Assembly (NCBI GenBank): GCA_903906695.1
Contig: CAIVLG010000037.1
Span: forward strand, 1 to 64,000
DNA length: 64,000 nucleotides
Direction of reading: 5' to 3'
Source: an uncultured beta proteobacterium
Lineage (GTDB): Bacteria > Pseudomonadota > Gammaproteobacteria > Burkholderiales > Burkholderiaceae_C
Shown: positions 1-64,000 of the stretch, piece by piece
Position numbering within the stretch: position 1 is the first letter of the stretch
Layout of the letters: each line of letters starts with the position of its first letter
Program-made: the position numbers and the translations under genes
The notes under the pieces: generated by a model
The model's database searches: none
Told to the model about the DNA's origin: nothing
What the model saw: the letters and a program-made list of their open reading frames with translations, nothing else

Positions 1-81
1 AGTTGAATTTTTGAAAGCCGATTGGCTTTCACCGGTTGTCTCCTCGGGTCCTTTCGTAACCTACAGGTTCAGGGATCCCTT

Positions 82-112
82 AAGGGCTGGTCGCAAGACC
101 AGCCCTTTTTTT
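82..112 (+). terminator. Rho-independent terminator
   Basis: Perfect stem AAGGGCTGGTC-GCAA-GACCAGCCCTT followed by a T-run (TTTTTTT). Confidence 0.85.
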
Positions 113-222
113 CGGGCAGAATGGGTGTTAATAAGCTGATGGCCAAAACCCTAAAGAATCAACGAGTTACGTGATTTTCGGACGGTCAAAAAAGAAAATT
201 AGGCGGGCAATCCCGCAGCATA

Positions 223-1173
223 TTAGGGGGATGCCGCCCCTGACAATTTCACCGCTGTGAGCCACTCCACACCCAGCCAGCCTTTAACCAGAGTCACCAT
301 TACCCGCGAGCCTGGACTTGGGTCCAGCTTCTGCCACTCAGAGTACCGGGTGAAAGACATCTCTACATCCGCTCTTATTTGCCCTGGCATCACGATTGAT
401 GCAAAGTACTTAGTGGGGACGGGACCGGTGGCCTGCTTCCGTAACTTGACGTACTCGACGCTCAGGGTCCGTTCCCCCTCAACGTGTAAGCTGTTGAGCC
501 CATCGACCAACGGCCCAGCCGGCCCAATGAGAAATAGGAAGCAGACCCCCAGGTTCTTCATCGTGGCGCGCCACCTTAATACTGCGTCCGTCGATAGCAA
601 TAGAACCATGCCAGTAGTCGCAGCCAACACCCCACTCGTGAAGAGTAAGCGAAGTTCCCAAGGTGTGCCAAAGACACCCGGTTCCGCGCGCCAAGATTCG
701 GATAGCAAAAACCAGAGCAACAGTAACGCAAACTGCGCGTCCACAAGGTTTGCCAATCTGCCCCGTGGTTTCGTTTGCCCGGTAGAGTCAGCGGGAAGCT
801 TCCCCATCAGGCGGTCCAGGGCGGCAACAAGTTGTGCCATGTCCGACTGCTGCTGTTCATAGTCTTCTTGACGGGGGAACGACCAAGCACCCGACCCAAC
901 CTTTAAGAGGTTATCGCCAAACTTCAGGGAGCGTAGCCCGGGGTTCCGGAGCGCAAAAGCGAGAAACAACTCTCGCACGGGCTGGCTAGCCTTGAATATG
1001 TCCAGTACATCGCTTCGCTGCGTTACCACCCGAAGTCGCCTGTCAAAACGGTCGTCCCCGGTGCTGTTTTTGTTCTTAAGAAACCACCGTATGAAGGGTC
1101 GCGTCTGTGTCACCGTGAAGCTCGCGCGTACGGCGGTTGGGATACCGAGGCCTGCGCCCGGGACTGTGCGCAT
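223..1173 (-). CDS. Hypothetical membrane protein, cargo of the TIR element
   Basis: 316-aa ORF with three hydrophobic segments (FALLLLWFLL, LLFTSGVLAATTGMVLLL, LGVCFLFLIGPAG). No family recognised. Confidence 0.55.
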   Translation of the reverse strand: MRTVPGAGLGIPTAVRASFTVTQTRPFIRWFLKNKNSTGDDRFDRRLRVVTQRSDVLDIFKASQPVRELFLAFALRNPGLRSLKFGDNLLKVGSGAWSFPRQEDYEQQQSDMAQLVAALDRLMGKLPADSTGQTKPRGRLANLVDAQFALLLLWFLLSESWRAEPGVFGTPWELRLLFTSGVLAATTGMVLLLSTDAVLRWRATMKNLGVCFLFLIGPAGPLVDGLNSLHVEGERTLSVEYVKLRKQATGPVPTKYFASIVMPGQIRADVEMSFTRYSEWQKLDPSPGSRVMVTLVKGWLGVEWLTAVKLSGAASP

Positions 1174-1355
1174 TGAGAGCGCTCCATCAAGAACTGCACC
1201 TTCGTCATCTGGTGCTCCAGGCGCGCCTGCTTGGCCCGCAGCCCTGCCAGGGTCACTTCGGCCTTCTCGACAACGCCCGCTAGCGCCGCGCGCTCATTGA
1301 GCAGCCACTTGATGTCGGGAGGGGTGCGCATGCGGGGCGTCGGGGCGGCCACCAT
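1110..1355 (-). CDS. Small coiled-coil-like protein with [17 protein letters not shown] motif
   Basis: ORF within 1110..1475, plausible start [17 protein letters not shown]. Similar to the N-terminus of the adjacent ORF 1294..1980. Confidence 0.4.
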   Translation of the reverse strand: MVAAPTPRMRTPPDIKWLLNERAALAGVVEKAEVTLAGLRAKQARLEHQMTKVQFLMERSQCAQSRAQASVSQPPYARASR

Positions 1356-1980
1356 TTGCTCGTGCCGCCTCATCAACTGCCGCCTTCGCGATTGCTGCGG
1401 CTCGTACCGCAAGGTCCACAAGTGTGGCTGGCTGCTTCCAGCGCCAAACCCCAGGAATTCCGCGAGCCGTGCCATGCAGTGGTTCTACCAAGCGGGCACG
1501 AGCCAGGCAATAGAGCGCTGTCTTCACCGAAGTCCTCAGGCTCCTGCGACTCGATGGGAACGGAAGCGTGAGCTGAAAATGTAGGACCACTTGATTGATG
1601 AGCTGTATCGTGTCCACCGCGGCTGGCGATGCATCCTTCAGTGTTTGTAAGATGAATTGTGTAAGCGCACCGCGCTTGCCGTACTTCCCCGCCCACGCAT
1701 AGACGACACCGCCGGCGCTGGGCTCGACTCGGCTGTATGCAAGCCCGATGCTTGCGTCTAATGCGTCCAGAGTGACCTGATGAGACTCCCGCGCTTCTGC
1801 GCATCGCAACATCAACGCGGTTATTGCATCCACCTTGCGCTGAAGTGCCGCCAACCGAGGGGCCAAAGCCTTTTGGTGAAAGTAGGTTTTGCCGATTTCG
1901 CCCGCAATGGCGGCTCGCTCGTTGAGCAGCCACTTCAAGTCGGGTGGTGTGCGAGTGCGAACGGAGGGGGAATTGGGCAC
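1294..1980 (-). CDS. Hypothetical protein: coiled-coil N-terminus plus possible winged-helix region
   Basis: Longest minus-strand ORF in the element. [20 protein letters not shown] is followed by [28 protein letters not shown]...[36 protein letters not shown]. Start uncertain: GTG at 1980, or an ATG at 2094 inside the right TIR. Confidence 0.45.
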
Positions 1981-2125
1981 GTTGGTAGGGCACGGAGTTG
2001 ACGATACCGCTGTACAGCGACCGACTGTGGCCAAAAAGCCTCGAAAACGGGTGAAATCCGGCGAATTCGGACCTTTGGCCGCAGTTTGGGCCATCAGCTT
2101 ATTAACACCCGGCAGAATCAGCGTG

Positions 2126-2509
2126 ATGAGATTCCTCCACACCATGCTGCGCGTCGGCGACCTGCAACGCTCGATCGACTTTTACACCGGCGTCCTGGGC
2201 ATGCAACTGCTGCGCAAGACCGAGAACCCGGATTACAAATACACGCTGGCTTTTGTCGGTTTCGGCAAAAATCCGGAGCATGCCGAGATCGAACTGACCT
2301 ACAACTGGGGCGTCGATTCGTATGAAATAGGCACCGCCTTTGGGCACCTGGCACTCGGCGTACCTGATGTCTACAGTGCCTGCGAAAAAATCAAGGTGGC
2401 GGGCGGCAAGGTCACGCGCGAAGCCGGCCCCGTCAAAGGTGGCACTACCGTCATTGCATTTGTCACCGACCCCGATGGCTACAAGATTGAACTGATCCAG
2501 CGTCCCTGA
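2126..2509 (+). CDS. gloA: Lactoylglutathione lyase (glyoxalase I)
   Basis: [47 protein letters not shown]...[16 protein letters not shown] is typical GloA. Confidence 0.95.
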
Positions 2510-2520
2510 GCGCGCTTGCC

Positions 2521-3183
2521 ATGGCCTCTCTCGCCGATCTACGCAAAAGCTACGAACGCGCCGAACTCAGCGAAGGAGCGTCTCACGCCGACCCGTTGCA
2601 GCAGTTCGAACAATGGCTGCAAGAAGCCATCGGCGCTGAAATTCCAGAGCCCAATGCGATGACACTGGCGACCGTGGCCAGCAATTTGCGGCCTTCGACG
2701 CGCGTGGTGCTGATCAAGGGCTATGACGAGCGCGGCATCACCTGGTTCACCAATTATGAGAGTCGCAAGGGACTGGAGCTGGCCGGCAATCCGTTTGCCG
2801 CTTTGCAGTTTCATTGGGTCGAGCTGGAGCGGGTGGTGCGCATCGAAGGTCAGGTGATCAAAGTCAGCGACGCCGAGAGTGATAGCTATTTTCACAGCCG
2901 CCCGCTCGACTCGCGCATCGGCGCCTGGGCTTCACCCCAAAGCCAGGTGATTGCCGGTCGTTCGGTCCTGATCGCGAATGCGGCCCGCTACGGCGCCAAG
3001 TTCCTGCTGCAACCGCCACGACCGCCGCACTGGGGCGGCTACCGCTTGCGGCCCGACTGCTGGCAATTCTGGCAAGGTCGCAAAAGTCGTTTGCACGACC
3101 GCTTGCGCTATACCTTGACTGCCAACGCCGAGTCAAGCGCCGAAAACAAAGCGGTCTGGATTCGCGAACGCCTGGCACCCTGA
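2521..3183 (+). CDS. pdxH: Pyridoxamine 5'-phosphate oxidase
   Basis: [16 protein letters not shown]...[10 protein letters not shown]...[24 protein letters not shown]...[29 protein letters not shown]. Confidence 0.95.
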
Positions 3184-3208
3184 AGTCCCGCAACACCGAT
3201 CTCCGAGG

Positions 3209-4153
3209 TCAAAAAGCACCGATCAGTGCCATCACCAGCGACACCGTAAGCATCGCCAGCGCGGTCGAAACCGCCACGCTGGCAGTCACCAATTCTTCCG
3301 CCACCCGGTAGCGCTGGGAAAACAGGAACACATTGGCGCCAATCGGCATCGCTGCCGCCACAATCATGACGGACAAGGACAAGCCGCTCAGTCCGAGCGT
3401 CCAGCTCAAGGCCGCCACCAGCGCCGGGAAGGCCAGGTTCTTGATCAGTGCCAAAGCAAGTGCGTCCTTGAAATGTTCGCCAATCCGGACATGGGTCAGC
3501 GTGACGCCCACCAGCACCAGCGCCATCGGGCCAAACGCGTTGCCCAAAAGCAGAAGTGGCTTGTCCAGCAGGGTCGGCACCACCAGCCCGGTCTGCGCAA
3601 AGATCAAGCCGGCGATGATCGGCAGTGGCACCGGGTGAAAAATGCCATTGCGCACCGCAAGCAGGACCGTCAGCATCATGTGCCGACTTTCCCGGGCATC
3701 GGCGGTGGCCTCTCGCGCCACGGCAAGTTCAAGTACCACGGTGGCCAGTGTCAGCAGCACCAAGGCGTGTACCGATATGAGCGTAAACAGGGTCACCAGA
3801 CCGGCCTGCCCATAAGCCAGACCGACCAGCGGAACACCGATCATCACGGTGTTGCTGAAGGTGGCCGCCAGCGCCAGCACGGTGGCCCGGCGCGTGAAGC
3901 CCTGCCAAACCAGCATCAAAGCAAACAGCAGGGTCGCAGCGACAAAATACATGGCCACCGGTTTGAAATCGAGTTCTTCGACATGCACCGTACTAATGGT
4001 GCGAAACAGCAGTGCCGGCGTCAGCACCATGAAGACCAGATTCGAAAGATCCTTGATCCCCTCTGCCCTGATCCATCCGGCACGGCCGGCCACATAGCCG
4101 ATGGCGATCAACAGCACCACCGGCAGCAAGGCAGAAAGAACAGGGTCGGTCAT
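3209..4153 (-). CDS. AEC (auxin efflux carrier) family transporter
   Basis: 314-aa polytopic protein; LPVVLLIAIGYVAGRAGWI...NLVFMVLTPALLFRT and PIGANVFLFSQRYRVAEELVTASVAVSTALAM are typical of AEC proteins. Confidence 0.85.
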   Translation of the reverse strand: MTDPVLSALLPVVLLIAIGYVAGRAGWIRAEGIKDLSNLVFMVLTPALLFRTISTVHVEELDFKPVAMYFVAATLLFALMLVWQGFTRRATVLALAATFSNTVMIGVPLVGLAYGQAGLVTLFTLISVHALVLLTLATVVLELAVAREATADARESRHMMLTVLLAVRNGIFHPVPLPIIAGLIFAQTGLVVPTLLDKPLLLLGNAFGPMALVLVGVTLTHVRIGEHFKDALALALIKNLAFPALVAALSWTLGLSGLSLSVMIVAAAMPIGANVFLFSQRYRVAEELVTASVAVSTALAMLTVSLVMALIGAF

Positions 4154-4168
4154 AACAGCACGAAGCGT

Positions 4169-4708
4169 TTATTTCACCAGTCGCGCAAAAGTCCGGCGAA
4201 ATTTGGCGACCTTGGGCGCAGCGACTGCCATGCAATAGCCTTGCTGCGGATTCTTCGCAAAGTAATCCTGGTGGTAATCTTCGGCCGGCCAGTAATTGCT
4301 CAGCGGAACAACTTCGGTGACGATGGCACTACGGTAGACACCACTGTCCGACATCTCGGCAATCAGGTCCTTGGCAACCGCCTCCTGCTCAGCGGCCGAG
4401 AAGTAGATGCCACTTCGGTACTGGGAGCCAACGTCATGCCCTTGGCAATTGAGCGTCGTCGGGTCGTGAATGACGAAGAATATTTCCAGTATTTCGCGCA
4501 GACTGATTTTCGAGGCGTCGAAGCGCAGCTTGACGACCTCGTTGTGGCCGGTGCTGCCGCCGCAGACCTGCTGGTAGCTGGGTCGCACCAAGTGCCCGTT
4601 GCAATAGCCGCTTTCGACGTCGTCGATCCCCCTGACATTGACGAAGACTGCTTCAGTGCACCAGAAGCACCCACCGCCAAGCGTAATGGTTTGCAGGGCA
4701 TCAGACAT
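4169..4708 (-). CDS. msrA: Peptide-methionine (S)-S-oxide reductase
   Basis: GGGCFWCTEAVF catalytic motif, YCNGHLVRPSYQQVCGGSTGHNEVVKLRFD, QDYFAKNPQQGYC. Confidence 0.95.
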   Translation of the reverse strand: MSDALQTITLGGGCFWCTEAVFVNVRGIDDVESGYCNGHLVRPSYQQVCGGSTGHNEVVKLRFDASKISLREILEIFFVIHDPTTLNCQGHDVGSQYRSGIYFSAAEQEAVAKDLIAEMSDSGVYRSAIVTEVVPLSNYWPAEDYHQDYFAKNPQQGYCMAVAAPKVAKFRRTFARLVK

Positions 4709-4733
4709 GGGAACTCTCCGTTGAAAGTCAAGA

Positions 4734-4762
4734 TTGACAGATTATCTCCCAGAAGTTACATT
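4734..4762 (+). promoter_or_regulatory. Sigma-70-type promoter of the tetR-RND operon
   Basis: TTGACA-17 bp-TACATT, about 24 nt upstream of the GTG start at 4787. Confidence 0.55.
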
Positions 4763-4782
4763 AATAACCGGTTAGTCATTAA
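4761..4782. promoter_or_regulatory. Candidate TetR-family operator
   Basis: TTAATAACCGGTTAGTCATTAA: inner palindrome TAACCGGTTA plus outer TTAAT/ATTAA, overlapping the predicted transcription start. Confidence 0.45.
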
Positions 4783-4786
4783 CATC

Positions 4787-5488
4787 GTGTCCCCATCAAA
4801 ACCCCACTCCAATACCGAGTCGCCAGCGCCCATCCGACACGAGCGGCGCAAGGACGCACGCCCCGGTGAACTGCTGGCGGCTGCGCTCGATCTGTTCGTG
4901 GAAAAGGGCTACGCCGCAACCCGGGTCGAACAAGTGGCGCACCGCGCCGGTGTGTCAAAAGGCACCCTGTTCCTGTACTTCGCCAGCAAGGAAGAGTTGT
5001 TCAAGGCGGTGGTTCGGGAAAACATTTCAGGACGCTTTTCGCAGTGGAATGCAGAATTCGAGGCTTTCGAAGGCAGCACCGCCGACATGCTGCAGCAATG
5101 CATGTCGCTGTGGTGGCAAAGACAAGGCAATTGCAAAGTATCGGGCATCTCCAAGTTGATGTTGAGCGAAGGAAAGAACTTTCCCGAGCTGGCCCAGTTC
5201 TATCAGCGCGATGTGATCCGGCCGGCGCAGCTGCTGATCCGTCGCATCCTGCAACGCGGCGTTGACCGTGGCGAATTCGCCCCGATCGACATGAAATACG
5301 GCGTCTACGCGGTGCTGGCGCCCATGATCTTCATGCAGTTGCTAATGCATTCGAACAGCGCGAACTTTGATGCGGCAGACGCCTTCCAACTGGTGCCCGA
5401 GGAATTCCTCGCGGCCCAAATGCATACCCTTCTGGATGGTCTGCGTCTGCGACCCCCTACTCCTACTCCAAGCAAAGGACTTCGCTGA
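4787..5488 (+). CDS. TetR/AcrR family transcriptional regulator
   Basis: LLAAALDLFVEKGYAATRVEQVAHRAGVSKGTLFLYFASKEELFKAVV HTH. GTG start inferred at 4787, in frame with ORF 3473..5488. Confidence 0.9.
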   Translation: MSPSKPHSNTESPAPIRHERRKDARPGELLAAALDLFVEKGYAATRVEQVAHRAGVSKGTLFLYFASKEELFKAVVRENISGRFSQWNAEFEAFEGSTADMLQQCMSLWWQRQGNCKVSGISKLMLSEGKNFPELAQFYQRDVIRPAQLLIRRILQRGVDRGEFAPIDMKYGVYAVLAPMIFMQLLMHSNSANFDAADAFQLVPEEFLAAQMHTLLDGLRLRPPTPTPSKGLR

Positions 5489-5490
5489 TC

Positions 5491-6639
5491 ATGAAACGCT
5501 GGTTGAAATGGACGCTTGTCGCCCTGCTCATCGTCTTGCTCGCAAGTGGTGTGTGGCGTGCCTTGTCAAACCGCCAGGCACAACAGGAAGCGGTTGCCAA
5601 ACTGGCTGGCGAACGCGCGCAAACAGTAGTCGAACTCGGCAGCGACGATGTGGTGGAGGTCAAATCGCGCGAGTTGGCTCTGGGCCTGCCGATTTCGGGC
5701 GCACTCAAAGCGGTGAATTCGGCAATCGTCAAAGCCCGGGTTGCCGGCGAATTGCAGGATTTGACCGTGCGCGAGGGCGATACGGTCCATGCTGGCCAGG
5801 TCATTGCCCGCGTCGACGCGAGTGAATATCAGGCCCGCGTGCGTCAGGCGCAGCAACAGGGGGAATCGGCCAAAGCCCAGGTGGACATTGCCCGGCGCGC
5901 CTTTGACAACAACCGCTCGCTGGTCGAACAGGGTTTTATCTCCAAGACGGCACTGGACACCTCGCTGGCAAGTCTGGCAGCAGCCGAAGCAAGCTACCGG
6001 GCGGCCCTGGCCGGCACCGACGTCGCCACCAAATCGCTTGACGACACGGTGTTGCGCGCACCTGTGGGCGGCGTGATTTCACAGCGCCTGGCGCAACCCG
6101 GTGAAAGGGTGGCGATCGAAGCGCGGATTGTCGAGATCGTCGATCTGAGCCGGCTCGAACTGGAGGCCAGCCTGAGCGCCTCCGAATCGCTGGACCTGCG
6201 ACTGGGTCAGAGTGCCACGCTGCAAGTGGAAGGTTCAGCCAAGCCGGTCGCAGCCCGCGTGGTAAGAATCAACCCCAGCGCCGTCGCGGGTAGCCGCGCG
6301 GTCGTCGCCTATCTGGCCGTTGAACCGGTGCCCGGTTTGCGCCAGGGCCTGTTTGTCCAGGGAACACTGGCGACGGGCCGCTTGCATACGCTGGCACTGC
6401 CACTGAGTGCGGTGCGTACCGACAAGCCACAGCCTTACGTGCAGTTGATCAAGGGACAGCAGGTGCTGCACCAGACGGTCGAACTCGGCGCTCGTGGCGA
6501 GGCAGACGGACAACCCATGGTCGCGGTCAAGGGCGTACCCGAAAATGCCAAGCTGGTATCGGGCAGCGTCGGCAGTTTGCGTGAGGGCACGGCGGTCCGC
6601 TTCCTCACCCCTCAGCCGGTTGCCGCGGAGGTCAAATAA
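5491..6639 (+). CDS. RND efflux periplasmic adaptor (MFP/HlyD family)
   Basis: GELQDLTVREGDTVHAGQVIARVDASEYQARVRQAQQQ... and VLRAPVGGVISQRLAQPGERV lipoyl/hairpin signatures. Confidence 0.92.
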   Translation: MKRWLKWTLVALLIVLLASGVWRALSNRQAQQEAVAKLAGERAQTVVELGSDDVVEVKSRELALGLPISGALKAVNSAIVKARVAGELQDLTVREGDTVHAGQVIARVDASEYQARVRQAQQQGESAKAQVDIARRAFDNNRSLVEQGFISKTALDTSLASLAAAEASYRAALAGTDVATKSLDDTVLRAPVGGVISQRLAQPGERVAIEARIVEIVDLSRLELEASLSASESLDLRLGQSATLQVEGSAKPVAARVVRINPSAVAGSRAVVAYLAVEPVPGLRQGLFVQGTLATGRLHTLALPLSAVRTDKPQPYVQLIKGQQVLHQTVELGARGEADGQPMVAVKGVPENAKLVSGSVGSLREGTAVRFLTPQPVAAEVK

Positions 6640-6642
6640 TCC

Positions 6643-9600
6643 ATGTGGTTCACCCGCGTCAGTCTCAAGAACCCGGTCTTCGCCACCATGGTGATGCTGG
6701 CTGTGGTCGTGCTGGGTCTGTTTTCCTACCAGCGGCTGCAGGTCGACCAGTTTCCAAATGTCGATTTTCCGGTGGTCGTGATCAGCACCGAATACCCGGG
6801 CGCTTCGCCCGAGATCGTCGAGAGCGAGGTCACCAAGAAGATCGAGGAAGGGGTCAACTCGATTGCCGGCATCAATGCCCTGACCTCGCGCAGCTACGAA
6901 AGCATGTCGGTTGTCATCATCGAATTCCAGTTGCACATCGACGGGCGCAAAGCCGCCGATGACGTGCGTGAAAAAGTGGCCATCCTGCGCCCGACACTGC
7001 GCACCGAAGTCAAGGAGCCGCGGGTGCTGCGTTTCGATCCCGCCAGCAAGGCGGTATGGTCCCTGGCAGTCATCGCCGAGGCACCCAAGAACAGCACCAG
7101 CGGCAGCAAAGCCTTGTCAGACGTTGAACGAACCAACTGGGCTGATCAGGTCCTCAGAAAGCGACTTGAAAACGTGCGCGGCGTGGGCTCGGTGACGCTG
7201 GTCGGCGGCACCAAGCGCGAAATCAATGTCTACCTCAAACCGCAGGCGCTTGAAGCCTTCGGCGTGACGCCGGAACAGGTGGCCACAGCGGTCACCAATG
7301 AAAGTCAGGACTTGCCGATGGGCTCGATTCGTTCGCTCGAACAGGAACGCGTGCTGCAGGTGGAGGCTCGAATGAAACGGCCGGAAGACTTTGGCAAGAT
7401 CATTGTCGCGCGCCGCAACGGCAGCCCGATACGCGTTGAGCAGGTTGCCAGCGTCACGGATGGCGCGCAGGAAACCGACAGCCTGGCACTTTTCAGCGGC
7501 CAGCGAACGCTGTTGCTGAGCATTCAGAAGTCGCAAGACGAAAACACGATTGCGGTGGTCGACGGTCTGCAAAAGGCGGTTGCCGCGATGAACGCCGAAT
7601 TGCCGCCGGGAGTGCGGCTGGAGCCGGTCTACGATGGCTCGCGGCAAATCCGCGTGGCCGTGGAAAACGTGCGCGAGACGCTCTTTGAAGGCGCCTTGCT
7701 GACCATCCTGATCGTGTTTCTCTTTCTCAATTCCTGGCGCTCGACGGTCATCACCGGCCTGACGCTGCCAATCGCCCTGATTGGCACTTTTCTGTTCATG
7801 AGCCTGTTCGGTTTCACCATCAACATGATCACCCTGATGGCGCTGAGCCTGTGCGTCGGTCTGCTGATCGATGATGCCATTGTGGTACGCGAAAACATCG
7901 TGCGCCATGTGCAAATGGGCAAGACACCGTACCAGGCGTCGCTTGACGGGACACAGGAAATCGGCTTGGCGGTGCTGGCCACCACACTGTCGATCGTGGC
8001 GGTCTTTCTGCCGATCGGTTTCATGGGTGGCATCATCGGAAAATTCTTCCATGAGTTCGGCATCACCATCGTCTCGGCAGTGCTGATCTCGATGTTTGTC
8101 AGTTTCACGCTCGACCCCATGCTATCGAGCGTCTGGCACGACCCCAGTATCCAGGCCCATGGCGCTCTAACAGCGCCGGCCACGTTCTACGACCGGACCA
8201 TCGGCCGTGTCACCGGCTGGTTTGATCATGGCACCGATGCGTTGATCGATCTCTATCAGAAGATTCTGGGCTGGGCCCTGGTGCACAAGCTCAAGACACT
8301 GTTCATGGCCCTGCTGATTTTTGTCACCAGCATCTTCATGGTGCCGCTGCTGGGCACCGAATTTGTGCCATCGGCCGATTTTTCGGAGACCTGGCTCAAC
8401 TTCTATACACCCATGGGTTCATCGATCGAGGTGACCGAAGCCAAGACCAAGCAGGTCGAGGCCATTCTGCGCAGCTATCCGGAGGTCAGTTATTCGCTCG
8501 CAACCATCAACACCGGCAGCGCCACCGGCAAGAGCTACGCCAGTTTCTACATCCGCCTGACCGACCGCAAAGCCCGCAGCCGCAGCGTGGACGAACTGTC
8601 GGATACGCTGCGCCAGCGTCTCAAGCAGATCCCCGGCATCACGGTGACCCACGTTGGCATGATGGATCCGGTGGGCGGGCAAAAGCAGATCGAATTCTCT
8701 TTGCAAGGCCAGGACCTGGCGGAACTCGAACGCCTGAGCAAGCTGGTGATGGACAAGATCCGCCCGATACCTGGGCTGGTCGACCTGGACTCGAGTGTCA
8801 AGCCGAACAAGCCTACGCTCAACGTGGCGGTCCGACGCGACGCGGCATCGGATCTGGGGTTGGGCATAGGGCAGATTGCCAGCGCCCTGCGCACGCTGGT
8901 GGCAGGACAGACGGTGAGCAATTGGCGGGCGCCTGATGATCAGACCTACGACGTCAACGTCCGTCTGGCACCGCAGGCGCGCGACAGTCCCGACGATCTG
9001 CAGCATCTGCCATTCACGCTCGGCCTCAACGCCGACGGCAGTACACGCATCGTGCGACTCAATCAGGTCGCAGCGGTCATAGATTCAACCGGTCCGAACC
9101 AGATCAACCGGCGCGACCTGATGCGCGAAGTCGCCATCAACAGCAACGTCTACAAACGCTCTGTCGGCGAAGTCTCCGACGACATCAAGGCAGCACTCGA
9201 CAGCGTCAGTTTTCCACCCGGCTACCGCTACAAGTTTGGCGGCTCGACCAAGAACATGGCCGAATCCTTTGATTACGCGATCTCAGCCCTGGTGCTGGCC
9301 ATCGTCTTCATCTACATGATTCTGGCGAGCCAGTTCAAGAGCTTCTTCCAGCCTCTGGCGCTGATGATGGCGCTGCCCCTGACTTTGATCGGCGTCGTGC
9401 TGGCGCTGCTGATGTTCGGCTCGACCCTGTCGATGTTCTCGATCATCGGCATCGTAATGCTGATGGGGCTGGTGACCAAGAACGCCATTTTGCTGGTTGA
9501 TTTCGCGATTCGTGCGCGCGAACCTGGCGTTGATGCTGATGGCCTCCGCGTCGACGGTATGGAGCGCAGCGCGGCGCTGCTGATGGCGGCCAAAGTGCGG

Positions 9601-9834
9601 CTGCGCCCGATTCTGATGACCACGCTGGCCATGATTTTTGGCATGTTGCCACTGGCCTTTGCGCTGACCGAAGGTTCGGAGCAAAGGTCCCCGATGGGCC
9701 AGGCAGTGATTGGCGGAGTCATCACTTCGTCGCTGCTAACCCTGGTGGTGGTACCGGTGGTCTATTGCTATATGGATGACCTGGCGCAATGGCTGCGCCG
9801 ACGCTGGGGAGCGGGTACCGGTGCCAGCAGGTAA
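6643..9834 (+). CDS. RND efflux inner-membrane transporter (AcrB/MdtB-like)
   Basis: 1063 aa; FPNVDFPVVVISTEYPGASPEIVESEVTKKIEE, LLIDDAIVVRENIVRHVQ, GIVMLMGLVTKNAILLVDFA. Confidence 0.95.
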   Translation: MWFTRVSLKNPVFATMVMLAVVVLGLFSYQRLQVDQFPNVDFPVVVISTEYPGASPEIVESEVTKKIEEGVNSIAGINALTSRSYESMSVVIIEFQLHIDGRKAADDVREKVAILRPTLRTEVKEPRVLRFDPASKAVWSLAVIAEAPKNSTSGSKALSDVERTNWADQVLRKRLENVRGVGSVTLVGGTKREINVYLKPQALEAFGVTPEQVATAVTNESQDLPMGSIRSLEQERVLQVEARMKRPEDFGKIIVARRNGSPIRVEQVASVTDGAQETDSLALFSGQRTLLLSIQKSQDENTIAVVDGLQKAVAAMNAELPPGVRLEPVYDGSRQIRVAVENVRETLFEGALLTILIVFLFLNSWRSTVITGLTLPIALIGTFLFMSLFGFTINMITLMALSLCVGLLIDDAIVVRENIVRHVQMGKTPYQASLDGTQEIGLAVLATTLSIVAVFLPIGFMGGIIGKFFHEFGITIVSAVLISMFVSFTLDPMLSSVWHDPSIQAHGALTAPATFYDRTIGRVTGWFDHGTDALIDLYQKILGWALVHKLKTLFMALLIFVTSIFMVPLLGTEFVPSADFSETWLNFYTPMGSSIEVTEAKTKQVEAILRSYPEVSYSLATINTGSATGKSYASFYIRLTDRKARSRSVDELSDTLRQRLKQIPGITVTHVGMMDPVGGQKQIEFSLQGQDLAELERLSKLVMDKIRPIPGLVDLDSSVKPNKPTLNVAVRRDAASDLGLGIGQIASALRTLVAGQTVSNWRAPDDQTYDVNVRLAPQARDSPDDLQHLPFTLGLNADGSTRIVRLNQVAAVIDSTGPNQINRRDLMREVAINSNVYKRSVGEVSDDIKAALDSVSFPPGYRYKFGGSTKNMAESFDYAISALVLAIVFIYMILASQFKSFFQPLALMMALPLTLIGVVLALLMFGSTLSMFSIIGIVMLMGLVTKNAILLVDFAIRAREPGVDADGLRVDGMERSAALLMAAKVRLRPILMTTLAMIFGMLPLAFALTEGSEQRSPMGQAVIGGVITSSLLTLVVVPVVYCYMDDLAQWLRRRWGAGTGASR

Positions 9835-9874
9835 AATTTTGCCGAATCTGTCCATCCACCCCCGGAGTACCGCA

Positions 9875-10528
9875 ATGAATTTTGAGCAAGCCCGCTTCAA
9901 CATGATCGAACAGCAAATTCGTCCTTGGAATGTTCTTGACGATCAGGTGCTGAACCTTCTCTCCGTGGTCAAACGCGAAGACTTTGTCCCCTTGGCACAC
10001 AAGGCGTTGGCGTTTGCCGACATGGAAATTCCGTTGGGCCGGGGGCAATACATGCTCTCACCGCGGCTTGAAGCCCGGCTGCTGCAGGACGCAGCGGTCA
10101 AGAAGCACGAGAAAGTTCTGGAAATCGGTGCCGGCTCCGGCTACCTGTCGGCCTTGCTGGCGCACCAGGCACAGCGCGTCATCGCACTCGAAATCAATCC
10201 CGAGATGGTCGCCATGGCACGCGCCAACTTGCAAAAAGCAGGCATCCACAACGCTGAAGTGCGCCAGCTCGACGGCTCGGTCGCGGTGGCGGCCGATGGA
10301 CCCTTCGATGTCATCGTGCTCGGTGGCTGTGTGCCCGAAGTGCCGCAGAGTCTGCTCTCGCAACTCAAGGTCGGTGGACGCCTGCTGGCCATTGTCGGCC
10401 AGGATCCCGTCACCCGCGCCACCATCATCACGCGCAGCAGCGAGGCCGAGTTTCAGACGCGCCAGCCGTGGGACAGTTCGGCCCCGACCCTGCTGAATTT
10501 TCCGGCGCCCTCACAGTTCCGGTTTTGA
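9875..10528 (+). CDS. Protein-L-isoaspartate O-methyltransferase family
   Basis: MNFEQARFNMIEQQIRPWNVLDDQVL...KREDFVP...EKVLEIGAGSGYLSALLA. Confidence 0.88.
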   Translation: MNFEQARFNMIEQQIRPWNVLDDQVLNLLSVVKREDFVPLAHKALAFADMEIPLGRGQYMLSPRLEARLLQDAAVKKHEKVLEIGAGSGYLSALLAHQAQRVIALEINPEMVAMARANLQKAGIHNAEVRQLDGSVAVAADGPFDVIVLGGCVPEVPQSLLSQLKVGGRLLAIVGQDPVTRATIITRSSEAEFQTRQPWDSSAPTLLNFPAPSQFRF

Positions 10529-10548
10529 TCGCTCACCCGAAGACCTTC

Positions 10549-11868
10549 ATGAAAATATTTCGTCTGCTTCCCGTCCTTGCCGCCGTCAGTGCCGCACTGA
10601 GCCTGCCGGCCCATGCTCAGAGCCTGATCGAGCTGTACCAGTCGGCCCGCAGCTTTGATGCTTCTTATTTATCAGCCAAGTCGCAGTTCGACGCGTCGCT
10701 GGCCAAGGCCGATCAGGCGCGCGCAGCCATTCTGCCCACGGTCGGCATGTCAGCCAGCGTCTCGCGATCGCTTTTCAGTGTCGATAAGCCGCCTTTGGAT
10801 TATTCCTTCGGCAGTCAGAACATCGGACTGAGTGCTTCGCAACCGCTGTACCGCCCGGCCAACTGGGCTCTTGCCAGCCAGGGAGAAAAACAAGTTGGAC
10901 TGGCGCAGGGGCAACTGATCGCAGCCGAGCAGGATTTGATCGTGCGCGTCAGCCAGGCTTATTTTGATGTGCTGGCGGCGACTGACAACCTCACCTTTGT
11001 GCGGGCCCAAAAAACTGCGGTCGCCGAGCAATTAGCCTCGGCCAAGCGCAACTTTGAGGTGGGCACCGCCACCATCACAGACACACGCGAAGCGCAGGCG
11101 CAATTCGACCTGGTAGTGGCGCAGGAGATTGCGGCCGATTATGACTTGCGCGTCAAGAAACTTGCGCTCGATCTGCTCGCCGGCAAGACCAACTCTCAGC
11201 CCAGCATACTTGCAACGCCGGTGGTGCTGCCGGAACTGGCCCCGGTCGACGTCGGAGTCTGGGTCAACCAGTCGGAAGCGGCCCACCCGGGCATCATGCA
11301 GGCGCAAATGGTGCTCGACATCGCCAAACTTGAAACAGAAAAGGCGCGTGCCGGCAGCAAACCGACGCTGGACCTGACCGGCAGTTACGGCGTGACCCAG
11401 AACAACGGGTCGGCGACCAACCTCAGCGACTATCGCACCAATGTGGCGACGCTTGGACTGTCGTTCAACCTGCCCTTGTTTGCCGGCTACTCGATTCAAA
11501 ATCGACTTAAGGAAACGCTGGCGCTCGAAGAAAAAGCTGGCAGCGATCTTGAAGGCTCCCGGCGTCTGGTCTCGCAGGCCACGCGAGCCGCATTCTTCGG
11601 CATTCTCTCTGGGCAGGGACAGGTCAAGGCGCTGGAGGCGGCCGAGGCATCCAGCCAGAGCGCGCTTGACGCCAACAAGCTCGGTTACCAGGTTGGTGTG
11701 CGCATCAACATCGACGTACTGAACTCGCAAAGCCAGCTTTACAGCACCAAGGCCAAGCTGGCGCAGGCGCGTTACAACGTGCTTCTGGGTGGTCTCAAGC
11801 TGCGTCAGGCCAATGGCACTCTTCGCGCCGAAGACCTGCAACAGGTCAACGCCTTGCTGGCAAATTAG
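10549..11868 (+). CDS. TolC-family outer membrane channel
   Basis: Signal peptide MKIFRLLPVLAAVSAALSLPAHAQ, SLIELYQSARSFDASYLSAKSQFDASLAKADQARAAILPTVG, C-terminal YNVLLGGLKLRQANGTLRAEDLQQVN. Confidence 0.93.
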   Translation: MKIFRLLPVLAAVSAALSLPAHAQSLIELYQSARSFDASYLSAKSQFDASLAKADQARAAILPTVGMSASVSRSLFSVDKPPLDYSFGSQNIGLSASQPLYRPANWALASQGEKQVGLAQGQLIAAEQDLIVRVSQAYFDVLAATDNLTFVRAQKTAVAEQLASAKRNFEVGTATITDTREAQAQFDLVVAQEIAADYDLRVKKLALDLLAGKTNSQPSILATPVVLPELAPVDVGVWVNQSEAAHPGIMQAQMVLDIAKLETEKARAGSKPTLDLTGSYGVTQNNGSATNLSDYRTNVATLGLSFNLPLFAGYSIQNRLKETLALEEKAGSDLEGSRRLVSQATRAAFFGILSGQGQVKALEAAEASSQSALDANKLGYQVGVRINIDVLNSQSQLYSTKAKLAQARYNVLLGGLKLRQANGTLRAEDLQQVNALLAN

Positions 11869-13222
11869 GGCTGGCACAGGGCGGCGGTTTGTCAGTGCCG
11901 TCAGCGTCGTGAATCGGCGATCCGTGCCCGCTTTCGAGCAGTTTCTCAAGCGCCGCCAGCGTGCGCGCCAGCGCACCCTGATGCGCCAGCGCAAACGCGC
12001 TGGCTGACTGCTGCGCTGCCTGCAAAGCCGCTTTGTCTCGGGCCAACGCGGATGCCGCGGCGACCGCGAGCGCCAGATTGTCAACGCGTTGCGCTGCACC
12101 CGCCGCCAGGGCCAGTCGAGCGGCTTCTGCAAAATTGAAAGTGTGCGGCCCCATCACCACCGGACAGGCGCAGGCCGCCGCTTCGATCAGGTTTTGTCCC
12201 CCCAGCGCCTCGAAACTGCCACCGAGCAAGGCGACGTCGGCGAGCGCGTAATACAGCGCCATTTCACCGAGCGTGTCACCGAGCCAGATACTGGGCATCG
12301 ACTCGGGCTCAACGCTGTCGGCCGGTGGTCCGTCACGCCAGCGACTGCGGCGCGAAATTGCAAGTCCGTTGTGCTCGACCAGCGAGGCCACTTCATCAAA
12401 GCGCTGCGGATGACGCGGCACGATAAGCCATTGCACCGCGCACATGACTTCGGTCTGCGGCAATGCCATCAGGACGCGCAGCAGCGCCGCCTCCTCGAGC
12501 GCGCGTGAACTCGCAAACATGATGACCGGACGCCCGACCCGGTCACGCCAAATGCGGCCCGTCCTCAACTGCTGCGCATCGGGCATGGCGTCGAACTTCA
12601 GGTTGCCGAAGACGCCCTGTACCGGGGCTCCGAGTGAGACCAGGCGCTCGGCGTCGTCCTGCGTTTGCGCCCAAGCCGCTGCCAGGCTGCGGTAGGCGGG
12701 ACGCGCCAGCCATCCCAGACGCCTGGCCCAGCGCATTGAATGCTCGCTCAGGCGTGCATTGGCCAGCACCAGTGGCACACCCGCCTTGGCGCAAGCGTCC
12801 GCCAGATTGGGCCAGATTTCGGTTTCCAGAAGGATGCCGATGCGCGGCTTGAAATGATCGAGAAAGCGCCTCACCAGCACTGGCGTGTCCCAGGGTTGCC
12901 AGGTCTGGACATCGCCGACCTGCAGCAGCTTGGCACCTTCGGCGCGCCCGGTCGCCGTACCGTGCGTGAGCAGCAAGCGCAACCCGGGCCAACGCTGGCG
13001 CAAGCACTCCACGAGCAGCGTCGCGGCCCGCGTTTCACCGAGCGAGACCGCGTGCACCCAGACCGTCTTGCCGTCCGGCGGCGGCGCTGGCGCGCGGTAG
13101 TGGGCAAAGCGTTCCTCGACCGCCTCCAGATAACCTGGCTCCTGCTGCCCGCGGCGCGCCAGTTTGCGACGCAACAGGGGTTGCACCAACCACATCAGCA
13201 CGCTGTAAAGAAGGCGTGTCAT
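11846..13222 (-). CDS. waaA: 3-deoxy-D-manno-octulosonic acid (Kdo) transferase
   Basis: VWVHAVSLGETRAATLLVECLRQRWPGLRLLLTHGTATGRAEG...LLETEIWPNLADACAKAGVPLVLANARLSEHSMRW...GGSFEALGGQNLIEAAACACPVVMGPHTFNF. Confidence 0.95.
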   Translation of the reverse strand: MTRLLYSVLMWLVQPLLRRKLARRGQQEPGYLEAVEERFAHYRAPAPPPDGKTVWVHAVSLGETRAATLLVECLRQRWPGLRLLLTHGTATGRAEGAKLLQVGDVQTWQPWDTPVLVRRFLDHFKPRIGILLETEIWPNLADACAKAGVPLVLANARLSEHSMRWARRLGWLARPAYRSLAAAWAQTQDDAERLVSLGAPVQGVFGNLKFDAMPDAQQLRTGRIWRDRVGRPVIMFASSRALEEAALLRVLMALPQTEVMCAVQWLIVPRHPQRFDEVASLVEHNGLAISRRSRWRDGPPADSVEPESMPSIWLGDTLGEMALYYALADVALLGGSFEALGGQNLIEAAACACPVVMGPHTFNFAEAARLALAAGAAQRVDNLALAVAAASALARDKAALQAAQQSASAFALAHQGALARTLAALEKLLESGHGSPIHDADGTDKPPPCASPNLPARR

Positions 13223-14232
13223 GCGCTTGTGCGATGAGTCGCCGTCAACTGCCAGGCCTGCCAGACCGCCTCCACCGTCGGTGTCGGTTGCGCGAAGACG
13301 CTGCGTTGATGACTGGTCTGCTGCGGTCCCGTGCGCCAGGCAGTGTCAAAGTTGTAAATCTGCACCAGGCGCAAATCCAGCGCCATGGCGATGTGGCTCA
13401 AGCCACTGTCCACGCCCACCACACCGGCACAGCCCGCCAGTGCATCGGTCAGGGCATCGAGTTGAAGGTGCGGCCAGACTTCGACCTGGCTCAAGGCAGC
13501 GGCAATCTGCTGTGCCGACTGCTGCTCGGCGGCGCTTGCCTGCGGCAACCCCAGAGCGTAGCCTTGTCGATTCAAGTGTTGCCCCAAAGCCTGCCACGAA
13601 GAAAGCGGCCACTGCTTGTCAGCGCGCGAACTGCCATGCACCAGGGCTACCAAGGGGCGCCGGCGGGCAAGTGACTGGGCCTGATCGTTATCTGTATCTT
13701 GGGCCGCGCGCGCCGTTGCCGTCAGCCCGTAGGACAACTGCTGCGGCACGGCATAACCTAGCGAGCGCGCGCACAACTGGCGTGAGCGCTCCACCGCGTG
13801 AATGTGCGTCGGCAGCCTGATCGCAACATCGGCCACCCAGCGCGCCGGCGCCTCGAAGCTGGAACCCTCGCTGGCGCCGGCCAGACCAAAACGCCTGCCA
13901 TACGTCGTCAGGCGCGCCAGCCATGAGATCAGTGCCGACTTGGTCAAGCCCTGCAGATCGATGACGGCGTCGTAGGACTCGCGCTGCAACTCACGCTTGA
14001 AGTCGCGCCACGCCCGTCGGGTGGCTGCTGAAAGCGGGGACTTGCGCCAGCTTCTCAACTCGCACTCGATGACTCGCCGCACACCTGAGCAGCGGCACGC
14101 CAGGGCAGCAAAATTGCGTTCCACGACCCAGTCGATCTGTGCCTGCGGCAAGGCGCGCCGGATATCCTGAAGCGCCGGCATGGCATGTACCACATCGCCA
14201 AGTGAAGACAGCTTGACGATCAGGATCTTCAA
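13219..14232 (-). CDS. waaC: Lipopolysaccharide heptosyltransferase I
   Basis: MKILIVKLSSLGDVVHAMPALQDIRRALPQAQIDWVVERNFAALA...DLQGLTKSALISWLA...GVDSGLSHIAMALDLRLVQIYNFDTAWRTGP. Confidence 0.95.
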   Translation of the reverse strand: MKILIVKLSSLGDVVHAMPALQDIRRALPQAQIDWVVERNFAALACRCSGVRRVIECELRSWRKSPLSAATRRAWRDFKRELQRESYDAVIDLQGLTKSALISWLARLTTYGRRFGLAGASEGSSFEAPARWVADVAIRLPTHIHAVERSRQLCARSLGYAVPQQLSYGLTATARAAQDTDNDQAQSLARRRPLVALVHGSSRADKQWPLSSWQALGQHLNRQGYALGLPQASAAEQQSAQQIAAALSQVEVWPHLQLDALTDALAGCAGVVGVDSGLSHIAMALDLRLVQIYNFDTAWRTGPQQTSHQRSVFAQPTPTVEAVWQAWQLTATHRTSA

Positions 14233-14247
14233 AAAGCCCCCACGCCT

Positions 14248-14348
14248 GAGTTTTTGGGGTCAGAGCCCAAATTCGCCGAGCCTGCGGCTCGCCCGGAGGG
14301 TGCCCCGCGAAGCGTCGCAGCGCAATTGGTGTCTGACCCCAATAACTC
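14248..14348 (+). repeat. REPIN/MITE-like dispersed repeat, copy A
   Basis: GAGTTTTTGGGGTCAGAGCCCAAATTCGCCGAGCCTGCGGCTCG...GCGTCGCAGCGCAATTGGTGTCTGACCCCAATAACTC. Near-identical in inverse orientation at 26843..26939; ~28-bp imperfect inverted arms. Confidence 0.85.
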
Positions 14349-14395
14349 ACCCCCCGAGGGGGCGTACCTTGCTTGGGGCGGCCCGGCGCGGCGGC

Positions 14396-15778
14396 TCAAT
14401 GCGCAGCCTCGTCCAATTTGGCATCGGGCTTGACCGAGCGCAGCAGCGCCAGCATCTCGCCCTCGATGCGCCTCAACGCCGCCTCGGTCTGGCCTTCGAA
14501 GCGCAGCACCAGCACCGGCGTTGTGTTGGAGGCGCGGATCAGTCCAAAGCCGTCGGGCCAATCGACGCGCAAGCCATCGATGGGATTCACCACTGCCGGC
14601 GCCGGGAAATTGGCCGCCGCCAGCAGTTGATCAACCAGCGTGTGCGGCTCGCCCTCGGCACACTTGACGTTGAGCTCGGGCGTCGAATAGCTGCTGGGCA
14701 ATGCGTCGAGCACTGCATTGCCGTCGGGCGAGTGACTCAGGATTTCAAGCAGGCGACAGCCCGCATAAGTACCATCGTCAAAGCCGAACCAGCGCTCCTT
14801 GAAGAAGATGTGGCCGCTCATCTCGCCACCCAGCGGTGAATCGATCTCCTTCATCTTGGCCTTGATCAGCGAGTGACCGGTCTTGAACATCAGCGGCTTG
14901 CCACCAGCCGCTTCGATCGCCGGCGCCAGCCGCTGCGAGCACTTGACGTCAAACAGGATGGTGCCGCCCGGCACGCGGCTCAGGACGTCGCGCGCGAACA
15001 GCATCAGTTGCCGATCCGGGTAGATGTTGTTGCCAGCGCTGGTGACGATGCCAAGCCGGTCGCCGTCACCATCAAAGGCTAACCCGACTTCGGCATCACC
15101 GGCTTTCAGCGCCGCAATCAGGTCGCGCAGGTTTTCAGGCTTGCTCGGATCGGGATGGTGATTCGGGAAGTTGCCATCGACCTCGCTGAACAGCTCAGTC
15201 ACTTCGCAGCCAATCGCGCGCAGGATGGCGGGCGCCGAGGCGCCGGCCACGCCATTGCCGCAATCGACCACGATCTTCATCGGTCGCGCCAGTTTGATAT
15301 CGCCGACGATGCGCTGGCGATAAGCCTCCTGCACCGTCACTGCACGCTGCAAGCCGCCGGTTTGCGGCGACCAGGACTCGCTCTCCATCATGCGCCGCAA
15401 CGCCTGGATTTCGTCTCCGTAAATGGCGCGTCCGGCCAGCACCATCTTGAAACCGTTGTAGTCCTTGGGGTTGTGGCTGCCGGTCACCTGAATGCCGCTG
15501 CGGCACAGGGTGCTGGCGGCAAAGTACAGCATCGGCGTGGTCGCCATGCCGATGTCGATGACATCGACCCCGGCTGCCACCAGACCTCGCATCAGGGCTG
15601 CACTCAACTGCGGCCCGCTGAGACGGCCATCGCGCCCTACCGCAACCACGTTCTCACCTTCCTTGCGCGCCACCGTACCAAAAGCCCGGCCCAGCGCCTC
15701 GGCCATCGCCTCATGAATGGTGGTCGGGACGATGCCGCGAATATCGTAGGCCTTGAAGATGGAAGCTGATAACTGCAT
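14396..15778 (-). CDS. Phosphomannomutase/phosphoglucomutase
   Basis: MQLSASIFKAYDIRGIVPTTIHEAMAEALGRAFG; active-site TGSHNPKDYNGFKMVL; metal site DGDGDRLGIV. Confidence 0.93.
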   Translation of the reverse strand: MQLSASIFKAYDIRGIVPTTIHEAMAEALGRAFGTVARKEGENVVAVGRDGRLSGPQLSAALMRGLVAAGVDVIDIGMATTPMLYFAASTLCRSGIQVTGSHNPKDYNGFKMVLAGRAIYGDEIQALRRMMESESWSPQTGGLQRAVTVQEAYRQRIVGDIKLARPMKIVVDCGNGVAGASAPAILRAIGCEVTELFSEVDGNFPNHHPDPSKPENLRDLIAALKAGDAEVGLAFDGDGDRLGIVTSAGNNIYPDRQLMLFARDVLSRVPGGTILFDVKCSQRLAPAIEAAGGKPLMFKTGHSLIKAKMKEIDSPLGGEMSGHIFFKERWFGFDDGTYAGCRLLEILSHSPDGNAVLDALPSSYSTPELNVKCAEGEPHTLVDQLLAAANFPAPAVVNPIDGLRVDWPDGFGLIRASNTTPVLVLRFEGQTEAALRRIEGEMLALLRSVKPDAKLDEAAH

Positions 15779-15905
15779 GGTGAATCTCCTCAAAAATTGT
15801 CGCTTGGATCAAATCAATTGTAGGCTGACGGCAAGTGCATGAGCATGTCCGAAAACGGCTGGTGAAAGCACTCTTTGAGCAGGCGCAACGCGTATCATCG
15901 AGACC

Positions 15906-17429
15906 GTGGATCAGCCCCAACCTCCATTGATCGACGACAGCCGGTACCTTGCGCTAAAGGCCCGCGACTCGCGCTTCGACGGCATTTTTTTTACCGGCGT
16001 TACTTCGACCGGGATCTATTGCCGCCCAGTCTGCCGCGTGCGCACGCCGAAACGCGAAAACTGCCGTTTCTTTTCCCAGCCGGCTCAGGCTGAACGCGCT
16101 GGCTTCAGGCCCTGTCTGCGTTGTCGGCCCGAACTCGCACCGCGTCAGCCTGCGGCCGGTGCGGAAACGGAAGCCCGTGTCTGGTCGACGCAGGACGCGT
16201 CCTGGATTCTGGCCGGGCAAGCGGCGCAGCTGATTGACACGCCGGAGGCCTGGGGCGACGGCGCACCCGGCATGGGGCGACTGGCGCAGCGCCTGGGTAT
16301 CAGCGAACGCCACCTGCGGCGCATTTTTGAGGCCCGCTTTGGCGTCTCGCCGCTGCAATACCTGCAAACGCGACGCCTGCTGTGCGCCAAGCAGTTGCTG
16401 ACCGACACGCCCATGGCCGTCACCGAAGTCGCGCGCCTGAGTGGCTTTGCCAGCGTGCGGCGGTTCAACGCCGCGTTTGCCCAGCACTATGCCCTCAAGC
16501 CGACCCAATTGCGTCGCTCTGGCAACCAGCGCAGCGCGTGGGCGGCCGAGCCCGGCATCACCGTCAAACTGGCCTACAGACCGCCTTATGACGTCGCGGC
16601 CATGCTGCAGTTCTTTGCCACTCGAAGCATCCCGGCGATCGAACAAATCTCGTTGGGTGGCGACAAGCCCGGCATCAACAAAACACTCGCCCTCGAAATC
16701 TCGGGGCAGCGCTGTAGCGGCTGGCTGTCGGCACAGTTCGACGAGAGCGGCAACCGCCTTGAATTGCGCCTGAGCGATTCATTGAGGCCAGTTCTGCCCT
16801 GCGTCATGGCACGGGTCAGGGCCATGCTCGATCTGGATGCCGACCCGCAGTTGATCAACCAGGTCTTGCACAGCAGTTTCCCGGGCGGCGACGGGCTTCG
16901 CGTGCCTGGCAGTCTGGACGGTTTTGAACTGGCGGTGCGCGCGATACTGGGCCAGCAAATCACTGTCGCCGCGGCACGCACCTTGACCACCCGGCTGGTA
17001 CAGCGCTTTGGCGAACCCATCGAAACCCCGTTCGACGGCCTGAATCGGCTGTTTCCCAGTCCCGCCACGCTGAGCCGCGCCAGCGCCGATGCGTTAGGCC
17101 AGCTCGGCATTGTCAGACAACGCCAGAGCGCGATCCGCTCCCTCGCCGACGCCGTGCTGGAAGAGGGCCTGGCGCTGCATGCCGGCGCCGACCTTGGGGT
17201 CACCATCGAAGCGCTGCAGGCCCTGCCGGGCATTGGCGACTGGACCGCCCAGTACATCGCGATGCGCGCGTTGCGCTGGCCCGACGCTTTCCCCGCCGGC
17301 GACGTCGCCCTGCACAAGGCCCTGGGCCTGCACGGCAGCAAGAATCCGGCGAAAGCAGCACTGCTTGCAGCGCAAGCTTGGCAACCGTGGCGCAGTTACG
17401 CAGTGATCAGAGCCTGGAAGGAAACATGA
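15906..17429 (+). CDS. alkA: Ada-type Zn/AraC domain fused to DNA-3-methyladenine glycosylase II
   Basis: Ada N-domain (FTGVTSTGIYCRPVCRVRTPKRENCRFF...FRPCLRCRPELAP), AraC HTH (RLAQRLGISERHLRRIFEARFGVSPLQYLQTRRLL), HhH-GPD (LQALPGIGDWTAQYIAMRALRWPDAFPAGD). Confidence 0.93.
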   Translation: MDQPQPPLIDDSRYLALKARDSRFDGIFFTGVTSTGIYCRPVCRVRTPKRENCRFFSQPAQAERAGFRPCLRCRPELAPRQPAAGAETEARVWSTQDASWILAGQAAQLIDTPEAWGDGAPGMGRLAQRLGISERHLRRIFEARFGVSPLQYLQTRRLLCAKQLLTDTPMAVTEVARLSGFASVRRFNAAFAQHYALKPTQLRRSGNQRSAWAAEPGITVKLAYRPPYDVAAMLQFFATRSIPAIEQISLGGDKPGINKTLALEISGQRCSGWLSAQFDESGNRLELRLSDSLRPVLPCVMARVRAMLDLDADPQLINQVLHSSFPGGDGLRVPGSLDGFELAVRAILGQQITVAAARTLTTRLVQRFGEPIETPFDGLNRLFPSPATLSRASADALGQLGIVRQRQSAIRSLADAVLEEGLALHAGADLGVTIEALQALPGIGDWTAQYIAMRALRWPDAFPAGDVALHKALGLHGSKNPAKAALLAAQAWQPWRSYAVIRAWKET

Positions 17430-17430
17430 C

Positions 17431-17925
17431 ATGAAATTTGCCGCCACCATCGCACAGAGCAGCACCGACAGCCCGCTTGGGCGCATCATCCTGGCCGCCA
17501 ATGGCGACCTACTCGCAGGCCTTTGGTTTGTCGACCAACGCCATCTGCCCGACCTCCCGCGCTGTCCCCAATCTTCGGATCGACCCGTCTTGCAGCGCGC
17601 CTGCGCTCAGCTGAACGATTACTTCCTGGGTCAGCGCAAAGACTTCGACCTGCCTTTGGACCTCAGCTGCGGCAGCGCTTTTCAGCAAAGCGTCTGGCGC
17701 GCCCTGCTCGCCATTCCGTTTGGCGCCACAACCAGCTATGGCGCCATCAGCGCGGTGATCGGCAGGCCGAATGCGGTGCGCGCGGTGGGCGGTGCGATCG
17801 GACACAACCCGCTGGGCATCCTCGTCCCCTGTCACCGTGTGGTCGGGGCCGATGGCTCGCTGACCGGCTACGCTGGCGGCCTGGAGCGCAAGACCGCCTT
17901 GCTGCAACTCGAAGGCGTGCTTTGA
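17431..17925 (+). CDS. ogt: Methylated-DNA--protein-cysteine methyltransferase
   Basis: Active-site IPFGATTSYGAISAVIGRPNAVRAVGGAIGHNPLGILVPCHRVVGADGSLTGYAGGLERK. Confidence 0.95.
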   Translation: MKFAATIAQSSTDSPLGRIILAANGDLLAGLWFVDQRHLPDLPRCPQSSDRPVLQRACAQLNDYFLGQRKDFDLPLDLSCGSAFQQSVWRALLAIPFGATTSYGAISAVIGRPNAVRAVGGAIGHNPLGILVPCHRVVGADGSLTGYAGGLERKTALLQLEGVL

Positions 17926-17930
17926 GCGCT

Positions 17931-18821
17931 ATGCTTGCGAAAAGACCCTGGCGCAGCCAGTTCGTGCTACTGGCCGCGTTGTGGGGCTCGTCCTTCATGT
18001 TCATGCGTCTGGGCGCGCAGGAGTTTGGCGCACTGCCGACCGCTGGTGTGCGCGTTGCCATCGCTGCCCTCTTTCTGTTGCCGCTGCTCCTCTGGCGCGG
18101 GCTCGGTCCGCAACTGATGCAACACTGGCGCAAGATATTCTTCATCGGATTGTTCAACTCAGCCCTGCCCTTCGCCTGCTTTTGTTTCGCGCTGCTCTCG
18201 ATCAGCACCGGCTTGTCCGCCATCCTCAATGCCACAGTACCACTGTTTGGCGCGCTGGCTGCCTGGGTCTGGCTCAAGGACCGGCCGAGCGGGTCGCGCA
18301 TTACCGGTCTGGTGATCGGCTTCGTCGGCGTCGCCTTGCTGACCTGGGACAAGGCCAGCTTCAAGCCCGACGCCAATGGTTTGTCCAGCGGCTGGGCCGT
18401 GCTGGCTTGCCTGCTGGCCTGCCTGAGCTACGGTGTCTCGGCGAGTTTCGCCAAACGCTATCTGGGCGGCGTCTCGGCCCTGGTGATGGCCACCGGCAGC
18501 CAACTCGGTGCCGCCTTGTGCCTGGCCTTGCCGACCCTATGGCTGTGGCCCCAGCGCATGCCAGGTGCGACCGCCTGGCTGGCCTTGCTCGCGCTTGGCG
18601 TGCTGTGCACCGGTGTTGCCTACATCCTGTACTTTCGGCTGATTGAAAAAATCGGCCCGGCGCGCTCGCTGACGGTTACGTTCGTGGTGCCTGTGTTTGC
18701 GGTGACTTACGGTCTGCTATTTTTTCAGGAAACGGTTTCAACCTGGATGCTGCTGTGCGGCCTGATCATCATCTGTGGCACCGCCTTGTCAGCCAACCTG
18801 CTGCGACTGCGACGGCATTAA
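17931..18821 (+). CDS. EamA/DMT family transporter
   Basis: LAALWGSSFMFMRLGAQEFG...; two EamA repeats. ATG at 17931 in the frame of ORF 17523..18821. Confidence 0.88.
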   Translation: MLAKRPWRSQFVLLAALWGSSFMFMRLGAQEFGALPTAGVRVAIAALFLLPLLLWRGLGPQLMQHWRKIFFIGLFNSALPFACFCFALLSISTGLSAILNATVPLFGALAAWVWLKDRPSGSRITGLVIGFVGVALLTWDKASFKPDANGLSSGWAVLACLLACLSYGVSASFAKRYLGGVSALVMATGSQLGAALCLALPTLWLWPQRMPGATAWLALLALGVLCTGVAYILYFRLIEKIGPARSLTVTFVVPVFAVTYGLLFFQETVSTWMLLCGLIIICGTALSANLLRLRRH

Positions 18822-18964
18822 GTGAGCCAGGGTTCGCCTGCATGTAATCGCTCAGCCGAACCTGGCGTCGACTATGCTTGGCCGTGAATCACAAGTTTCA
18901 GTTGACGAAAAACCCCGATTTGACCAAGCGCCAGCAGCCAGAGTCACCTTGATTGATTGAGATG

Positions 18965-19768
18965 CATATGAATTTTTCAGATCTGATAATGACGCATATT
19001 GCCTCGAATTCCGATGTCACCATCATGGCCGAATTTCTTGTATTTTTTGCCATTGCCGGAATTTCAATTTCCGCCTTTTCAAACCGATTCTTCTTCGGCA
19101 ACGAGAACATGGATTCCGATGCGCTCTTTGAAACGGTTGAGAAAAGCATATTTGCCTTCCTGGTCTTCTTGCTGGCGATTACCCTCGGTGACGTACGCGC
19201 CAATTTCAGCAAGGCTCAGGACAGTGTTGTCAATGAAACGCTCGAGTTGAGACAATACCTTTTTCTCCTCGACTTGCAGACCAACTCCTTCACCGAGAAT
19301 CAGAAAAGACACTTGAACACGTACATGAAGGCCGTTGTTTCGGATGAATGGCGTTCATTGGCGCAAGCCGATCCGACGCTTTCCCCCAAAACCGATCAGG
19401 CTGTTTTGGATTTGCGTCATTCGGTGCAGCAACAAATACAGGAAGCCGACGTGTCGTCCTATATGGACAGGATTCTGGCGTCTCTAGGAAAACTGGAAAA
19501 CTCCCGACAGCTGAGATACCAACTGGCCACCGCTTCGTCACCGCGGATATTCTGGCTCTACATCGCCATCCTGATGCTGTTGGGCAGCGTCATGGCAGGG
19601 CGTACCAAACTGGACATGCGTCGCGCTGGCGTCCTTGGTGCCTACTTCGGTGCCTTGGGTATGGTCGTCGCGCTGATCATGATTCTGGATCAGCCTTTCA
19701 GGGGAGAAACCAGTGTTTCCAGCGAACCTTTTCGCAGGGTGATTGAGCAGATGGCTATAGCCAATTGA
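18965..19768 (+). CDS. DUF4239/bestrophin-like membrane protein
   Basis: TM segments plus C-terminal LIMILDQPFRGETSVSSEPFRRVIEQM, characteristic of DUF4239. Start uncertain (18953, 18962 or 18968). Confidence 0.65.
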   Translation, partial: HMNFSDLIMTHIASNSDVTIMAEFLVFFAIAGISISAFSNRFFFGNENMDSDALFETVEKSIFAFLVFLLAITLGDVRANFSKAQDSVVNETLELRQYLFLLDLQTNSFTENQKRHLNTYMKAVVSDEWRSLAQADPTLSPKTDQAVLDLRHSVQQQIQEADVSSYMDRILASLGKLENSRQLRYQLATASSPRIFWLYIAILMLLGSVMAGRTKLDMRRAGVLGAYFGALGMVVALIMILDQPFRGETSVSSEPFRRVIEQMAIAN

Positions 19769-19777
19769 ATTGGCATG

Positions 19778-21145
19778 TCAGATCTCACCCTGGCCCGCAG
19801 CTGCATGCGTGACCCCGAACTGCCTGAGGATCGCATTGCCCCTTAGCACGGCAGCGTCAAGGCCCTCCTTGACGGTCTTCTTGCCAGTAAAGATGTTCTC
19901 CAGTTCCATTTCGATGGCCTCGCGAATCTGGGTGTAGTTGCCCAGACGCAGGCCCCGACTGGCCAGGGTGGGTTTGGCGTTCAGCAACTGGCTCACGCCG
20001 GTCCACTGCTCAGGGTTATTCCTGTAGAAGGCGCCGTTCTCCAGGCCAGTGACGGCCGCCTGAGTGATCGGCAAATAGCCTGTGGTGGCGGCCCACCAGG
20101 CCTGCTGAGGCGGTTCGGCGACGAACTTCAGAAACTGCGCGACGCCCTTGTAGTCCGCCGTCTCGCGCCCCCGCAGCACCCACAGGGTCGCGCCGCCCAA
20201 GGCGGTGTTCGCTTTCGGGTATGGCGCGCCCCAGTGCGGCAGTTGGCTGGTCGTCCAGTCGAACCTGAGAGATTTCTTGAAGCCACCGATGGACCCCGAC
20301 GACTGCACGAGCATCGCGCAATCGCCATTGATGAACTTTAGATCTGGCTCATCGATTCGTCCGCCATAGGAGAAGATGTTTTCCTTCTGCCACCTGGCAA
20401 GGGCGCCCACTTGCATGAGGCCAAAGTCGCTGTTGATGAGGAGCTTCGTGTCAAGGGCGGCATAGCCGTTCTGATTGGTGGCAAAGGGCTGGTCGTGCCA
20501 GGCAAAAGTGTTCTCAAGCATGGTCCAGGACGGCCACGAAGTAGTAAAACCGCATCGGGCAGCACCGGCGGCCAGTATCTTTCTGGATGTGGTCTCGACC
20601 TCCTGCCAGGTGGCTGGCGGCGTGTCGCCGAGCCCGGCGTTCTTGAAGATGTCCTTGTTGTAGTAGAGAATCGGCGTCGAGACGTTGAATGGCATCGACG
20701 AAAGCGTGCCGTCCTTCGCGTAATAGCCGGTGACCGCCTCGATAAAGTCGGCCCAGTTGGGCTCGATTTTGTGCTGATGCATCAAGCGATGGACCGGGAC
20801 GATGGCGTCCGACAGCATCATGCTCAGGGTGCCGACTTCGTAGACTTGGACGATGTGCGGCGAGCTCTTCTGTCGGTAGGCCGACATGGCCGCGGCCTGC
20901 ACCTCCGGATACGTCCCTTTGTAACGCGCCTTGACCTCGAAATCCGGCTGGCCGTCGTTGAACCGTTTCACCAGTTCATTGACCGCCTCGCCGAGCTGGC
21001 CGTCCATGGCGTGCCAGAAGGAAATCTCGGTCCTGGCCTGTGCGCTGCAGACCCCTGCGAATAGGGCCATCATGGCGACAGCGATGAGTCGCATGCCCAG
21101 GCTGATGCGGCAACTCAATACGCTTGCGATACAAGATGACTTCAT
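19778..21145 (-). CDS. ugpB: ABC transporter substrate-binding protein, sn-glycerol-3-phosphate type
   Basis: Signal peptide then ARTEISFWHAMDGQLGEAVNELVKRFNDGQPDFEVKARYKGTYPEVQAAAMSAYRQKSSPHIVQVYEVGT...GTLSSMPFNVSTPILYYNKDIFKNAGL. Start MKSS overlaps the upstream stop codon. Confidence 0.88.
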   Translation of the reverse strand: MKSSCIASVLSCRISLGMRLIAVAMMALFAGVCSAQARTEISFWHAMDGQLGEAVNELVKRFNDGQPDFEVKARYKGTYPEVQAAAMSAYRQKSSPHIVQVYEVGTLSMMLSDAIVPVHRLMHQHKIEPNWADFIEAVTGYYAKDGTLSSMPFNVSTPILYYNKDIFKNAGLGDTPPATWQEVETTSRKILAAGAARCGFTTSWPSWTMLENTFAWHDQPFATNQNGYAALDTKLLINSDFGLMQVGALARWQKENIFSYGGRIDEPDLKFINGDCAMLVQSSGSIGGFKKSLRFDWTTSQLPHWGAPYPKANTALGGATLWVLRGRETADYKGVAQFLKFVAEPPQQAWWAATTGYLPITQAAVTGLENGAFYRNNPEQWTGVSQLLNAKPTLASRGLRLGNYTQIREAIEMELENIFTGKKTVKEGLDAAVLRGNAILRQFGVTHAAAGQGEI

Positions 21146-22710
21146 TGAGAAACGCCCTTGGTCGCCGGTCGGTCGGCCAGGAAATCCTGGATCGTCCGCT
21201 GGTTCTGCAGCACCACCTTGGCCGCCGCGGCGTGCAGCAACTGCCGGTCGCACTCGGACTCCATCATGAATTTCGTCGGGATCTCGGCCAGGCGCTGTTG
21301 CACTTCCTCCGGTGAGGTCAAGGGCGGCTTCTCAGTGCGGCAGGCCTCAGGCAGATCGCTGAGATCATCGTCCCAGCGCGCGCTCTCGTGGTTGAGGAAC
21401 AGGATGCGAAGGGTCGAGTCATCTGGAAACACTCCTTCGACCTGAAGGCTGCGGTAAAAGAGGGACCAATACGCCGTTGCCCGCTCCTCCATCACCTTGG
21501 GGATGCGGGAGAAATCGTAGTTGAAGATGGTCCATGGCTGGCTGCGCTGCCTGAGCTGCTTGAAACCGACCGAGAAGGGGTAGGAGCTGTTGAAGGCGAG
21601 GATCAGGGCGCGGCGCGCTTTGTGATCCTGTATCTGCTTCTGGAACGTGAACAACAGGGACTCCAGGCCGAGGTTTTCATAGAGTCCGCCATCCCCGGTG
21701 TGCCAGTAATCCAGTTCGTCGCCCACCGTAAACGTGATCGGCCCCACCAGGGGCGGGAACGAAGCCGAAGCGGTGGCTGCTACCGCCACCTTCAGGGGGC
21801 AGGGGTCGATCTGCAGTTCCAGCGGAGACACTGGCAGCAGTGATTCCCAGCGCTTCTTCATGACCTCAGGGTAGCTGCGGGTAATCCCCCTGCTGACCAT
21901 CGACCGTTCCAGATCCTCAATGAAATCGTATTGGGCCGCATCAGGGGGCAGCGTGGTGAACACCAGCCGCCGGCCGCTGTTGTAGAGCGTGCTGTTGATG
22001 ATCAGCGCAGGGCTGTCCCCGCTCTTTTGTCGCGCTGCCAGGTCGGCGAAGGTGCCAGGACCCAGCAGACTCTCCTCGAGAATCTCATGCAGCGATTGGG
22101 CCGCCAGGGCCGAGTTGAGAATGAACCGGCCCGATCCGAGCTGGCGCCAGATCAGTGCGCTCTGGAAGTCCTGCGCCAGCTTGGCCTGGAAATCGGTGAA
22201 AAACGTCTGGTAGGCCTGCGTCATGGTCCCGTCTGAGCCGAGAACCGGCGTCTGGTGGGCAGGCTTATGCAGCGCATAGTAAGCTGCCGACAGCCCCCCC
22301 CCGGACACACTGGAGAGGTAGGAGACTTGTTCCAGAACCGATCCACCCTGGGGTGATGGCAGTCTGCCCAGCGCCTCCAGACCGGCAGCGCCGTAGAGTG
22401 CCGCCCGGCTGCCGCCGCCAGACAGGGCAACGCCGACAACGGTGTCCTGCTGGGCGCCCGGCGTGATGCACTTTGTCTCCGAGCCGGCTTTGGGCAGACG
22501 GGTGATCTCGGGTGAGGCGCATGCCGTCAGCAACAGCGCGCCTGCAACCCAGATTGCGGCCAGGAGAACGCGGTATCGACGCCCGGCAACCCGGGTTCGA
22601 TCCCTGTTCAGGGATCGGCAGAGGGTCACCAAGTGCGTCGAAGACTTCGATTTCATGGGTATAGAGATTTCAGCTTCTGAGTCATCGCCGGGCTCAATGA
22701 ACTGATCCAA
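21142..22710 (-). CDS. Patatin-like phospholipase, predicted lipoprotein
   Basis: Lipobox-like LLLTACAS; oxyanion VVGVALSGGGSRAALYGAAGLEAL; GxSxG-type SYLSSVSGGGLSA; DGGLYENLGLESLL. Confidence 0.82.
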   Translation of the reverse strand: MDQFIEPGDDSEAEISIPMKSKSSTHLVTLCRSLNRDRTRVAGRRYRVLLAAIWVAGALLLTACASPEITRLPKAGSETKCITPGAQQDTVVGVALSGGGSRAALYGAAGLEALGRLPSPQGGSVLEQVSYLSSVSGGGLSAAYYALHKPAHQTPVLGSDGTMTQAYQTFFTDFQAKLAQDFQSALIWRQLGSGRFILNSALAAQSLHEILEESLLGPGTFADLAARQKSGDSPALIINSTLYNSGRRLVFTTLPPDAAQYDFIEDLERSMVSRGITRSYPEVMKKRWESLLPVSPLELQIDPCPLKVAVAATASASFPPLVGPITFTVGDELDYWHTGDGGLYENLGLESLLFTFQKQIQDHKARRALILAFNSSYPFSVGFKQLRQRSQPWTIFNYDFSRIPKVMEERATAYWSLFYRSLQVEGVFPDDSTLRILFLNHESARWDDDLSDLPEACRTEKPPLTSPEEVQQRLAEIPTKFMMESECDRQLLHAAAAKVVLQNQRTIQDFLADRPATKGVSQ

Positions 22711-22755
22711 AGCATATCAGACGCGCCACCGTTCTGATCTGGTACGCTTGGCACG

Positions 22756-23973
22756 ATGTCATCGCAACGCCCATTAGCTCCCATGGCACCCGGCCTGACC
22801 ATCGTTTTGCTGTCGCTGCTACTGGGCCTGCAACCGATCACCACCGACCTGTACTTGCCGGCCTTGCCGGCGCTGACCGAGGGCTTTGGCGCCAGCATGG
22901 CGCAAGCGCAGCTGACCCTGACTGCGCTGCTGCTGGCCTTTGGTCTGTCGCAACTGATCTGGGGCCCGCTGTCGGACCGCTTTGGTCGGCGCCCAGTGCT
23001 GCTGGTCGGCCTCTGCTCGTACGTGCTGGCGTCGATTGCCAGCACGCTGTCACCGACCATGGAGGCACTGATCTTCTGGCGCACGCTGCAAGGCGCTGCC
23101 ATGGGCGCGGCGGTGATGTGCGCGCGTGCCATCGTGCGCGACCTGTACGCCCCGCTGGAGGGCGCGCGCGTCATGTCCAAGGGCCTGAGTGGCCTGGGCC
23201 TGGTTGCGTGCCTCAGTCCACCATTGGGCGGTCTGCTGTCAGACCTTTTCAGCTGGCGCATATCCTTGCTCGTGCTGGCCATTTTCTCCGCTGCCAGCCT
23301 GGGTCTGGTGGCCTCGCGCTACGTCGAGACCCTGCCGCAAAAGAACCTGCAGGCCCTGCAACCGGCGAGCCTGCTGCGCAGCTGGCTCGCGATTCTGCGG
23401 CACCCGACCTTTGTCGCCTTCTCGGCGCTGTCATCGGCCTCCTACGGCGGCCTCTTCACCTTCCTGGCCAGCGGCTCCTTTGTCTTCATCAAAGTGCTCG
23501 GTTTGAGCAAGACGCATTACGGCCTGCTGATGTTCTCGATGGCCTTCACCTACCTGCTGGGAACCTTCTTGTGCCGGCGCTTGCTGGCACGTTTCGATGT
23601 GCGCCAGACGGTGGCGATCGCCGGTGCGCTGAGCCTGTCGGGTGGTACCTTGATGGGCCTGTTGGCATTGGCCGGCTGGCACAGCAGTTGGGCCATCATG
23701 GCGCCGTTCTACCTGTTCATGCTGGGTCACGGCATCCACCAGCCGTGCAGCCAGAGCGGCGCGGTCGGACCCTTCCCGCAATCCGCCGGTGCCGCATCGG
23801 CGCTGAACGGCTTTCTGATGATGCTGGTCGCCTTCATGATCGGCAGCTGGCTTGGCACGCACATGGACGGCAGCGTTTTCCCGCTGGTCTACGGCATCTG
23901 GTTCTGGAGCGTGCTGATCGCGGCCGCAGCCTGGACTCTGGTGCAAACACAGGGGACACCGCGTGGCCAGTGA
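22756..23973 (+). CDS. MFS multidrug transporter, Bcr/CflA-like
   Basis: [69 protein letters not shown]. Confidence 0.9.
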
Positions 23974-24949
23974 AGCGCCACTGCGCTACCTGGCTTTGGC
24001 CGGTCCAACCGCCTCGGGCAAGACCGCGGCAGCGATGGCGATCGCGCGGCAGCACGCGGTGGAGATCGTCAGCGTCGATTCGGCCCTGGTCTATCGCGGC
24101 ATGGACATCGGCACCGCCAAGCCCTCACCTGCCGAACGGGCCGCCGTGGCGCACCATCTGATCGACATTCGCGACCCGCTGCAGGCCTACAGCGCCGCCG
24201 AGTTTGCCAGCGATGCACGCTCGCTGATCGCCGACATCACGGCACGCGGCAAATTGGCGCTGCTGGTCGGCGGCACCATGCTTTACTTCAAGGCCCTGAT
24301 CGACGGACTCGATGCGATGCCAGCGGCCGACGTCGGCATTCGGGCGGCGCTGGAACAGGAAGCGAAGGAAATCGGCTGGCCGGGCCTGCACTCCAGACTT
24401 GCTTTGGTGGACCCGATCACGGCGGCACGCCTGCAACCAAGCGATGCACAGCGCATCAGCCGCTCACTCGAAGTCTTTCAGCTCACGGGACAGCCACTGT
24501 CGTCGTTGCACACGGCAAAAGCAAGAACCAGCCACGCCACTTCGATGGTCGACGACCGTTTGCTGATTTCCCTGGAACCGACCGAGCGACTCTGGCTGCA
24601 TCAGCGCATTGCGCAGCGCTTCGAGGCGATGCTGGCCCAAGGCTTGGTCGACGAAGTGAAAGCCCTGCGCCAGCGCGACGACCTGCATGCCGACTTGCCG
24701 GCGATGCGCTGCGTCGGCTACCGGCAAGCCTGGGACTATTTGGACGCGCACCAAGCGCGCGGGCTCGACGACGCAGCCGGTCTGCACGAACTGCTTGAGA
24801 AAGGTATTTTCGCCACGCGCCAGCTCGCCAAGCGCCAGCTTACCTGGCTGCGTTCCATGCCTGAGCGCCAGGTCGTCGCCTGCGAGTCACCCGATGTGCT
24901 GGCGCAGGTGCTGCGCCTGACCGACTCGTTTTCGAGCACCCTCAGATGA
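23963..24949 (+). CDS. miaA: tRNA dimethylallyltransferase
   Basis: [47 protein letters not shown]...[22 protein letters not shown]. Confidence 0.95.
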
Positions 24950-25617
24950 GCCTGATCATTAGCGACTTGAGCAAGCGCTATGGCGAAGTCGCCGTCTTCA
25001 GCGGCGTATCAATGAGCGTTGCGCGCGGCGAGTTTGTCGCCATCGTCGGCGAGTCCGGTGTCGGCAAATCAACGCTGCTCAACTGCATGGCCGGCCTGGA
25101 CCACTGGAACAGCGGATCAGTCACCCTCGACGGACTCGATCTGGGCGGTCTCAGTGACAACCAGAGCGCGCGTCTGCGACGTGAAAAAACCGGCTTTGTG
25201 TTCCAGGCATTTCATGTGCTGCCGCATCTGGACGTGGCGCAAAACGTGGCGCTGCCGCTGCTGCTGTTGGGCCAGCCCGATGACGTCCGCGTACAAGCCA
25301 TGCTGGAGGCGGTTGGGCTGGCCGGTCTGGGGCTGCGGCTGCCGCAGCAACTCAGCGGCGGGCAATTGCAGCGCGTCGCGATTGCGCGCGCCCTGGTACA
25401 CCGCCCTTCCCTGCTGCTGGCCGACGAGCCGACCGGCAACCTTGACCCGGCCACCGCCACCAAAGTGATGGACGTGCTGATCGCCCAGACCCGCGAACAC
25501 AGCGCCTCGCTGGTGCTGGTGACCCATTCAGAAGCCGCCGCCACCCGCGCCGACCGGGTGCTACAGCTCAGCAGCACCGGCTGTGTTGAACGCGCTCAGT
25601 CAATCGCCAGTCGCTGA
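24946..25617 (+). CDS. ABC transporter ATP-binding protein (LolD/YbbA-like)
   Basis: Walker [19 protein letters not shown]; signature [32 protein letters not shown]. Confidence 0.9.
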
Positions 25618-26027
25618 ACACCGCCGGCCACCACTTTTTTGGGCAGCGTCAGCGTCAGCACGCCGTTGTCGTATTTGGCTTTGGCTTGCGCCGGGTCGAT
25701 ATCCTGCGGTAACTGGAAGCTGCGCGAGACGGCGCCCAAATAGCGTTCGCTGCGCAGCGACTTTTCGTCCTTGCCGGTGCTGTCCTGCTGTTTCACTTCG
25801 GCACGCAGCGTCACGACGCTGCCGTCGAGCGACACCTGAATTTCTTCCTTGCTGACGCCCGGTACTTCGGCATGCACGGTGTAGCCAGCTTCGGTTTCCT
25901 TCACGTCGATCTTGATCTGCGACGGGCTCGGCAGCGGATCGCCGTGCAGCGGCTTGACATAGAAACCAGGCGCCACGTCATGAAAGAAATCGTCAAACAA
26001 ATTTCCGCGTCTCATCAGTGCGTTCAT
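25596..26027 (-). CDS. Small heat-shock protein Hsp20/alpha-crystallin
   Basis: IKIDVKETEAGYTVHAEVPGVSKEEIQVSLDGSVVTLRAEVKQQ...KYDNGVLTLTLPKK. Start preceded by AAGGAG. Confidence 0.92.
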   Translation of the reverse strand: MNALMRRGNLFDDFFHDVAPGFYVKPLHGDPLPSPSQIKIDVKETEAGYTVHAEVPGVSKEEIQVSLDGSVVTLRAEVKQQDSTGKDEKSLRSERYLGAVSRSFQLPQDIDPAQAKAKYDNGVLTLTLPKKVVAGGVQRLAID

Positions 26028-26164
26028 TGATCTACTCCTTGCGTTGATCGCCATACCCACATCCCGCAACCGCCACGACTGCGGGTCCCAGCACTCAATA
26101 TGGGTCAGGCGTGAACGCTTGCAAGGGTGTTCCGCAAGGTGTTTGACAATAATCAAAGCCGCGC

Positions 26165-26599
26165 TCAATCGCGGGCGTAATCGTCCAGCCCCACAACGCC
26201 AATTTTTTCCAGCCCCAGTCGCTGCGCGGCACTGAGCACGTTGGCGACGGTGTCGTACTTGGCGCTGCGGTGTGCCCGCACATGAATCTCGGGTTGCTCC
26301 TGCAATTGCGCCGCCGCCTTCAGCTGCAGATAGAGTGCGCCGCGGTCCTCCAGCGCCTGCCCGTTCCAGAACAACTGATTTTCGGCCGTCACCACGATCT
26401 TCACAATGGTCGGTTCCCGGCTCAGCGGCGGCGGCAAGCCGGTCGGCATTTCCATGTTGACCGAATGCAACTGAATCGGAATCGTGATGATGAACATCAC
26501 CAGCAGCACGAGCAGCACGTCGATCAACGGCGTAATGTTGACCGCCGTGCTGAATTCCGGCTCAGACGGATCAAGCGCTTCGTCAAAGTCGATGGCCAT
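26165..26599 (-). CDS. exbD: Biopolymer transport protein ExbD (copy 1)
   Basis: FSTAVNITPLIDVLLVLLVMFIITIPIQLHSVNMEMPTGLPP. Confidence 0.88.
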   Translation of the reverse strand: MAIDFDEALDPSEPEFSTAVNITPLIDVLLVLLVMFIITIPIQLHSVNMEMPTGLPPPLSREPTIVKIVVTAENQLFWNGQALEDRGALYLQLKAAAQLQEQPEIHVRAHRSAKYDTVANVLSAAQRLGLEKIGVVGLDDYARD

Positions 26600-26842
26600 G
26601 GTTTCCCTTGATTCGCAAGTACAGAACCGAAGTCCAGGCGAGTGCTTGTGTGAGCCCAGGGTGCCGCAGTGGTTGACTCCGCGAATGTCCCCCGGCCTGC
26701 GGCCTCCGCCTTGATTTGGCAAAACCCCAAGTCCACGCTACGCCACGCACTGCATCACCCTCGGCAACCAGAGTCGGTAGTTTGCGCTGCTGGCATACCA
26801 ACCCAGCTTGAAGGATCCGGCCGGTGGGGCGCTCAGCGCAGC

Positions 26843-26939
26843 GAGTTATTGGGGTCAGACACCAATTTCGCTGCGACGCCTTGCGTCGCAACTCACGAGC
26901 CGCAGGCTCGGCGAATTTGGGCTCTGACCCCAAAAACTC
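26843..26939 (-). repeat. REPIN/MITE-like dispersed repeat, copy B
   Basis: Reverse complement of copy A (14248..14348) apart from the central loop. Outer inverted arms extend to about 26813..26984 (GGATCCGGCCGGTGGGGCGCTCAGC vs reverse complement of GCTGAGTGCCCCGCCGGCCTGATCC). Confidence 0.85.
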
Positions 26940-27064
26940 GGGGGACAGCCGCGGAGCTGAGTGCCCCGCCGGCCTGATCCTGCCGCCACAGCGTACGGGA
27001 CCAGGCCTGTCGTCGATTTGGGAAAGATCCATCATCAGTTGAGGAACGTTCGAATGGCCATACA

Positions 27065-27520
27065 TCACTGCGATCTGTCCCGCAGCGTGTCCGAAGCAGG
27101 GTCCGTTACAAACCCGATGCGCGCAATGCCGGCCTGCTGGCAAGCGTAGAGAACGCGCGCCACGGCCTCGTAATCGGCACGCGCATCACCGCGAATATGA
27201 ACCTCGGCCTGCGGCGTTCGAGTGGCGAGCTGCTTCAATTTTTCCTGCAGGCTTTGCGCGTCGCTCAGACGTGCGTCAAACCAATAGCTGGCGCCAGCGG
27301 CGTCGACCGAGATGACAACGGTTTCGGGCTGACTCTGGCGCAACTGATTCGCCTCGCGCGGCAGGCGTACCGCAACCGAGGTATTGATGACCGGGATCGT
27401 GATCAGAAAGATGATCAGCAGTACCAGCATCACGTCGACCAACGGGGTCGTGTTGATCTCCGACAGATCAGCGTCGTCCTCGAAGTCGTCCTCGAAGTCG
27501 TCCTTGTAGCTGATGGCCAT
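27065..27520 (-). CDS. exbD: Biopolymer transport protein ExbD (copy 2)
   Basis: DLSEINTTPLVDVMLVLLIIFLITIPVINTSVAVRLPREANQ. Confidence 0.88.
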   Translation of the reverse strand: MAISYKDDFEDDFEDDADLSEINTTPLVDVMLVLLIIFLITIPVINTSVAVRLPREANQLRQSQPETVVISVDAAGASYWFDARLSDAQSLQEKLKQLATRTPQAEVHIRGDARADYEAVARVLYACQQAGIARIGFVTDPASDTLRDRSQ

Positions 27521-27523
27521 GGC

Positions 27524-28348
27524 TCAAGCGCTCTTGTGGCTGGCTGCCGCCTGCTGCGTTCTGTCGATTTCAACCAGCAATTGGGTGTGCAGCTCCGAGC
27601 CAAAACCCTTGATGGCGTGCAGCGTCACGCGGTTGCGCCGCACCAGAGCGTTGTAGGACAGCACCGCAGGCACCGCCACCGCCAGACCCAGCGCTGTCAT
27701 GATCAGGGCTTCGCCGACCGGGCCGGCGACCTTGTCGATCGAAGCCTGACCGGACACACCAATCGTCACGAGCGCGTTGTAAATGCCCCAGACCGTGCCA
27801 AACAAGCCGACGAATGGCGCCGTGGCACCGATCGTCGCAAGCACCGAAAGCCCTTCCTGGCTGCGCATCTGCAACGTCGCCACCGAGTGCACGATATTCT
27901 GGCTGAGCCAGTGGTTCAGATCGACCTGACCGGCCAGACTGGTGTGCCGACTGGCCGCCTCCAGCGCCGACACCACCATGTGTCGAAACGGGCTCTCCTG
28001 CTCCAGCGCCTCGCTGCGCCGGTGCAGCGCGTCGGCACTGGCAAAAGCATGACTGGCAGCCTGCACCTGCGCATTCAGCTGGCGTTGTGCCAGCCACTTG
28101 GCAATGATGAAATACCAGCTCAGCAATGACATGAGTGCCAGGATCAGCAACGTTGACCTGGCCACCCAGTCGCCCTGCGCCCAGACCGAACGCAGACCGT
28201 AAGGGTTGGCCTGCGCCGTGCTTGGCGCGAAGATGACCGGAGCACCCGACTGGGCCTGCGCCAAACCAACCAGCACGAGGCCGAGCACTAGCAGTAGAAA
28301 CGGCAGCCGGAATCGGGTGCGGGTGGAGACAGGGACGGGTGTGGACAT
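27524..28348 (-). CDS. exbB: MotA/TolQ/ExbB proton channel family protein
   Basis: LSVLATIGATAPFVGLFGTVWGIYNALVTIGVSGQASIDKVAGPVGEALIMTALGLAVAVPAVLSYNALVRRNR. Confidence 0.92.
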   Translation of the reverse strand: MSTPVPVSTRTRFRLPFLLLVLGLVLVGLAQAQSGAPVIFAPSTAQANPYGLRSVWAQGDWVARSTLLILALMSLLSWYFIIAKWLAQRQLNAQVQAASHAFASADALHRRSEALEQESPFRHMVVSALEAASRHTSLAGQVDLNHWLSQNIVHSVATLQMRSQEGLSVLATIGATAPFVGLFGTVWGIYNALVTIGVSGQASIDKVAGPVGEALIMTALGLAVAVPAVLSYNALVRRNRVTLHAIKGFGSELHTQLLVEIDRTQQAAASHKSA

Positions 28349-28400
28349 GATGGTTTCCTGAAAGATTGGGGTAAGGTGTGTGTTCATTTGCACTCGGGCT

Positions 28401-29399
28401 TCATTTGCATTTGTCGCTGAGCGCGGCGATCGGGATCGTGATCGCATTGATCAAACTGCCGTTGACATTCGGGCCTATGCAATCGGGTTTGCCGGCGCCG
28501 CCAACCGCCTCGCCCAGGCGGTCGCGCTGCCTTCCGCCGTTGAGCTGTTCATTGGCCATTTCCGCCAGGCTGCGCTGGCGCGGTGAATTCTGCATGACAT
28601 AAGGATAAAGCTTGGGCGCCGCCGGCCCTGCTGCTGGTCCTGCGGCAGGGCCCGCCGGTGCCGCCCTCGACGGCGCGGCCTGGAAGCCGCCGCCCGCCGG
28701 AACCTCCACCTGCGTGATGGCGGCAGGCCGCGCCGGCGTCGGCGCTGGAACTGGAGCGGCGGCGGGCGCTGCTGCTGGCGCCGGAGGCGGGCCAGGTGCT
28801 GGTGCTGGTGCTGGTGCTGGTGCTGGTGCTGGTGCTGGTGCCGGGGTCGCGTCAAGCACCAGTGCCGGTGCTGGTAACGGCGCTGGCGCCGGGGCGGACT
28901 CGGGTACTGGAGCCGGTGTCGTCTCGGGCACAGGTAGCGGCTTTGGCGCAGGCGCAGGCAGCGCCTCGGGCAGCACTTCCACCTGCGCGATCGGCTCGGG
29001 CTTGGGTTGCTGCAATGGCGTCGGCGCGACGGGCTCCGGCGGCACCACCTCCCTTCGGGCTGGCACTGGCACAGGTGGCACCGGCATGACCGGCTGAATC
29101 TTCAGCTCCACCGGCTTCTCGGGCAGCGGCTCTATCGCCCTGGACTGAATCACGCTCGGCGCTGGCGTAGCGACCGCCGGCTCAGTGATTTCCTTGCGCT
29201 TGGGCACTGGCAGGGGTGCTACTTCGTGGATCGGCTCCGGCGGCTTCTCGGTCTGCAGCGTGATTGGCGCCAGGTACTGCACAACGCTGCGCATCGAGCG
29301 CACCATCGGCGCCGACTGCAGCGCAAACCAGAGCAGGGCCAGATGCAAGGCGCCCGTGGTCAGCAGCGCCGCCCTCGAAATACGCGCCGGCCCGGTCAT
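28401..29399 (-). CDS. tonB: TonB-like energy transducer with a very Pro/Ala-rich linker
   Basis: One N-terminal TM, long PVPVP/APAPAP linker, adjacent to exbB-exbD-exbD. The C-terminal domain is short and atypical. Confidence 0.65.
   Translation of the reverse strand: MTGPARISRAALLTTGALHLALLWFALQSAPMVRSMRSVVQYLAPITLQTEKPPEPIHEVAPLPVPKRKEITEPAVATPAPSVIQSRAIEPLPEKPVELKIQPVMPVPPVPVPARREVVPPEPVAPTPLQQPKPEPIAQVEVLPEALPAPAPKPLPVPETTPAPVPESAPAPAPLPAPALVLDATPAPAPAPAPAPAPAPAPGPPPAPAAAPAAAPVPAPTPARPAAITQVEVPAGGGFQAAPSRAAPAGPAAGPAAGPAAPKLYPYVMQNSPRQRSLAEMANEQLNGGRQRDRLGEAVGGAGKPDCIGPNVNGSLINAITIPIAALSDKCK
28795..28842 (-). repeat. Hexanucleotide tandem repeat (GGTGCT)7 plus GGTGCC within tonB
   Basis: Seven perfect GGTGCT units (28795-28836) and one variant, encoding the (AP)n stretch. 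Confidence 0.95.
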
Positions 29400-30358
29400 G
29401 AAGCGAGCAATTCTCCAAAGCGGCGCAAGTCCACATTGCCACCGCTGACGATGATGCCGACGCGCTTGCCCGCCAGCGGCAAACCGGCATGGCAGGCTGC
29501 GGCGAAGCCCAGGCAACCCGTGGGTTCAGCAAGCATCTTCATGCGCTCGGCAAAAAAACGCATAGCTTCGACCAGCTGCACATCGCTGGCAGTCAAGACA
29601 TCGTCCACGTCGCGCCGGATCAGGGCAAAGGTGTACTGCCCCAAATGCTGGGTCTGCGCGCCGTCGGCGATGGTACGCGGTGTCTCGATATGAACAATGG
29701 CTCCGCTGCGAAACGACTGCTGGCCGTCGTTGCCGGCCTCGGGTTCGACGCCATACACCTTGCACTGCGGCGACAGCGACCGCGCCGACAGCGCCGAACC
29801 ACTGAGCAATCCGCCACCACCCAGCGGCACCAGCAGCAGGTCCAGTGAACCCACTTCATCGATCAATTCTTTCGCCGCTGTGCCGGCCCCGGCAATCACG
29901 TCCGGGTGGTCGTAAGGCGGGATCAGCGTCAGGCCGCGCTGCCCGGCCAGCTCACGCCCCATGGCCTCACGGTCGCTCTGAAAGCGGTCAAACAGAATCA
30001 CCTCGGCGCCGTAGCCGCGCGTCGCATCGATCTTGGCCTGCGGCGCGTCCTGCGGCATCAGGATCGTGGCCGGGATGCCGAGAATGCGCGCCGACAGGGC
30101 GATTGCCTGCGCGTGGTTGCCGGAAGAAAAAGTAATCACGCCCGCCTTCTTTTGCGCTGCGCTGAATTTCGACAAGGCATTGAAAGCACCGCGAAACTTG
30201 AAGGCACCCATGCGCTGGAAGTTCTCGCACTTGAAGAACAGGCTGGCGCCAAGGCGTTCATCGGCGGTGCGCGAACGCAGCACCGGGGTCTGATGCGCAT
30301 GGCCTTTGAGCCGCGCCGCGGCCGCAGTCACGTCGTCGTAGGTCGGCAAATTCAACAT
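29396..30358 (-). CDS. Threonine/serine dehydratase family (PLP-dependent fold type II)
   Basis: FFKCENFQRMGAFKFRGAFNAL PLP-lysine motif; ITFSSGNHAQAIALSARILGIPATILMP; VPLGGGGLLSG. Confidence 0.9.
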   Translation of the reverse strand: MLNLPTYDDVTAAAARLKGHAHQTPVLRSRTADERLGASLFFKCENFQRMGAFKFRGAFNALSKFSAAQKKAGVITFSSGNHAQAIALSARILGIPATILMPQDAPQAKIDATRGYGAEVILFDRFQSDREAMGRELAGQRGLTLIPPYDHPDVIAGAGTAAKELIDEVGSLDLLLVPLGGGGLLSGSALSARSLSPQCKVYGVEPEAGNDGQQSFRSGAIVHIETPRTIADGAQTQHLGQYTFALIRRDVDDVLTASDVQLVEAMRFFAERMKMLAEPTGCLGFAAACHAGLPLAGKRVGIIVSGGNVDLRRFGELLAS

Positions 30359-30475
30359 CTTCGAGCTTCCATTCGATTTAGGGTGAGACGCAGAAAAACA
30401 GATCCAGTGTATCCATCTGAAGCGCGAATACGCCTTGAGCCTGCCTGATTGACGGCTGGGCGAAAGTCCGGGTGA

Positions 30476-31021
30476 CTAGGGCTCGATGGCGCTTTGGCTC
30501 ATCAATTCTTCAGCCTCGGAAATCTCTTTTGGTGTCGGTCGGTCCACCATGACCGGGATCTGGGCCAGCGTCAGGGTCTTGAGGGCGACGCTGCCCAGAA
30601 AAACTCTGGACAGGCCGCCGCGTCCGTGCGAGCCGATGAAGATCATGCCGCAGTTCCCGTGCCTGGCGGCCTCGACAATGGCCGGCGCCGGAGCGGAGTT
30701 GAATTCGATGCGCTTGCTGGCCGCAACACTGCGCGCGGCCGCCGCGTTGATGACCAGATCGAGATAACGCTCAGCGATGGCACGGCATTGCTGCTGGTAG
30801 TCGGCCTCGGACGGATACTCGAACGGAATGCCGCCGAGGTAGACCGGGTAACGGTAGACCGGAATCGAATGAAAGGCAACGATCGGCAGTTGCAATCGCC
30901 TGGCAAATTCGACCGCCTTCAACGCCGCTGCAATCGACAACGCCGAGCCGTCGGTCGGAACCAGCATGGCCCCGAGGGTCGGGCCGCCGCGCTGCAGCGA
31001 CACCACGTTGCCGGTGGCCAT
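30476..31021 (-). CDS. Universal stress protein (UspA family)
   Basis: AMLVPTDGSALSIAAALKAVEFARRLQLPIVAFHSIPVY...GMIFIGSHGRGGLSRVFLGSVALKTLTLAQIPVMV. Confidence 0.9.
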   Translation of the reverse strand: MATGNVVSLQRGGPTLGAMLVPTDGSALSIAAALKAVEFARRLQLPIVAFHSIPVYRYPVYLGGIPFEYPSEADYQQQCRAIAERYLDLVINAAAARSVAASKRIEFNSAPAPAIVEAARHGNCGMIFIGSHGRGGLSRVFLGSVALKTLTLAQIPVMVDRPTPKEISEAEELMSQSAIEP

Positions 31022-31026
31022 GCTTC

Positions 31027-31791
31027 TCAGAGCCTGAAGTTGCGCAGCGCTTCGTATGACAGGATCCGGATCTCGCGTCGCTCGACCTCAATGATGCCCT
31101 CGCGGCGCAGGGCCGAAAAGGCGCGACTGACCGACTCCAGCGTCACGTTGAGGTAGCTGCCAATGTCGCGGCGCGTCATCGGCAAAATGAATTGATTCGG
31201 TGAATAGCCCATCGCGGCAAAACGCTGAGCTTGAATGCACAGGAAGTGCGCCACCCGGACCTCGGTCTTGGGCAAGTTGGTCATGGCGTAGGCACTTTGC
31301 TCCTGTACCATCTCGCGACTGATGGCCCAATACGCGACGCGTTCCAAATCATTACACGAGCGCTGCTGCGCAAACAGGGCCTCGTCCGGAATCCGGACCA
31401 AGTCGCAGTCAGTCAGTGCCACCACTTCGCTCATGTATTTGCCGTGCCAAATACCGTCAGAGCCGAGCAGATCGCCCTTCATCGGAAAGGCAATCACATG
31501 CTCACCGCCATCGACATCGGTCATGCTGGTCTTCAAGGCGCCCAGGCGAACCACGTACAAACCGTCGAACGGGCGTCCCATACCCAGCGCGGACTGGCCG
31601 GCCTTGAGACGGCGGCGCCGGAACATGCTGGCGTCCTCCAGATGCCGAACCGGGCCATCGAAACGCAACAAACTCAGCAGTTCCGAAAAATCCGTCCAGC
31701 GCTCGTCGCGCTCTAACTTCAGCGCGCCCTGACTGAATGACGGCTGCCAGCGGGCATGCATCGAGCTCGACTCAACTTGCACGTTCATCAT
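31027..31791 (-). CDS. Crp/Fnr family transcriptional regulator lacking FNR Fe-S cysteines
   Basis: cNMP-like domain plus HTH RRDIGSYLNVTLESVSRAFSALRREGIIEVERREIRILS. No N-terminal cysteine cluster. Confidence 0.9.
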   Translation of the reverse strand: MMNVQVESSSMHARWQPSFSQGALKLERDERWTDFSELLSLLRFDGPVRHLEDASMFRRRRLKAGQSALGMGRPFDGLYVVRLGALKTSMTDVDGGEHVIAFPMKGDLLGSDGIWHGKYMSEVVALTDCDLVRIPDEALFAQQRSCNDLERVAYWAISREMVQEQSAYAMTNLPKTEVRVAHFLCIQAQRFAAMGYSPNQFILPMTRRDIGSYLNVTLESVSRAFSALRREGIIEVERREIRILSYEALRNFRL

Positions 31792-31853
31792 GATTGTCTC
31801 CCCTGACGGATGACGGCGCCCGGCGAGCGTCGTAATCAACCGTGCACTGAACT

Positions 31854-32597
31854 TTAGGTAGCGCTGGATAAACCGTCTGTAGGGAGTTCTTGATACGCCG
31901 TGTCAGCAAACGGCGCCAACTGCGGTGCAGTCTGATGCAGATCAAACTCTACGCCCGGTTGTACGTCGGCGTCGAGCAGCCGGTATTGAATCGCCAGCCG
32001 TACCAGCGCGGTCACATCGGCCACGCCGAGCTTGGCCATCAAGCGACTGCGGTAGGTGGCCACCGTCTTGGGCGAGAGGTGAAGTTCCAGACCGATGCGT
32101 GAACTTGACCGGCCGTTGACTACCATGCTGACGATTTGTCGCTCGCGCGGCGAAAGCTTGCCGAAGGGATCGATACGGTCCGGATGAACCAGGACCTCAA
32201 GCGCCAGACCACTGACCTCAGCGCCCAGATAGCGCCGACCCTGCGCCGCGGCTTCGATCGCGTTCATCAGTTCGACTCCGGCTGAACCTTTGAGCACGTA
32301 GGCGCTGGCTCCCATACGCAGCGCTTCGGCCACATCGCGCGGCTGCGCCGACATGCTCAGCACAACGCAGCGTGTCGCCAAATTGCGGCGCGACAGTTCG
32401 GCCAGCAATTCGAAGCCGGAACGCCCGCCCAGGTTGAGATCGAGTAGCAAAACCTCCGGACACAGTTGCAACAGGTCCGACAGCGCCTGCGTCAGATCGG
32501 CTGAATCGCCGACCACCTGATGACCTTTGGCCTCAAGCATGGCACGCAGGCCTTCGCGCACGATCTGGTGGTCATCAACCAGGTAGAGACGGGTCAT
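31854..32597 (-). CDS. LuxR/NarL-family response regulator
   Basis: REC (LYLVDDHQIVREGLRAMLEAKGH...LLLDLNLGG) plus LuxR HTH (LSPRERQIVSMVVNGRSSSRIGLELHLSPKTVATYRSRLMAKLGV). Confidence 0.93.
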   Translation of the reverse strand: MTRLYLVDDHQIVREGLRAMLEAKGHQVVGDSADLTQALSDLLQLCPEVLLLDLNLGGRSGFELLAELSRRNLATRCVVLSMSAQPRDVAEALRMGASAYVLKGSAGVELMNAIEAAAQGRRYLGAEVSGLALEVLVHPDRIDPFGKLSPRERQIVSMVVNGRSSSRIGLELHLSPKTVATYRSRLMAKLGVADVTALVRLAIQYRLLDADVQPGVEFDLHQTAPQLAPFADTAYQELPTDGLSSAT

Positions 32598-34417
32598 TGA
32601 GTCGAGCTCCAGTTGAAACTGACGCATGTTCCGCGGCCTGGCGTCGAATCGATCCTGACCCTGGCTCCTATCATGTGGGCGCGCTCGTGCATGCCAAGAA
32701 TGCCCAGATGACGCGTCCTGCCATCGGGCTCGGCCATGATACCGGACCCGAGGTCGACAACTTCCACCTGCAGCGAGCTGGCGGTACCTGACATGCGCAC
32801 CAAAACCGAAGCTGAGCCCGAATGGCGCATGGCATTTTCGATTGCTTCCCGGGCCACCATGAAGGCCGCATATTCAAGCTCAAGGGGCCAGCGCAGCTCG
32901 CTGCTTTCGGGCGCGGCGCGAAATGAAAGGTCGATTCTCGGCTGCGTCAGCGCGCGGTTGCGAAGTTCATTGTCGAGGGCGGCCACCAGGCCGTGCTCCT
33001 CCAGCAGCGGTGGACGCAGGTCCATCAGCACCTGCCTGATCTGGCTGACGGCGTGGCCAATCAGAACCCCAATCTGTCCTTGCAGCCGGGCAATCTCCGG
33101 TGACGGCGCGAGGCCCTGATCAGACTGGAAGGTCAACACCGTTTCATGCGCCATGCGAATCGCCGCCATCGTCTGACCCAGATGATCGTGCAGCGTTTGC
33201 GCCAGACCCTTGACCAGTGTTCTCTCCTGTGACATGAGCCGTTGCGTCAGATCGGAGAGCAGCTCGCGCGAGCGTTGCAGTTCGCCGGCGCGGCGCACAC
33301 GATCGGTGACGTCGCGCAGGCAGGCAATCAGCAGCAGCTCGCCGCCATGCTCGACCTTGGATACAGTTGCCTCCATCTCGATCAGTTGCCCGTCGAATCG
33401 AACTCCCTGGACCCGCCGGCCCCCGCCCAGGCTTCGACTGGCCGTGGCCGACGCGGCAAAGTCGTGCAGGTGCTGCGGATGTGCTGCCCGCACGACTTCG
33501 GGCAGCAGCAGATCCATGGTCTGCCCCAGCATGCAGTCGCGCGAGCGGCCAAAAATGCGCTCGGCCCCGGGGTTGAACATTTTGATGCACCCGTTGACAT
33601 CGGTGGCGACAATCGCATCGTCAGTCGCGTTGATCACGCTGGCGAGTACCTGCCGCTCTTCCCGTAATTTCCGCTCCGCCTGGTGCTTGTCCGTGATGTC
33701 ACGAAAGTACACGGCAAGCCCTTCCTTGGAAGGATAGGCTGTGACCGAAAGCCAGGTGTTCAAGCCATCCGCGTCGGCGGACTCGAAGCTGGTCGTGCGC
33801 GACTCGGCCACGGCACGCTGGTACTCGATCTGGTAAATGCTGCCAACCGCAGCCGGATATTTTTCCCACACATTGCAACCGAGCAATTCCTCGCGACTGC
33901 GCCGCAGCACTTTTTCGGCGTGTGCGTTGACGTATGTGAAACACCAGTTGCGGTCGAGCGCGAAGAAGGCATCGGTCATGCTCTCGATCACGTCGGTCAC
34001 GCGCCGCCACATTTGCTGCTGCTCCCGTGCCTGACGGCGTCGCCCCGACATGTCGGTCACCATCACCAGGCGCGCCTGCACAGCGCCGCGCTGTAAATCC
34101 TGCGTCACGATCTCGACCTGCATCGCCTCGCCATCACCGCTGCGGTGCCGCCAGCTGCGCCGCGCCACGCGCTCGATCAGCGGCAGCCTGAGAGATTCGC
34201 GCAGTCGCTCGTGCTCCTCGGCAGGATGCAGGTCGGGCACGCTCAGTCGCAGAAAAGCCTCTTTGCTGTAGCCATAAAGCGTCAGGGCAGCCTGATTGAC
34301 GCCCAGCATGCGCAGCGTCTGCACGTCGTAAATCCACATCGGCGAGGGACTGCTGCGGAAGACCTCGCGATAGCCGGCATCGATGCCTGAGAACAGATCC
34401 TGAGTGAGCGCATCCAT
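32594..34417 (-). CDS. PAS-domain sensor histidine kinase (HisKA_3/NarX type)
   Basis: Three PAS domains, then LAQTLHDHLGQTMAAIRMAHE (HisKA_3) and HATPase. Stop overlaps the start of the response regulator. Confidence 0.9.
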   Translation of the reverse strand: MDALTQDLFSGIDAGYREVFRSSPSPMWIYDVQTLRMLGVNQAALTLYGYSKEAFLRLSVPDLHPAEEHERLRESLRLPLIERVARRSWRHRSGDGEAMQVEIVTQDLQRGAVQARLVMVTDMSGRRRQAREQQQMWRRVTDVIESMTDAFFALDRNWCFTYVNAHAEKVLRRSREELLGCNVWEKYPAAVGSIYQIEYQRAVAESRTTSFESADADGLNTWLSVTAYPSKEGLAVYFRDITDKHQAERKLREERQVLASVINATDDAIVATDVNGCIKMFNPGAERIFGRSRDCMLGQTMDLLLPEVVRAAHPQHLHDFAASATASRSLGGGRRVQGVRFDGQLIEMEATVSKVEHGGELLLIACLRDVTDRVRRAGELQRSRELLSDLTQRLMSQERTLVKGLAQTLHDHLGQTMAAIRMAHETVLTFQSDQGLAPSPEIARLQGQIGVLIGHAVSQIRQVLMDLRPPLLEEHGLVAALDNELRNRALTQPRIDLSFRAAPESSELRWPLELEYAAFMVAREAIENAMRHSGSASVLVRMSGTASSLQVEVVDLGSGIMAEPDGRTRHLGILGMHERAHMIGARVRIDSTPGRGTCVSFNWSSTQ

Positions 34418-34452
34418 GCGGGAATTACAACACGGCAAGCTACAAAACAGAC

Positions 34453-34478
34453 CCGCCAGCCTTTTCAGGGGCTGGCGG
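34453..34478 (-). terminator. Hairpin, likely minus-strand terminator
   Basis: CCGCCAGCC-CCTGAAAA-GGCTGGCGG followed on the minus strand by GTCTGTTTTGT. Confidence 0.5.
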
Positions 34479-34781
34479 TATGGCGAGGAACCCGGGTCAG
34501 CTAGTCAGGCTGGCGCGTCTGGGGTCGTCCTCGTCCGCCTTGATGTCGAGCAACAAGACTTGGTTCAATTGCTCAAACCCCCCAGCATCGTACCCCGTTG
34601 GAAGACCTTGCGGACGCCCTAACAAAGCACCGCTTCACTTTAATCCGAGTCGCCCCAGGTCCCTTGCGAATTCTCAATTCGCCAGAGGATTTGCAAACGG
34701 TTCCAGCGGCAGCAGGAGGCGCTCGCCATCGCAAAGGATCAGCGGCCCAAAGTCACACGAATACACTGGTCGTCCAGCACC

Positions 34782-37340
34782 ATGCTCAAACTCCTGAAAA
34801 CCTTCTCCTGGCAAGAGCTGCGGCATCACCCCTGGCGCAATGCAGCGGCCGTGCTTGCGGTGATGCTGGGGGTTGCGCTGGCGTTCTCGGTGCATTTGAT
34901 CAACGCCTCGGCGCTCGACGAATTCGCCAGTGCAGTGCGTTCGATCGGTGGCCAGCCGGACTTGGAACTGCGCGCCGCGCAGGGCAGTTTCGACGAGAAG
35001 CTATATGCCCTTGTCGCCGCCAAGCCGCAGGTGGCGCTGGCCTCGCCGGTGCTGGAGCTCAGCACCTATGCGTTGAGCGACAAGTCCGAGCGCGTGCTGT
35101 TGCGTGTGGTCGGGGTCGATGCGCTGCTGGTGGCCGGCGTGGCGCCGGCACTGATGCCGCGCCCGGTCGGTCAGACCGATCGGCTCGCGCTGTTCGCTCC
35201 GGAGGCGGTGTTTCTGAACGCGAACGCGGCGAGTCGCCTGAGCGGCGAGCGGCTGCAACTGCAAAGCGCCCTGCGGCTCAAACCGGTCACGGTGGCGGGC
35301 AGCGTGAGCGCGGCAGGCGCCGCGCTGGCAGTGATGGACATTGGCGCGGCGCAGGAATTGTTTGGCAGGCAGGGACAACTATCGCGCATCGACCTGCGCC
35401 TGCACGCCGGTGTCGACCGCCAAGCCTTCGCGCGCGCCCTGCACGCCGATCCCCTGTGGCCACCCGGCATCACACTGAGCGAGCCCGGCGACGCTGTGGC
35501 CCAGGTCAACAATATGTCGCGCGCCTACCGTGTCAACCTCAGCGTGCTGGCCCTGGTAGCGCTGTTCACGGGGGCTTTTCTGGTTTTTTCGGTGTTGTCG
35601 CTGGGCGTGGCCAAACGCACGCAGCAGTTTGCACTGCTCGGCGTGCTGGGCCTGAGCGCGCGCGACCGGCTGGCGCTGGTGTTATGGGAGTCGCTGATCC
35701 TCGGCCTGATCGGCTCCGGCGCTGGCCTGGCGCTCGGCACTGCGCTGGCGGCACTGGCCTTGCGGCTGCTGGGTGGCGACCTCGGCGGCGGCTATTTTGC
35801 CGGCGCCGCACCCAGTCTGCAATGGGATGGACACGCTGCCCTGCTCTACGGACTGCTGGGAGTCGGTGCCGCGCTGGCCGGCGGTTGGTGGCCGGCACGC
35901 CAGATGCAGCGGCTGTCCCCCGCGCTGGCACTCAAAGGTCTGGACGCGGGAGCGCTGAAAACTCGCAGTCACTGGATCAGCCTCCTGATGCTGGCCTGCA
36001 GCGCCTTGCTGGCCACAGCGCCGCCGGTCCTCGACATGCCGCTGGCGGCCTATCTGGCGATCGGCCTGCTGCTGCTCGGCGGTATCACGGCCTTGCCCTG
36101 GTGGGTCGGACTGATTCTGGACCAACTGGCACCCAAGGTAGCCCGGCTGGCCCTGCCGCTGCTCGCGGTGGAGCGTGCGCGGCGTGTTCGCGAGAGCGCG
36201 GCCGTGGCCGTCAGCGGCGTGGTCGCAGCCCTGAGTCTGGCGGTGGCGCTGACCGTGATGGTGGCGAGCTTTCGCGGCTCGATGATGCAGTGGCTCGACC
36301 AGGTGCTGCCGGCCGATTTGTATCTGCGCAGTGCCCGCAATCTGGGCGCCGGCGAGACGGTCTACTTCAGCCCCGAGTTTGTCCAGGCGGCGGCACAACT
36401 GGCTGGCGTCCAGCGCGTTCAGGCCCAGCGCCTGATGCCCCTGCTGCTGGACCCGTCGCGGCCGACGGTGACGCTGATCGCGCGCGAGATCGGCGAGCCG
36501 CGGCGTGGCCTGCCACTGACCACCGAGCCCTTGCCGATACCGCCGGGGAGAATCGGCATCTACGTGAGCGAGGCAATGGTCGACCTCTATGGCGCCCGAC
36601 CCGGCCAGACGTTCGCGCCATTGGCGGCTGCCTTCAAGACCTTGGGCCCCTTGGCGCGTGCGCCAGCCGTCCCCTTTTTCGTCGCCGGTGTCTGGCGCGA
36701 TTATGCGCATCAGGCTGGCGCGATTGCGATTGACCGGCAAGCCTTCGAGGCCCTCAGCGGCGACCGACGCAGCAACGACATGGCGCTCTGGCTCAATGAC
36801 AAATTGGCAGCCGAGCAGGTCGAGCAAGCCCTGCGCACGCTGGCCGACTCGTTCGACAAGGGCGCCGGGCCATTGCTCGAATTTGGCAGCGCGAGCCAGA
36901 TCCGCGCTACCTCGCTCAAAATCTTCGACCGCAGTTTTGCCGTGACCTACTGGTTGCAAGCAGTGGCGATCGGCATCGGGCTGTTTGGCGTCGCCGCTAG
37001 CTTCAGCGCGCAGGTGCTGGCGCGGCGCAAGGAGTTTGGGCTGCTGGCGCATCTCGGCCTGACACGCCGGCAAATCCTGGCCGTGGTGGCCTTTGAGGGC
37101 GCTGCATGGACCCTGCTCGGCGCCATCGCCGGCCTCGGCCTTGGCCTGGCGGTAGCGCTGCTGCTGGTGCAGGTAGTGAACCCCCAAAGCTTTCACTGGA
37201 CCATGGATCTGCTGCTGCCCTGGGGCAGGCTACTGGCCCTGTGCCTGGCTGTGGTGACGGCCGGCACCGTCACGGCCTTGCTCGCCGGCCGAGCCGCAGC
37301 GAGCAAGGATGCGGTGCTGGCGGTCAAGGAAGATTGGTAG
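34782..37340 (+). CDS. FtsX-like ABC transporter permease (YbbP-type)
   Basis: 852 aa; LKTFSWQELRHHPWRNAAAVLAVMLGVALAFSVHLINASAL, duplicated FtsX domains, ending AGRAAASKDAVLAVKEDW. Confidence 0.9.
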   Translation: MLKLLKTFSWQELRHHPWRNAAAVLAVMLGVALAFSVHLINASALDEFASAVRSIGGQPDLELRAAQGSFDEKLYALVAAKPQVALASPVLELSTYALSDKSERVLLRVVGVDALLVAGVAPALMPRPVGQTDRLALFAPEAVFLNANAASRLSGERLQLQSALRLKPVTVAGSVSAAGAALAVMDIGAAQELFGRQGQLSRIDLRLHAGVDRQAFARALHADPLWPPGITLSEPGDAVAQVNNMSRAYRVNLSVLALVALFTGAFLVFSVLSLGVAKRTQQFALLGVLGLSARDRLALVLWESLILGLIGSGAGLALGTALAALALRLLGGDLGGGYFAGAAPSLQWDGHAALLYGLLGVGAALAGGWWPARQMQRLSPALALKGLDAGALKTRSHWISLLMLACSALLATAPPVLDMPLAAYLAIGLLLLGGITALPWWVGLILDQLAPKVARLALPLLAVERARRVRESAAVAVSGVVAALSLAVALTVMVASFRGSMMQWLDQVLPADLYLRSARNLGAGETVYFSPEFVQAAAQLAGVQRVQAQRLMPLLLDPSRPTVTLIAREIGEPRRGLPLTTEPLPIPPGRIGIYVSEAMVDLYGARPGQTFAPLAAAFKTLGPLARAPAVPFFVAGVWRDYAHQAGAIAIDRQAFEALSGDRRSNDMALWLNDKLAAEQVEQALRTLADSFDKGAGPLLEFGSASQIRATSLKIFDRSFAVTYWLQAVAIGIGLFGVAASFSAQVLARRKEFGLLAHLGLTRRQILAVVAFEGAAWTLLGAIAGLGLGLAVALLLVQVVNPQSFHWTMDLLLPWGRLLALCLAVVTAGTVTALLAGRAAASKDAVLAVKEDW

Positions 37341-37416
37341 TTGCAGGCTGCGTTACATTCGTGACGGTCGCGCACGCTTGCGAAAATGCAAGTTGCGCAT
37401 ACGAAGGAAACGCACC

Positions 37417-39801
37417 TTGAACGGAAATAACAAGTCGCCCGAAGCCCTACAGCAGCGGCCGGTCGATTTGCGTTCGCATCAGATCGAACTGGAACTGCTG
37501 ACCGAGGAATTGCGCCAGACGCAGTCTGAACTGGCCAGATCGCGGGCGCGCTATTTTGACTTCTACGACATCGCGCCGGTGGGCTATTGCACCGTCAACC
37601 AGTCCGGACTGATCCGGGATGCCAACCTCGCCACGGCCGCCCTGCTGGGTGTGACCCGGGACGCTCTCCCCGGCCAATCGATCAATCGTTTCATCCTGCC
37701 GAACGACCAGCACCTTTTCCACCGGCTGCGCCAGAGAATCACACAGACTCTTGCACCGCAGCATTGCGAGTTGCGGATGGTGCAACCGGACCAGAAGCCG
37801 CTCTGGGTGCAACTGCAGGCCATGCTCGCCAATGACGAGAGCGGCCTGCAGCACTTGCGCATCGTGCTGAGCAACATCAGCGAACGCAAGCAGATAGAGG
37901 CTTCACTGGCAGACAGCGAGCAGCGCTACCGTACCCTGGTGGAGTGGATGCCAGAACCGATCCTGGTTCATCGCGCCGGCACCATTCTCTATGTCAATCC
38001 CGCCACCGTGAAGATGTTTGGCTCAGGATCGGCAAGCGAGTTGGTTGGCCACTTGATGCTGGAACGGGTCCATCCCGCCTTTCGTGAGATCGTCGTGAAA
38101 CGTATGAGAGATTTCGCGGGCTGTGGCCTGGACTCGCCGATGATGGTGCAAAAGTTGCTCAAGATCGATGGCACTGTCATCGACGTTGAAGTCCAGGGAA
38201 CGACAATCTCCTACGACGGTGGGCCAGCCCTTCAGGTGTCAATGCGCGACATCACCCAGCGCACAACCATTGAGGCGGCGCTCAGAGACAGCGAGCAGCG
38301 TTTTCGGACACTGGTCGAATGGAGCCCGGAGGGAATCCTGGTGCATCGCGCCGGCAACATCATCTATGCCAATCCGGCAGCCGTCAGGACTGTTGGTGCA
38401 AGCTCAGCGGCTGAACTCATAGGCAAGCCGGTGATCGACCGCGTTCACCCGGATTCCCGCGATGTGGTGTTGACCCGCTTCAGGAAATTTGCGGAACTCG
38501 GCGCCGCCGCACCCATGATCGAGGAAAAACTGATCCGGCTGGATGGAACCACCCTGATCGCCGAGGTCCAGGGCACGGTGATTGAGTATGACGGCGAACC
38601 CGCATTGCACGCCAGCGTGCGCGACATCAGCGAGCGCAAATCAATCGAAGCTGAACTTGAAGCCGCCCGCTTGAAGGCAGAGCATTCGAACCGTGCCAAG
38701 TCGCGCTTCCTGGCATCCGCCAGCCACGACCTGCGGCAACCGGCGCACGCCCTGGGAATGTTCATTGCCCGCCTGGCCGAGTTACCGAACGACGCGCAAA
38801 CCCGGCATCTGGTAGGTTGCATGGACGCTTCGGTGCGCGCCTTGCAAGACATGCTCGATGGCTTTTTCGACCTGTCACAGCTGGACGCCGAGCAGACGCA
38901 AATCAGCACCGTCGCATTCCCGATCGAGAACCTGCTCGGGCAATTGCGCAACGAATTCAGCGGCAGCGTCAGCGAGAAGGGACTGCGCCTGCGGGTTCTG
39001 CCTTCGAAAGCGTGGGTTCAGAGTGAGCCCAACATGCTGCACCGTATCCTGCTCAATCTGGTCAGCAACGCCATACGCTACACGCCGCAAGGCAGTGTTC
39101 TGGTGGCTTGCCGACTTGCCGGAGAGGGCACCCAACTTCGCGTCGAGGTGCGCGACAGTGGCATCGGGATCCCGGCGCAACACCACCAGGACATCTTTCA
39201 GGAGTTTTTTCAGATTGAAAATCCCCAGCGCGACCGCAACAAAGGACTGGGCGTTGGACTGAGCATTGTGGAGCGGTCCTGTCGCTTGTTGAATCATTCA
39301 CTGGCGCTGCGTTCGTCACCGGGGCGCGGCTCATGCTTCAGCGTGACGCTGCCACTTGCGTCTGCGCACCCGGCCAATGCGCGTGAAAACTCAGGTGAGC
39401 TGTCCGCCAGGGACGGGCTCGATGGTCTGAACGTGCTGCTGATCGAGGACGATGAACTGGGTCGTGTCGGATTGGCGGGCCTGCTGACGTCCTGGGGTTG
39501 CCGCGTGCTGATCGCCGAAGGCACGGCAGCGGCCTGCGAACTGTATCGGCATGAGTCGGCGTGCGACATCATCATCAGCGACTACCGGTTGGGCGGCGGG
39601 ATCAACGGCATCGAAGCAGTGCAGCGTTTGAAGACCGTCACAGGGCGGGCCACTGCGGCCTGCCTGATCAGTGGTGATACGGACGCCAGCTTGCGCCAGC
39701 TGGCGCAAGCCGCGGGGCTGACCCTTTTGCAAAAGCCGGTGCGACCCGCCAAATTGCGCAGTCTGCTGCGGCACCTGGTTCAAGCAAACAGTATCGACTG
39801 A
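37417..39801 (+). CDS. Hybrid sensor histidine kinase with three PAS domains and a C-terminal receiver
   Basis: PAS x3, HisKA (AKSRFLASASHDLRQPAHALGMFIARL), HATPase, REC (NVLLIEDDELGRVGLAGLLTSWG...IIISDYRLGG). TTG start at 37417 after AAGGAAA inferred. Confidence 0.9.
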   Translation: MNGNNKSPEALQQRPVDLRSHQIELELLTEELRQTQSELARSRARYFDFYDIAPVGYCTVNQSGLIRDANLATAALLGVTRDALPGQSINRFILPNDQHLFHRLRQRITQTLAPQHCELRMVQPDQKPLWVQLQAMLANDESGLQHLRIVLSNISERKQIEASLADSEQRYRTLVEWMPEPILVHRAGTILYVNPATVKMFGSGSASELVGHLMLERVHPAFREIVVKRMRDFAGCGLDSPMMVQKLLKIDGTVIDVEVQGTTISYDGGPALQVSMRDITQRTTIEAALRDSEQRFRTLVEWSPEGILVHRAGNIIYANPAAVRTVGASSAAELIGKPVIDRVHPDSRDVVLTRFRKFAELGAAAPMIEEKLIRLDGTTLIAEVQGTVIEYDGEPALHASVRDISERKSIEAELEAARLKAEHSNRAKSRFLASASHDLRQPAHALGMFIARLAELPNDAQTRHLVGCMDASVRALQDMLDGFFDLSQLDAEQTQISTVAFPIENLLGQLRNEFSGSVSEKGLRLRVLPSKAWVQSEPNMLHRILLNLVSNAIRYTPQGSVLVACRLAGEGTQLRVEVRDSGIGIPAQHHQDIFQEFFQIENPQRDRNKGLGVGLSIVERSCRLLNHSLALRSSPGRGSCFSVTLPLASAHPANARENSGELSARDGLDGLNVLLIEDDELGRVGLAGLLTSWGCRVLIAEGTAAACELYRHESACDIIISDYRLGGGINGIEAVQRLKTVTGRATAACLISGDTDASLRQLAQAAGLTLLQKPVRPAKLRSLLRHLVQANSID

Positions 39802-39836
39802 TGTGAGTTCGTCCATGCATGCGAGAATCGCGCCCG

Positions 39837-40298
39837 ATGAACCAGATGAAACGATTCAAGCTCAGGTGGGTGGCCATTCCGGCCATGCTGCTGTTCACGG
39901 TATTTATCTGGAGTACCGACCGGGTCACGCTGCAAGGCGAACGCACGATCTACACCGTCAATTGCCGAGGCGGTAGCTGGCAGGAAAATCGCTGCAGTGG
40001 CGAAATCACAGTCGGACCGCGATTCCGATACCGGGCATTGAAGCTCAGGGGTGAGGTCCTATTCTGGGTGCTGGGCTCACAGGAGGCATCCTCCAAACTC
40101 ACCGGCTGTTTGATTCAGGATGGACGCAACTGGACCTGTCCGGCCAGCGCCGATGCGCCCAAGTCCCTCACTTTGGCCCTGTCGCGCGGCGACCCGGTGC
40201 GCTACCCGGGTTGGCCGACCCGCCCTTTTCATTCGACTTCGAAATTTGGTTGGTGGCTGCTCGATGCCGGAATCAGTTTTGGGCAAGTCATCGAATAG
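39837..40298 (+). CDS. Hypothetical protein, single N-terminal TM
   Basis: MNQMKRFKLRWVAIPAMLLFTVFIWSTDRVTLQGERTIYTVNCRGGSWQENRCSGEITVGPRFRYRALKL. Confidence 0.55.
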   Translation: MNQMKRFKLRWVAIPAMLLFTVFIWSTDRVTLQGERTIYTVNCRGGSWQENRCSGEITVGPRFRYRALKLRGEVLFWVLGSQEASSKLTGCLIQDGRNWTCPASADAPKSLTLALSRGDPVRYPGWPTRPFHSTSKFGWWLLDAGISFGQVIE

Positions 40299-40307
40299 GG
40301 CGAACGC

Positions 40308-41699
40308 TCAGAACTCGGCGTGCAGGCGCACACCCCAGATCGAGACCGGGCCCCGGTCGGCGTTGTAGGCGGGGTTTCGAACGTACTGAAAGTCCCCCGC
40401 CAGGCTCAGCGCCTTGTTCAGATTCACCGCATAGTAGGTCTCGAAAATCTGTTCCCTGGCATAGTGTGGCAATTGCCCGTCGCCGATCAGGATTCCGATG
40501 CCGCCCGCGGAAAAATAGGCTTTCGCGTCTGGCGACAGACCATTGACCGCAAGAGCGGTTCCGAAGGTGTGGGTCGGTTGGTTCCAGTAACTGCCTTTGA
40601 CTGAGAAACCGACAGACAGGGATTGGTTGACGTCGGTGAAATCATAAGCCTCCGTATTGCCGCTGTTGCGGCTGAATCGTGCAAATGCGCCCAGGTCCTT
40701 GGCCAATTCCTGCTCCATGTTGATGGCAAAGCCCGACTTGCTCGCACTCCGACGCACACTGCTCACGTCAGGCGACTGACCACTGGCCCGTGCCAGCGCA
40801 ACCGCATCGCCGTAATAGGCCATGCGTGCCTGATTCACGAACGCCAGCAGTCGGATGGCTCCGCGATGCGCAAGCCATTGATGCCGGTGCTCAAGCTCAA
40901 ACACCCACTCGCGCTGAGCGAAGCTCTGGTCGATGCTCTCCCCATTGGGCTCTGTGGACATGGCAAAAAAGCCTCCTCGGAGCGTCCAGTCGCGCTGCGT
41001 CCATTCGGCCGCCATGCCATAGGTGTAACCCCATGCGTCGGCGGCATAGTCGAAGGCGGCGCTATCGATCACAGACCAGTTCAGAAAGTCGGCACGCGGA
41101 TCGTGGGCGTAGCTGTTGTTGTCGAAAATATCGACGACTGAGAACTTGCCAAGCGTCAGCGTCAGATTGTTGTTAGGCTTCGGGCCAGCCAGTGTGTTGG
41201 GTCCGGACTCGACCTGAGTCATGTCATCGTTGAGCGCAAGAGTTTGCCTCAGGAATGCCCGCTGCAGACGGCCATAGGGCGAGTCGCGTCCCACCTTGTA
41301 GGCAGCACCGCTTGGGAACCCGGCCACTCCGGTCGTTTCGGACAAGCCATAACCCTGGTCAATTTCGGGGTTCAGATAGAGCTCGCCTGAACGCCACAGC
41401 CTCAGACCCAAGAACAGGGTGGCGTCGACTGTCTCTTTGGCGCCTTCTTCGCTGTGCAAGCTATTGGGTCCGACATAGGGCGAGATGAAGCTGGCGTGTT
41501 TTTGCGTCACCAAGGAGAACTGTCCGTGCGCATTCCAAAGTTCAATTTCAGGGACATCAGAAGCGCTCAACGAGGCGGCTGCGGTTTGAGCATTGCTCAT
41601 GTGTGGCGTACCGGCGAATGCCAGAAGCAGCAGCCAGCGTGACCACGTGGAATGTCGTTTTCGGACCCGCAAGCGGAACAAAGCAGTGAACGCGAACAT
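40308..41699 (-). CDS. Carbohydrate porin, OprB-like
   Basis: Signal peptide to NAQTA; LYLNPEIDQGYGLSETTGVAGFPSGAAYKVG; FSVVDIFDNNSYAHDPRADFLNWSVIDSAAFDYAADAWGYTYG; terminal aromatic HAEF. Confidence 0.8.
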   Translation of the reverse strand: MFAFTALFRLRVRKRHSTWSRWLLLLAFAGTPHMSNAQTAAASLSASDVPEIELWNAHGQFSLVTQKHASFISPYVGPNSLHSEEGAKETVDATLFLGLRLWRSGELYLNPEIDQGYGLSETTGVAGFPSGAAYKVGRDSPYGRLQRAFLRQTLALNDDMTQVESGPNTLAGPKPNNNLTLTLGKFSVVDIFDNNSYAHDPRADFLNWSVIDSAAFDYAADAWGYTYGMAAEWTQRDWTLRGGFFAMSTEPNGESIDQSFAQREWVFELEHRHQWLAHRGAIRLLAFVNQARMAYYGDAVALARASGQSPDVSSVRRSASKSGFAINMEQELAKDLGAFARFSRNSGNTEAYDFTDVNQSLSVGFSVKGSYWNQPTHTFGTALAVNGLSPDAKAYFSAGGIGILIGDGQLPHYAREQIFETYYAVNLNKALSLAGDFQYVRNPAYNADRGPVSIWGVRLHAEF

Positions 41700-42051
41700 G
41701 GCAGTGGGTGGAAAAAATCTTTGTTTTGATGACACGGCGCATGCGCCATGCCTGACCAACGGTCGGCGGCGCAGGGCTGCTTTCTGCAGTCGCGCGTTTG
41801 AGCACTCGATCACGCGCCACGGGCTGCCCGATTCTAGCGAACCCTATGTGTCAATTTGAAGACCAAGGACGCTCTCGCTCTTCTTGTGTACCAGATTGCC
41901 TGATAGCTATCTACTAGCCGGCTTTAAATAAATCCCGGTGCAGAGCTACTGGCAAAAGGGTAGCGCAGCGTCATTCACACGCGAGCTGATCAATCGCAGA
42001 ATTCTTTCATCGCTGGAAACCTTTCAGTGAACGAAAATTTTGGAGAATCCG

Positions 42052-42723
42052 ATGAAGACCAGTCTGAAAAGCATAGTTGCCCTGATCGCCTTGTCCTCAC
42101 TGACTCTGGCAAGCACCCATTCATTGGCAGGTACCGCATCGGTGGCGGAAATTGGCCTGGACAAGGGCCAGACGCTCAATCTCGTACTCCCCGTCCAGAG
42201 TGGTCCCCAAAACTATTCAGCCGGATCGCTCGACATCACCGTCAACGGCACGTCGTTTCTGGCCTTTTGCATCGACCCATTCCAGTATTCTTCACATACG
42301 GCAACGACGTACAACTCTTATTCAGACTTGAGCACCTTGGGCAGCAGCGTAGCGGGAGTAGTATCGAACCTGTACTCCGAGTCCTATGCCAGCACTATCG
42401 GCAACGCCACCAACAGTGCGGCTTTCCAACTCGCATTGTGGGATCTGGCGAAAGATGATGGTGTCCTCACGACGGGTGCTGTACACACAACAAGCTCGAC
42501 GAACTCCAGCGTGGTCGCTGCTGCCAACACCATGATCTACAACGCGCAACACTCTACCGGTTCGACGCAATACAGTTTCAACCTGTACACCAACGGCACC
42601 AAACAGGACTATCTGGTTGCCTCAGTGACCGCCGTGCCGGAACCCGAAACCTACGCCATGCTGCTGGCCGGTTTGGGTCTGATGGGTTTCACCGTGCGTC
42701 GCCGCACCTACAAACAAGCTTGA
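42052..42723 (+). CDS. PEP-CTERM sorting-signal exoprotein
   Basis: Signal peptide MKTSLKSIVALIALSSLTLASTHSLAG; C-terminal VPEPETYAMLLAGLGLMGFTVRRRTYKQA. Confidence 0.92.
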   Translation: MKTSLKSIVALIALSSLTLASTHSLAGTASVAEIGLDKGQTLNLVLPVQSGPQNYSAGSLDITVNGTSFLAFCIDPFQYSSHTATTYNSYSDLSTLGSSVAGVVSNLYSESYASTIGNATNSAAFQLALWDLAKDDGVLTTGAVHTTSSTNSSVVAAANTMIYNAQHSTGSTQYSFNLYTNGTKQDYLVASVTAVPEPETYAMLLAGLGLMGFTVRRRTYKQA

Positions 42724-42752
42724 TCGAATCCTTGTTGCGCTGTCACACGAGA

Positions 42753-42806
42753 CCCGGAACCCGAGACCTGCGCCAGATGCTGGCCGGCCTCGGGCTGATG
42801 GGGTAA
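42753..42806 (+). pseudogene. Decayed second copy of the PEP-CTERM sorting signal
   Basis: CCGGAACCCGAGACCTGCGCCAGATGCTGGCCGGCCTCGGGCTGATGGGG aligns with CCGGAACCCGAAACCTACGCCATGCTGCTGGCCGGTTTGGGTCTGATGGGT in the intact gene, with a 1-nt net deletion and a stop. Confidence 0.7.
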
Positions 42807-42849
42807 ACAGCCAGGTCATGCTGAACATCGGCTGTCAGCGTTTGATTGA

Positions 42850-43059
42850 TCAGGTAAAGAGCGCACCCTCTTCTTTGAGCAGTTGCCGCAGGATCGAGCG
42901 GTGGCAGTGCGACTCGTCCTGGCAGTAGCAACCGATCGAAAAATTAACGCTGTGTGACAGCTTGGCCAGTATCGCAATTGACCGGGCGGCATCAGCCTGG
43001 TTCATCTCGGCGCGATAGCGCTTGGCGAAAGCGCTCCACTCCTGTCCTAGCGCGACCGG
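42850..43059 (-). pseudogene. DUF488-family C-terminal remnant
   Basis: Minus-strand reading LGQEWSAFAKRYRAEMNQADAARSIAILAKLSHSVNFSIGCYCQDESHCHRSILRQLLKEEGALFT*; no N-terminal half upstream, where nixA/hoxN begins. Confidence 0.65.
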
Positions 43060-43868
43060 ATCGGCGCCGCCCCGTTCGGTCGCGACAAACCCTGCGCGCC
43101 GACAAAACTCAGTGCCAGCAGCGCGATGACGGCGAAGCCGAGACCTATTTCCTTGCCTTCATACCAGGCCGCAATATCGGTGTGCAGCCAGCGCAGCAGG
43201 CCCAGCGCCGCGACACCCAGGCTGATCATGGCAACGACAAGGCCCATCACCCTGGACGCCATCCGCGCGCGCTGGTCGGCGCGTCGCAGCAGACGCGCGA
43301 TCCACAGACCATTGATGCCATCCATCACCAGCATGCCAGCGGTGAAAGCCAGGCCAAGCGCCAGCGCGTGCAGCACGCCGCCGTGCTGGGAGGCAGTCAT
43401 CGCAAACAAGGCCGCCTGGCTCATGGTGTCGAACGACAGAGCAAACAAGGCTCCGACCGCCGCGATCGCCAGCGGATGCGAGGCCGACTGCAGATGGGTG
43501 AGCAAACCGGCCTTGACACCGACCGGCGCCACTACGGCGTCCGGTGCGGCACCGAAGACGGCGCGCAGATTGAGAAAGCCGAGCAGCGTCAGAAAACTGA
43601 TCGAGATCCAGGTGCCGACATCGTCCATCCAGTGCGGCACCTGCCAGCGGCTTGAAGCCAGACCAACACCCAGCGCAATCAACATCACAATGCTGCCATG
43701 ACCGAGCGAGAACAGCGAGCCGCACCAGCGCGCCCGCGCCGGCGCTTGCCGCAGGTTGTAGCGCGTCAGGCCATCGATGGTCGCCAGATGGTCCGGATCA
43801 AGGCCGTGTCGGGCGCCAAAGACAAACACCAAAGTCAGCAATGCAGTCCAGTCGTTGGGAAATTCCAT
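43047..43868 (-). CDS. HoxN/HupN/NixA-family nickel/cobalt permease
   Basis: FGARHGLDPDHLATIDGLTRYNL signature; LFSLGHGSIVMLIA; LGLAFTAGMLVMDGINGLWI. Divergent from the hydrogenase operon. Confidence 0.9.
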   Translation of the reverse strand: MEFPNDWTALLTLVFVFGARHGLDPDHLATIDGLTRYNLRQAPARARWCGSLFSLGHGSIVMLIALGVGLASSRWQVPHWMDDVGTWISISFLTLLGFLNLRAVFGAAPDAVVAPVGVKAGLLTHLQSASHPLAIAAVGALFALSFDTMSQAALFAMTASQHGGVLHALALGLAFTAGMLVMDGINGLWIARLLRRADQRARMASRVMGLVVAMISLGVAALGLLRWLHTDIAAWYEGKEIGLGFAVIALLALSFVGAQGLSRPNGAAPIRSR

Positions 43869-43972
43869 GAGGCAGTTCCATACAAGAAGCGTGCCCACGT
43901 CGGGCCACACTTGAACGCCAGTCAATCAGGCTTTCTTGACAGCCCGCTGACACTCACAGACCCGTTCAAACT

Positions 43973-43999
43973 GATTAGTGGACTGCTTATTTACTAATC
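43973..43999. promoter_or_regulatory. Candidate activator binding site (inverted repeat)
   Basis: GATTAGT-N13-ACTAATC, 20 bp centre to centre, about 127 bp upstream of the predicted sigma-54 start. Confidence 0.4.
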
Positions 44000-44086
44000 G
44001 TTTCTGGTGGCTAGATTTCGATTGCACGCTCGCATGACCATTGTCAACACATTGATTTGAGAACGCATCGACAGTTCACAAAGTGG

Positions 44087-44102
44087 TGGCGCGGTATTTG
44101 CT
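44087..44102 (+). promoter_or_regulatory. Sigma-54 (RpoN) -24/-12 promoter of the hydrogenase operon
   Basis: TGGCGCG-GTAT-TTGCT matches TGGCACG-N4-TTGCW with correct GG/GC spacing, 50 bp upstream of the small-subunit start. A sigma-54 activator (HoxA-like) is encoded at the operon end. Confidence 0.8.
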
Positions 44103-44151
44103 TTTGATGCCTCTATCAGACCCAGAACGAGGTCTGGCTCTAGGAGATGAC

Positions 44152-45333
44152 ATGGGCGACATGAACGACATATTCAGCCTCGGTCGCGAGGCCTTGCACG
44201 GCATTGAACAGCGTCTTGGCATGTCCCGACGCGACTATCTGCAGTTTTGCGCCACGCTGGCGGTCACCATGGGACTACCCAAAGGGGCCGATGCCGCGGT
44301 TGCCAAGGCAATCGAATCGGCCAAACGCCCTTCGGTCATCTGGCTGCATTTTCAGGAATGCACTGGCTGCACCGAGTCATTGTTGCGGGCTGAGCATCCG
44401 ACACTCGAAAAACTGATTCTCGACGTCATTTCGCTGGACTACCATGAGACCCTGATGGCCGCCGCCGGGCATCAGGCCGAAGCGGCGCGCAAGGACGCAA
44501 TGAAGGCCAACAAGGGCAAGTATGTGCTGGTCGTCGAGGGCGCGATTCCAGTCAAGGAAAACGGCATCTACTGCAAGATCGGCGGCCATACTGCGATTGA
44601 CTTGCTCAAGGAGTGCGCCGCCGACGCAGCCGCCGTGATCGCCATCGGCTCCTGCGCTTCCTGGGGCGGCATGCCCTCCACCGGTCCCAACCCGTCGGGC
44701 GCCTCCAGCGTGGCCGAAGTCCTCGGCAAAGGAGTGGTTACTATACCGGGCTGCCCGCCCAACCCCTACAACTTTCTGGCCACCGTCGTTCACTTCCTGA
44801 CCTTCGGCAAGCTGCCCGATGTCGACAAACTAGGACGTCCCAAGTTTGCCTACTCCAGGCTAGTTCACGAAAACTGCGAGCGCCGCGCCCACTTTGACGC
44901 CGGCCGTTTTGCGATGGAGTTTGGCGACGCTGGACATCGCCAGGGCCATTGCCTCTACAAGCTCGGCTGCAAGGGACCTGAGACCTACGCCAACTGCCCG
45001 ACGCTGGGCTTCGGCGACGCCGGCGAAAATAACTGGCCGGTCGGTTGCGGTCACCCCTGTATCGGCTGCACTGAGAAAGGTGTTGGCTTCACCAAACCAA
45101 TTCATCAGGTCGCGACCATGAAGAATGTAGCGCCGCCATTGCAATATGCGCGGATCGTCGAGGAGCAGGGCAAGGGCGCTTCGTTTGCGTCGGCCGCAGC
45201 ACTCGCCGCTCTCGCCGGTGCCGCCGCTGGCGCCGCAGTGATGCTGACGCGCAACCTCGGTTTGTCGCACGCGGCAGAAGAAGCCGAGCGCGCCAAGGGC
45301 GCAGGCAAATCGCAAGACAAGGCACGGGTGTGA
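44152..45333 (+). CDS. hybO: [NiFe]-hydrogenase small subunit, HybO-like
   Basis: Tat motif SRRDYLQF; FQECTGCTESLLRAEHPT; GSCASWGGMPSTGPNPSGA; WPVGCGHPCIGCTEKGVGF; C-terminal hydrophobic anchor. Confidence 0.93.
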   Translation: MGDMNDIFSLGREALHGIEQRLGMSRRDYLQFCATLAVTMGLPKGADAAVAKAIESAKRPSVIWLHFQECTGCTESLLRAEHPTLEKLILDVISLDYHETLMAAAGHQAEAARKDAMKANKGKYVLVVEGAIPVKENGIYCKIGGHTAIDLLKECAADAAAVIAIGSCASWGGMPSTGPNPSGASSVAEVLGKGVVTIPGCPPNPYNFLATVVHFLTFGKLPDVDKLGRPKFAYSRLVHENCERRAHFDAGRFAMEFGDAGHRQGHCLYKLGCKGPETYANCPTLGFGDAGENNWPVGCGHPCIGCTEKGVGFTKPIHQVATMKNVAPPLQYARIVEEQGKGASFASAAALAALAGAAAGAAVMLTRNLGLSHAAEEAERAKGAGKSQDKARV

Positions 45334-45335
45334 TC

Positions 45336-46331
45336 ATGGACTCCAGACGCGATTTCCTCAAAGGGGTTCTCGCAAGCAGTGCCGCCCTTACGGCGGCCGC
45401 TGTTGCGCCACCCGCCTGCGCCCGGGAGACCCTGAGTCGACCGACCGAGGGCCTGGGCCTGCTTTACGACGCCACGCTGTGCGTGGGTTGCAAGGCCTGC
45501 GTTGCCGCCTGCAAGGAGGCGAATGAAAATCCTCCCGAATTTTCCACAGCAGACCATCTCTGGGATACGCCCCTGGACACCTCGGGTTACACATTCAACC
45601 TGATCAAGATGTATCGCAACGGCACCATGGAGACGAAAGACGCCGAGGTCAACGGTTACGCTTTCATGAAGACCTCCTGTATGCACTGCGCCGATCCATC
45701 CTGCGTCTCGGCCTGTCCGGTGTCAGCGATGACCAAGGACCCTGTCACCGGCATTGTGGCCTATGAACCCAGCGCCTGCGTCGGCTGCCGCTACTGCGTT
45801 GTGGCCTGCCCGTTCGGCATACCCAAATACCAGTACGACTCGCCGACCGGCAAGATCGGCAAATGCGAGTTGTGTCGGCATCGCTACAAGGACGGTCACT
45901 ACTCAGCCTGCGCTGAAGTCTGCCCGACCGGCGCCACGCTCTATGGCAAGACGTCGGACTTGCTGCTCGAAGCGAAACGCCGCATCGCCCTCAAGCCCGG
46001 CAGTGTGACGCGCTACCCACGCGGCAAAGTGGGCGGCCCGGATCAGAGCTACGAAGGAACGGTCGCCAAGTACCTGCCCCACGTTTACGGCGAAAAGGAA
46101 TACGGCGGCACCCAGGTGCTCAAACTCTCGGCCGTCACGTTCGAGAAGGTCGGCCAGCCCGATTTGCCACCCAAATCGTCGGCCGCCACGTCCGAGACGA
46201 TACAGCACTCGCTTTATGGCGGGCTGATCATGCCGATCGCGGTGCTCGGAGTCTTGAGTTTCATCGCCAAGAAGAACGTTCATGACGAGGATGATTCTGG
46301 CGGCAACGCCACTGGGGAGAAACAGCCATGA
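45336..46331 (+). CDS. hybA: Hydrogenase 4Fe-4S ferredoxin subunit, HybA-like
   Basis: Tat motif SRRDFLKG; CVGCKACVAACKEAN, CMHCADPSCVSACPVSAM, CVGCRYCVVACPFGIP, CELCRHR; C-terminal TM. Confidence 0.93.
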   Translation: MDSRRDFLKGVLASSAALTAAAVAPPACARETLSRPTEGLGLLYDATLCVGCKACVAACKEANENPPEFSTADHLWDTPLDTSGYTFNLIKMYRNGTMETKDAEVNGYAFMKTSCMHCADPSCVSACPVSAMTKDPVTGIVAYEPSACVGCRYCVVACPFGIPKYQYDSPTGKIGKCELCRHRYKDGHYSACAEVCPTGATLYGKTSDLLLEAKRRIALKPGSVTRYPRGKVGGPDQSYEGTVAKYLPHVYGEKEYGGTQVLKLSAVTFEKVGQPDLPPKSSAATSETIQHSLYGGLIMPIAVLGVLSFIAKKNVHDEDDSGGNATGEKQP

Positions 46332-47491
46332 GCCAACAACATGCAGCGCCAGCGCCGGTTGGCGGTAGCCTGATCAACGCCGCGACGCTGGTCTGTGGCG
46401 TTCTCATCGCCATCATGGCGGCCATCCTGCTGGTGCGCTTCGTCTTCGGCCTGGGCGCCGTCACCAACGTCAACGACGGTTACTCCTGGGGCATCTGGGT
46501 CGTGGTCGATGTCATGATCGGCTCGGCACTGGCCTGCGGCGGCTTTTCGGTCGCGCTGCTGGTCTATATCTTCAACAAGGGCGAATACCACCCACTGATC
46601 CGTCCGGCGCTGCTGGCCAGCCTGTTTGGCTACACGCTGGCCGGGGGCGGCATCTTCTTCGACCTCGGTCGCTGGTGGAACTTCTGGCATATTTTCTGGC
46701 CCGGCTATATCAACGCCAATTCGGTGATGTTCGAAGTGGCAGCCTGCGTGACGGCCTACATCCTGGTCATGTGGATCGAATTTTCGCCCGTCTTCCTCGA
46801 TAAGCTGGGACTGCTTGAGGCCAAGAAGAAGTTGACCAAAGCGCTGTTCTTCTTCATCGCGCTGGGCATGGTATTGCCGATGATGCACCAGGCCTCGCTC
46901 GGCACCATGCTGGTGGTGATGGGCGGACAGGTCAATCCGCTCTGGCAGACACCGGCGGTGCCGCTGATCTACCTGCTCACCGCCATCATCATCGGTTACG
47001 GTGTGGTCTTGTTCGAGTCCTGCGTTGCGGCATCGGCCTACCGCCGCAAAATAGAAACGCACCTGCTGAACCCGATGTCGAAGGTCATGCTCGGCGTGTT
47101 GGCGGTCTACCTGGTCGTGCGGCTCGGTGACCTGCTGGCGCGCGGTGCGCTGGGCGAAGCCTTCAAGCCGAGCCTGCAGGCCGTCGCGTTCTGGTTGGAG
47201 AACCTGTGTTTCGTCGCCCCCTTCTTCCTGATCGGCAATGTCGAGTCGCGCCGCAATCCGGCACGCCTGTTCCTGGCCGGGATCGCCATCATGCTCGGCG
47301 GCATTCTGCTACGCCTGAACGGTTTCCTGATCGGCTACGGACATCACACCGGTTCTGGCTGGATTTATTTCCCATCATTTACAGAAGTCATGGTGACCAC
47401 CGGGATGTTCTCGGTCGAATTGCTCGGTTACATCATCATCACGCGTCGCTTCCCGGTATTGCCACGGGAAGACGCCCAGCTCGCCCATTAA
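46328..47491 (+). CDS. hybB: NrfD/HybB-type integral membrane subunit
   Basis: Polytopic NrfD-family protein in hybOABC context (YSWGIWVVVDVMIGSALACGGFSVALLVYIFNKGEYHPLIRPA). Confidence 0.92.
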   Translation: MSQQHAAPAPVGGSLINAATLVCGVLIAIMAAILLVRFVFGLGAVTNVNDGYSWGIWVVVDVMIGSALACGGFSVALLVYIFNKGEYHPLIRPALLASLFGYTLAGGGIFFDLGRWWNFWHIFWPGYINANSVMFEVAACVTAYILVMWIEFSPVFLDKLGLLEAKKKLTKALFFFIALGMVLPMMHQASLGTMLVVMGGQVNPLWQTPAVPLIYLLTAIIIGYGVVLFESCVAASAYRRKIETHLLNPMSKVMLGVLAVYLVVRLGDLLARGALGEAFKPSLQAVAFWLENLCFVAPFFLIGNVESRRNPARLFLAGIAIMLGGILLRLNGFLIGYGHHTGSGWIYFPSFTEVMVTTGMFSVELLGYIIITRRFPVLPREDAQLAH

Positions 47492-47510
47492 ATAGAGACG
47501 GAGACAAAAA

Positions 47511-49217
47511 ATGTCAAAACGCATCACGATTGATCCGATCACCCGCATCGAAGGCCACTTGCGGATCGATGTCGATATCGACGGCGGCAAGGTGCAGAAG
47601 GCTTGGTCCTCGGGCCAGATGTGGCGCGGCGTCGAACTGATCCTGCTGGGCCGCGATCCGCGCGACGCTTGGGCCATCACGCAACGGATTTGCGGCGTCT
47701 GCACCACGGTGCACGCCATCACCTCGGTGCGCGCGGTCGAGAACGCGCTGAAGATGGAAATTCCGCTCAACGCGCAGTTCATCCGCAACCTGATCATCAC
47801 GGCGCACTCCGTGCACGACGCGATTGTTCATTTCTACCACCTGTCGGCACTCGACTGGGTTGATGTCGTCTCGGCGCTGAAAGCCGACCCGGACAAGACC
47901 TCGATTCTCGGCGAGAGCCTTTCAAGCTGGCATCTCAACAGCAAACACGAGATGCGCCGGGTGCACGAGCGCCTCAAGACTTTTGTCAACGGCGGACAAC
48001 TCGGCATCTTCACCAACGGCTATTGGGGCCATCCGGCCATGAAGCTGTCGCCCGAGGTCAATCTGCTGGCAGTGGCGCATTACCTGCAGGCGCTCGAAGT
48101 TCAGCGCAAGGCAAACAAGATCGTCTCCATCCTGGGCTCCAAGACGCCGCACATCCAGAACGTCGCGGTCGGTGGTGTCGCCAACCCCCTGGCTACGGAT
48201 TCGCAGGCGGTGCTGACGGTGGAACGCCTGATGGCGATCAAAGGCTGGATCGACGAGCTGGCCGATTTTGTCAAGAACGTCTACCTGATCGACGTCGCTG
48301 CCGTCGGCGCGTTCTACCCCGAATGGACGGCGATCGGCAAGGGCGTCACCAACTACCTGTCGGTGCCCGACATTCCGCTCGATACTAAGGGAACTCAGTT
48401 TGCCTACCCCGGCGGATTCATCGAAGGTGGTGATCTGGCCACACGCAAGCCGATCAGCAGCTTCAACGACGAGTACTGGATGAAAGGCGTCCAGGAGGCG
48501 GTCAAGCATTCCTGGTACAAGGACAATGCGGCCGGTCCTCTGCACCCGTACAAGGGCGAGACGCTGCCCAACTACACCGACTTCAAGGACGATGCCAAGT
48601 ATTCATGGCTCAAGTCGCCGACCTTTTACGGCAAACCGGCGCAGGTCGGCCCGCTGGCGCGCGTCCTCAACGGTCTGGCTGCCGGTCACGCGCCAACCAC
48701 CAAATACGCAACTGCTGCGCTCGATACCGTTTCGGCCCTGGCCAAGACCAAAATCGGTTTGGGCGCAATGCACTCAACCATTGGGCGTCACGCGGCGCGT
48801 GCCATCACCTGCTGCGTCAACGTCGATATTCTGGCTGACCAGTGGACGGCACTGCTCACCAACATGGGCAAGGGCGACCTGGCCACCTTCAACAAGCCGG
48901 TGTTTCCGAAAGACGAGGTCATGGGCGTGGGCATCCACGAGGCGCCACGCGGTGCGCTGTCACACTGGGTCGTCATCGACAACGGCAAGATCAAGAACTA
49001 TCAGTGCGTGGTGCCGTCGACCTGGAACGCCTGCCCGAGAAACGAGAAGGACGAAGCCGGACCGTACGAGTCTTCTCTTGCCGGTACACCGATTGCCGAT
49101 CCGGAAAAGCCGCTGGAGGTACTGCGCACCATCCACTCCTTCGACCCCTGTATCGCCTGCGCCATTCACCTGACCGACAAGGACAGTGGCACGGCAATTT
49201 CGATCAAGGCCGTTTAA
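47511..49217 (+). CDS. hybC: [NiFe]-hydrogenase large subunit, HybC-like
   Basis: ITIDPITRIEGHLRIDVDIDGG; RICGVCTTVHA; C-terminal FDPCIACAIH followed by cleavable LTDKDSGTAISIKAV. Confidence 0.95.
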   Translation: MSKRITIDPITRIEGHLRIDVDIDGGKVQKAWSSGQMWRGVELILLGRDPRDAWAITQRICGVCTTVHAITSVRAVENALKMEIPLNAQFIRNLIITAHSVHDAIVHFYHLSALDWVDVVSALKADPDKTSILGESLSSWHLNSKHEMRRVHERLKTFVNGGQLGIFTNGYWGHPAMKLSPEVNLLAVAHYLQALEVQRKANKIVSILGSKTPHIQNVAVGGVANPLATDSQAVLTVERLMAIKGWIDELADFVKNVYLIDVAAVGAFYPEWTAIGKGVTNYLSVPDIPLDTKGTQFAYPGGFIEGGDLATRKPISSFNDEYWMKGVQEAVKHSWYKDNAAGPLHPYKGETLPNYTDFKDDAKYSWLKSPTFYGKPAQVGPLARVLNGLAAGHAPTTKYATAALDTVSALAKTKIGLGAMHSTIGRHAARAITCCVNVDILADQWTALLTNMGKGDLATFNKPVFPKDEVMGVGIHEAPRGALSHWVVIDNGKIKNYQCVVPSTWNACPRNEKDEAGPYESSLAGTPIADPEKPLEVLRTIHSFDPCIACAIHLTDKDSGTAISIKAV

Positions 49218-49234
49218 GCTCGGGTTACCATCAA

Positions 49235-49264
49235 AGGGTCGGCCAATTGCCGGCCCTTTTTATT
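49235..49264 (+). terminator. Rho-independent terminator between hybC and hybD
   Basis: AGGGTCGGC-CAATT-GCCGGCCCT followed by TTTTTAT. Confidence 0.7.
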
Positions 49265-49280
49265 TGTTGGGCTTTGCTCT

Positions 49281-49772
49281 ATGCGCGCAGTTGTTCTCGG
49301 TATCGGCAACACCATCCTGACCGATGAAGCGGCCGGTGTGCGCGCCGCTGAGATGCTGGAGCGCGACTACCGGATGCCAGACAACGTGCAGGTCATCGAT
49401 GGCGGAACCTCCGGCATGGAGATGATCGAGGATCTCTCCAACCTCGATTTTCTGATCGTCCTCGACGTCGTCAAGACCGGCGCCGTAGCCGGTACGGTGG
49501 TGAAAATTGCCGGCGACGATATTCCGGTTTTCTTCCGGCGCAAGCTCTCACCGCACCAGATCGGTCTGCCCGACGTACTGGCCAGTCTGGAATTGCTCGA
49601 CACCATGCCGAAGGAAATCATTGTGCTCGGTGTCGAGCCGATTTCGCTCGAGCTCGGCATGGAGATGACGGCCACCATCGCCGCCAAAGTTCCGGAACTG
49701 GTTGAAATGGCCGTTGCCGAGTTGTTTTCGCGCGGCTATGCCTTGCAGGCGCTGATGGCAAAGGTTGCTTGA
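49281..49772 (+). CDS. hybD: Hydrogenase maturation protease
   Basis: MRAVVLGIGNTILTDEAAGVRAAEMLERDY...VIDGGTSGMEMIEDLSNLDFLIVLDVV. Confidence 0.94.
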   Translation: MRAVVLGIGNTILTDEAAGVRAAEMLERDYRMPDNVQVIDGGTSGMEMIEDLSNLDFLIVLDVVKTGAVAGTVVKIAGDDIPVFFRRKLSPHQIGLPDVLASLELLDTMPKEIIVLGVEPISLELGMEMTATIAAKVPELVEMAVAELFSRGYALQALMAKVA

Positions 49773-49773
49773 G

Positions 49774-50031
49774 ATGTGTCTGGCAGCGCCCTCGCTGGTG
49801 ATTGAAGTTCGTGACGGCATGGCGCTGACCGAGTGCTTCGGCCAGCGGCGCGAGGTCAGCCTGCTGCTAATCGACGAAGAAGTCGCACCCGGCGACTATG
49901 TGCTGATCCAGGCCGGTGGTTTTGCCTTCGAGCGGATCGAGCCGCAGCGCGCGCTGGAGGCTCTGGAATTGATGCAACAACTGATGACTGAAGGCGCTGA
50001 CGCTCGCAGTTGGGGCGATGCGAAACCATGA
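49774..50031 (+). CDS. HypC/HybG-family chaperone (copy 1)
   Basis: MCLAAPSLVIEVRDGMALTECFGQRREVSLLLIDEEVAPGDYVLIQAGGFAFERI. Confidence 0.9.
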   Translation: MCLAAPSLVIEVRDGMALTECFGQRREVSLLLIDEEVAPGDYVLIQAGGFAFERIEPQRALEALELMQQLMTEGADARSWGDAKP

Positions 50032-50516
50032 GTTTTCGCATCCACAGCCACAGCCCCGCAGACTTGGTGGAAGAAGCCTTTTTTCGCATCCAGCGTGAGC
50101 AAATGGCCGATGTTCCGATTCTGAATCCGGCGCTCGTGGTCGAGGCGATCAACTTCCAGCGCTGGCAGGCGCACTGGCTGGGCATTGTCATCACGCCCTG
50201 GTGCATGAGCATTCTGCTGCTGCCCGGAAGCGCTGAGAACTGGGTCCCGGTGGGCGTGAACAAGCGGCGTTTCGTCAAATTTCCGGCCGGTGACTTTGCC
50301 TTTCTTGGCGGCGTGGAAGCTGAACTTGGTGAATACCAGAGTTGCCCCTTGTTCTCGCCGATGGACAAGTTCGCGACCCAGCTTGAGGCGAGCCAGACGG
50401 CGCGCGCTTCGTTGATCGGTCTGTTGAGCGCGCCGGCCACCGAGTCGGCGCCCGGCGAAGAAAAAAAGATGGAGAAGCCGTCGCTGTCGCGCCGGCGCTT
50501 TTTTGCCTTGCGCTAA
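50028..50516 (+). CDS. hybE: Hydrogenase assembly chaperone HybE/HupJ
   Basis: ADVPILNPALVVEAINFQRWQAHWLGIVITPWCMSILLLPG...FPAGDFAFLGGVEAELGEYQSCPLFSPM. Confidence 0.88.
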   Translation: MSFRIHSHSPADLVEEAFFRIQREQMADVPILNPALVVEAINFQRWQAHWLGIVITPWCMSILLLPGSAENWVPVGVNKRRFVKFPAGDFAFLGGVEAELGEYQSCPLFSPMDKFATQLEASQTARASLIGLLSAPATESAPGEEKKMEKPSLSRRRFFALR

Positions 50517-50556
50517 GCTTAGAACCTGTGTCAGCTGATAGAAAGAGGGATAAAGC

Positions 50557-50952
50557 ATGTCGACGATTTCCGACTTCAATACAGCGGCCCAGGCCGGCAT
50601 TGATCGCGAGCACGAGGTTCAACTGAGCCTGCTGCGCACCCTGTGCCAGGCGGTACGCGAGCAGCGCGACGCCGGCGAAGTCGCCCATTTGCTGGAGCAA
50701 CTCAGCGCGTATTGCGAGGCTCATTTCGTTTCCGAAGAATTGATCATGCGGCAACACAGCTTCGATGAGTACGAAGATCACGCCGATGACCACTGCCACA
50801 TGATGGACCTGCTCAGAGTGATCGCCATCGACCATGCGACCGGAAACTCGTCCGAGCTGAAAAACATCACCGACGAAGCGCTGGCTTTCATCGACAATCA
50901 CATCAGTACACGCGACAAACGTTTCGCCGATTTCCTGCATAGCGCTCAGTAA
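50557..50952 (+). CDS. Hemerythrin-domain protein
   Basis: Complete diiron ligand pattern: DREHE, HFVSEE (HxxxE), HADDH (HxxxH), HISTRD (HxxxxD). Confidence 0.88.
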   Translation: MSTISDFNTAAQAGIDREHEVQLSLLRTLCQAVREQRDAGEVAHLLEQLSAYCEAHFVSEELIMRQHSFDEYEDHADDHCHMMDLLRVIAIDHATGNSSELKNITDEALAFIDNHISTRDKRFADFLHSAQ

Positions 50953-50957
50953 ACCAG

Positions 50958-51299
50958 ATGCATGAAATGTCACTCGCCGAGGGCGTGCTGCAATTGATCG
51001 AAGATGCGGCGCGGAAACAGGAATTTTCGAAAGTCAACACAGTGTGGCTGGAAATTGGTAGTCTCTCGGGCGTCGAGGTCGAAGCGATGAAATTCTGCTT
51101 CGATGCCGTGACGCGCGATAGCATTGCGCAAGGAGCCCGGCTCGAAGTCATCACGCTGGCGGGAACTGGCTGGTGCATGGCGTGTGCGCAAACCGTGCCT
51201 ATGAACGAAGTTTTTGGCGAGTGCCCGCATTGCGGCGGCCATCAGATGCAAGTGACCGGCGGCACCGAGATGCGTTTGAAAGAATTAGAGGTAGATTAG
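50958..51299 (+). CDS. hypA: Hydrogenase nickel incorporation protein HypA
   Basis: [40 protein letters not shown]; Zn site [22 protein letters not shown]. Confidence 0.93.
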
Positions 51300-51309
51300 G
51301 AGAAGATGG

Positions 51310-52257
51310 ATGTGTACAACCTGCGGTTGCGGTGCGGGCGAGGTGAAGATAGAGGGCGAACATGGCGAGCATGAACACGATCATGTCCATGCTGACGGCA
51401 GCCGGCACAGTCATGGCCACACGCATGGCGACGAACCCCATGAGCATCCACAGGCCCACGAACACAGACACGCTCACAGTGCAGCGCATTCCCACGCAGC
51501 GGGGCTCAGCAACAAGCGCATGGTACAGATCGAGCAGGACATTCTGGCCAAGAACAACGCTTATGCGCAGGCGAACCGGCAGTATCTTTGCGAGCGTGGC
51601 ATCTTTGCGCTGAACCTGGTTTCCAGCCCCGGCTCAGGTAAGACCACCCTGCTGTGCAAAACGATAGGCCTGCTGGCCGGGCAGGCGCTGGCGGTGATTG
51701 AGGGCGACCAGCAAACCACGCACGACGCCGAGCGCATTCGCGCCACCGGCGCGCCGGCGATCCAGATCAACACCGGCAAGGGCTGCCATCTGGACGCCCA
51801 CATGGTCGGGCATGCAATGGAGCAGTTGGACCTGCAGCAGGACAGCCTGTTGATGATCGAAAACGTCGGCAATCTGGTCTGCCCGGCTGCCTTTGATCTC
51901 GGCGAAGCGCACAAGGTGGTGATACTCTCCGTCACCGAGGGTGAAGACAAGCCGATCAAGTACCCCGACATGTTTCATGCTGCCAGCCTGATGCTGCTCA
52001 ACAAGATTGACCTGCTGGCGCATCTGGATTTCGACGTTGCTGCTGCGATCAACTATGCGCGTCGGGTCAATCCAAAAATACGCGTCATCCAGCTTTCTGC
52101 CCGCAGTGGCGAAGGTATGGACGAATGGGTCGCGTATTTGCGCCAGGGCCTGGCCAGTGCACGCGCCGCCAAGCAGGAAACGATTGACCACCTCAAACAC
52201 CGGATCGCGGAGTTGGAAGCACAGTTGCAGTCACCGGCGAGCCAAGCACTGCCTTGA
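51310..52257 (+). CDS. hypB: Hydrogenase nickel incorporation GTPase HypB with His-rich N-terminus
   Basis: [16 protein letters not shown], His-rich [44 protein letters not shown]-loop [11 protein letters not shown]. Confidence 0.95.
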
Positions 52258-54554
52258 GTCTTGTTGCGCGCCGTATCAGGGTCAGCGGAATCGTCCAGGG
52301 CGTCGGCTTTCGGCCCTTTGTCTGGCGTCTGGCGCGGCAATTGCAGCTGACCGGCTGGGTCCGCAACGACGCCCAGGGCGTTGAGATCGAAGCCCAGGGC
52401 ACGACGGCACAGATGGCTGAACTGTTGGTGCGGCTGCGCAGCGATGCACCGGCGTTGGCAGCGGTGGATCAGGTCCAGTCCCTCACGACGGCACGCCATA
52501 CGCTGAACGATTTCAGCATCATCGCAAGCGGCCAGGGCCAGTCCACGACCACGATAGGTCCCGATGTGGCAGTTTGTCCGGACTGCCTGAGCGAGATGTT
52601 TGACAGATCGGACCGGCGCTGGCGTCATGGCTTCATCACCTGCACTCACTGCGGTCCGCGCTACACGGTGACCCGTGCCCTGCCCTATGACCGACCGCAA
52701 ACCAGCTTGGCACCATTCCCGCTGTGCCAGCAATGCGAGCACGAATACACGATGCCTGCCAACCGGCGTTTTCATGCCGAAACCACCTGCTGCCCGATCT
52801 GTGGACCCCAACTGGTCTTGCTCGACGCGCAGGGCCAGCACCTCGAAGGCGATCCGATTGCAGTGACGCTGAATTTGCTGCTATCGGGTGCCATCGTCGC
52901 TATCAAGGGGCTCGGAGGTTTCCACCTCGCGTGCAACGCAAGAGACACGGATGCGGTTCAGCGACTGCGTCTGCGCAAGAACCGCGAAGAAAAACCGTTT
53001 GCCGTCATGACACTCAACGCGGCGAGTCTGGTGCCCTATGCACGAGTTTGTACGAATGAACTCGGCTTGCTGGAAAGTCGCGAGCGACCGGTCGTGCTGC
53101 TACGCGCGCTCAGCTCCTGCGACGCGGTGCTGCCCGGTGTCGCGCCAGGCCTGATGGAACTCGGCGTGATGTTGCCGACGACGCCGATCCACTATCTGCT
53201 GTTCCACGAAGCGGCCGAGCGACCAAGCGGCAGTCAGTGGCTGGCGGCGCCCCACGAACTGGTGCTGGTGATGACCAGCGCCAACCCCGGCGGCGAGCCT
53301 ATCGTGCGCGATTCGAGCGAGGCTCGCACGCGGCTGGCGGGCATTGCCGACGCGCTGCTGGACCACGACCGCGACATCGTGGCACGCTGCGACGACAGTG
53401 TGATGCGACCGCTCGGTGCGGGCGCACAGTTCATCCGGCGCAGCCGGGGTTACACGCCGGCATCGATACGCCTGGCGCGCGGCGGGCCGTCGGTGCTGGC
53501 TTTTGGCTCTCATTTGAAAAACAGCATTTGCATCACGCGTGGCGATGAGGCCTTCGTCTCGGCGCACATCGGTGATCTTGACAACGCGGCAAGCTGTTCC
53601 TTTCTCGATGAAACGGTGCAGCGCATGCTGCAGCTACTCGAAGTCAAATCGGAAGTCGTGGCGCACGATCTGCACCCGGATGACTACAGCACACGCGCCG
53701 CCGTGGCATTTTCCAGTCAGCATGGCTTGCCGACGGTGGCGGTCCAGCATCACCATGCCCACATCGCTGCGGTTTGCGCCGAGCATGGTCATTGCGGGCC
53801 AGTACTGGGCCTGGCGCTGGACGGTTTCGGCCTTGGTTCGGATGGTGCGGCCTGGGGTGGTGAACTGCTGCGCGTCGATGGCGCTGCGTTCGAACGTCTT
53901 GGCCACCTGCGACCGCTGCCCTTGCCCGGTGGCGACCGGGCGGCGCGTGAACCCTGGCGCATGGCGGCGTCGGTGCTGCACGAACTGGGCCGCAACAGCG
54001 AGATTGCTGAGCGCTTTGCGGACGGCGGCAGCATCCTAGCCCGCATGTTGGCGCAAGGCACCAATTCGCCGCGCAGTTCCAGCATGGGCCGCGTATTCGA
54101 TGCCGCTGCCGGCTTGCTGGGGCTCTGCAATCGGATGCAATACGAAGCACAAGCAGCGATGCTGCTGGAGCAGGCAGCCATGCGGCACATCGAACGGCAC
54201 GGCTGGCCTGAGCCGATCACGGACAGCTGGCGCATCGGACTTAACGGAGAACTCGACCTGCTGCCACTGCTGGCCGCGCTGATTGATGCGCGCGACGTCG
54301 ATCGGGCTGCGGCGCTCTTTCATGCCACTTTGGTCGCCGCCCTGACAAGCTGGGTGCTGCAGACCGGGCAGAGCGGGGGGGTGAAAACCCTAGCTTGGGG
54401 CGGCGGCTGTTTCCTGAACTCCCTGCTATCGTTGGGCCTGCGGAAAATTTTGGAACAGCGCGGCATGAAAGTGCTGGCGCCGGTGCGTTTGTCCCCGGGC
54501 GATGCCAGCATTGCGGTCGGTCAAGCCTGGGTAGCCCTCAATTCTTTGGAGTAG
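52254..54554 (+). CDS. hypF: Carbamoyltransferase HypF
   Basis: Acylphosphatase [36 protein letters not shown]; Zn fingers CPDCL...CTHCGPRYT...CQQCEHEY...[24 protein letters not shown] start at 52254 overlaps the hypB stop. Confidence 0.95.
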
Positions 54555-54558
54555 TGAA

Positions 54559-54798
54559 ATGTGTCTTGCGCTTCCGGTCAGGGTGGTGGAGATCGGCACC
54601 GGGGCGGCGGGCGATTGGGCAATTGTTGATCTTGGCGGCGTCAAGAAAGAAGTATCACTGGCGCTGCTCGACGATGTGAAAGTCGGCGACTACGTCATCC
54701 TGCATGTCGGTTACGCACTGTCCAGGCTGGACCCTGACGAGGCTGCCAGAACGCTGGCGCTGTTTTCCGATATGAATGAAAGCCAGCAGGTCGCGTGA
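54559..54798 (+). CDS. hypC: HypC-family chaperone (copy 2)
   Basis: MCLALPVRVVEIGTGAAGDWAIVDLGGVKKEVSLALLDDVKVGDYVILHVGYALSRLDPDEA. Confidence 0.93.
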   Translation: MCLALPVRVVEIGTGAAGDWAIVDLGGVKKEVSLALLDDVKVGDYVILHVGYALSRLDPDEAARTLALFSDMNESQQVA

Positions 54799-55922
54799 AG
54801 TACATTGACGAATTCCGCGATGGTGGAGTGGCCCAGACCATCGCTGGCAAGATTGCAGCCTCTGTAGAGCCGAGCCGCAACTACAGCTTTATGGAATTCT
54901 GCGGCGGTCACACCCACGCGATCTCGCGTTATGGTTTGTCCGATCTGCTGCCACCCAATGTGCGCATGGTGCACGGCCCCGGTTGCCCGGTCTGCGTGCT
55001 GCCGATCGGACGCATCGACATGGCGATCGGCCTTGCGCTGGAGTGCGACGTGATCCTGTGCACCTACGGCGACACATTGCGCGTCCCAGCGTCCGATGGT
55101 CTTTCGCTGATGAAGGCGAAGGCGCGCGGCGGCGACATCCGCATGGTCTACTCAACGCTTGACGCCTTGCAGGTGGCCCGCGACAACCGAGAGCGCGAAG
55201 TGGTGTTCTTTGCGATCGGCTTCGAGACCACGACACCACCGACAGCGCTGGCGATTCAGCAGGCGCAGCGGGAACAGCTGGGCAATTTCAGTGTGCTGTG
55301 CTGCCACGTGCTGACGCCCGCTGCCATCAGCCAAATCCTGGAGTCGCCTGAAGTGCGCCAGTGGGGCACGGTGCCGATCGATGGCTTCATCGGTCCGGCG
55401 CACGTCTCGACCGTGATCGGTAGCCGGCCCTACGAGTTCTTTTCCGAGGAATACCGCAAGCCGGTGGTGATCGCCGGCTTTGAGCCGCTTGACGTGATGC
55501 AGGCGATCCTGATGCTGGTGCGCCAGGTCAACGAGGGCCGCGCCGAAGTAGAAAACGAATTCTCTAGAGCCGTCACGCGCGAGGGCAATCTGAAGGCGCA
55601 GGACCGGGTCGCCGAGGTGTTTGAGTTGCGCGCCGAGTTCGAGTGGCGCGGACTCTCGGTGGTGCCGTATTCAGCGCTGAAGATTCGCAGTGAGTACGGC
55701 GCCTTCGACGCCGAGCGACGTTTCAATCTGACTTACCGACCGGTGCCCGACAACAAGGCTTGCGAGTGCGGCGCCATTCTGCGCGGCGTCAAAAGGCCGC
55801 AGGACTGCAAAATCTTCGGCACCGTTTGCACACCTGAAAACCCGATCGGCTCCTGCATGGTCAGCAGCGAGGGTGCTTGCGCCGCGCACTACAGCTACGG
55901 TCGCTACAAGGACGTGAACTGA
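54795..55922 (+). CDS. hypD: Hydrogenase maturation protein HypD
   Basis: FMEFCGGHTHAISRYG; GPGCPVCVLP; FAIGFETTTPPTA; GTG start at 54795 overlapping hypC. Confidence 0.95.
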   Translation: MKYIDEFRDGGVAQTIAGKIAASVEPSRNYSFMEFCGGHTHAISRYGLSDLLPPNVRMVHGPGCPVCVLPIGRIDMAIGLALECDVILCTYGDTLRVPASDGLSLMKAKARGGDIRMVYSTLDALQVARDNREREVVFFAIGFETTTPPTALAIQQAQREQLGNFSVLCCHVLTPAAISQILESPEVRQWGTVPIDGFIGPAHVSTVIGSRPYEFFSEEYRKPVVIAGFEPLDVMQAILMLVRQVNEGRAEVENEFSRAVTREGNLKAQDRVAEVFELRAEFEWRGLSVVPYSALKIRSEYGAFDAERRFNLTYRPVPDNKACECGAILRGVKRPQDCKIFGTVCTPENPIGSCMVSSEGACAAHYSYGRYKDVN

Positions 55923-56986
55923 TGGCCGAAGTCAGAAGAGGCTATGTCCGGCCGCTGGACCTGAAACATGGTCGCGTCGATCTGACGCATGGTTCCGGCG
56001 GCCGTGCCATGGTGCAGCTGATCAGCGAACTGTTTGCGCGCCATCTGGGCAATGATTACCTCGGACAGGGCAACGATGGTGCGATGCTGCCGGCGGCCAT
56101 GCTGGACGGCAAGCCGGCGCGGCTCGTGATGTCAACCGACGGCCATGTGGTGTCACCTTTGTTCTTTCCCGGTGGCGACATCGGCTGCCTGTCAGTGCAT
56201 GGCACGGTCAACGATGTGGCGGTGATGGGTGCCACACCGCTTTACCTCGCTGCCGCCTTCATTCTGGAAGAAGGCCTTGCACTTTCCGATCTGGCGCGCA
56301 TTGTCGAATCGATGGCGAAGGCGGCGCGCGCTGCCGGCGTCCCGGTCGTCACCGGCGACACCAAGGTGGTAGAGCACGGCAAGGGTGATGGCATCTTCAT
56401 CACGACGACGGCGGTGGGCGCGCTGCCGGACGGCCTGAATCTGGGCGGTGCTCGTGCGCGACCGGGCGACGCGGTGCTGGTATCGGGTTCGATCGGCGAT
56501 CACGGTGTGGCGATCATGAGCAAACGTGAGAATCTGTCGTTCGACGGACCGATTGTTTCCGACACGGCGGCGCTCAACGGCCTGATTGCAGCGATGCTGG
56601 CCACCGGCGCCGACATCCGTTGCCTGCGCGACCCGACGCGTGGTGGCCTGGCAGCGACCTTGAATGAAATTGCCGGGCAATCCGGGGTCGGCATGATGCT
56701 GCAGGAAAAGGCGATTCCAGTGAAGCCGGTGGTGGCAGCGGCCTGCGAACTACTCGGACTGGACCCACTCAATGTCGCCAACGAGGGCAAGCTGATTGCG
56801 ATCTGCGCCAACGCCGATGCTGCAACGCTATTGGCTGCCATGCGTGCGCACCCGCTCGGCTCCGATGCGGCATTGATTGGCGAGGTGATTGCCGACCGCC
56901 ACCACTTCGTTCAACTCAACACCGCCTTCGGCGGCCGGCGCATCGTCGACTGGCTGGCCGGTGATCAATTACCAAGGATTTGCTAA
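55922..56986 (+). CDS. hypE: Hydrogenase maturation protein HypE
   Basis: VDLTHGSGGRAMVQLISELF...GDIGCLSVHGTVNDVAVMGA...DPTRGGLAATLNEIA, C-terminal PRIC with the thiocyanate-carrying Cys. Confidence 0.95.
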   Translation: MAEVRRGYVRPLDLKHGRVDLTHGSGGRAMVQLISELFARHLGNDYLGQGNDGAMLPAAMLDGKPARLVMSTDGHVVSPLFFPGGDIGCLSVHGTVNDVAVMGATPLYLAAAFILEEGLALSDLARIVESMAKAARAAGVPVVTGDTKVVEHGKGDGIFITTTAVGALPDGLNLGGARARPGDAVLVSGSIGDHGVAIMSKRENLSFDGPIVSDTAALNGLIAAMLATGADIRCLRDPTRGGLAATLNEIAGQSGVGMMLQEKAIPVKPVVAAACELLGLDPLNVANEGKLIAICANADAATLLAAMRAHPLGSDAALIGEVIADRHHFVQLNTAFGGRRIVDWLAGDQLPRIC

Positions 56987-56996
56987 GCTTGCGGCC

Positions 56997-58705
56997 ATGC
57001 GCATCCTGTTGCTGACTCATGCCTTCAACAGTCTGACCCAGCGTCTGGCCGCAGAGCTGCGCCAGTGCGGGCACGAGATCTCGATCGAGTTCGATATTGC
57101 CGACACGGTTACAGAAGAGGCCGTGGCTCTGTTCCGGCCCGAGCTGATCGTCGCACCCTACCTGCGGCGGGCCATCCCCGAATCGATCTGGTCGCACCAT
57201 GTCTGCCTGATCGTGCATCCCGGCATCATCGGCGACCGCGGACCATCGGCGCTCGACTGGGCAATCCAGGGTGGAGAGGCTGAATGGGGCGTCACCGTGT
57301 TTCAGGCCGAGGCTGAAATGGACGCCGGCCCGGTCTGGGCCAGCGTCGGTTTTGCCATGCGCACGGCCAGGAAATCGAGCCTCTACCGCAACGAAGTGAC
57401 ACAGGCTGCGACCAGCGCCGTGATGCAGGCGGTTCAACGCTTCGCATCGAAGGATTTTGTGTCGCAGGCAGCGGCAACATTTCCCAATCTGCGCGGACGG
57501 CTGAGACCCTTGATGAAGCAGGTCGACCGCTGCGTCGATTGGGCGTGCGACGACACTGCCGCAGTGCTGCGCAAAATACATGCCGCGGACGGCTTTCCGG
57601 GTCTGGCCGACAGCCTGTTCGACAAGCCCTGTCATCTGTTCGACGCCTGGCCCGAAGGCATCGTGCGCGGCAAACCTGGTGCGGTGATGGCACGCCGCGA
57701 AACCGCGCTGCTGCGGGCCACGGTCGATGGCGCGATCTGGATCGGCCATGTTAAACGCAGTGGCGGTATCAAGCTGCCCGCAGCGTTGGCATTCGAGCGT
57801 GAAGCAACCGCCGTACCTGAGTTGGCGCTGGCGGATTGGTGGCGCTGCGAATCGCCCACCTGGCAGGACATCGCTTACGAGGAGGGGGGTCCGGTCGGCG
57901 TGCTGCATTTCGAGTTCTACAACGGCGCCATGTCGAGTGCGCAATGCGAGCGCCTGCGCCGCGCCCTGCAGTGGGTAAAACAGCGGCCGATAAGAGTCTT
58001 GCTGCTGATGGGCGGCTTGGACTTCTGGTCGAATGGCATCCACCTCAATCTGATCGAGGCGGCCAGCATGGCACAGGGTTCGGCTGCCGACGAATCCTGG
58101 CGCAACATCAACGCCATGAACGATCTGGCGCTCGAACTGATCAACACCGGGCAGCAAATCACGATCGCTGCGCTCGGTGGCAACTGCGGCGCCGGCGGCT
58201 GCTTTCTGGCGCGCGCCTGCGATCTGGTCTGGGTCCGCGACGCGGTGCTGCTGAATCCTCACTACAAAAACATGGGCAACCTGTACGGTTCGGAATACTG
58301 GACCTACCTGCTGCCGCAACGCATTGGCCTCGATGCGGCACAGGTCTTGATGCGCGACCGGCAACCCTTGACGACGCGACGAGCGCTGCAAATCGGCTTC
58401 GCGGACGCCTGCCTGGAAGGTGACAGCACAGTGTTTCGCCGCGAGGTGCGTGAGCGTGCCGCGACACTGGCCGGCGCGCCCGACCTTGAACAAAGGCTTG
58501 CGGCGAAGTGCCAGACACGACAGCGCGACGAGGCGGTTAAGCCGCTGGCCGCTTACCGCGCGGAGGAGTTGACACAGATGCGACGCAATTTTTACGGATT
58601 TGATCCGAGCTACCACATTGCGCGTCATCACTTCGTGCACAAGTCGCCGGCCTCCTGGACGCCGCGCCACCTGGCACGGCATCGCGATCTGGGGTGGCAG
58701 ATTCC

Positions 58706-58709
<4 letters not shown>
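56997..58709 (+). CDS. hoxX: HoxX/HypX hydrogenase maturation protein (formyltransferase-like plus enoyl-CoA hydratase-like)
   Basis: N-terminal MRILLLTHAFNSLTQRLAAELRQCGHEISIEFDI...VCLIVHPGIIGDRGPSALDWAI; C-terminal crotonase-like NMGNLYGSEYWTYLLPQRIG and RRNFYGFDPSYHIARHHFVHK. Confidence 0.93.
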
Positions 58710-60142
<1,433 letters not shown>

Positions 60143-60187
60143 AACTGTGCCCCCCATTGCACTTTGTAAGTTTCAGGTCGACACGGG

Positions 60188-62692
60188 CTAGATATAGCGT
60201 TCTTGAGGCAGCGGAATTTTGACCAAAAATATCGTTCCGTGACCGACCCGACTCGTTACTTCGATGCTCCCACCTTGTCGTTCCAGTGATTTCTTGACAA
60301 TGCTTAGACCTAGGCCGGTGCCCGAGATGTTGCCAACATTTGTTGCACGGTGAAAGCTCTCGAACAGCCTCGGTATGTCGTCGTCCGGGATTCCAATGCC
60401 CTGATCGCTGACAGAGAATTGCAGCCCGTGCGACTGCTGGATCGCGTCGAAGTGGATGGTGCCGCCCGACGGCGAATACTTGATTGCGTTAGACAGGAGA
60501 TTGGCCAGTACGCGACGGACAAGTTTCCCGTCCATGCTGACCTGACGGCAGTCCGTAGAGGAGTATTTGATCGCAATCGGGGGTTGTGCTGACAGTCGAC
60601 ACTCCTCAACCAGATCCATACAAAATTTATCGAGGTCCACCATTTCAAGTTTCATTTCAATTCGCTGCTCATCGGCCTGCCCAATGACCAGTACGTCGTC
60701 CATCATGGTCGTCATTCGCGCCACAGCAACTTGAATTCCTTGATAAAGGCTCTGCTTTTCCTGCTCGGGCAACCGGTCGCCGTAGAAGTTGAGCAATTCA
60801 GAAGATGAGAGGATTGTGCTGAGCGGGGTACGAAACTCATGAGAAGTCATTGAAACAAAACGTGACTTGAGATCGTTAAGCTCACGTTGGTGTGCCAATG
60901 CTCTGCGCAATTCGGCTTCGGCCTGTTTGCGTTGGGAAATATCCAGAAACGACCAAATGGCACCTTTGGACAAGTCTGTCGGATCCAAGGTATTGCCGTG
61001 CAACTCACACCAAAAGATGCTACCGCTTCTGTGTCGCACCGGCCACTCTGCAACGAAGGGCAGGCCAGCGCGTAGTGAGGGACCGGACAACTCACCCAGG
61101 TCGAGCCAACTTTTCTGATCCTGAAAATGCAACTGGGTTGACCTGCCGACCAACTCCTGTTGCTCGTATCCCATCATTTCGGCAAATTTCCTGTTTCCCC
61201 ACACGTGAATACGGTCCACAGTGTGGGTGATTCCTACCAGCGTGCTCTGCAGTATTGTTTCGAGTTCACGACTGGTTTTTCGAAGGGCTTCCTCCTGGTG
61301 TTTGCGCGTCGTGACGTCACGGATAAATGCGGTGGCATTCCATTGCGAGTTCTTGGGGTAAGCAGTAAGCGCAACTTCCAAGGTCAGCAAGACGTTGTCA
61401 TTTCCCGATAGTTCGAGTTCGAATACAGCGCCCGAAAACAACGCTGCATCATTCTTCATGAGTTCGACAATGCCGATGCGTGCCAGATTGATCAAACGAG
61501 GCGAAGGCAGGATTTTCGCAATATCGCCGCCTTGGAGCGCAACTCCTTCCCTTACAAGCAACCGTTCGGCGGCCGGATTGAAGTAGCTGACCAGACCATG
61601 TGCATCAAAACTAAGTACCGCATCGGTTGCAACCTGCAGCATCAGCTCGATGCGCTCCTGCTCCTCACGATATACCAAGCTTCGTGCCATCGATTGTTGT
61701 TGCTGCACAATGACGTTGACAATGAGGGTTAGTACCGAAGAGCTCAGAAGGAACAAAAATAGCGAAGCAAGTTCAGTCTCTGGATCCTTGAAAGTGACAG
61801 TGCTGGCAGTCAATTGCAGACTGATTGCAATAAGGCCAGTGGCCACAATGGTGGTATGCACAAAAAGAGGACGAAACTGCAATGCCGCCCAGACAAGAAG
61901 TGGCAGTACAAGAAATCCAACTGCGCTGACGGGCAGGTTAACGCGATGGGTACCCACCCAACTGAGCCCGATACAGACGCTTCCCGCCAGAATGAATCCC
62001 CACTGAGCCGACTCCAGACTCCACGAATCAGCAGCAGCATCCGGGCTATCTGGCCATTTCGCCCTGGTCTGAGGATCGAGACGTCGAGCCCACGAAATCA
62101 AAGCAGGCATCGCGATCAGGCAACCAAAGAAATCACCGGTGAATGATTGCAACCAATAAGACACTATGCCTGATCTGGCACAACTGGCAATGTTGAGCAG
62201 GCCGCAATATCCTGCAGCAACAACAATTCCGTTGATTCCAGCATAAGTCGCAGAAATGCAAAGAAGGATTCCGACCTGTTGCAAGGTGCGAAAGCGCAGA
62301 TCAAACACCATTCGCTTCGCGAGCCCGCCGACCACGACAGCGGACACCAACAAACCAAGCGGCTCGATCCATGATCGTCGCAAATGGCCCATGTCGAGAA
62401 CTTGGCCATCAACCAAATCGACAAAGACATAGATGGCAGCCAACCAAAGACTTCGGGGTCCGTAAAGTATGGCTGCAGTCGCACCTACTGCTGCGGCAGG
62501 CCACACCGGTGTCAGAATTCCATGATTCGAGAAAATGAAGCCCAACTGAGCAGCCAACCAGTAAAGCGCGAAGACTGTTGCGGCAAGCAGCAGATTGCGC
62601 TGTGCGCTAGACCGGTCCAATTTCAGTCCCTTCAGCAGCGACGCCATCTTCGACGCATGGGCTCTTGCAAGTTCCAGCGGTCTTGAGTTCAA
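60188..62692 (-). CDS. MASE1-like/PAS sensor histidine kinase
   Basis: Polytopic MASE1-like N-terminus (LAAQLGFIFSNHGILTPVWPAAAVGATAAILYG), two PAS domains, HisKA SRFVSMTSHEFRTPLSTILSSSELL, HATPase. Confidence 0.9.
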   Translation of the reverse strand: MNSRPLELARAHASKMASLLKGLKLDRSSAQRNLLLAATVFALYWLAAQLGFIFSNHGILTPVWPAAAVGATAAILYGPRSLWLAAIYVFVDLVDGQVLDMGHLRRSWIEPLGLLVSAVVVGGLAKRMVFDLRFRTLQQVGILLCISATYAGINGIVVAAGYCGLLNIASCARSGIVSYWLQSFTGDFFGCLIAMPALISWARRLDPQTRAKWPDSPDAAADSWSLESAQWGFILAGSVCIGLSWVGTHRVNLPVSAVGFLVLPLLVWAALQFRPLFVHTTIVATGLIAISLQLTASTVTFKDPETELASLFLFLLSSSVLTLIVNVIVQQQQSMARSLVYREEQERIELMLQVATDAVLSFDAHGLVSYFNPAAERLLVREGVALQGGDIAKILPSPRLINLARIGIVELMKNDAALFSGAVFELELSGNDNVLLTLEVALTAYPKNSQWNATAFIRDVTTRKHQEEALRKTSRELETILQSTLVGITHTVDRIHVWGNRKFAEMMGYEQQELVGRSTQLHFQDQKSWLDLGELSGPSLRAGLPFVAEWPVRHRSGSIFWCELHGNTLDPTDLSKGAIWSFLDISQRKQAEAELRRALAHQRELNDLKSRFVSMTSHEFRTPLSTILSSSELLNFYGDRLPEQEKQSLYQGIQVAVARMTTMMDDVLVIGQADEQRIEMKLEMVDLDKFCMDLVEECRLSAQPPIAIKYSSTDCRQVSMDGKLVRRVLANLLSNAIKYSPSGGTIHFDAIQQSHGLQFSVSDQGIGIPDDDIPRLFESFHRATNVGNISGTGLGLSIVKKSLERQGGSIEVTSRVGHGTIFLVKIPLPQERYI

Positions 62693-63138
62693 AGTGTCGG
62701 CTTATCGTCATGGGAGTTCCTGGTCCCTACACTATGGCCAAAGTGTTTGTTCAGCAGCGAGCGCATTTCGCCCAGCTTGAAGGGTTTGACAACATAACCG
62801 ACAGCCCCTAGCCTGAGTCCCGCCTCCAAGCTCTCGGACTCCGCGCTCGCGGAGAGGAAATAGAACGGAATGTGTTGCAGATTCGGATCTTGCTTGATGG
62901 CGGCAAGAACTTCGAAACCGCCCATCCGGGGCATCATGACATCGCAGAAGATCAACTCGGGGCGGTGCGCTCTTGCCGCTTCCAGACCCGCAATGCCATC
63001 GCAGGCGGCGATGGCGGCGTGCCCTTCAAGGGAAATGAAACGCACCAGATTCTCACGAATTTGTGTTTCGTCTTCTATGGTTAGGATAATTGCCATGATT
63101 ATTGACCTCAGCGACTGATTACAGAGCAGTTGCGGCAT
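62689..63138 (-). CDS. Single-domain (REC) response regulator
   Basis: ILTIEDETQIRENLVRFISLEGHAAIAACDG...LIFCDVMMPRMGGFEVL. Overlaps the downstream kinase start by 4 bp. Confidence 0.9.
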   Translation of the reverse strand: MPQLLCNQSLRSIIMAIILTIEDETQIRENLVRFISLEGHAAIAACDGIAGLEAARAHRPELIFCDVMMPRMGGFEVLAAIKQDPNLQHIPFYFLSASAESESLEAGLRLGAVGYVVKPFKLGEMRSLLNKHFGHSVGTRNSHDDKPTL

Positions 63139-63147
63139 TGAGCGATG

Positions 63148-63981
63148 TTAGAGAGTTATGGCAAAAGTGGTGCCGCGTCCCACAACGCTTCTAACCTCGA
63201 TCTGACCGCCGTGCAAATCCACGGACTGCTTGACAATGGCCAAGCCCAAGCCGGTTCCGGCAATTGAGCCCACATTGCTGGCGCGATGAAATGGCTCGAA
63301 CAGGTGAGCGATTTCGTCCGTGGGAATACCAATGCCCTGATCCGACACTTCAAATATAACCCGCGAGTCGCCCTGAACAACGACCAGTTTCACCTCGCCA
63401 CCGTCGGGGGAATACTTGACTGCGTTGGACAGCAGGTTGCTCAGGATGTGACGCAGCAGCTTTTCGTCATAGCGACCTGCAACCGGCTCCGATGAAATTT
63501 CCAGAAGTACCTGACACTGGCCATTGGTCTGCTGTCCATTGGCCTCAATGACCAGGCTCTGACAAAGCGCTGTGAGATCAAGTTGCTGAGGTTTGAAGTC
63601 GAGCATTTTTGCTTCGGCCTTGCCGAGCAAGAGGACACGATCGAGCATGCGAGTCATCCGGTGCACGCTCGATTCAATGATGTTGAACATCTTTTGCTTC
63701 TCCGGCGCCGGCAGTCGCTCGCTGTAATGTCTCAGCAAATCCTGCGACGAAAGAATGCTGGCCAGTGGGGTTCGAAACTCGTGACTGGTCATGGAAATAA
63801 AGCGCGTGCGCAATTCATTTAGTTCAGCCTGCTTAATCAGAGCGCGCCGTGTATCGTCTTCGGCCTTTTTGCGTTCTGTGATGTCCAAGAAAGTCCAGAT
63901 GACGCCAGAGTCGGGGTCATGACTTCGCACGCAACTTCCCGCCATGACAACCCAGAATAACTCGCCGTTACGCCGACGCAA
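63148..63981 (-). CDS. PAS sensor histidine kinase, 5' end beyond the window
   Basis: PAS C-terminus (SVIWTFLDITERKKAEDD), HisKA TRFISMTSHEFRTPLASILSSQDLL, HATPase. No true start before the window edge. Confidence 0.85.
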   Translation of the reverse strand: MRRRNGELFWVVMAGSCVRSHDPDSGVIWTFLDITERKKAEDDTRRALIKQAELNELRTRFISMTSHEFRTPLASILSSQDLLRHYSERLPAPEKQKMFNIIESSVHRMTRMLDRVLLLGKAEAKMLDFKPQQLDLTALCQSLVIEANGQQTNGQCQVLLEISSEPVAGRYDEKLLRHILSNLLSNAVKYSPDGGEVKLVVVQGDSRVIFEVSDQGIGIPTDEIAHLFEPFHRASNVGSIAGTGLGLAIVKQSVDLHGGQIEVRSVVGRGTTFAITL

Positions 63982-64000
63982 CTGACGTTCGTTGACACAA

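Follow-up and report, generated by a model that had tools for sequence, protein, structure and literature searches.

Safe-site insertion behind a gene is characteristic of Tn7, which enters attTn7 downstream of glmS, a single sequence-specified site reached through TnsD, and leaves a 5-bp target site duplication (TSD). The element described here, located in a 64,000-nucleotide stretch of DNA (the window), likewise lies behind a gene; in contrast to Tn7, it belongs to a clade with an unrelated transposase and an 8-bp TSD that is found at many unrelated hairpins rather than at one TnsD-specified site. Group IIC introns are described, in the part of PMC3522654 that cites Robart 2007, as inserting downstream of Rho-independent terminators. 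The likeness to these introns is confined to target choice and the window element is not a member, since the introns move by RNA-based retrohoming without target duplication whereas the present family is a DDE DNA transposon with terminal inverted repeats (TIRs) and an 8-bp TSD. No Rfam family, and hence no group II ribozyme, was detected at gathering score within positions 1-2400, and a TSD is present. REP-targeting insertion sequences are DNA transposons that prefer palindromic extragenic targets (PMC1525189); their REP targets are repeated, whereas those described here are single-copy terminators of unrelated sequence. Features of the IS1595 family are an N-terminal Cys zinc-binding motif, an 8-bp target duplication and short TIRs (PMC8101967), and no report of IS1595 elements at terminators was found in the open-access literature. 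The element is an IS1595-family variant with an unexpected target rule, terminator-directed insertion itself being already known for group IIC introns.

The inserted element and its empty site

The element comprises 1,988 bp (window 123-2110) bordered by a perfect 8-bp target duplication. On one side of it is a phasin gene's terminator, on the other a gene starting at 2126, labelled glyoxalase-like by reading the sequence alone. The TIR GGGTGTTAATAAGCTGATGGCC is found at 123-144 on the plus strand and at 2089-2110 on the minus strand and extends to 27 nt, of which 26 are paired. No TIR match was obtained in shuffled windows, even allowing three mismatches, and there is no third copy in the 4.42-Mb assembly. 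The terminator hairpin at 82-107, directly ahead of the element, had been missed in the initial annotation. The features at the two borders are as follows.

82-114, plus strand: target hairpin, an intrinsic terminator AAGGGCTGGTC-GCAA-GACCAGCCCTT followed by a T-run; terminator of the upstream phasin transcription unit
115-122: left copy of the target duplication, GGCAGAAT; single copy in the empty site
123-149, plus strand: left TIR, 27 nt, 26/27 complementary to the right TIR
123-203, plus strand: conserved left end with the AT-rich subterminal stretch AAAACCCTAAAGAATCAA; 94% identity to a 6.6-kb element of the same genus
2084-2110, minus strand: right TIR, pairing with the left TIR
2111-2118: right copy of the target duplication; one copy in the empty site

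The initial annotation took the inverted repeats and the 8-bp duplication as the signature of a DNA transposition event and proposed a search for an uninterrupted ortholog site. The coordinates proved exact, and the uninterrupted site TTCGGGCAGAATCAGCGTG was located at the end of another contig of the same assembly (L107, G000:C248, 2968-3208). There, 122 bases match window 1-122 and 127 bases match window 2111-2237, both at 100% identity and sharing a single GGCAGAAT, with the phasin gene upstream of the empty site. Since the empty site lies on a different contig of the same assembly, the window insertion is recent and polymorphic. The empty and filled alleles most probably come from a mixture of strains in which the insertion is recent, the alternative being excision in part of one population.

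Autonomous relatives and inner reading frames

In agreement with the initial annotation, the element contains no transposase ORF within 123-2110, and its inner ORFs, compared with Pfam, NCBIfam and PADLOC, gave no family match; it is therefore a derivative and not an insertion sequence. The same annotation had considered IS1595-type machinery and advised a TIR search for copies enclosing a transposase, and both suggestions held when, among 200 relatives, a genome of the same genus (G030) yielded a 6,605-bp element with an IS1595 transposase between the same ends. This element shares the left 81 bp (94%) and the right 965 bp (81%) with the window element and has its own 8-bp duplication, TCTGGCTA, at both sides. 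The transposase of the autonomous relative (412 aa, L014:4838-6076) matches PF12762 (DDE_Tnp_IS1595) with an E value of 4e-27 and the NCBI IS1595 model NF033547 with 97.7 bits against a cutoff of 75. Alignment of 11 relatives revealed invariant Cys pairs C69/C72 and C89/C92 together with invariant D171, D174, D280 and E316; the N-terminal Cys pairs make up the zinc-binding motif and the acidic residues are assigned presumptive catalytic roles. The 8-bp duplications of same-contig end pairs are perfect in 10 of 12 and match at 7/8 positions in the other two. Twelve transposase loci were identified in sequenced genomes, mostly of Comamonadaceae-type Burkholderiales.

The closest known counterparts of the clade are those groups of the IS1595 family (ISXO2-like DDE transposases) that have additional genes. 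It resembles them in its PF12762/NF033547 transposase, zinc-binding Cys motif, 8-bp duplication and short TIRs, and is set apart by the TIR GGGTGTTAWNAAGCTGATGGCC, by a coiled-coil/winged-helix gene present as a duplicated pair, by one more ORF upstream, by sizes of 0.6-23 kb and by hairpin-adjacent insertion. The window element is classed as a transposase-deleted derivative of such an IS1595-family transposon of Comamonadaceae-type Burkholderiales. As in MITEs and other transposase-less IS derivatives, it combines the ends and the TSD of an autonomous family with the lack of a transposase, a related autonomous element exists, and the clade includes copies of 0.6-1.9 kb; unlike these, the window copy keeps an intact accessory gene and a foreign segment. 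The initial annotation proposed mobilisation in trans, which is consistent with a transposase between the same ends in a same-genus genome. A point against the reading is that the mobilising transposase was not found in the element's own assembly, so that we can only infer such mobilisation; the one IS1595-type transposase encoded there, at G000:C91 (L108 170-1180), is a different one, ∼30% identical.

Full members have in common the transposase, a 164-aa ORF upstream, and either a single accessory gene, here termed KW, or two in tandem, usually near the right end; almost every full relative has these accessory genes beside its transposase. Alignment of 20 relatives and AlphaFold2 modeling defined a KW protein family that combines a long coiled coil with a winged helix and carries the motif (R/K)TPPxxKWLLNE. 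Homology of the window element to the parent element ends at ∼203 and restarts at ∼1146, giving the following interior.

204-1145: foreign segment where the parent has the transposase region; junctions deduced from the ends of homology
223-1173, minus strand: 316-aa orphan ORF of the foreign segment, beginning with codons of the truncated accessory gene
1110-1475, minus strand: KW1, first accessory gene, truncated; homologous part ∼1146-1373, 64% identity to residues 1-99 of the KW1 of L014
1294-1980, minus strand: KW2, second accessory gene, intact, 228 aa, GTG start; 75% identical to the G030 copy, which is frameshifted

With KW2 intact, KW1 truncated and ∼204-1145 foreign, the window copy is a deletion derivative; in G030 the situation is reversed, KW1 being intact and KW2 frameshifted. 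The predicted structure of KW2 (AlphaFold2, mean pLDDT 89.8) has a long coiled coil at residues 13-81 and a winged helix at 105-181, and Foldseek returned generic winged-helix matches only, none below E 1e-3. No relative of the 316-aa ORF was found in 101 genomes, plasmids, Pfam, NCBIfam or PADLOC, and since the ORF opens with codons of the truncated accessory gene, it is probably the C-terminal fragment of some protein without known relatives. Downstream of their transposase, distant alphaproteobacterial IS1595 elements frequently have a KW-like gene (HMM E 3e-5 to 3e-3), which suggests that the partnership of KW protein and transposase is probably old.

Several members are far larger than the window copy. 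The element at L085 1165-12497 (11.3 kb) lacks an IS1595 transposase and keeps the KW pair, with nested IS66-, IS3- and IS21-like transposase ORFs recognised by sequence reading. Very large members of 16-23 kb are G895:C32:14841-37977, G899:C7:225726-245558, G892:C68:12040-28013 and L097.

Insertion sites of the clade

Full, mini and derivative members enter at a set distance, 5-9 nt, beyond the GC stem of a hairpin that is nearly always the intrinsic terminator of a gene; in the window, 9 nt separate the base of the stem from the target duplication. The discovery set consisted of 14 end pairs, 12 on the same contig and two across contigs, from elements between 631 bp and 18.5 kb in length. 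In every one of the 14, a hairpin of -14 kcal/mol or stronger was present immediately outside one end, with 5-9 nt between stem base and duplication (for L014 and L028 the spacing is 9 by inspection, the 17 given by the script resting on a misread stem base). Such a hairpin occurred on either side of 1.8% of random positions, which are mostly coding DNA; the better control is the opposite side of the same insertions, where 1 of 21 had a hairpin at -12 or stronger, the single ends in that count having been sorted by hairpin. Because this sorting makes single ends circular, the evidence is restricted to complete pairs. In 13 of the 14 discovery pairs the AT-rich left end is the one turned towards the hairpin, the element at L097 being reversed. 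In most cases a T-run comes after the hairpin, and the distance back to the stop codon of the closest ORF on the same strand is 41-214 nt, some of these ORFs being mechanical predictions; among the genes upstream are those for phasin, for an OmpA-like protein and, in two cases from different genera, for ribosomal protein S20. The hairpins at L093, L096, the single end L101 and G892 lack a clean T-run, those at L093, L096 and L101 being fully or nearly paired, and therefore the hairpin itself, rather than termination as such, may be what counts for targeting.

Six further pairs, from genomes behind transposase loci, were gathered after the hypothesis had been fixed; their left-end flanks were new, whereas some of the right ends were not. 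The hairpin expected from the hypothesis, of -14.6 to -22.3 kcal/mol, was found at 6-9 nt in five of the six; one of the five is again the phasin-type terminator. In G899 the other side also has a hairpin, of -12.5 and 24 nt off. The remaining pair, in G901 (L154/L155), is an exception without an adjacent hairpin; its joined flanks show the element within the loop of an inverted repeat that is long (roughly 21 bp) and nearly perfect. Among distant alphaproteobacterial IS1595 elements with 8-bp TSDs, several of them with a KW-like gene, none of eight was hairpin-adjacent, and hairpin targeting therefore characterises the GGGTGTTA clade. An order-wide TIR search returned no convincing copy from outside the family, further copies were likewise absent from genus-wide searches centred on two other carriers, and nothing was found in the plasmid collection queried with the element DNA and with KW2 or in viral contigs queried with the transposase and the TIR.

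Some terminators are recurrent hot spots. The phasin-type terminator is occupied in five genomes (the window, L014, L016, L028 and L146/G899) with differing duplications, and the rpsT terminator in two genera (L085 and L092). Window 47-120 gives a weak match to Rfam RF00519 (suhB/mmgR sRNA; 21.3 bits versus a gathering score of 41), and the conserved block at these positions is also present ahead of the phasin terminator of L014, L016 and L028; the 3' region of phasin may encode a small RNA.

Proposed targeting mechanism and alternatives

With a probability of roughly 85%, the element is an IS1595-derived, transposase-deleted copy from a clade that inserts next to hairpins, mobilised in trans and guided by a terminator-recognising factor. 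Precise transposition, IS1595 machinery, the loss of autonomy and insertion next to hairpins have been demonstrated from the sequences; the mechanism that follows is a proposal. An IS1595 transposase supplied in trans would cut and paste the window element, and a factor encoded by the transposon itself (the transposase, the winged-helix KW proteins, or both) would recognise the terminator hairpin, as DNA or RNA, or the RNA-polymerase pause and set strand transfer just downstream of the hairpin. The outcome would be an element in a near-harmless, poorly transcribed site. The more specific proposal of an IS1595-type clade with a general hairpin or terminator selector, probably the duplicated KW proteins, that directs cut-and-paste integration to a constant distance beyond nearly any intrinsic terminator and also serves transposase-less copies in trans is a tentative one, to which we give somewhat less than even odds; a role of the KW proteins as repressor or end-binding factor, instead of target selector, is equally plausible.

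In the initial annotation the element was regarded as cargo between IS ends. This description did not survive, two of the three ORFs being accessory genes of the parent and only ∼204-1145 being foreign, and the label would fit that segment at most. A cargo transposon of the transporter-IS type, with the ORFs as a selected module rather than remnants of a decayed element, would account for the open, intact-looking 316-aa ORF and for the extra genes clearly held by large relatives of 11-23 kb. It is nevertheless unlikely, since that ORF straddles a junction, is without known relatives and sits exactly at the replaced transposase region, and the remaining ORFs are core accessory genes, one of them truncated.

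The location of the insertions might also reflect survival rather than targeting, insertion being random or weakly biased and copies elsewhere lost through harm to the host. The intergenic ground behind terminators is neutral and all sites are downstream of genes, as this explanation would have it; selection, however, leaves unexplained the spacing of 5-9 nt and the 13/14 orientation preference, the same terminators (phasin; rpsT) have been struck repeatedly, and distant IS1595 relatives from other bacteria under the same kind of selection scored 0/8, making survivor bias decidedly improbable. A reading in which the hairpin belongs to the element, or in which the inverted repeats are old host sequence, has practically no probability. 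Filled sites always have hairpin and element together, but the terminator is retained at the empty site on C248 where the element is absent, the hairpin sequences vary by site and belong to different host genes, and the TSDs place the hairpin outside the element.

Targeted insertion by an IS1595-derived clade remains the preferred reading. DNA transposons with a general, structure-based choice of safe sites are few. If confirmed, the clade would be a DNA-transposon parallel to group IIC introns and a natural integration system landing just past genes and leaving them unbroken, and would provide a testable protein pair for tethering a transposase to terminators. Clade copies just past terminators do little damage to the host, and the polymorphism between empty and filled sites suggests that the transposon is currently or was recently active.
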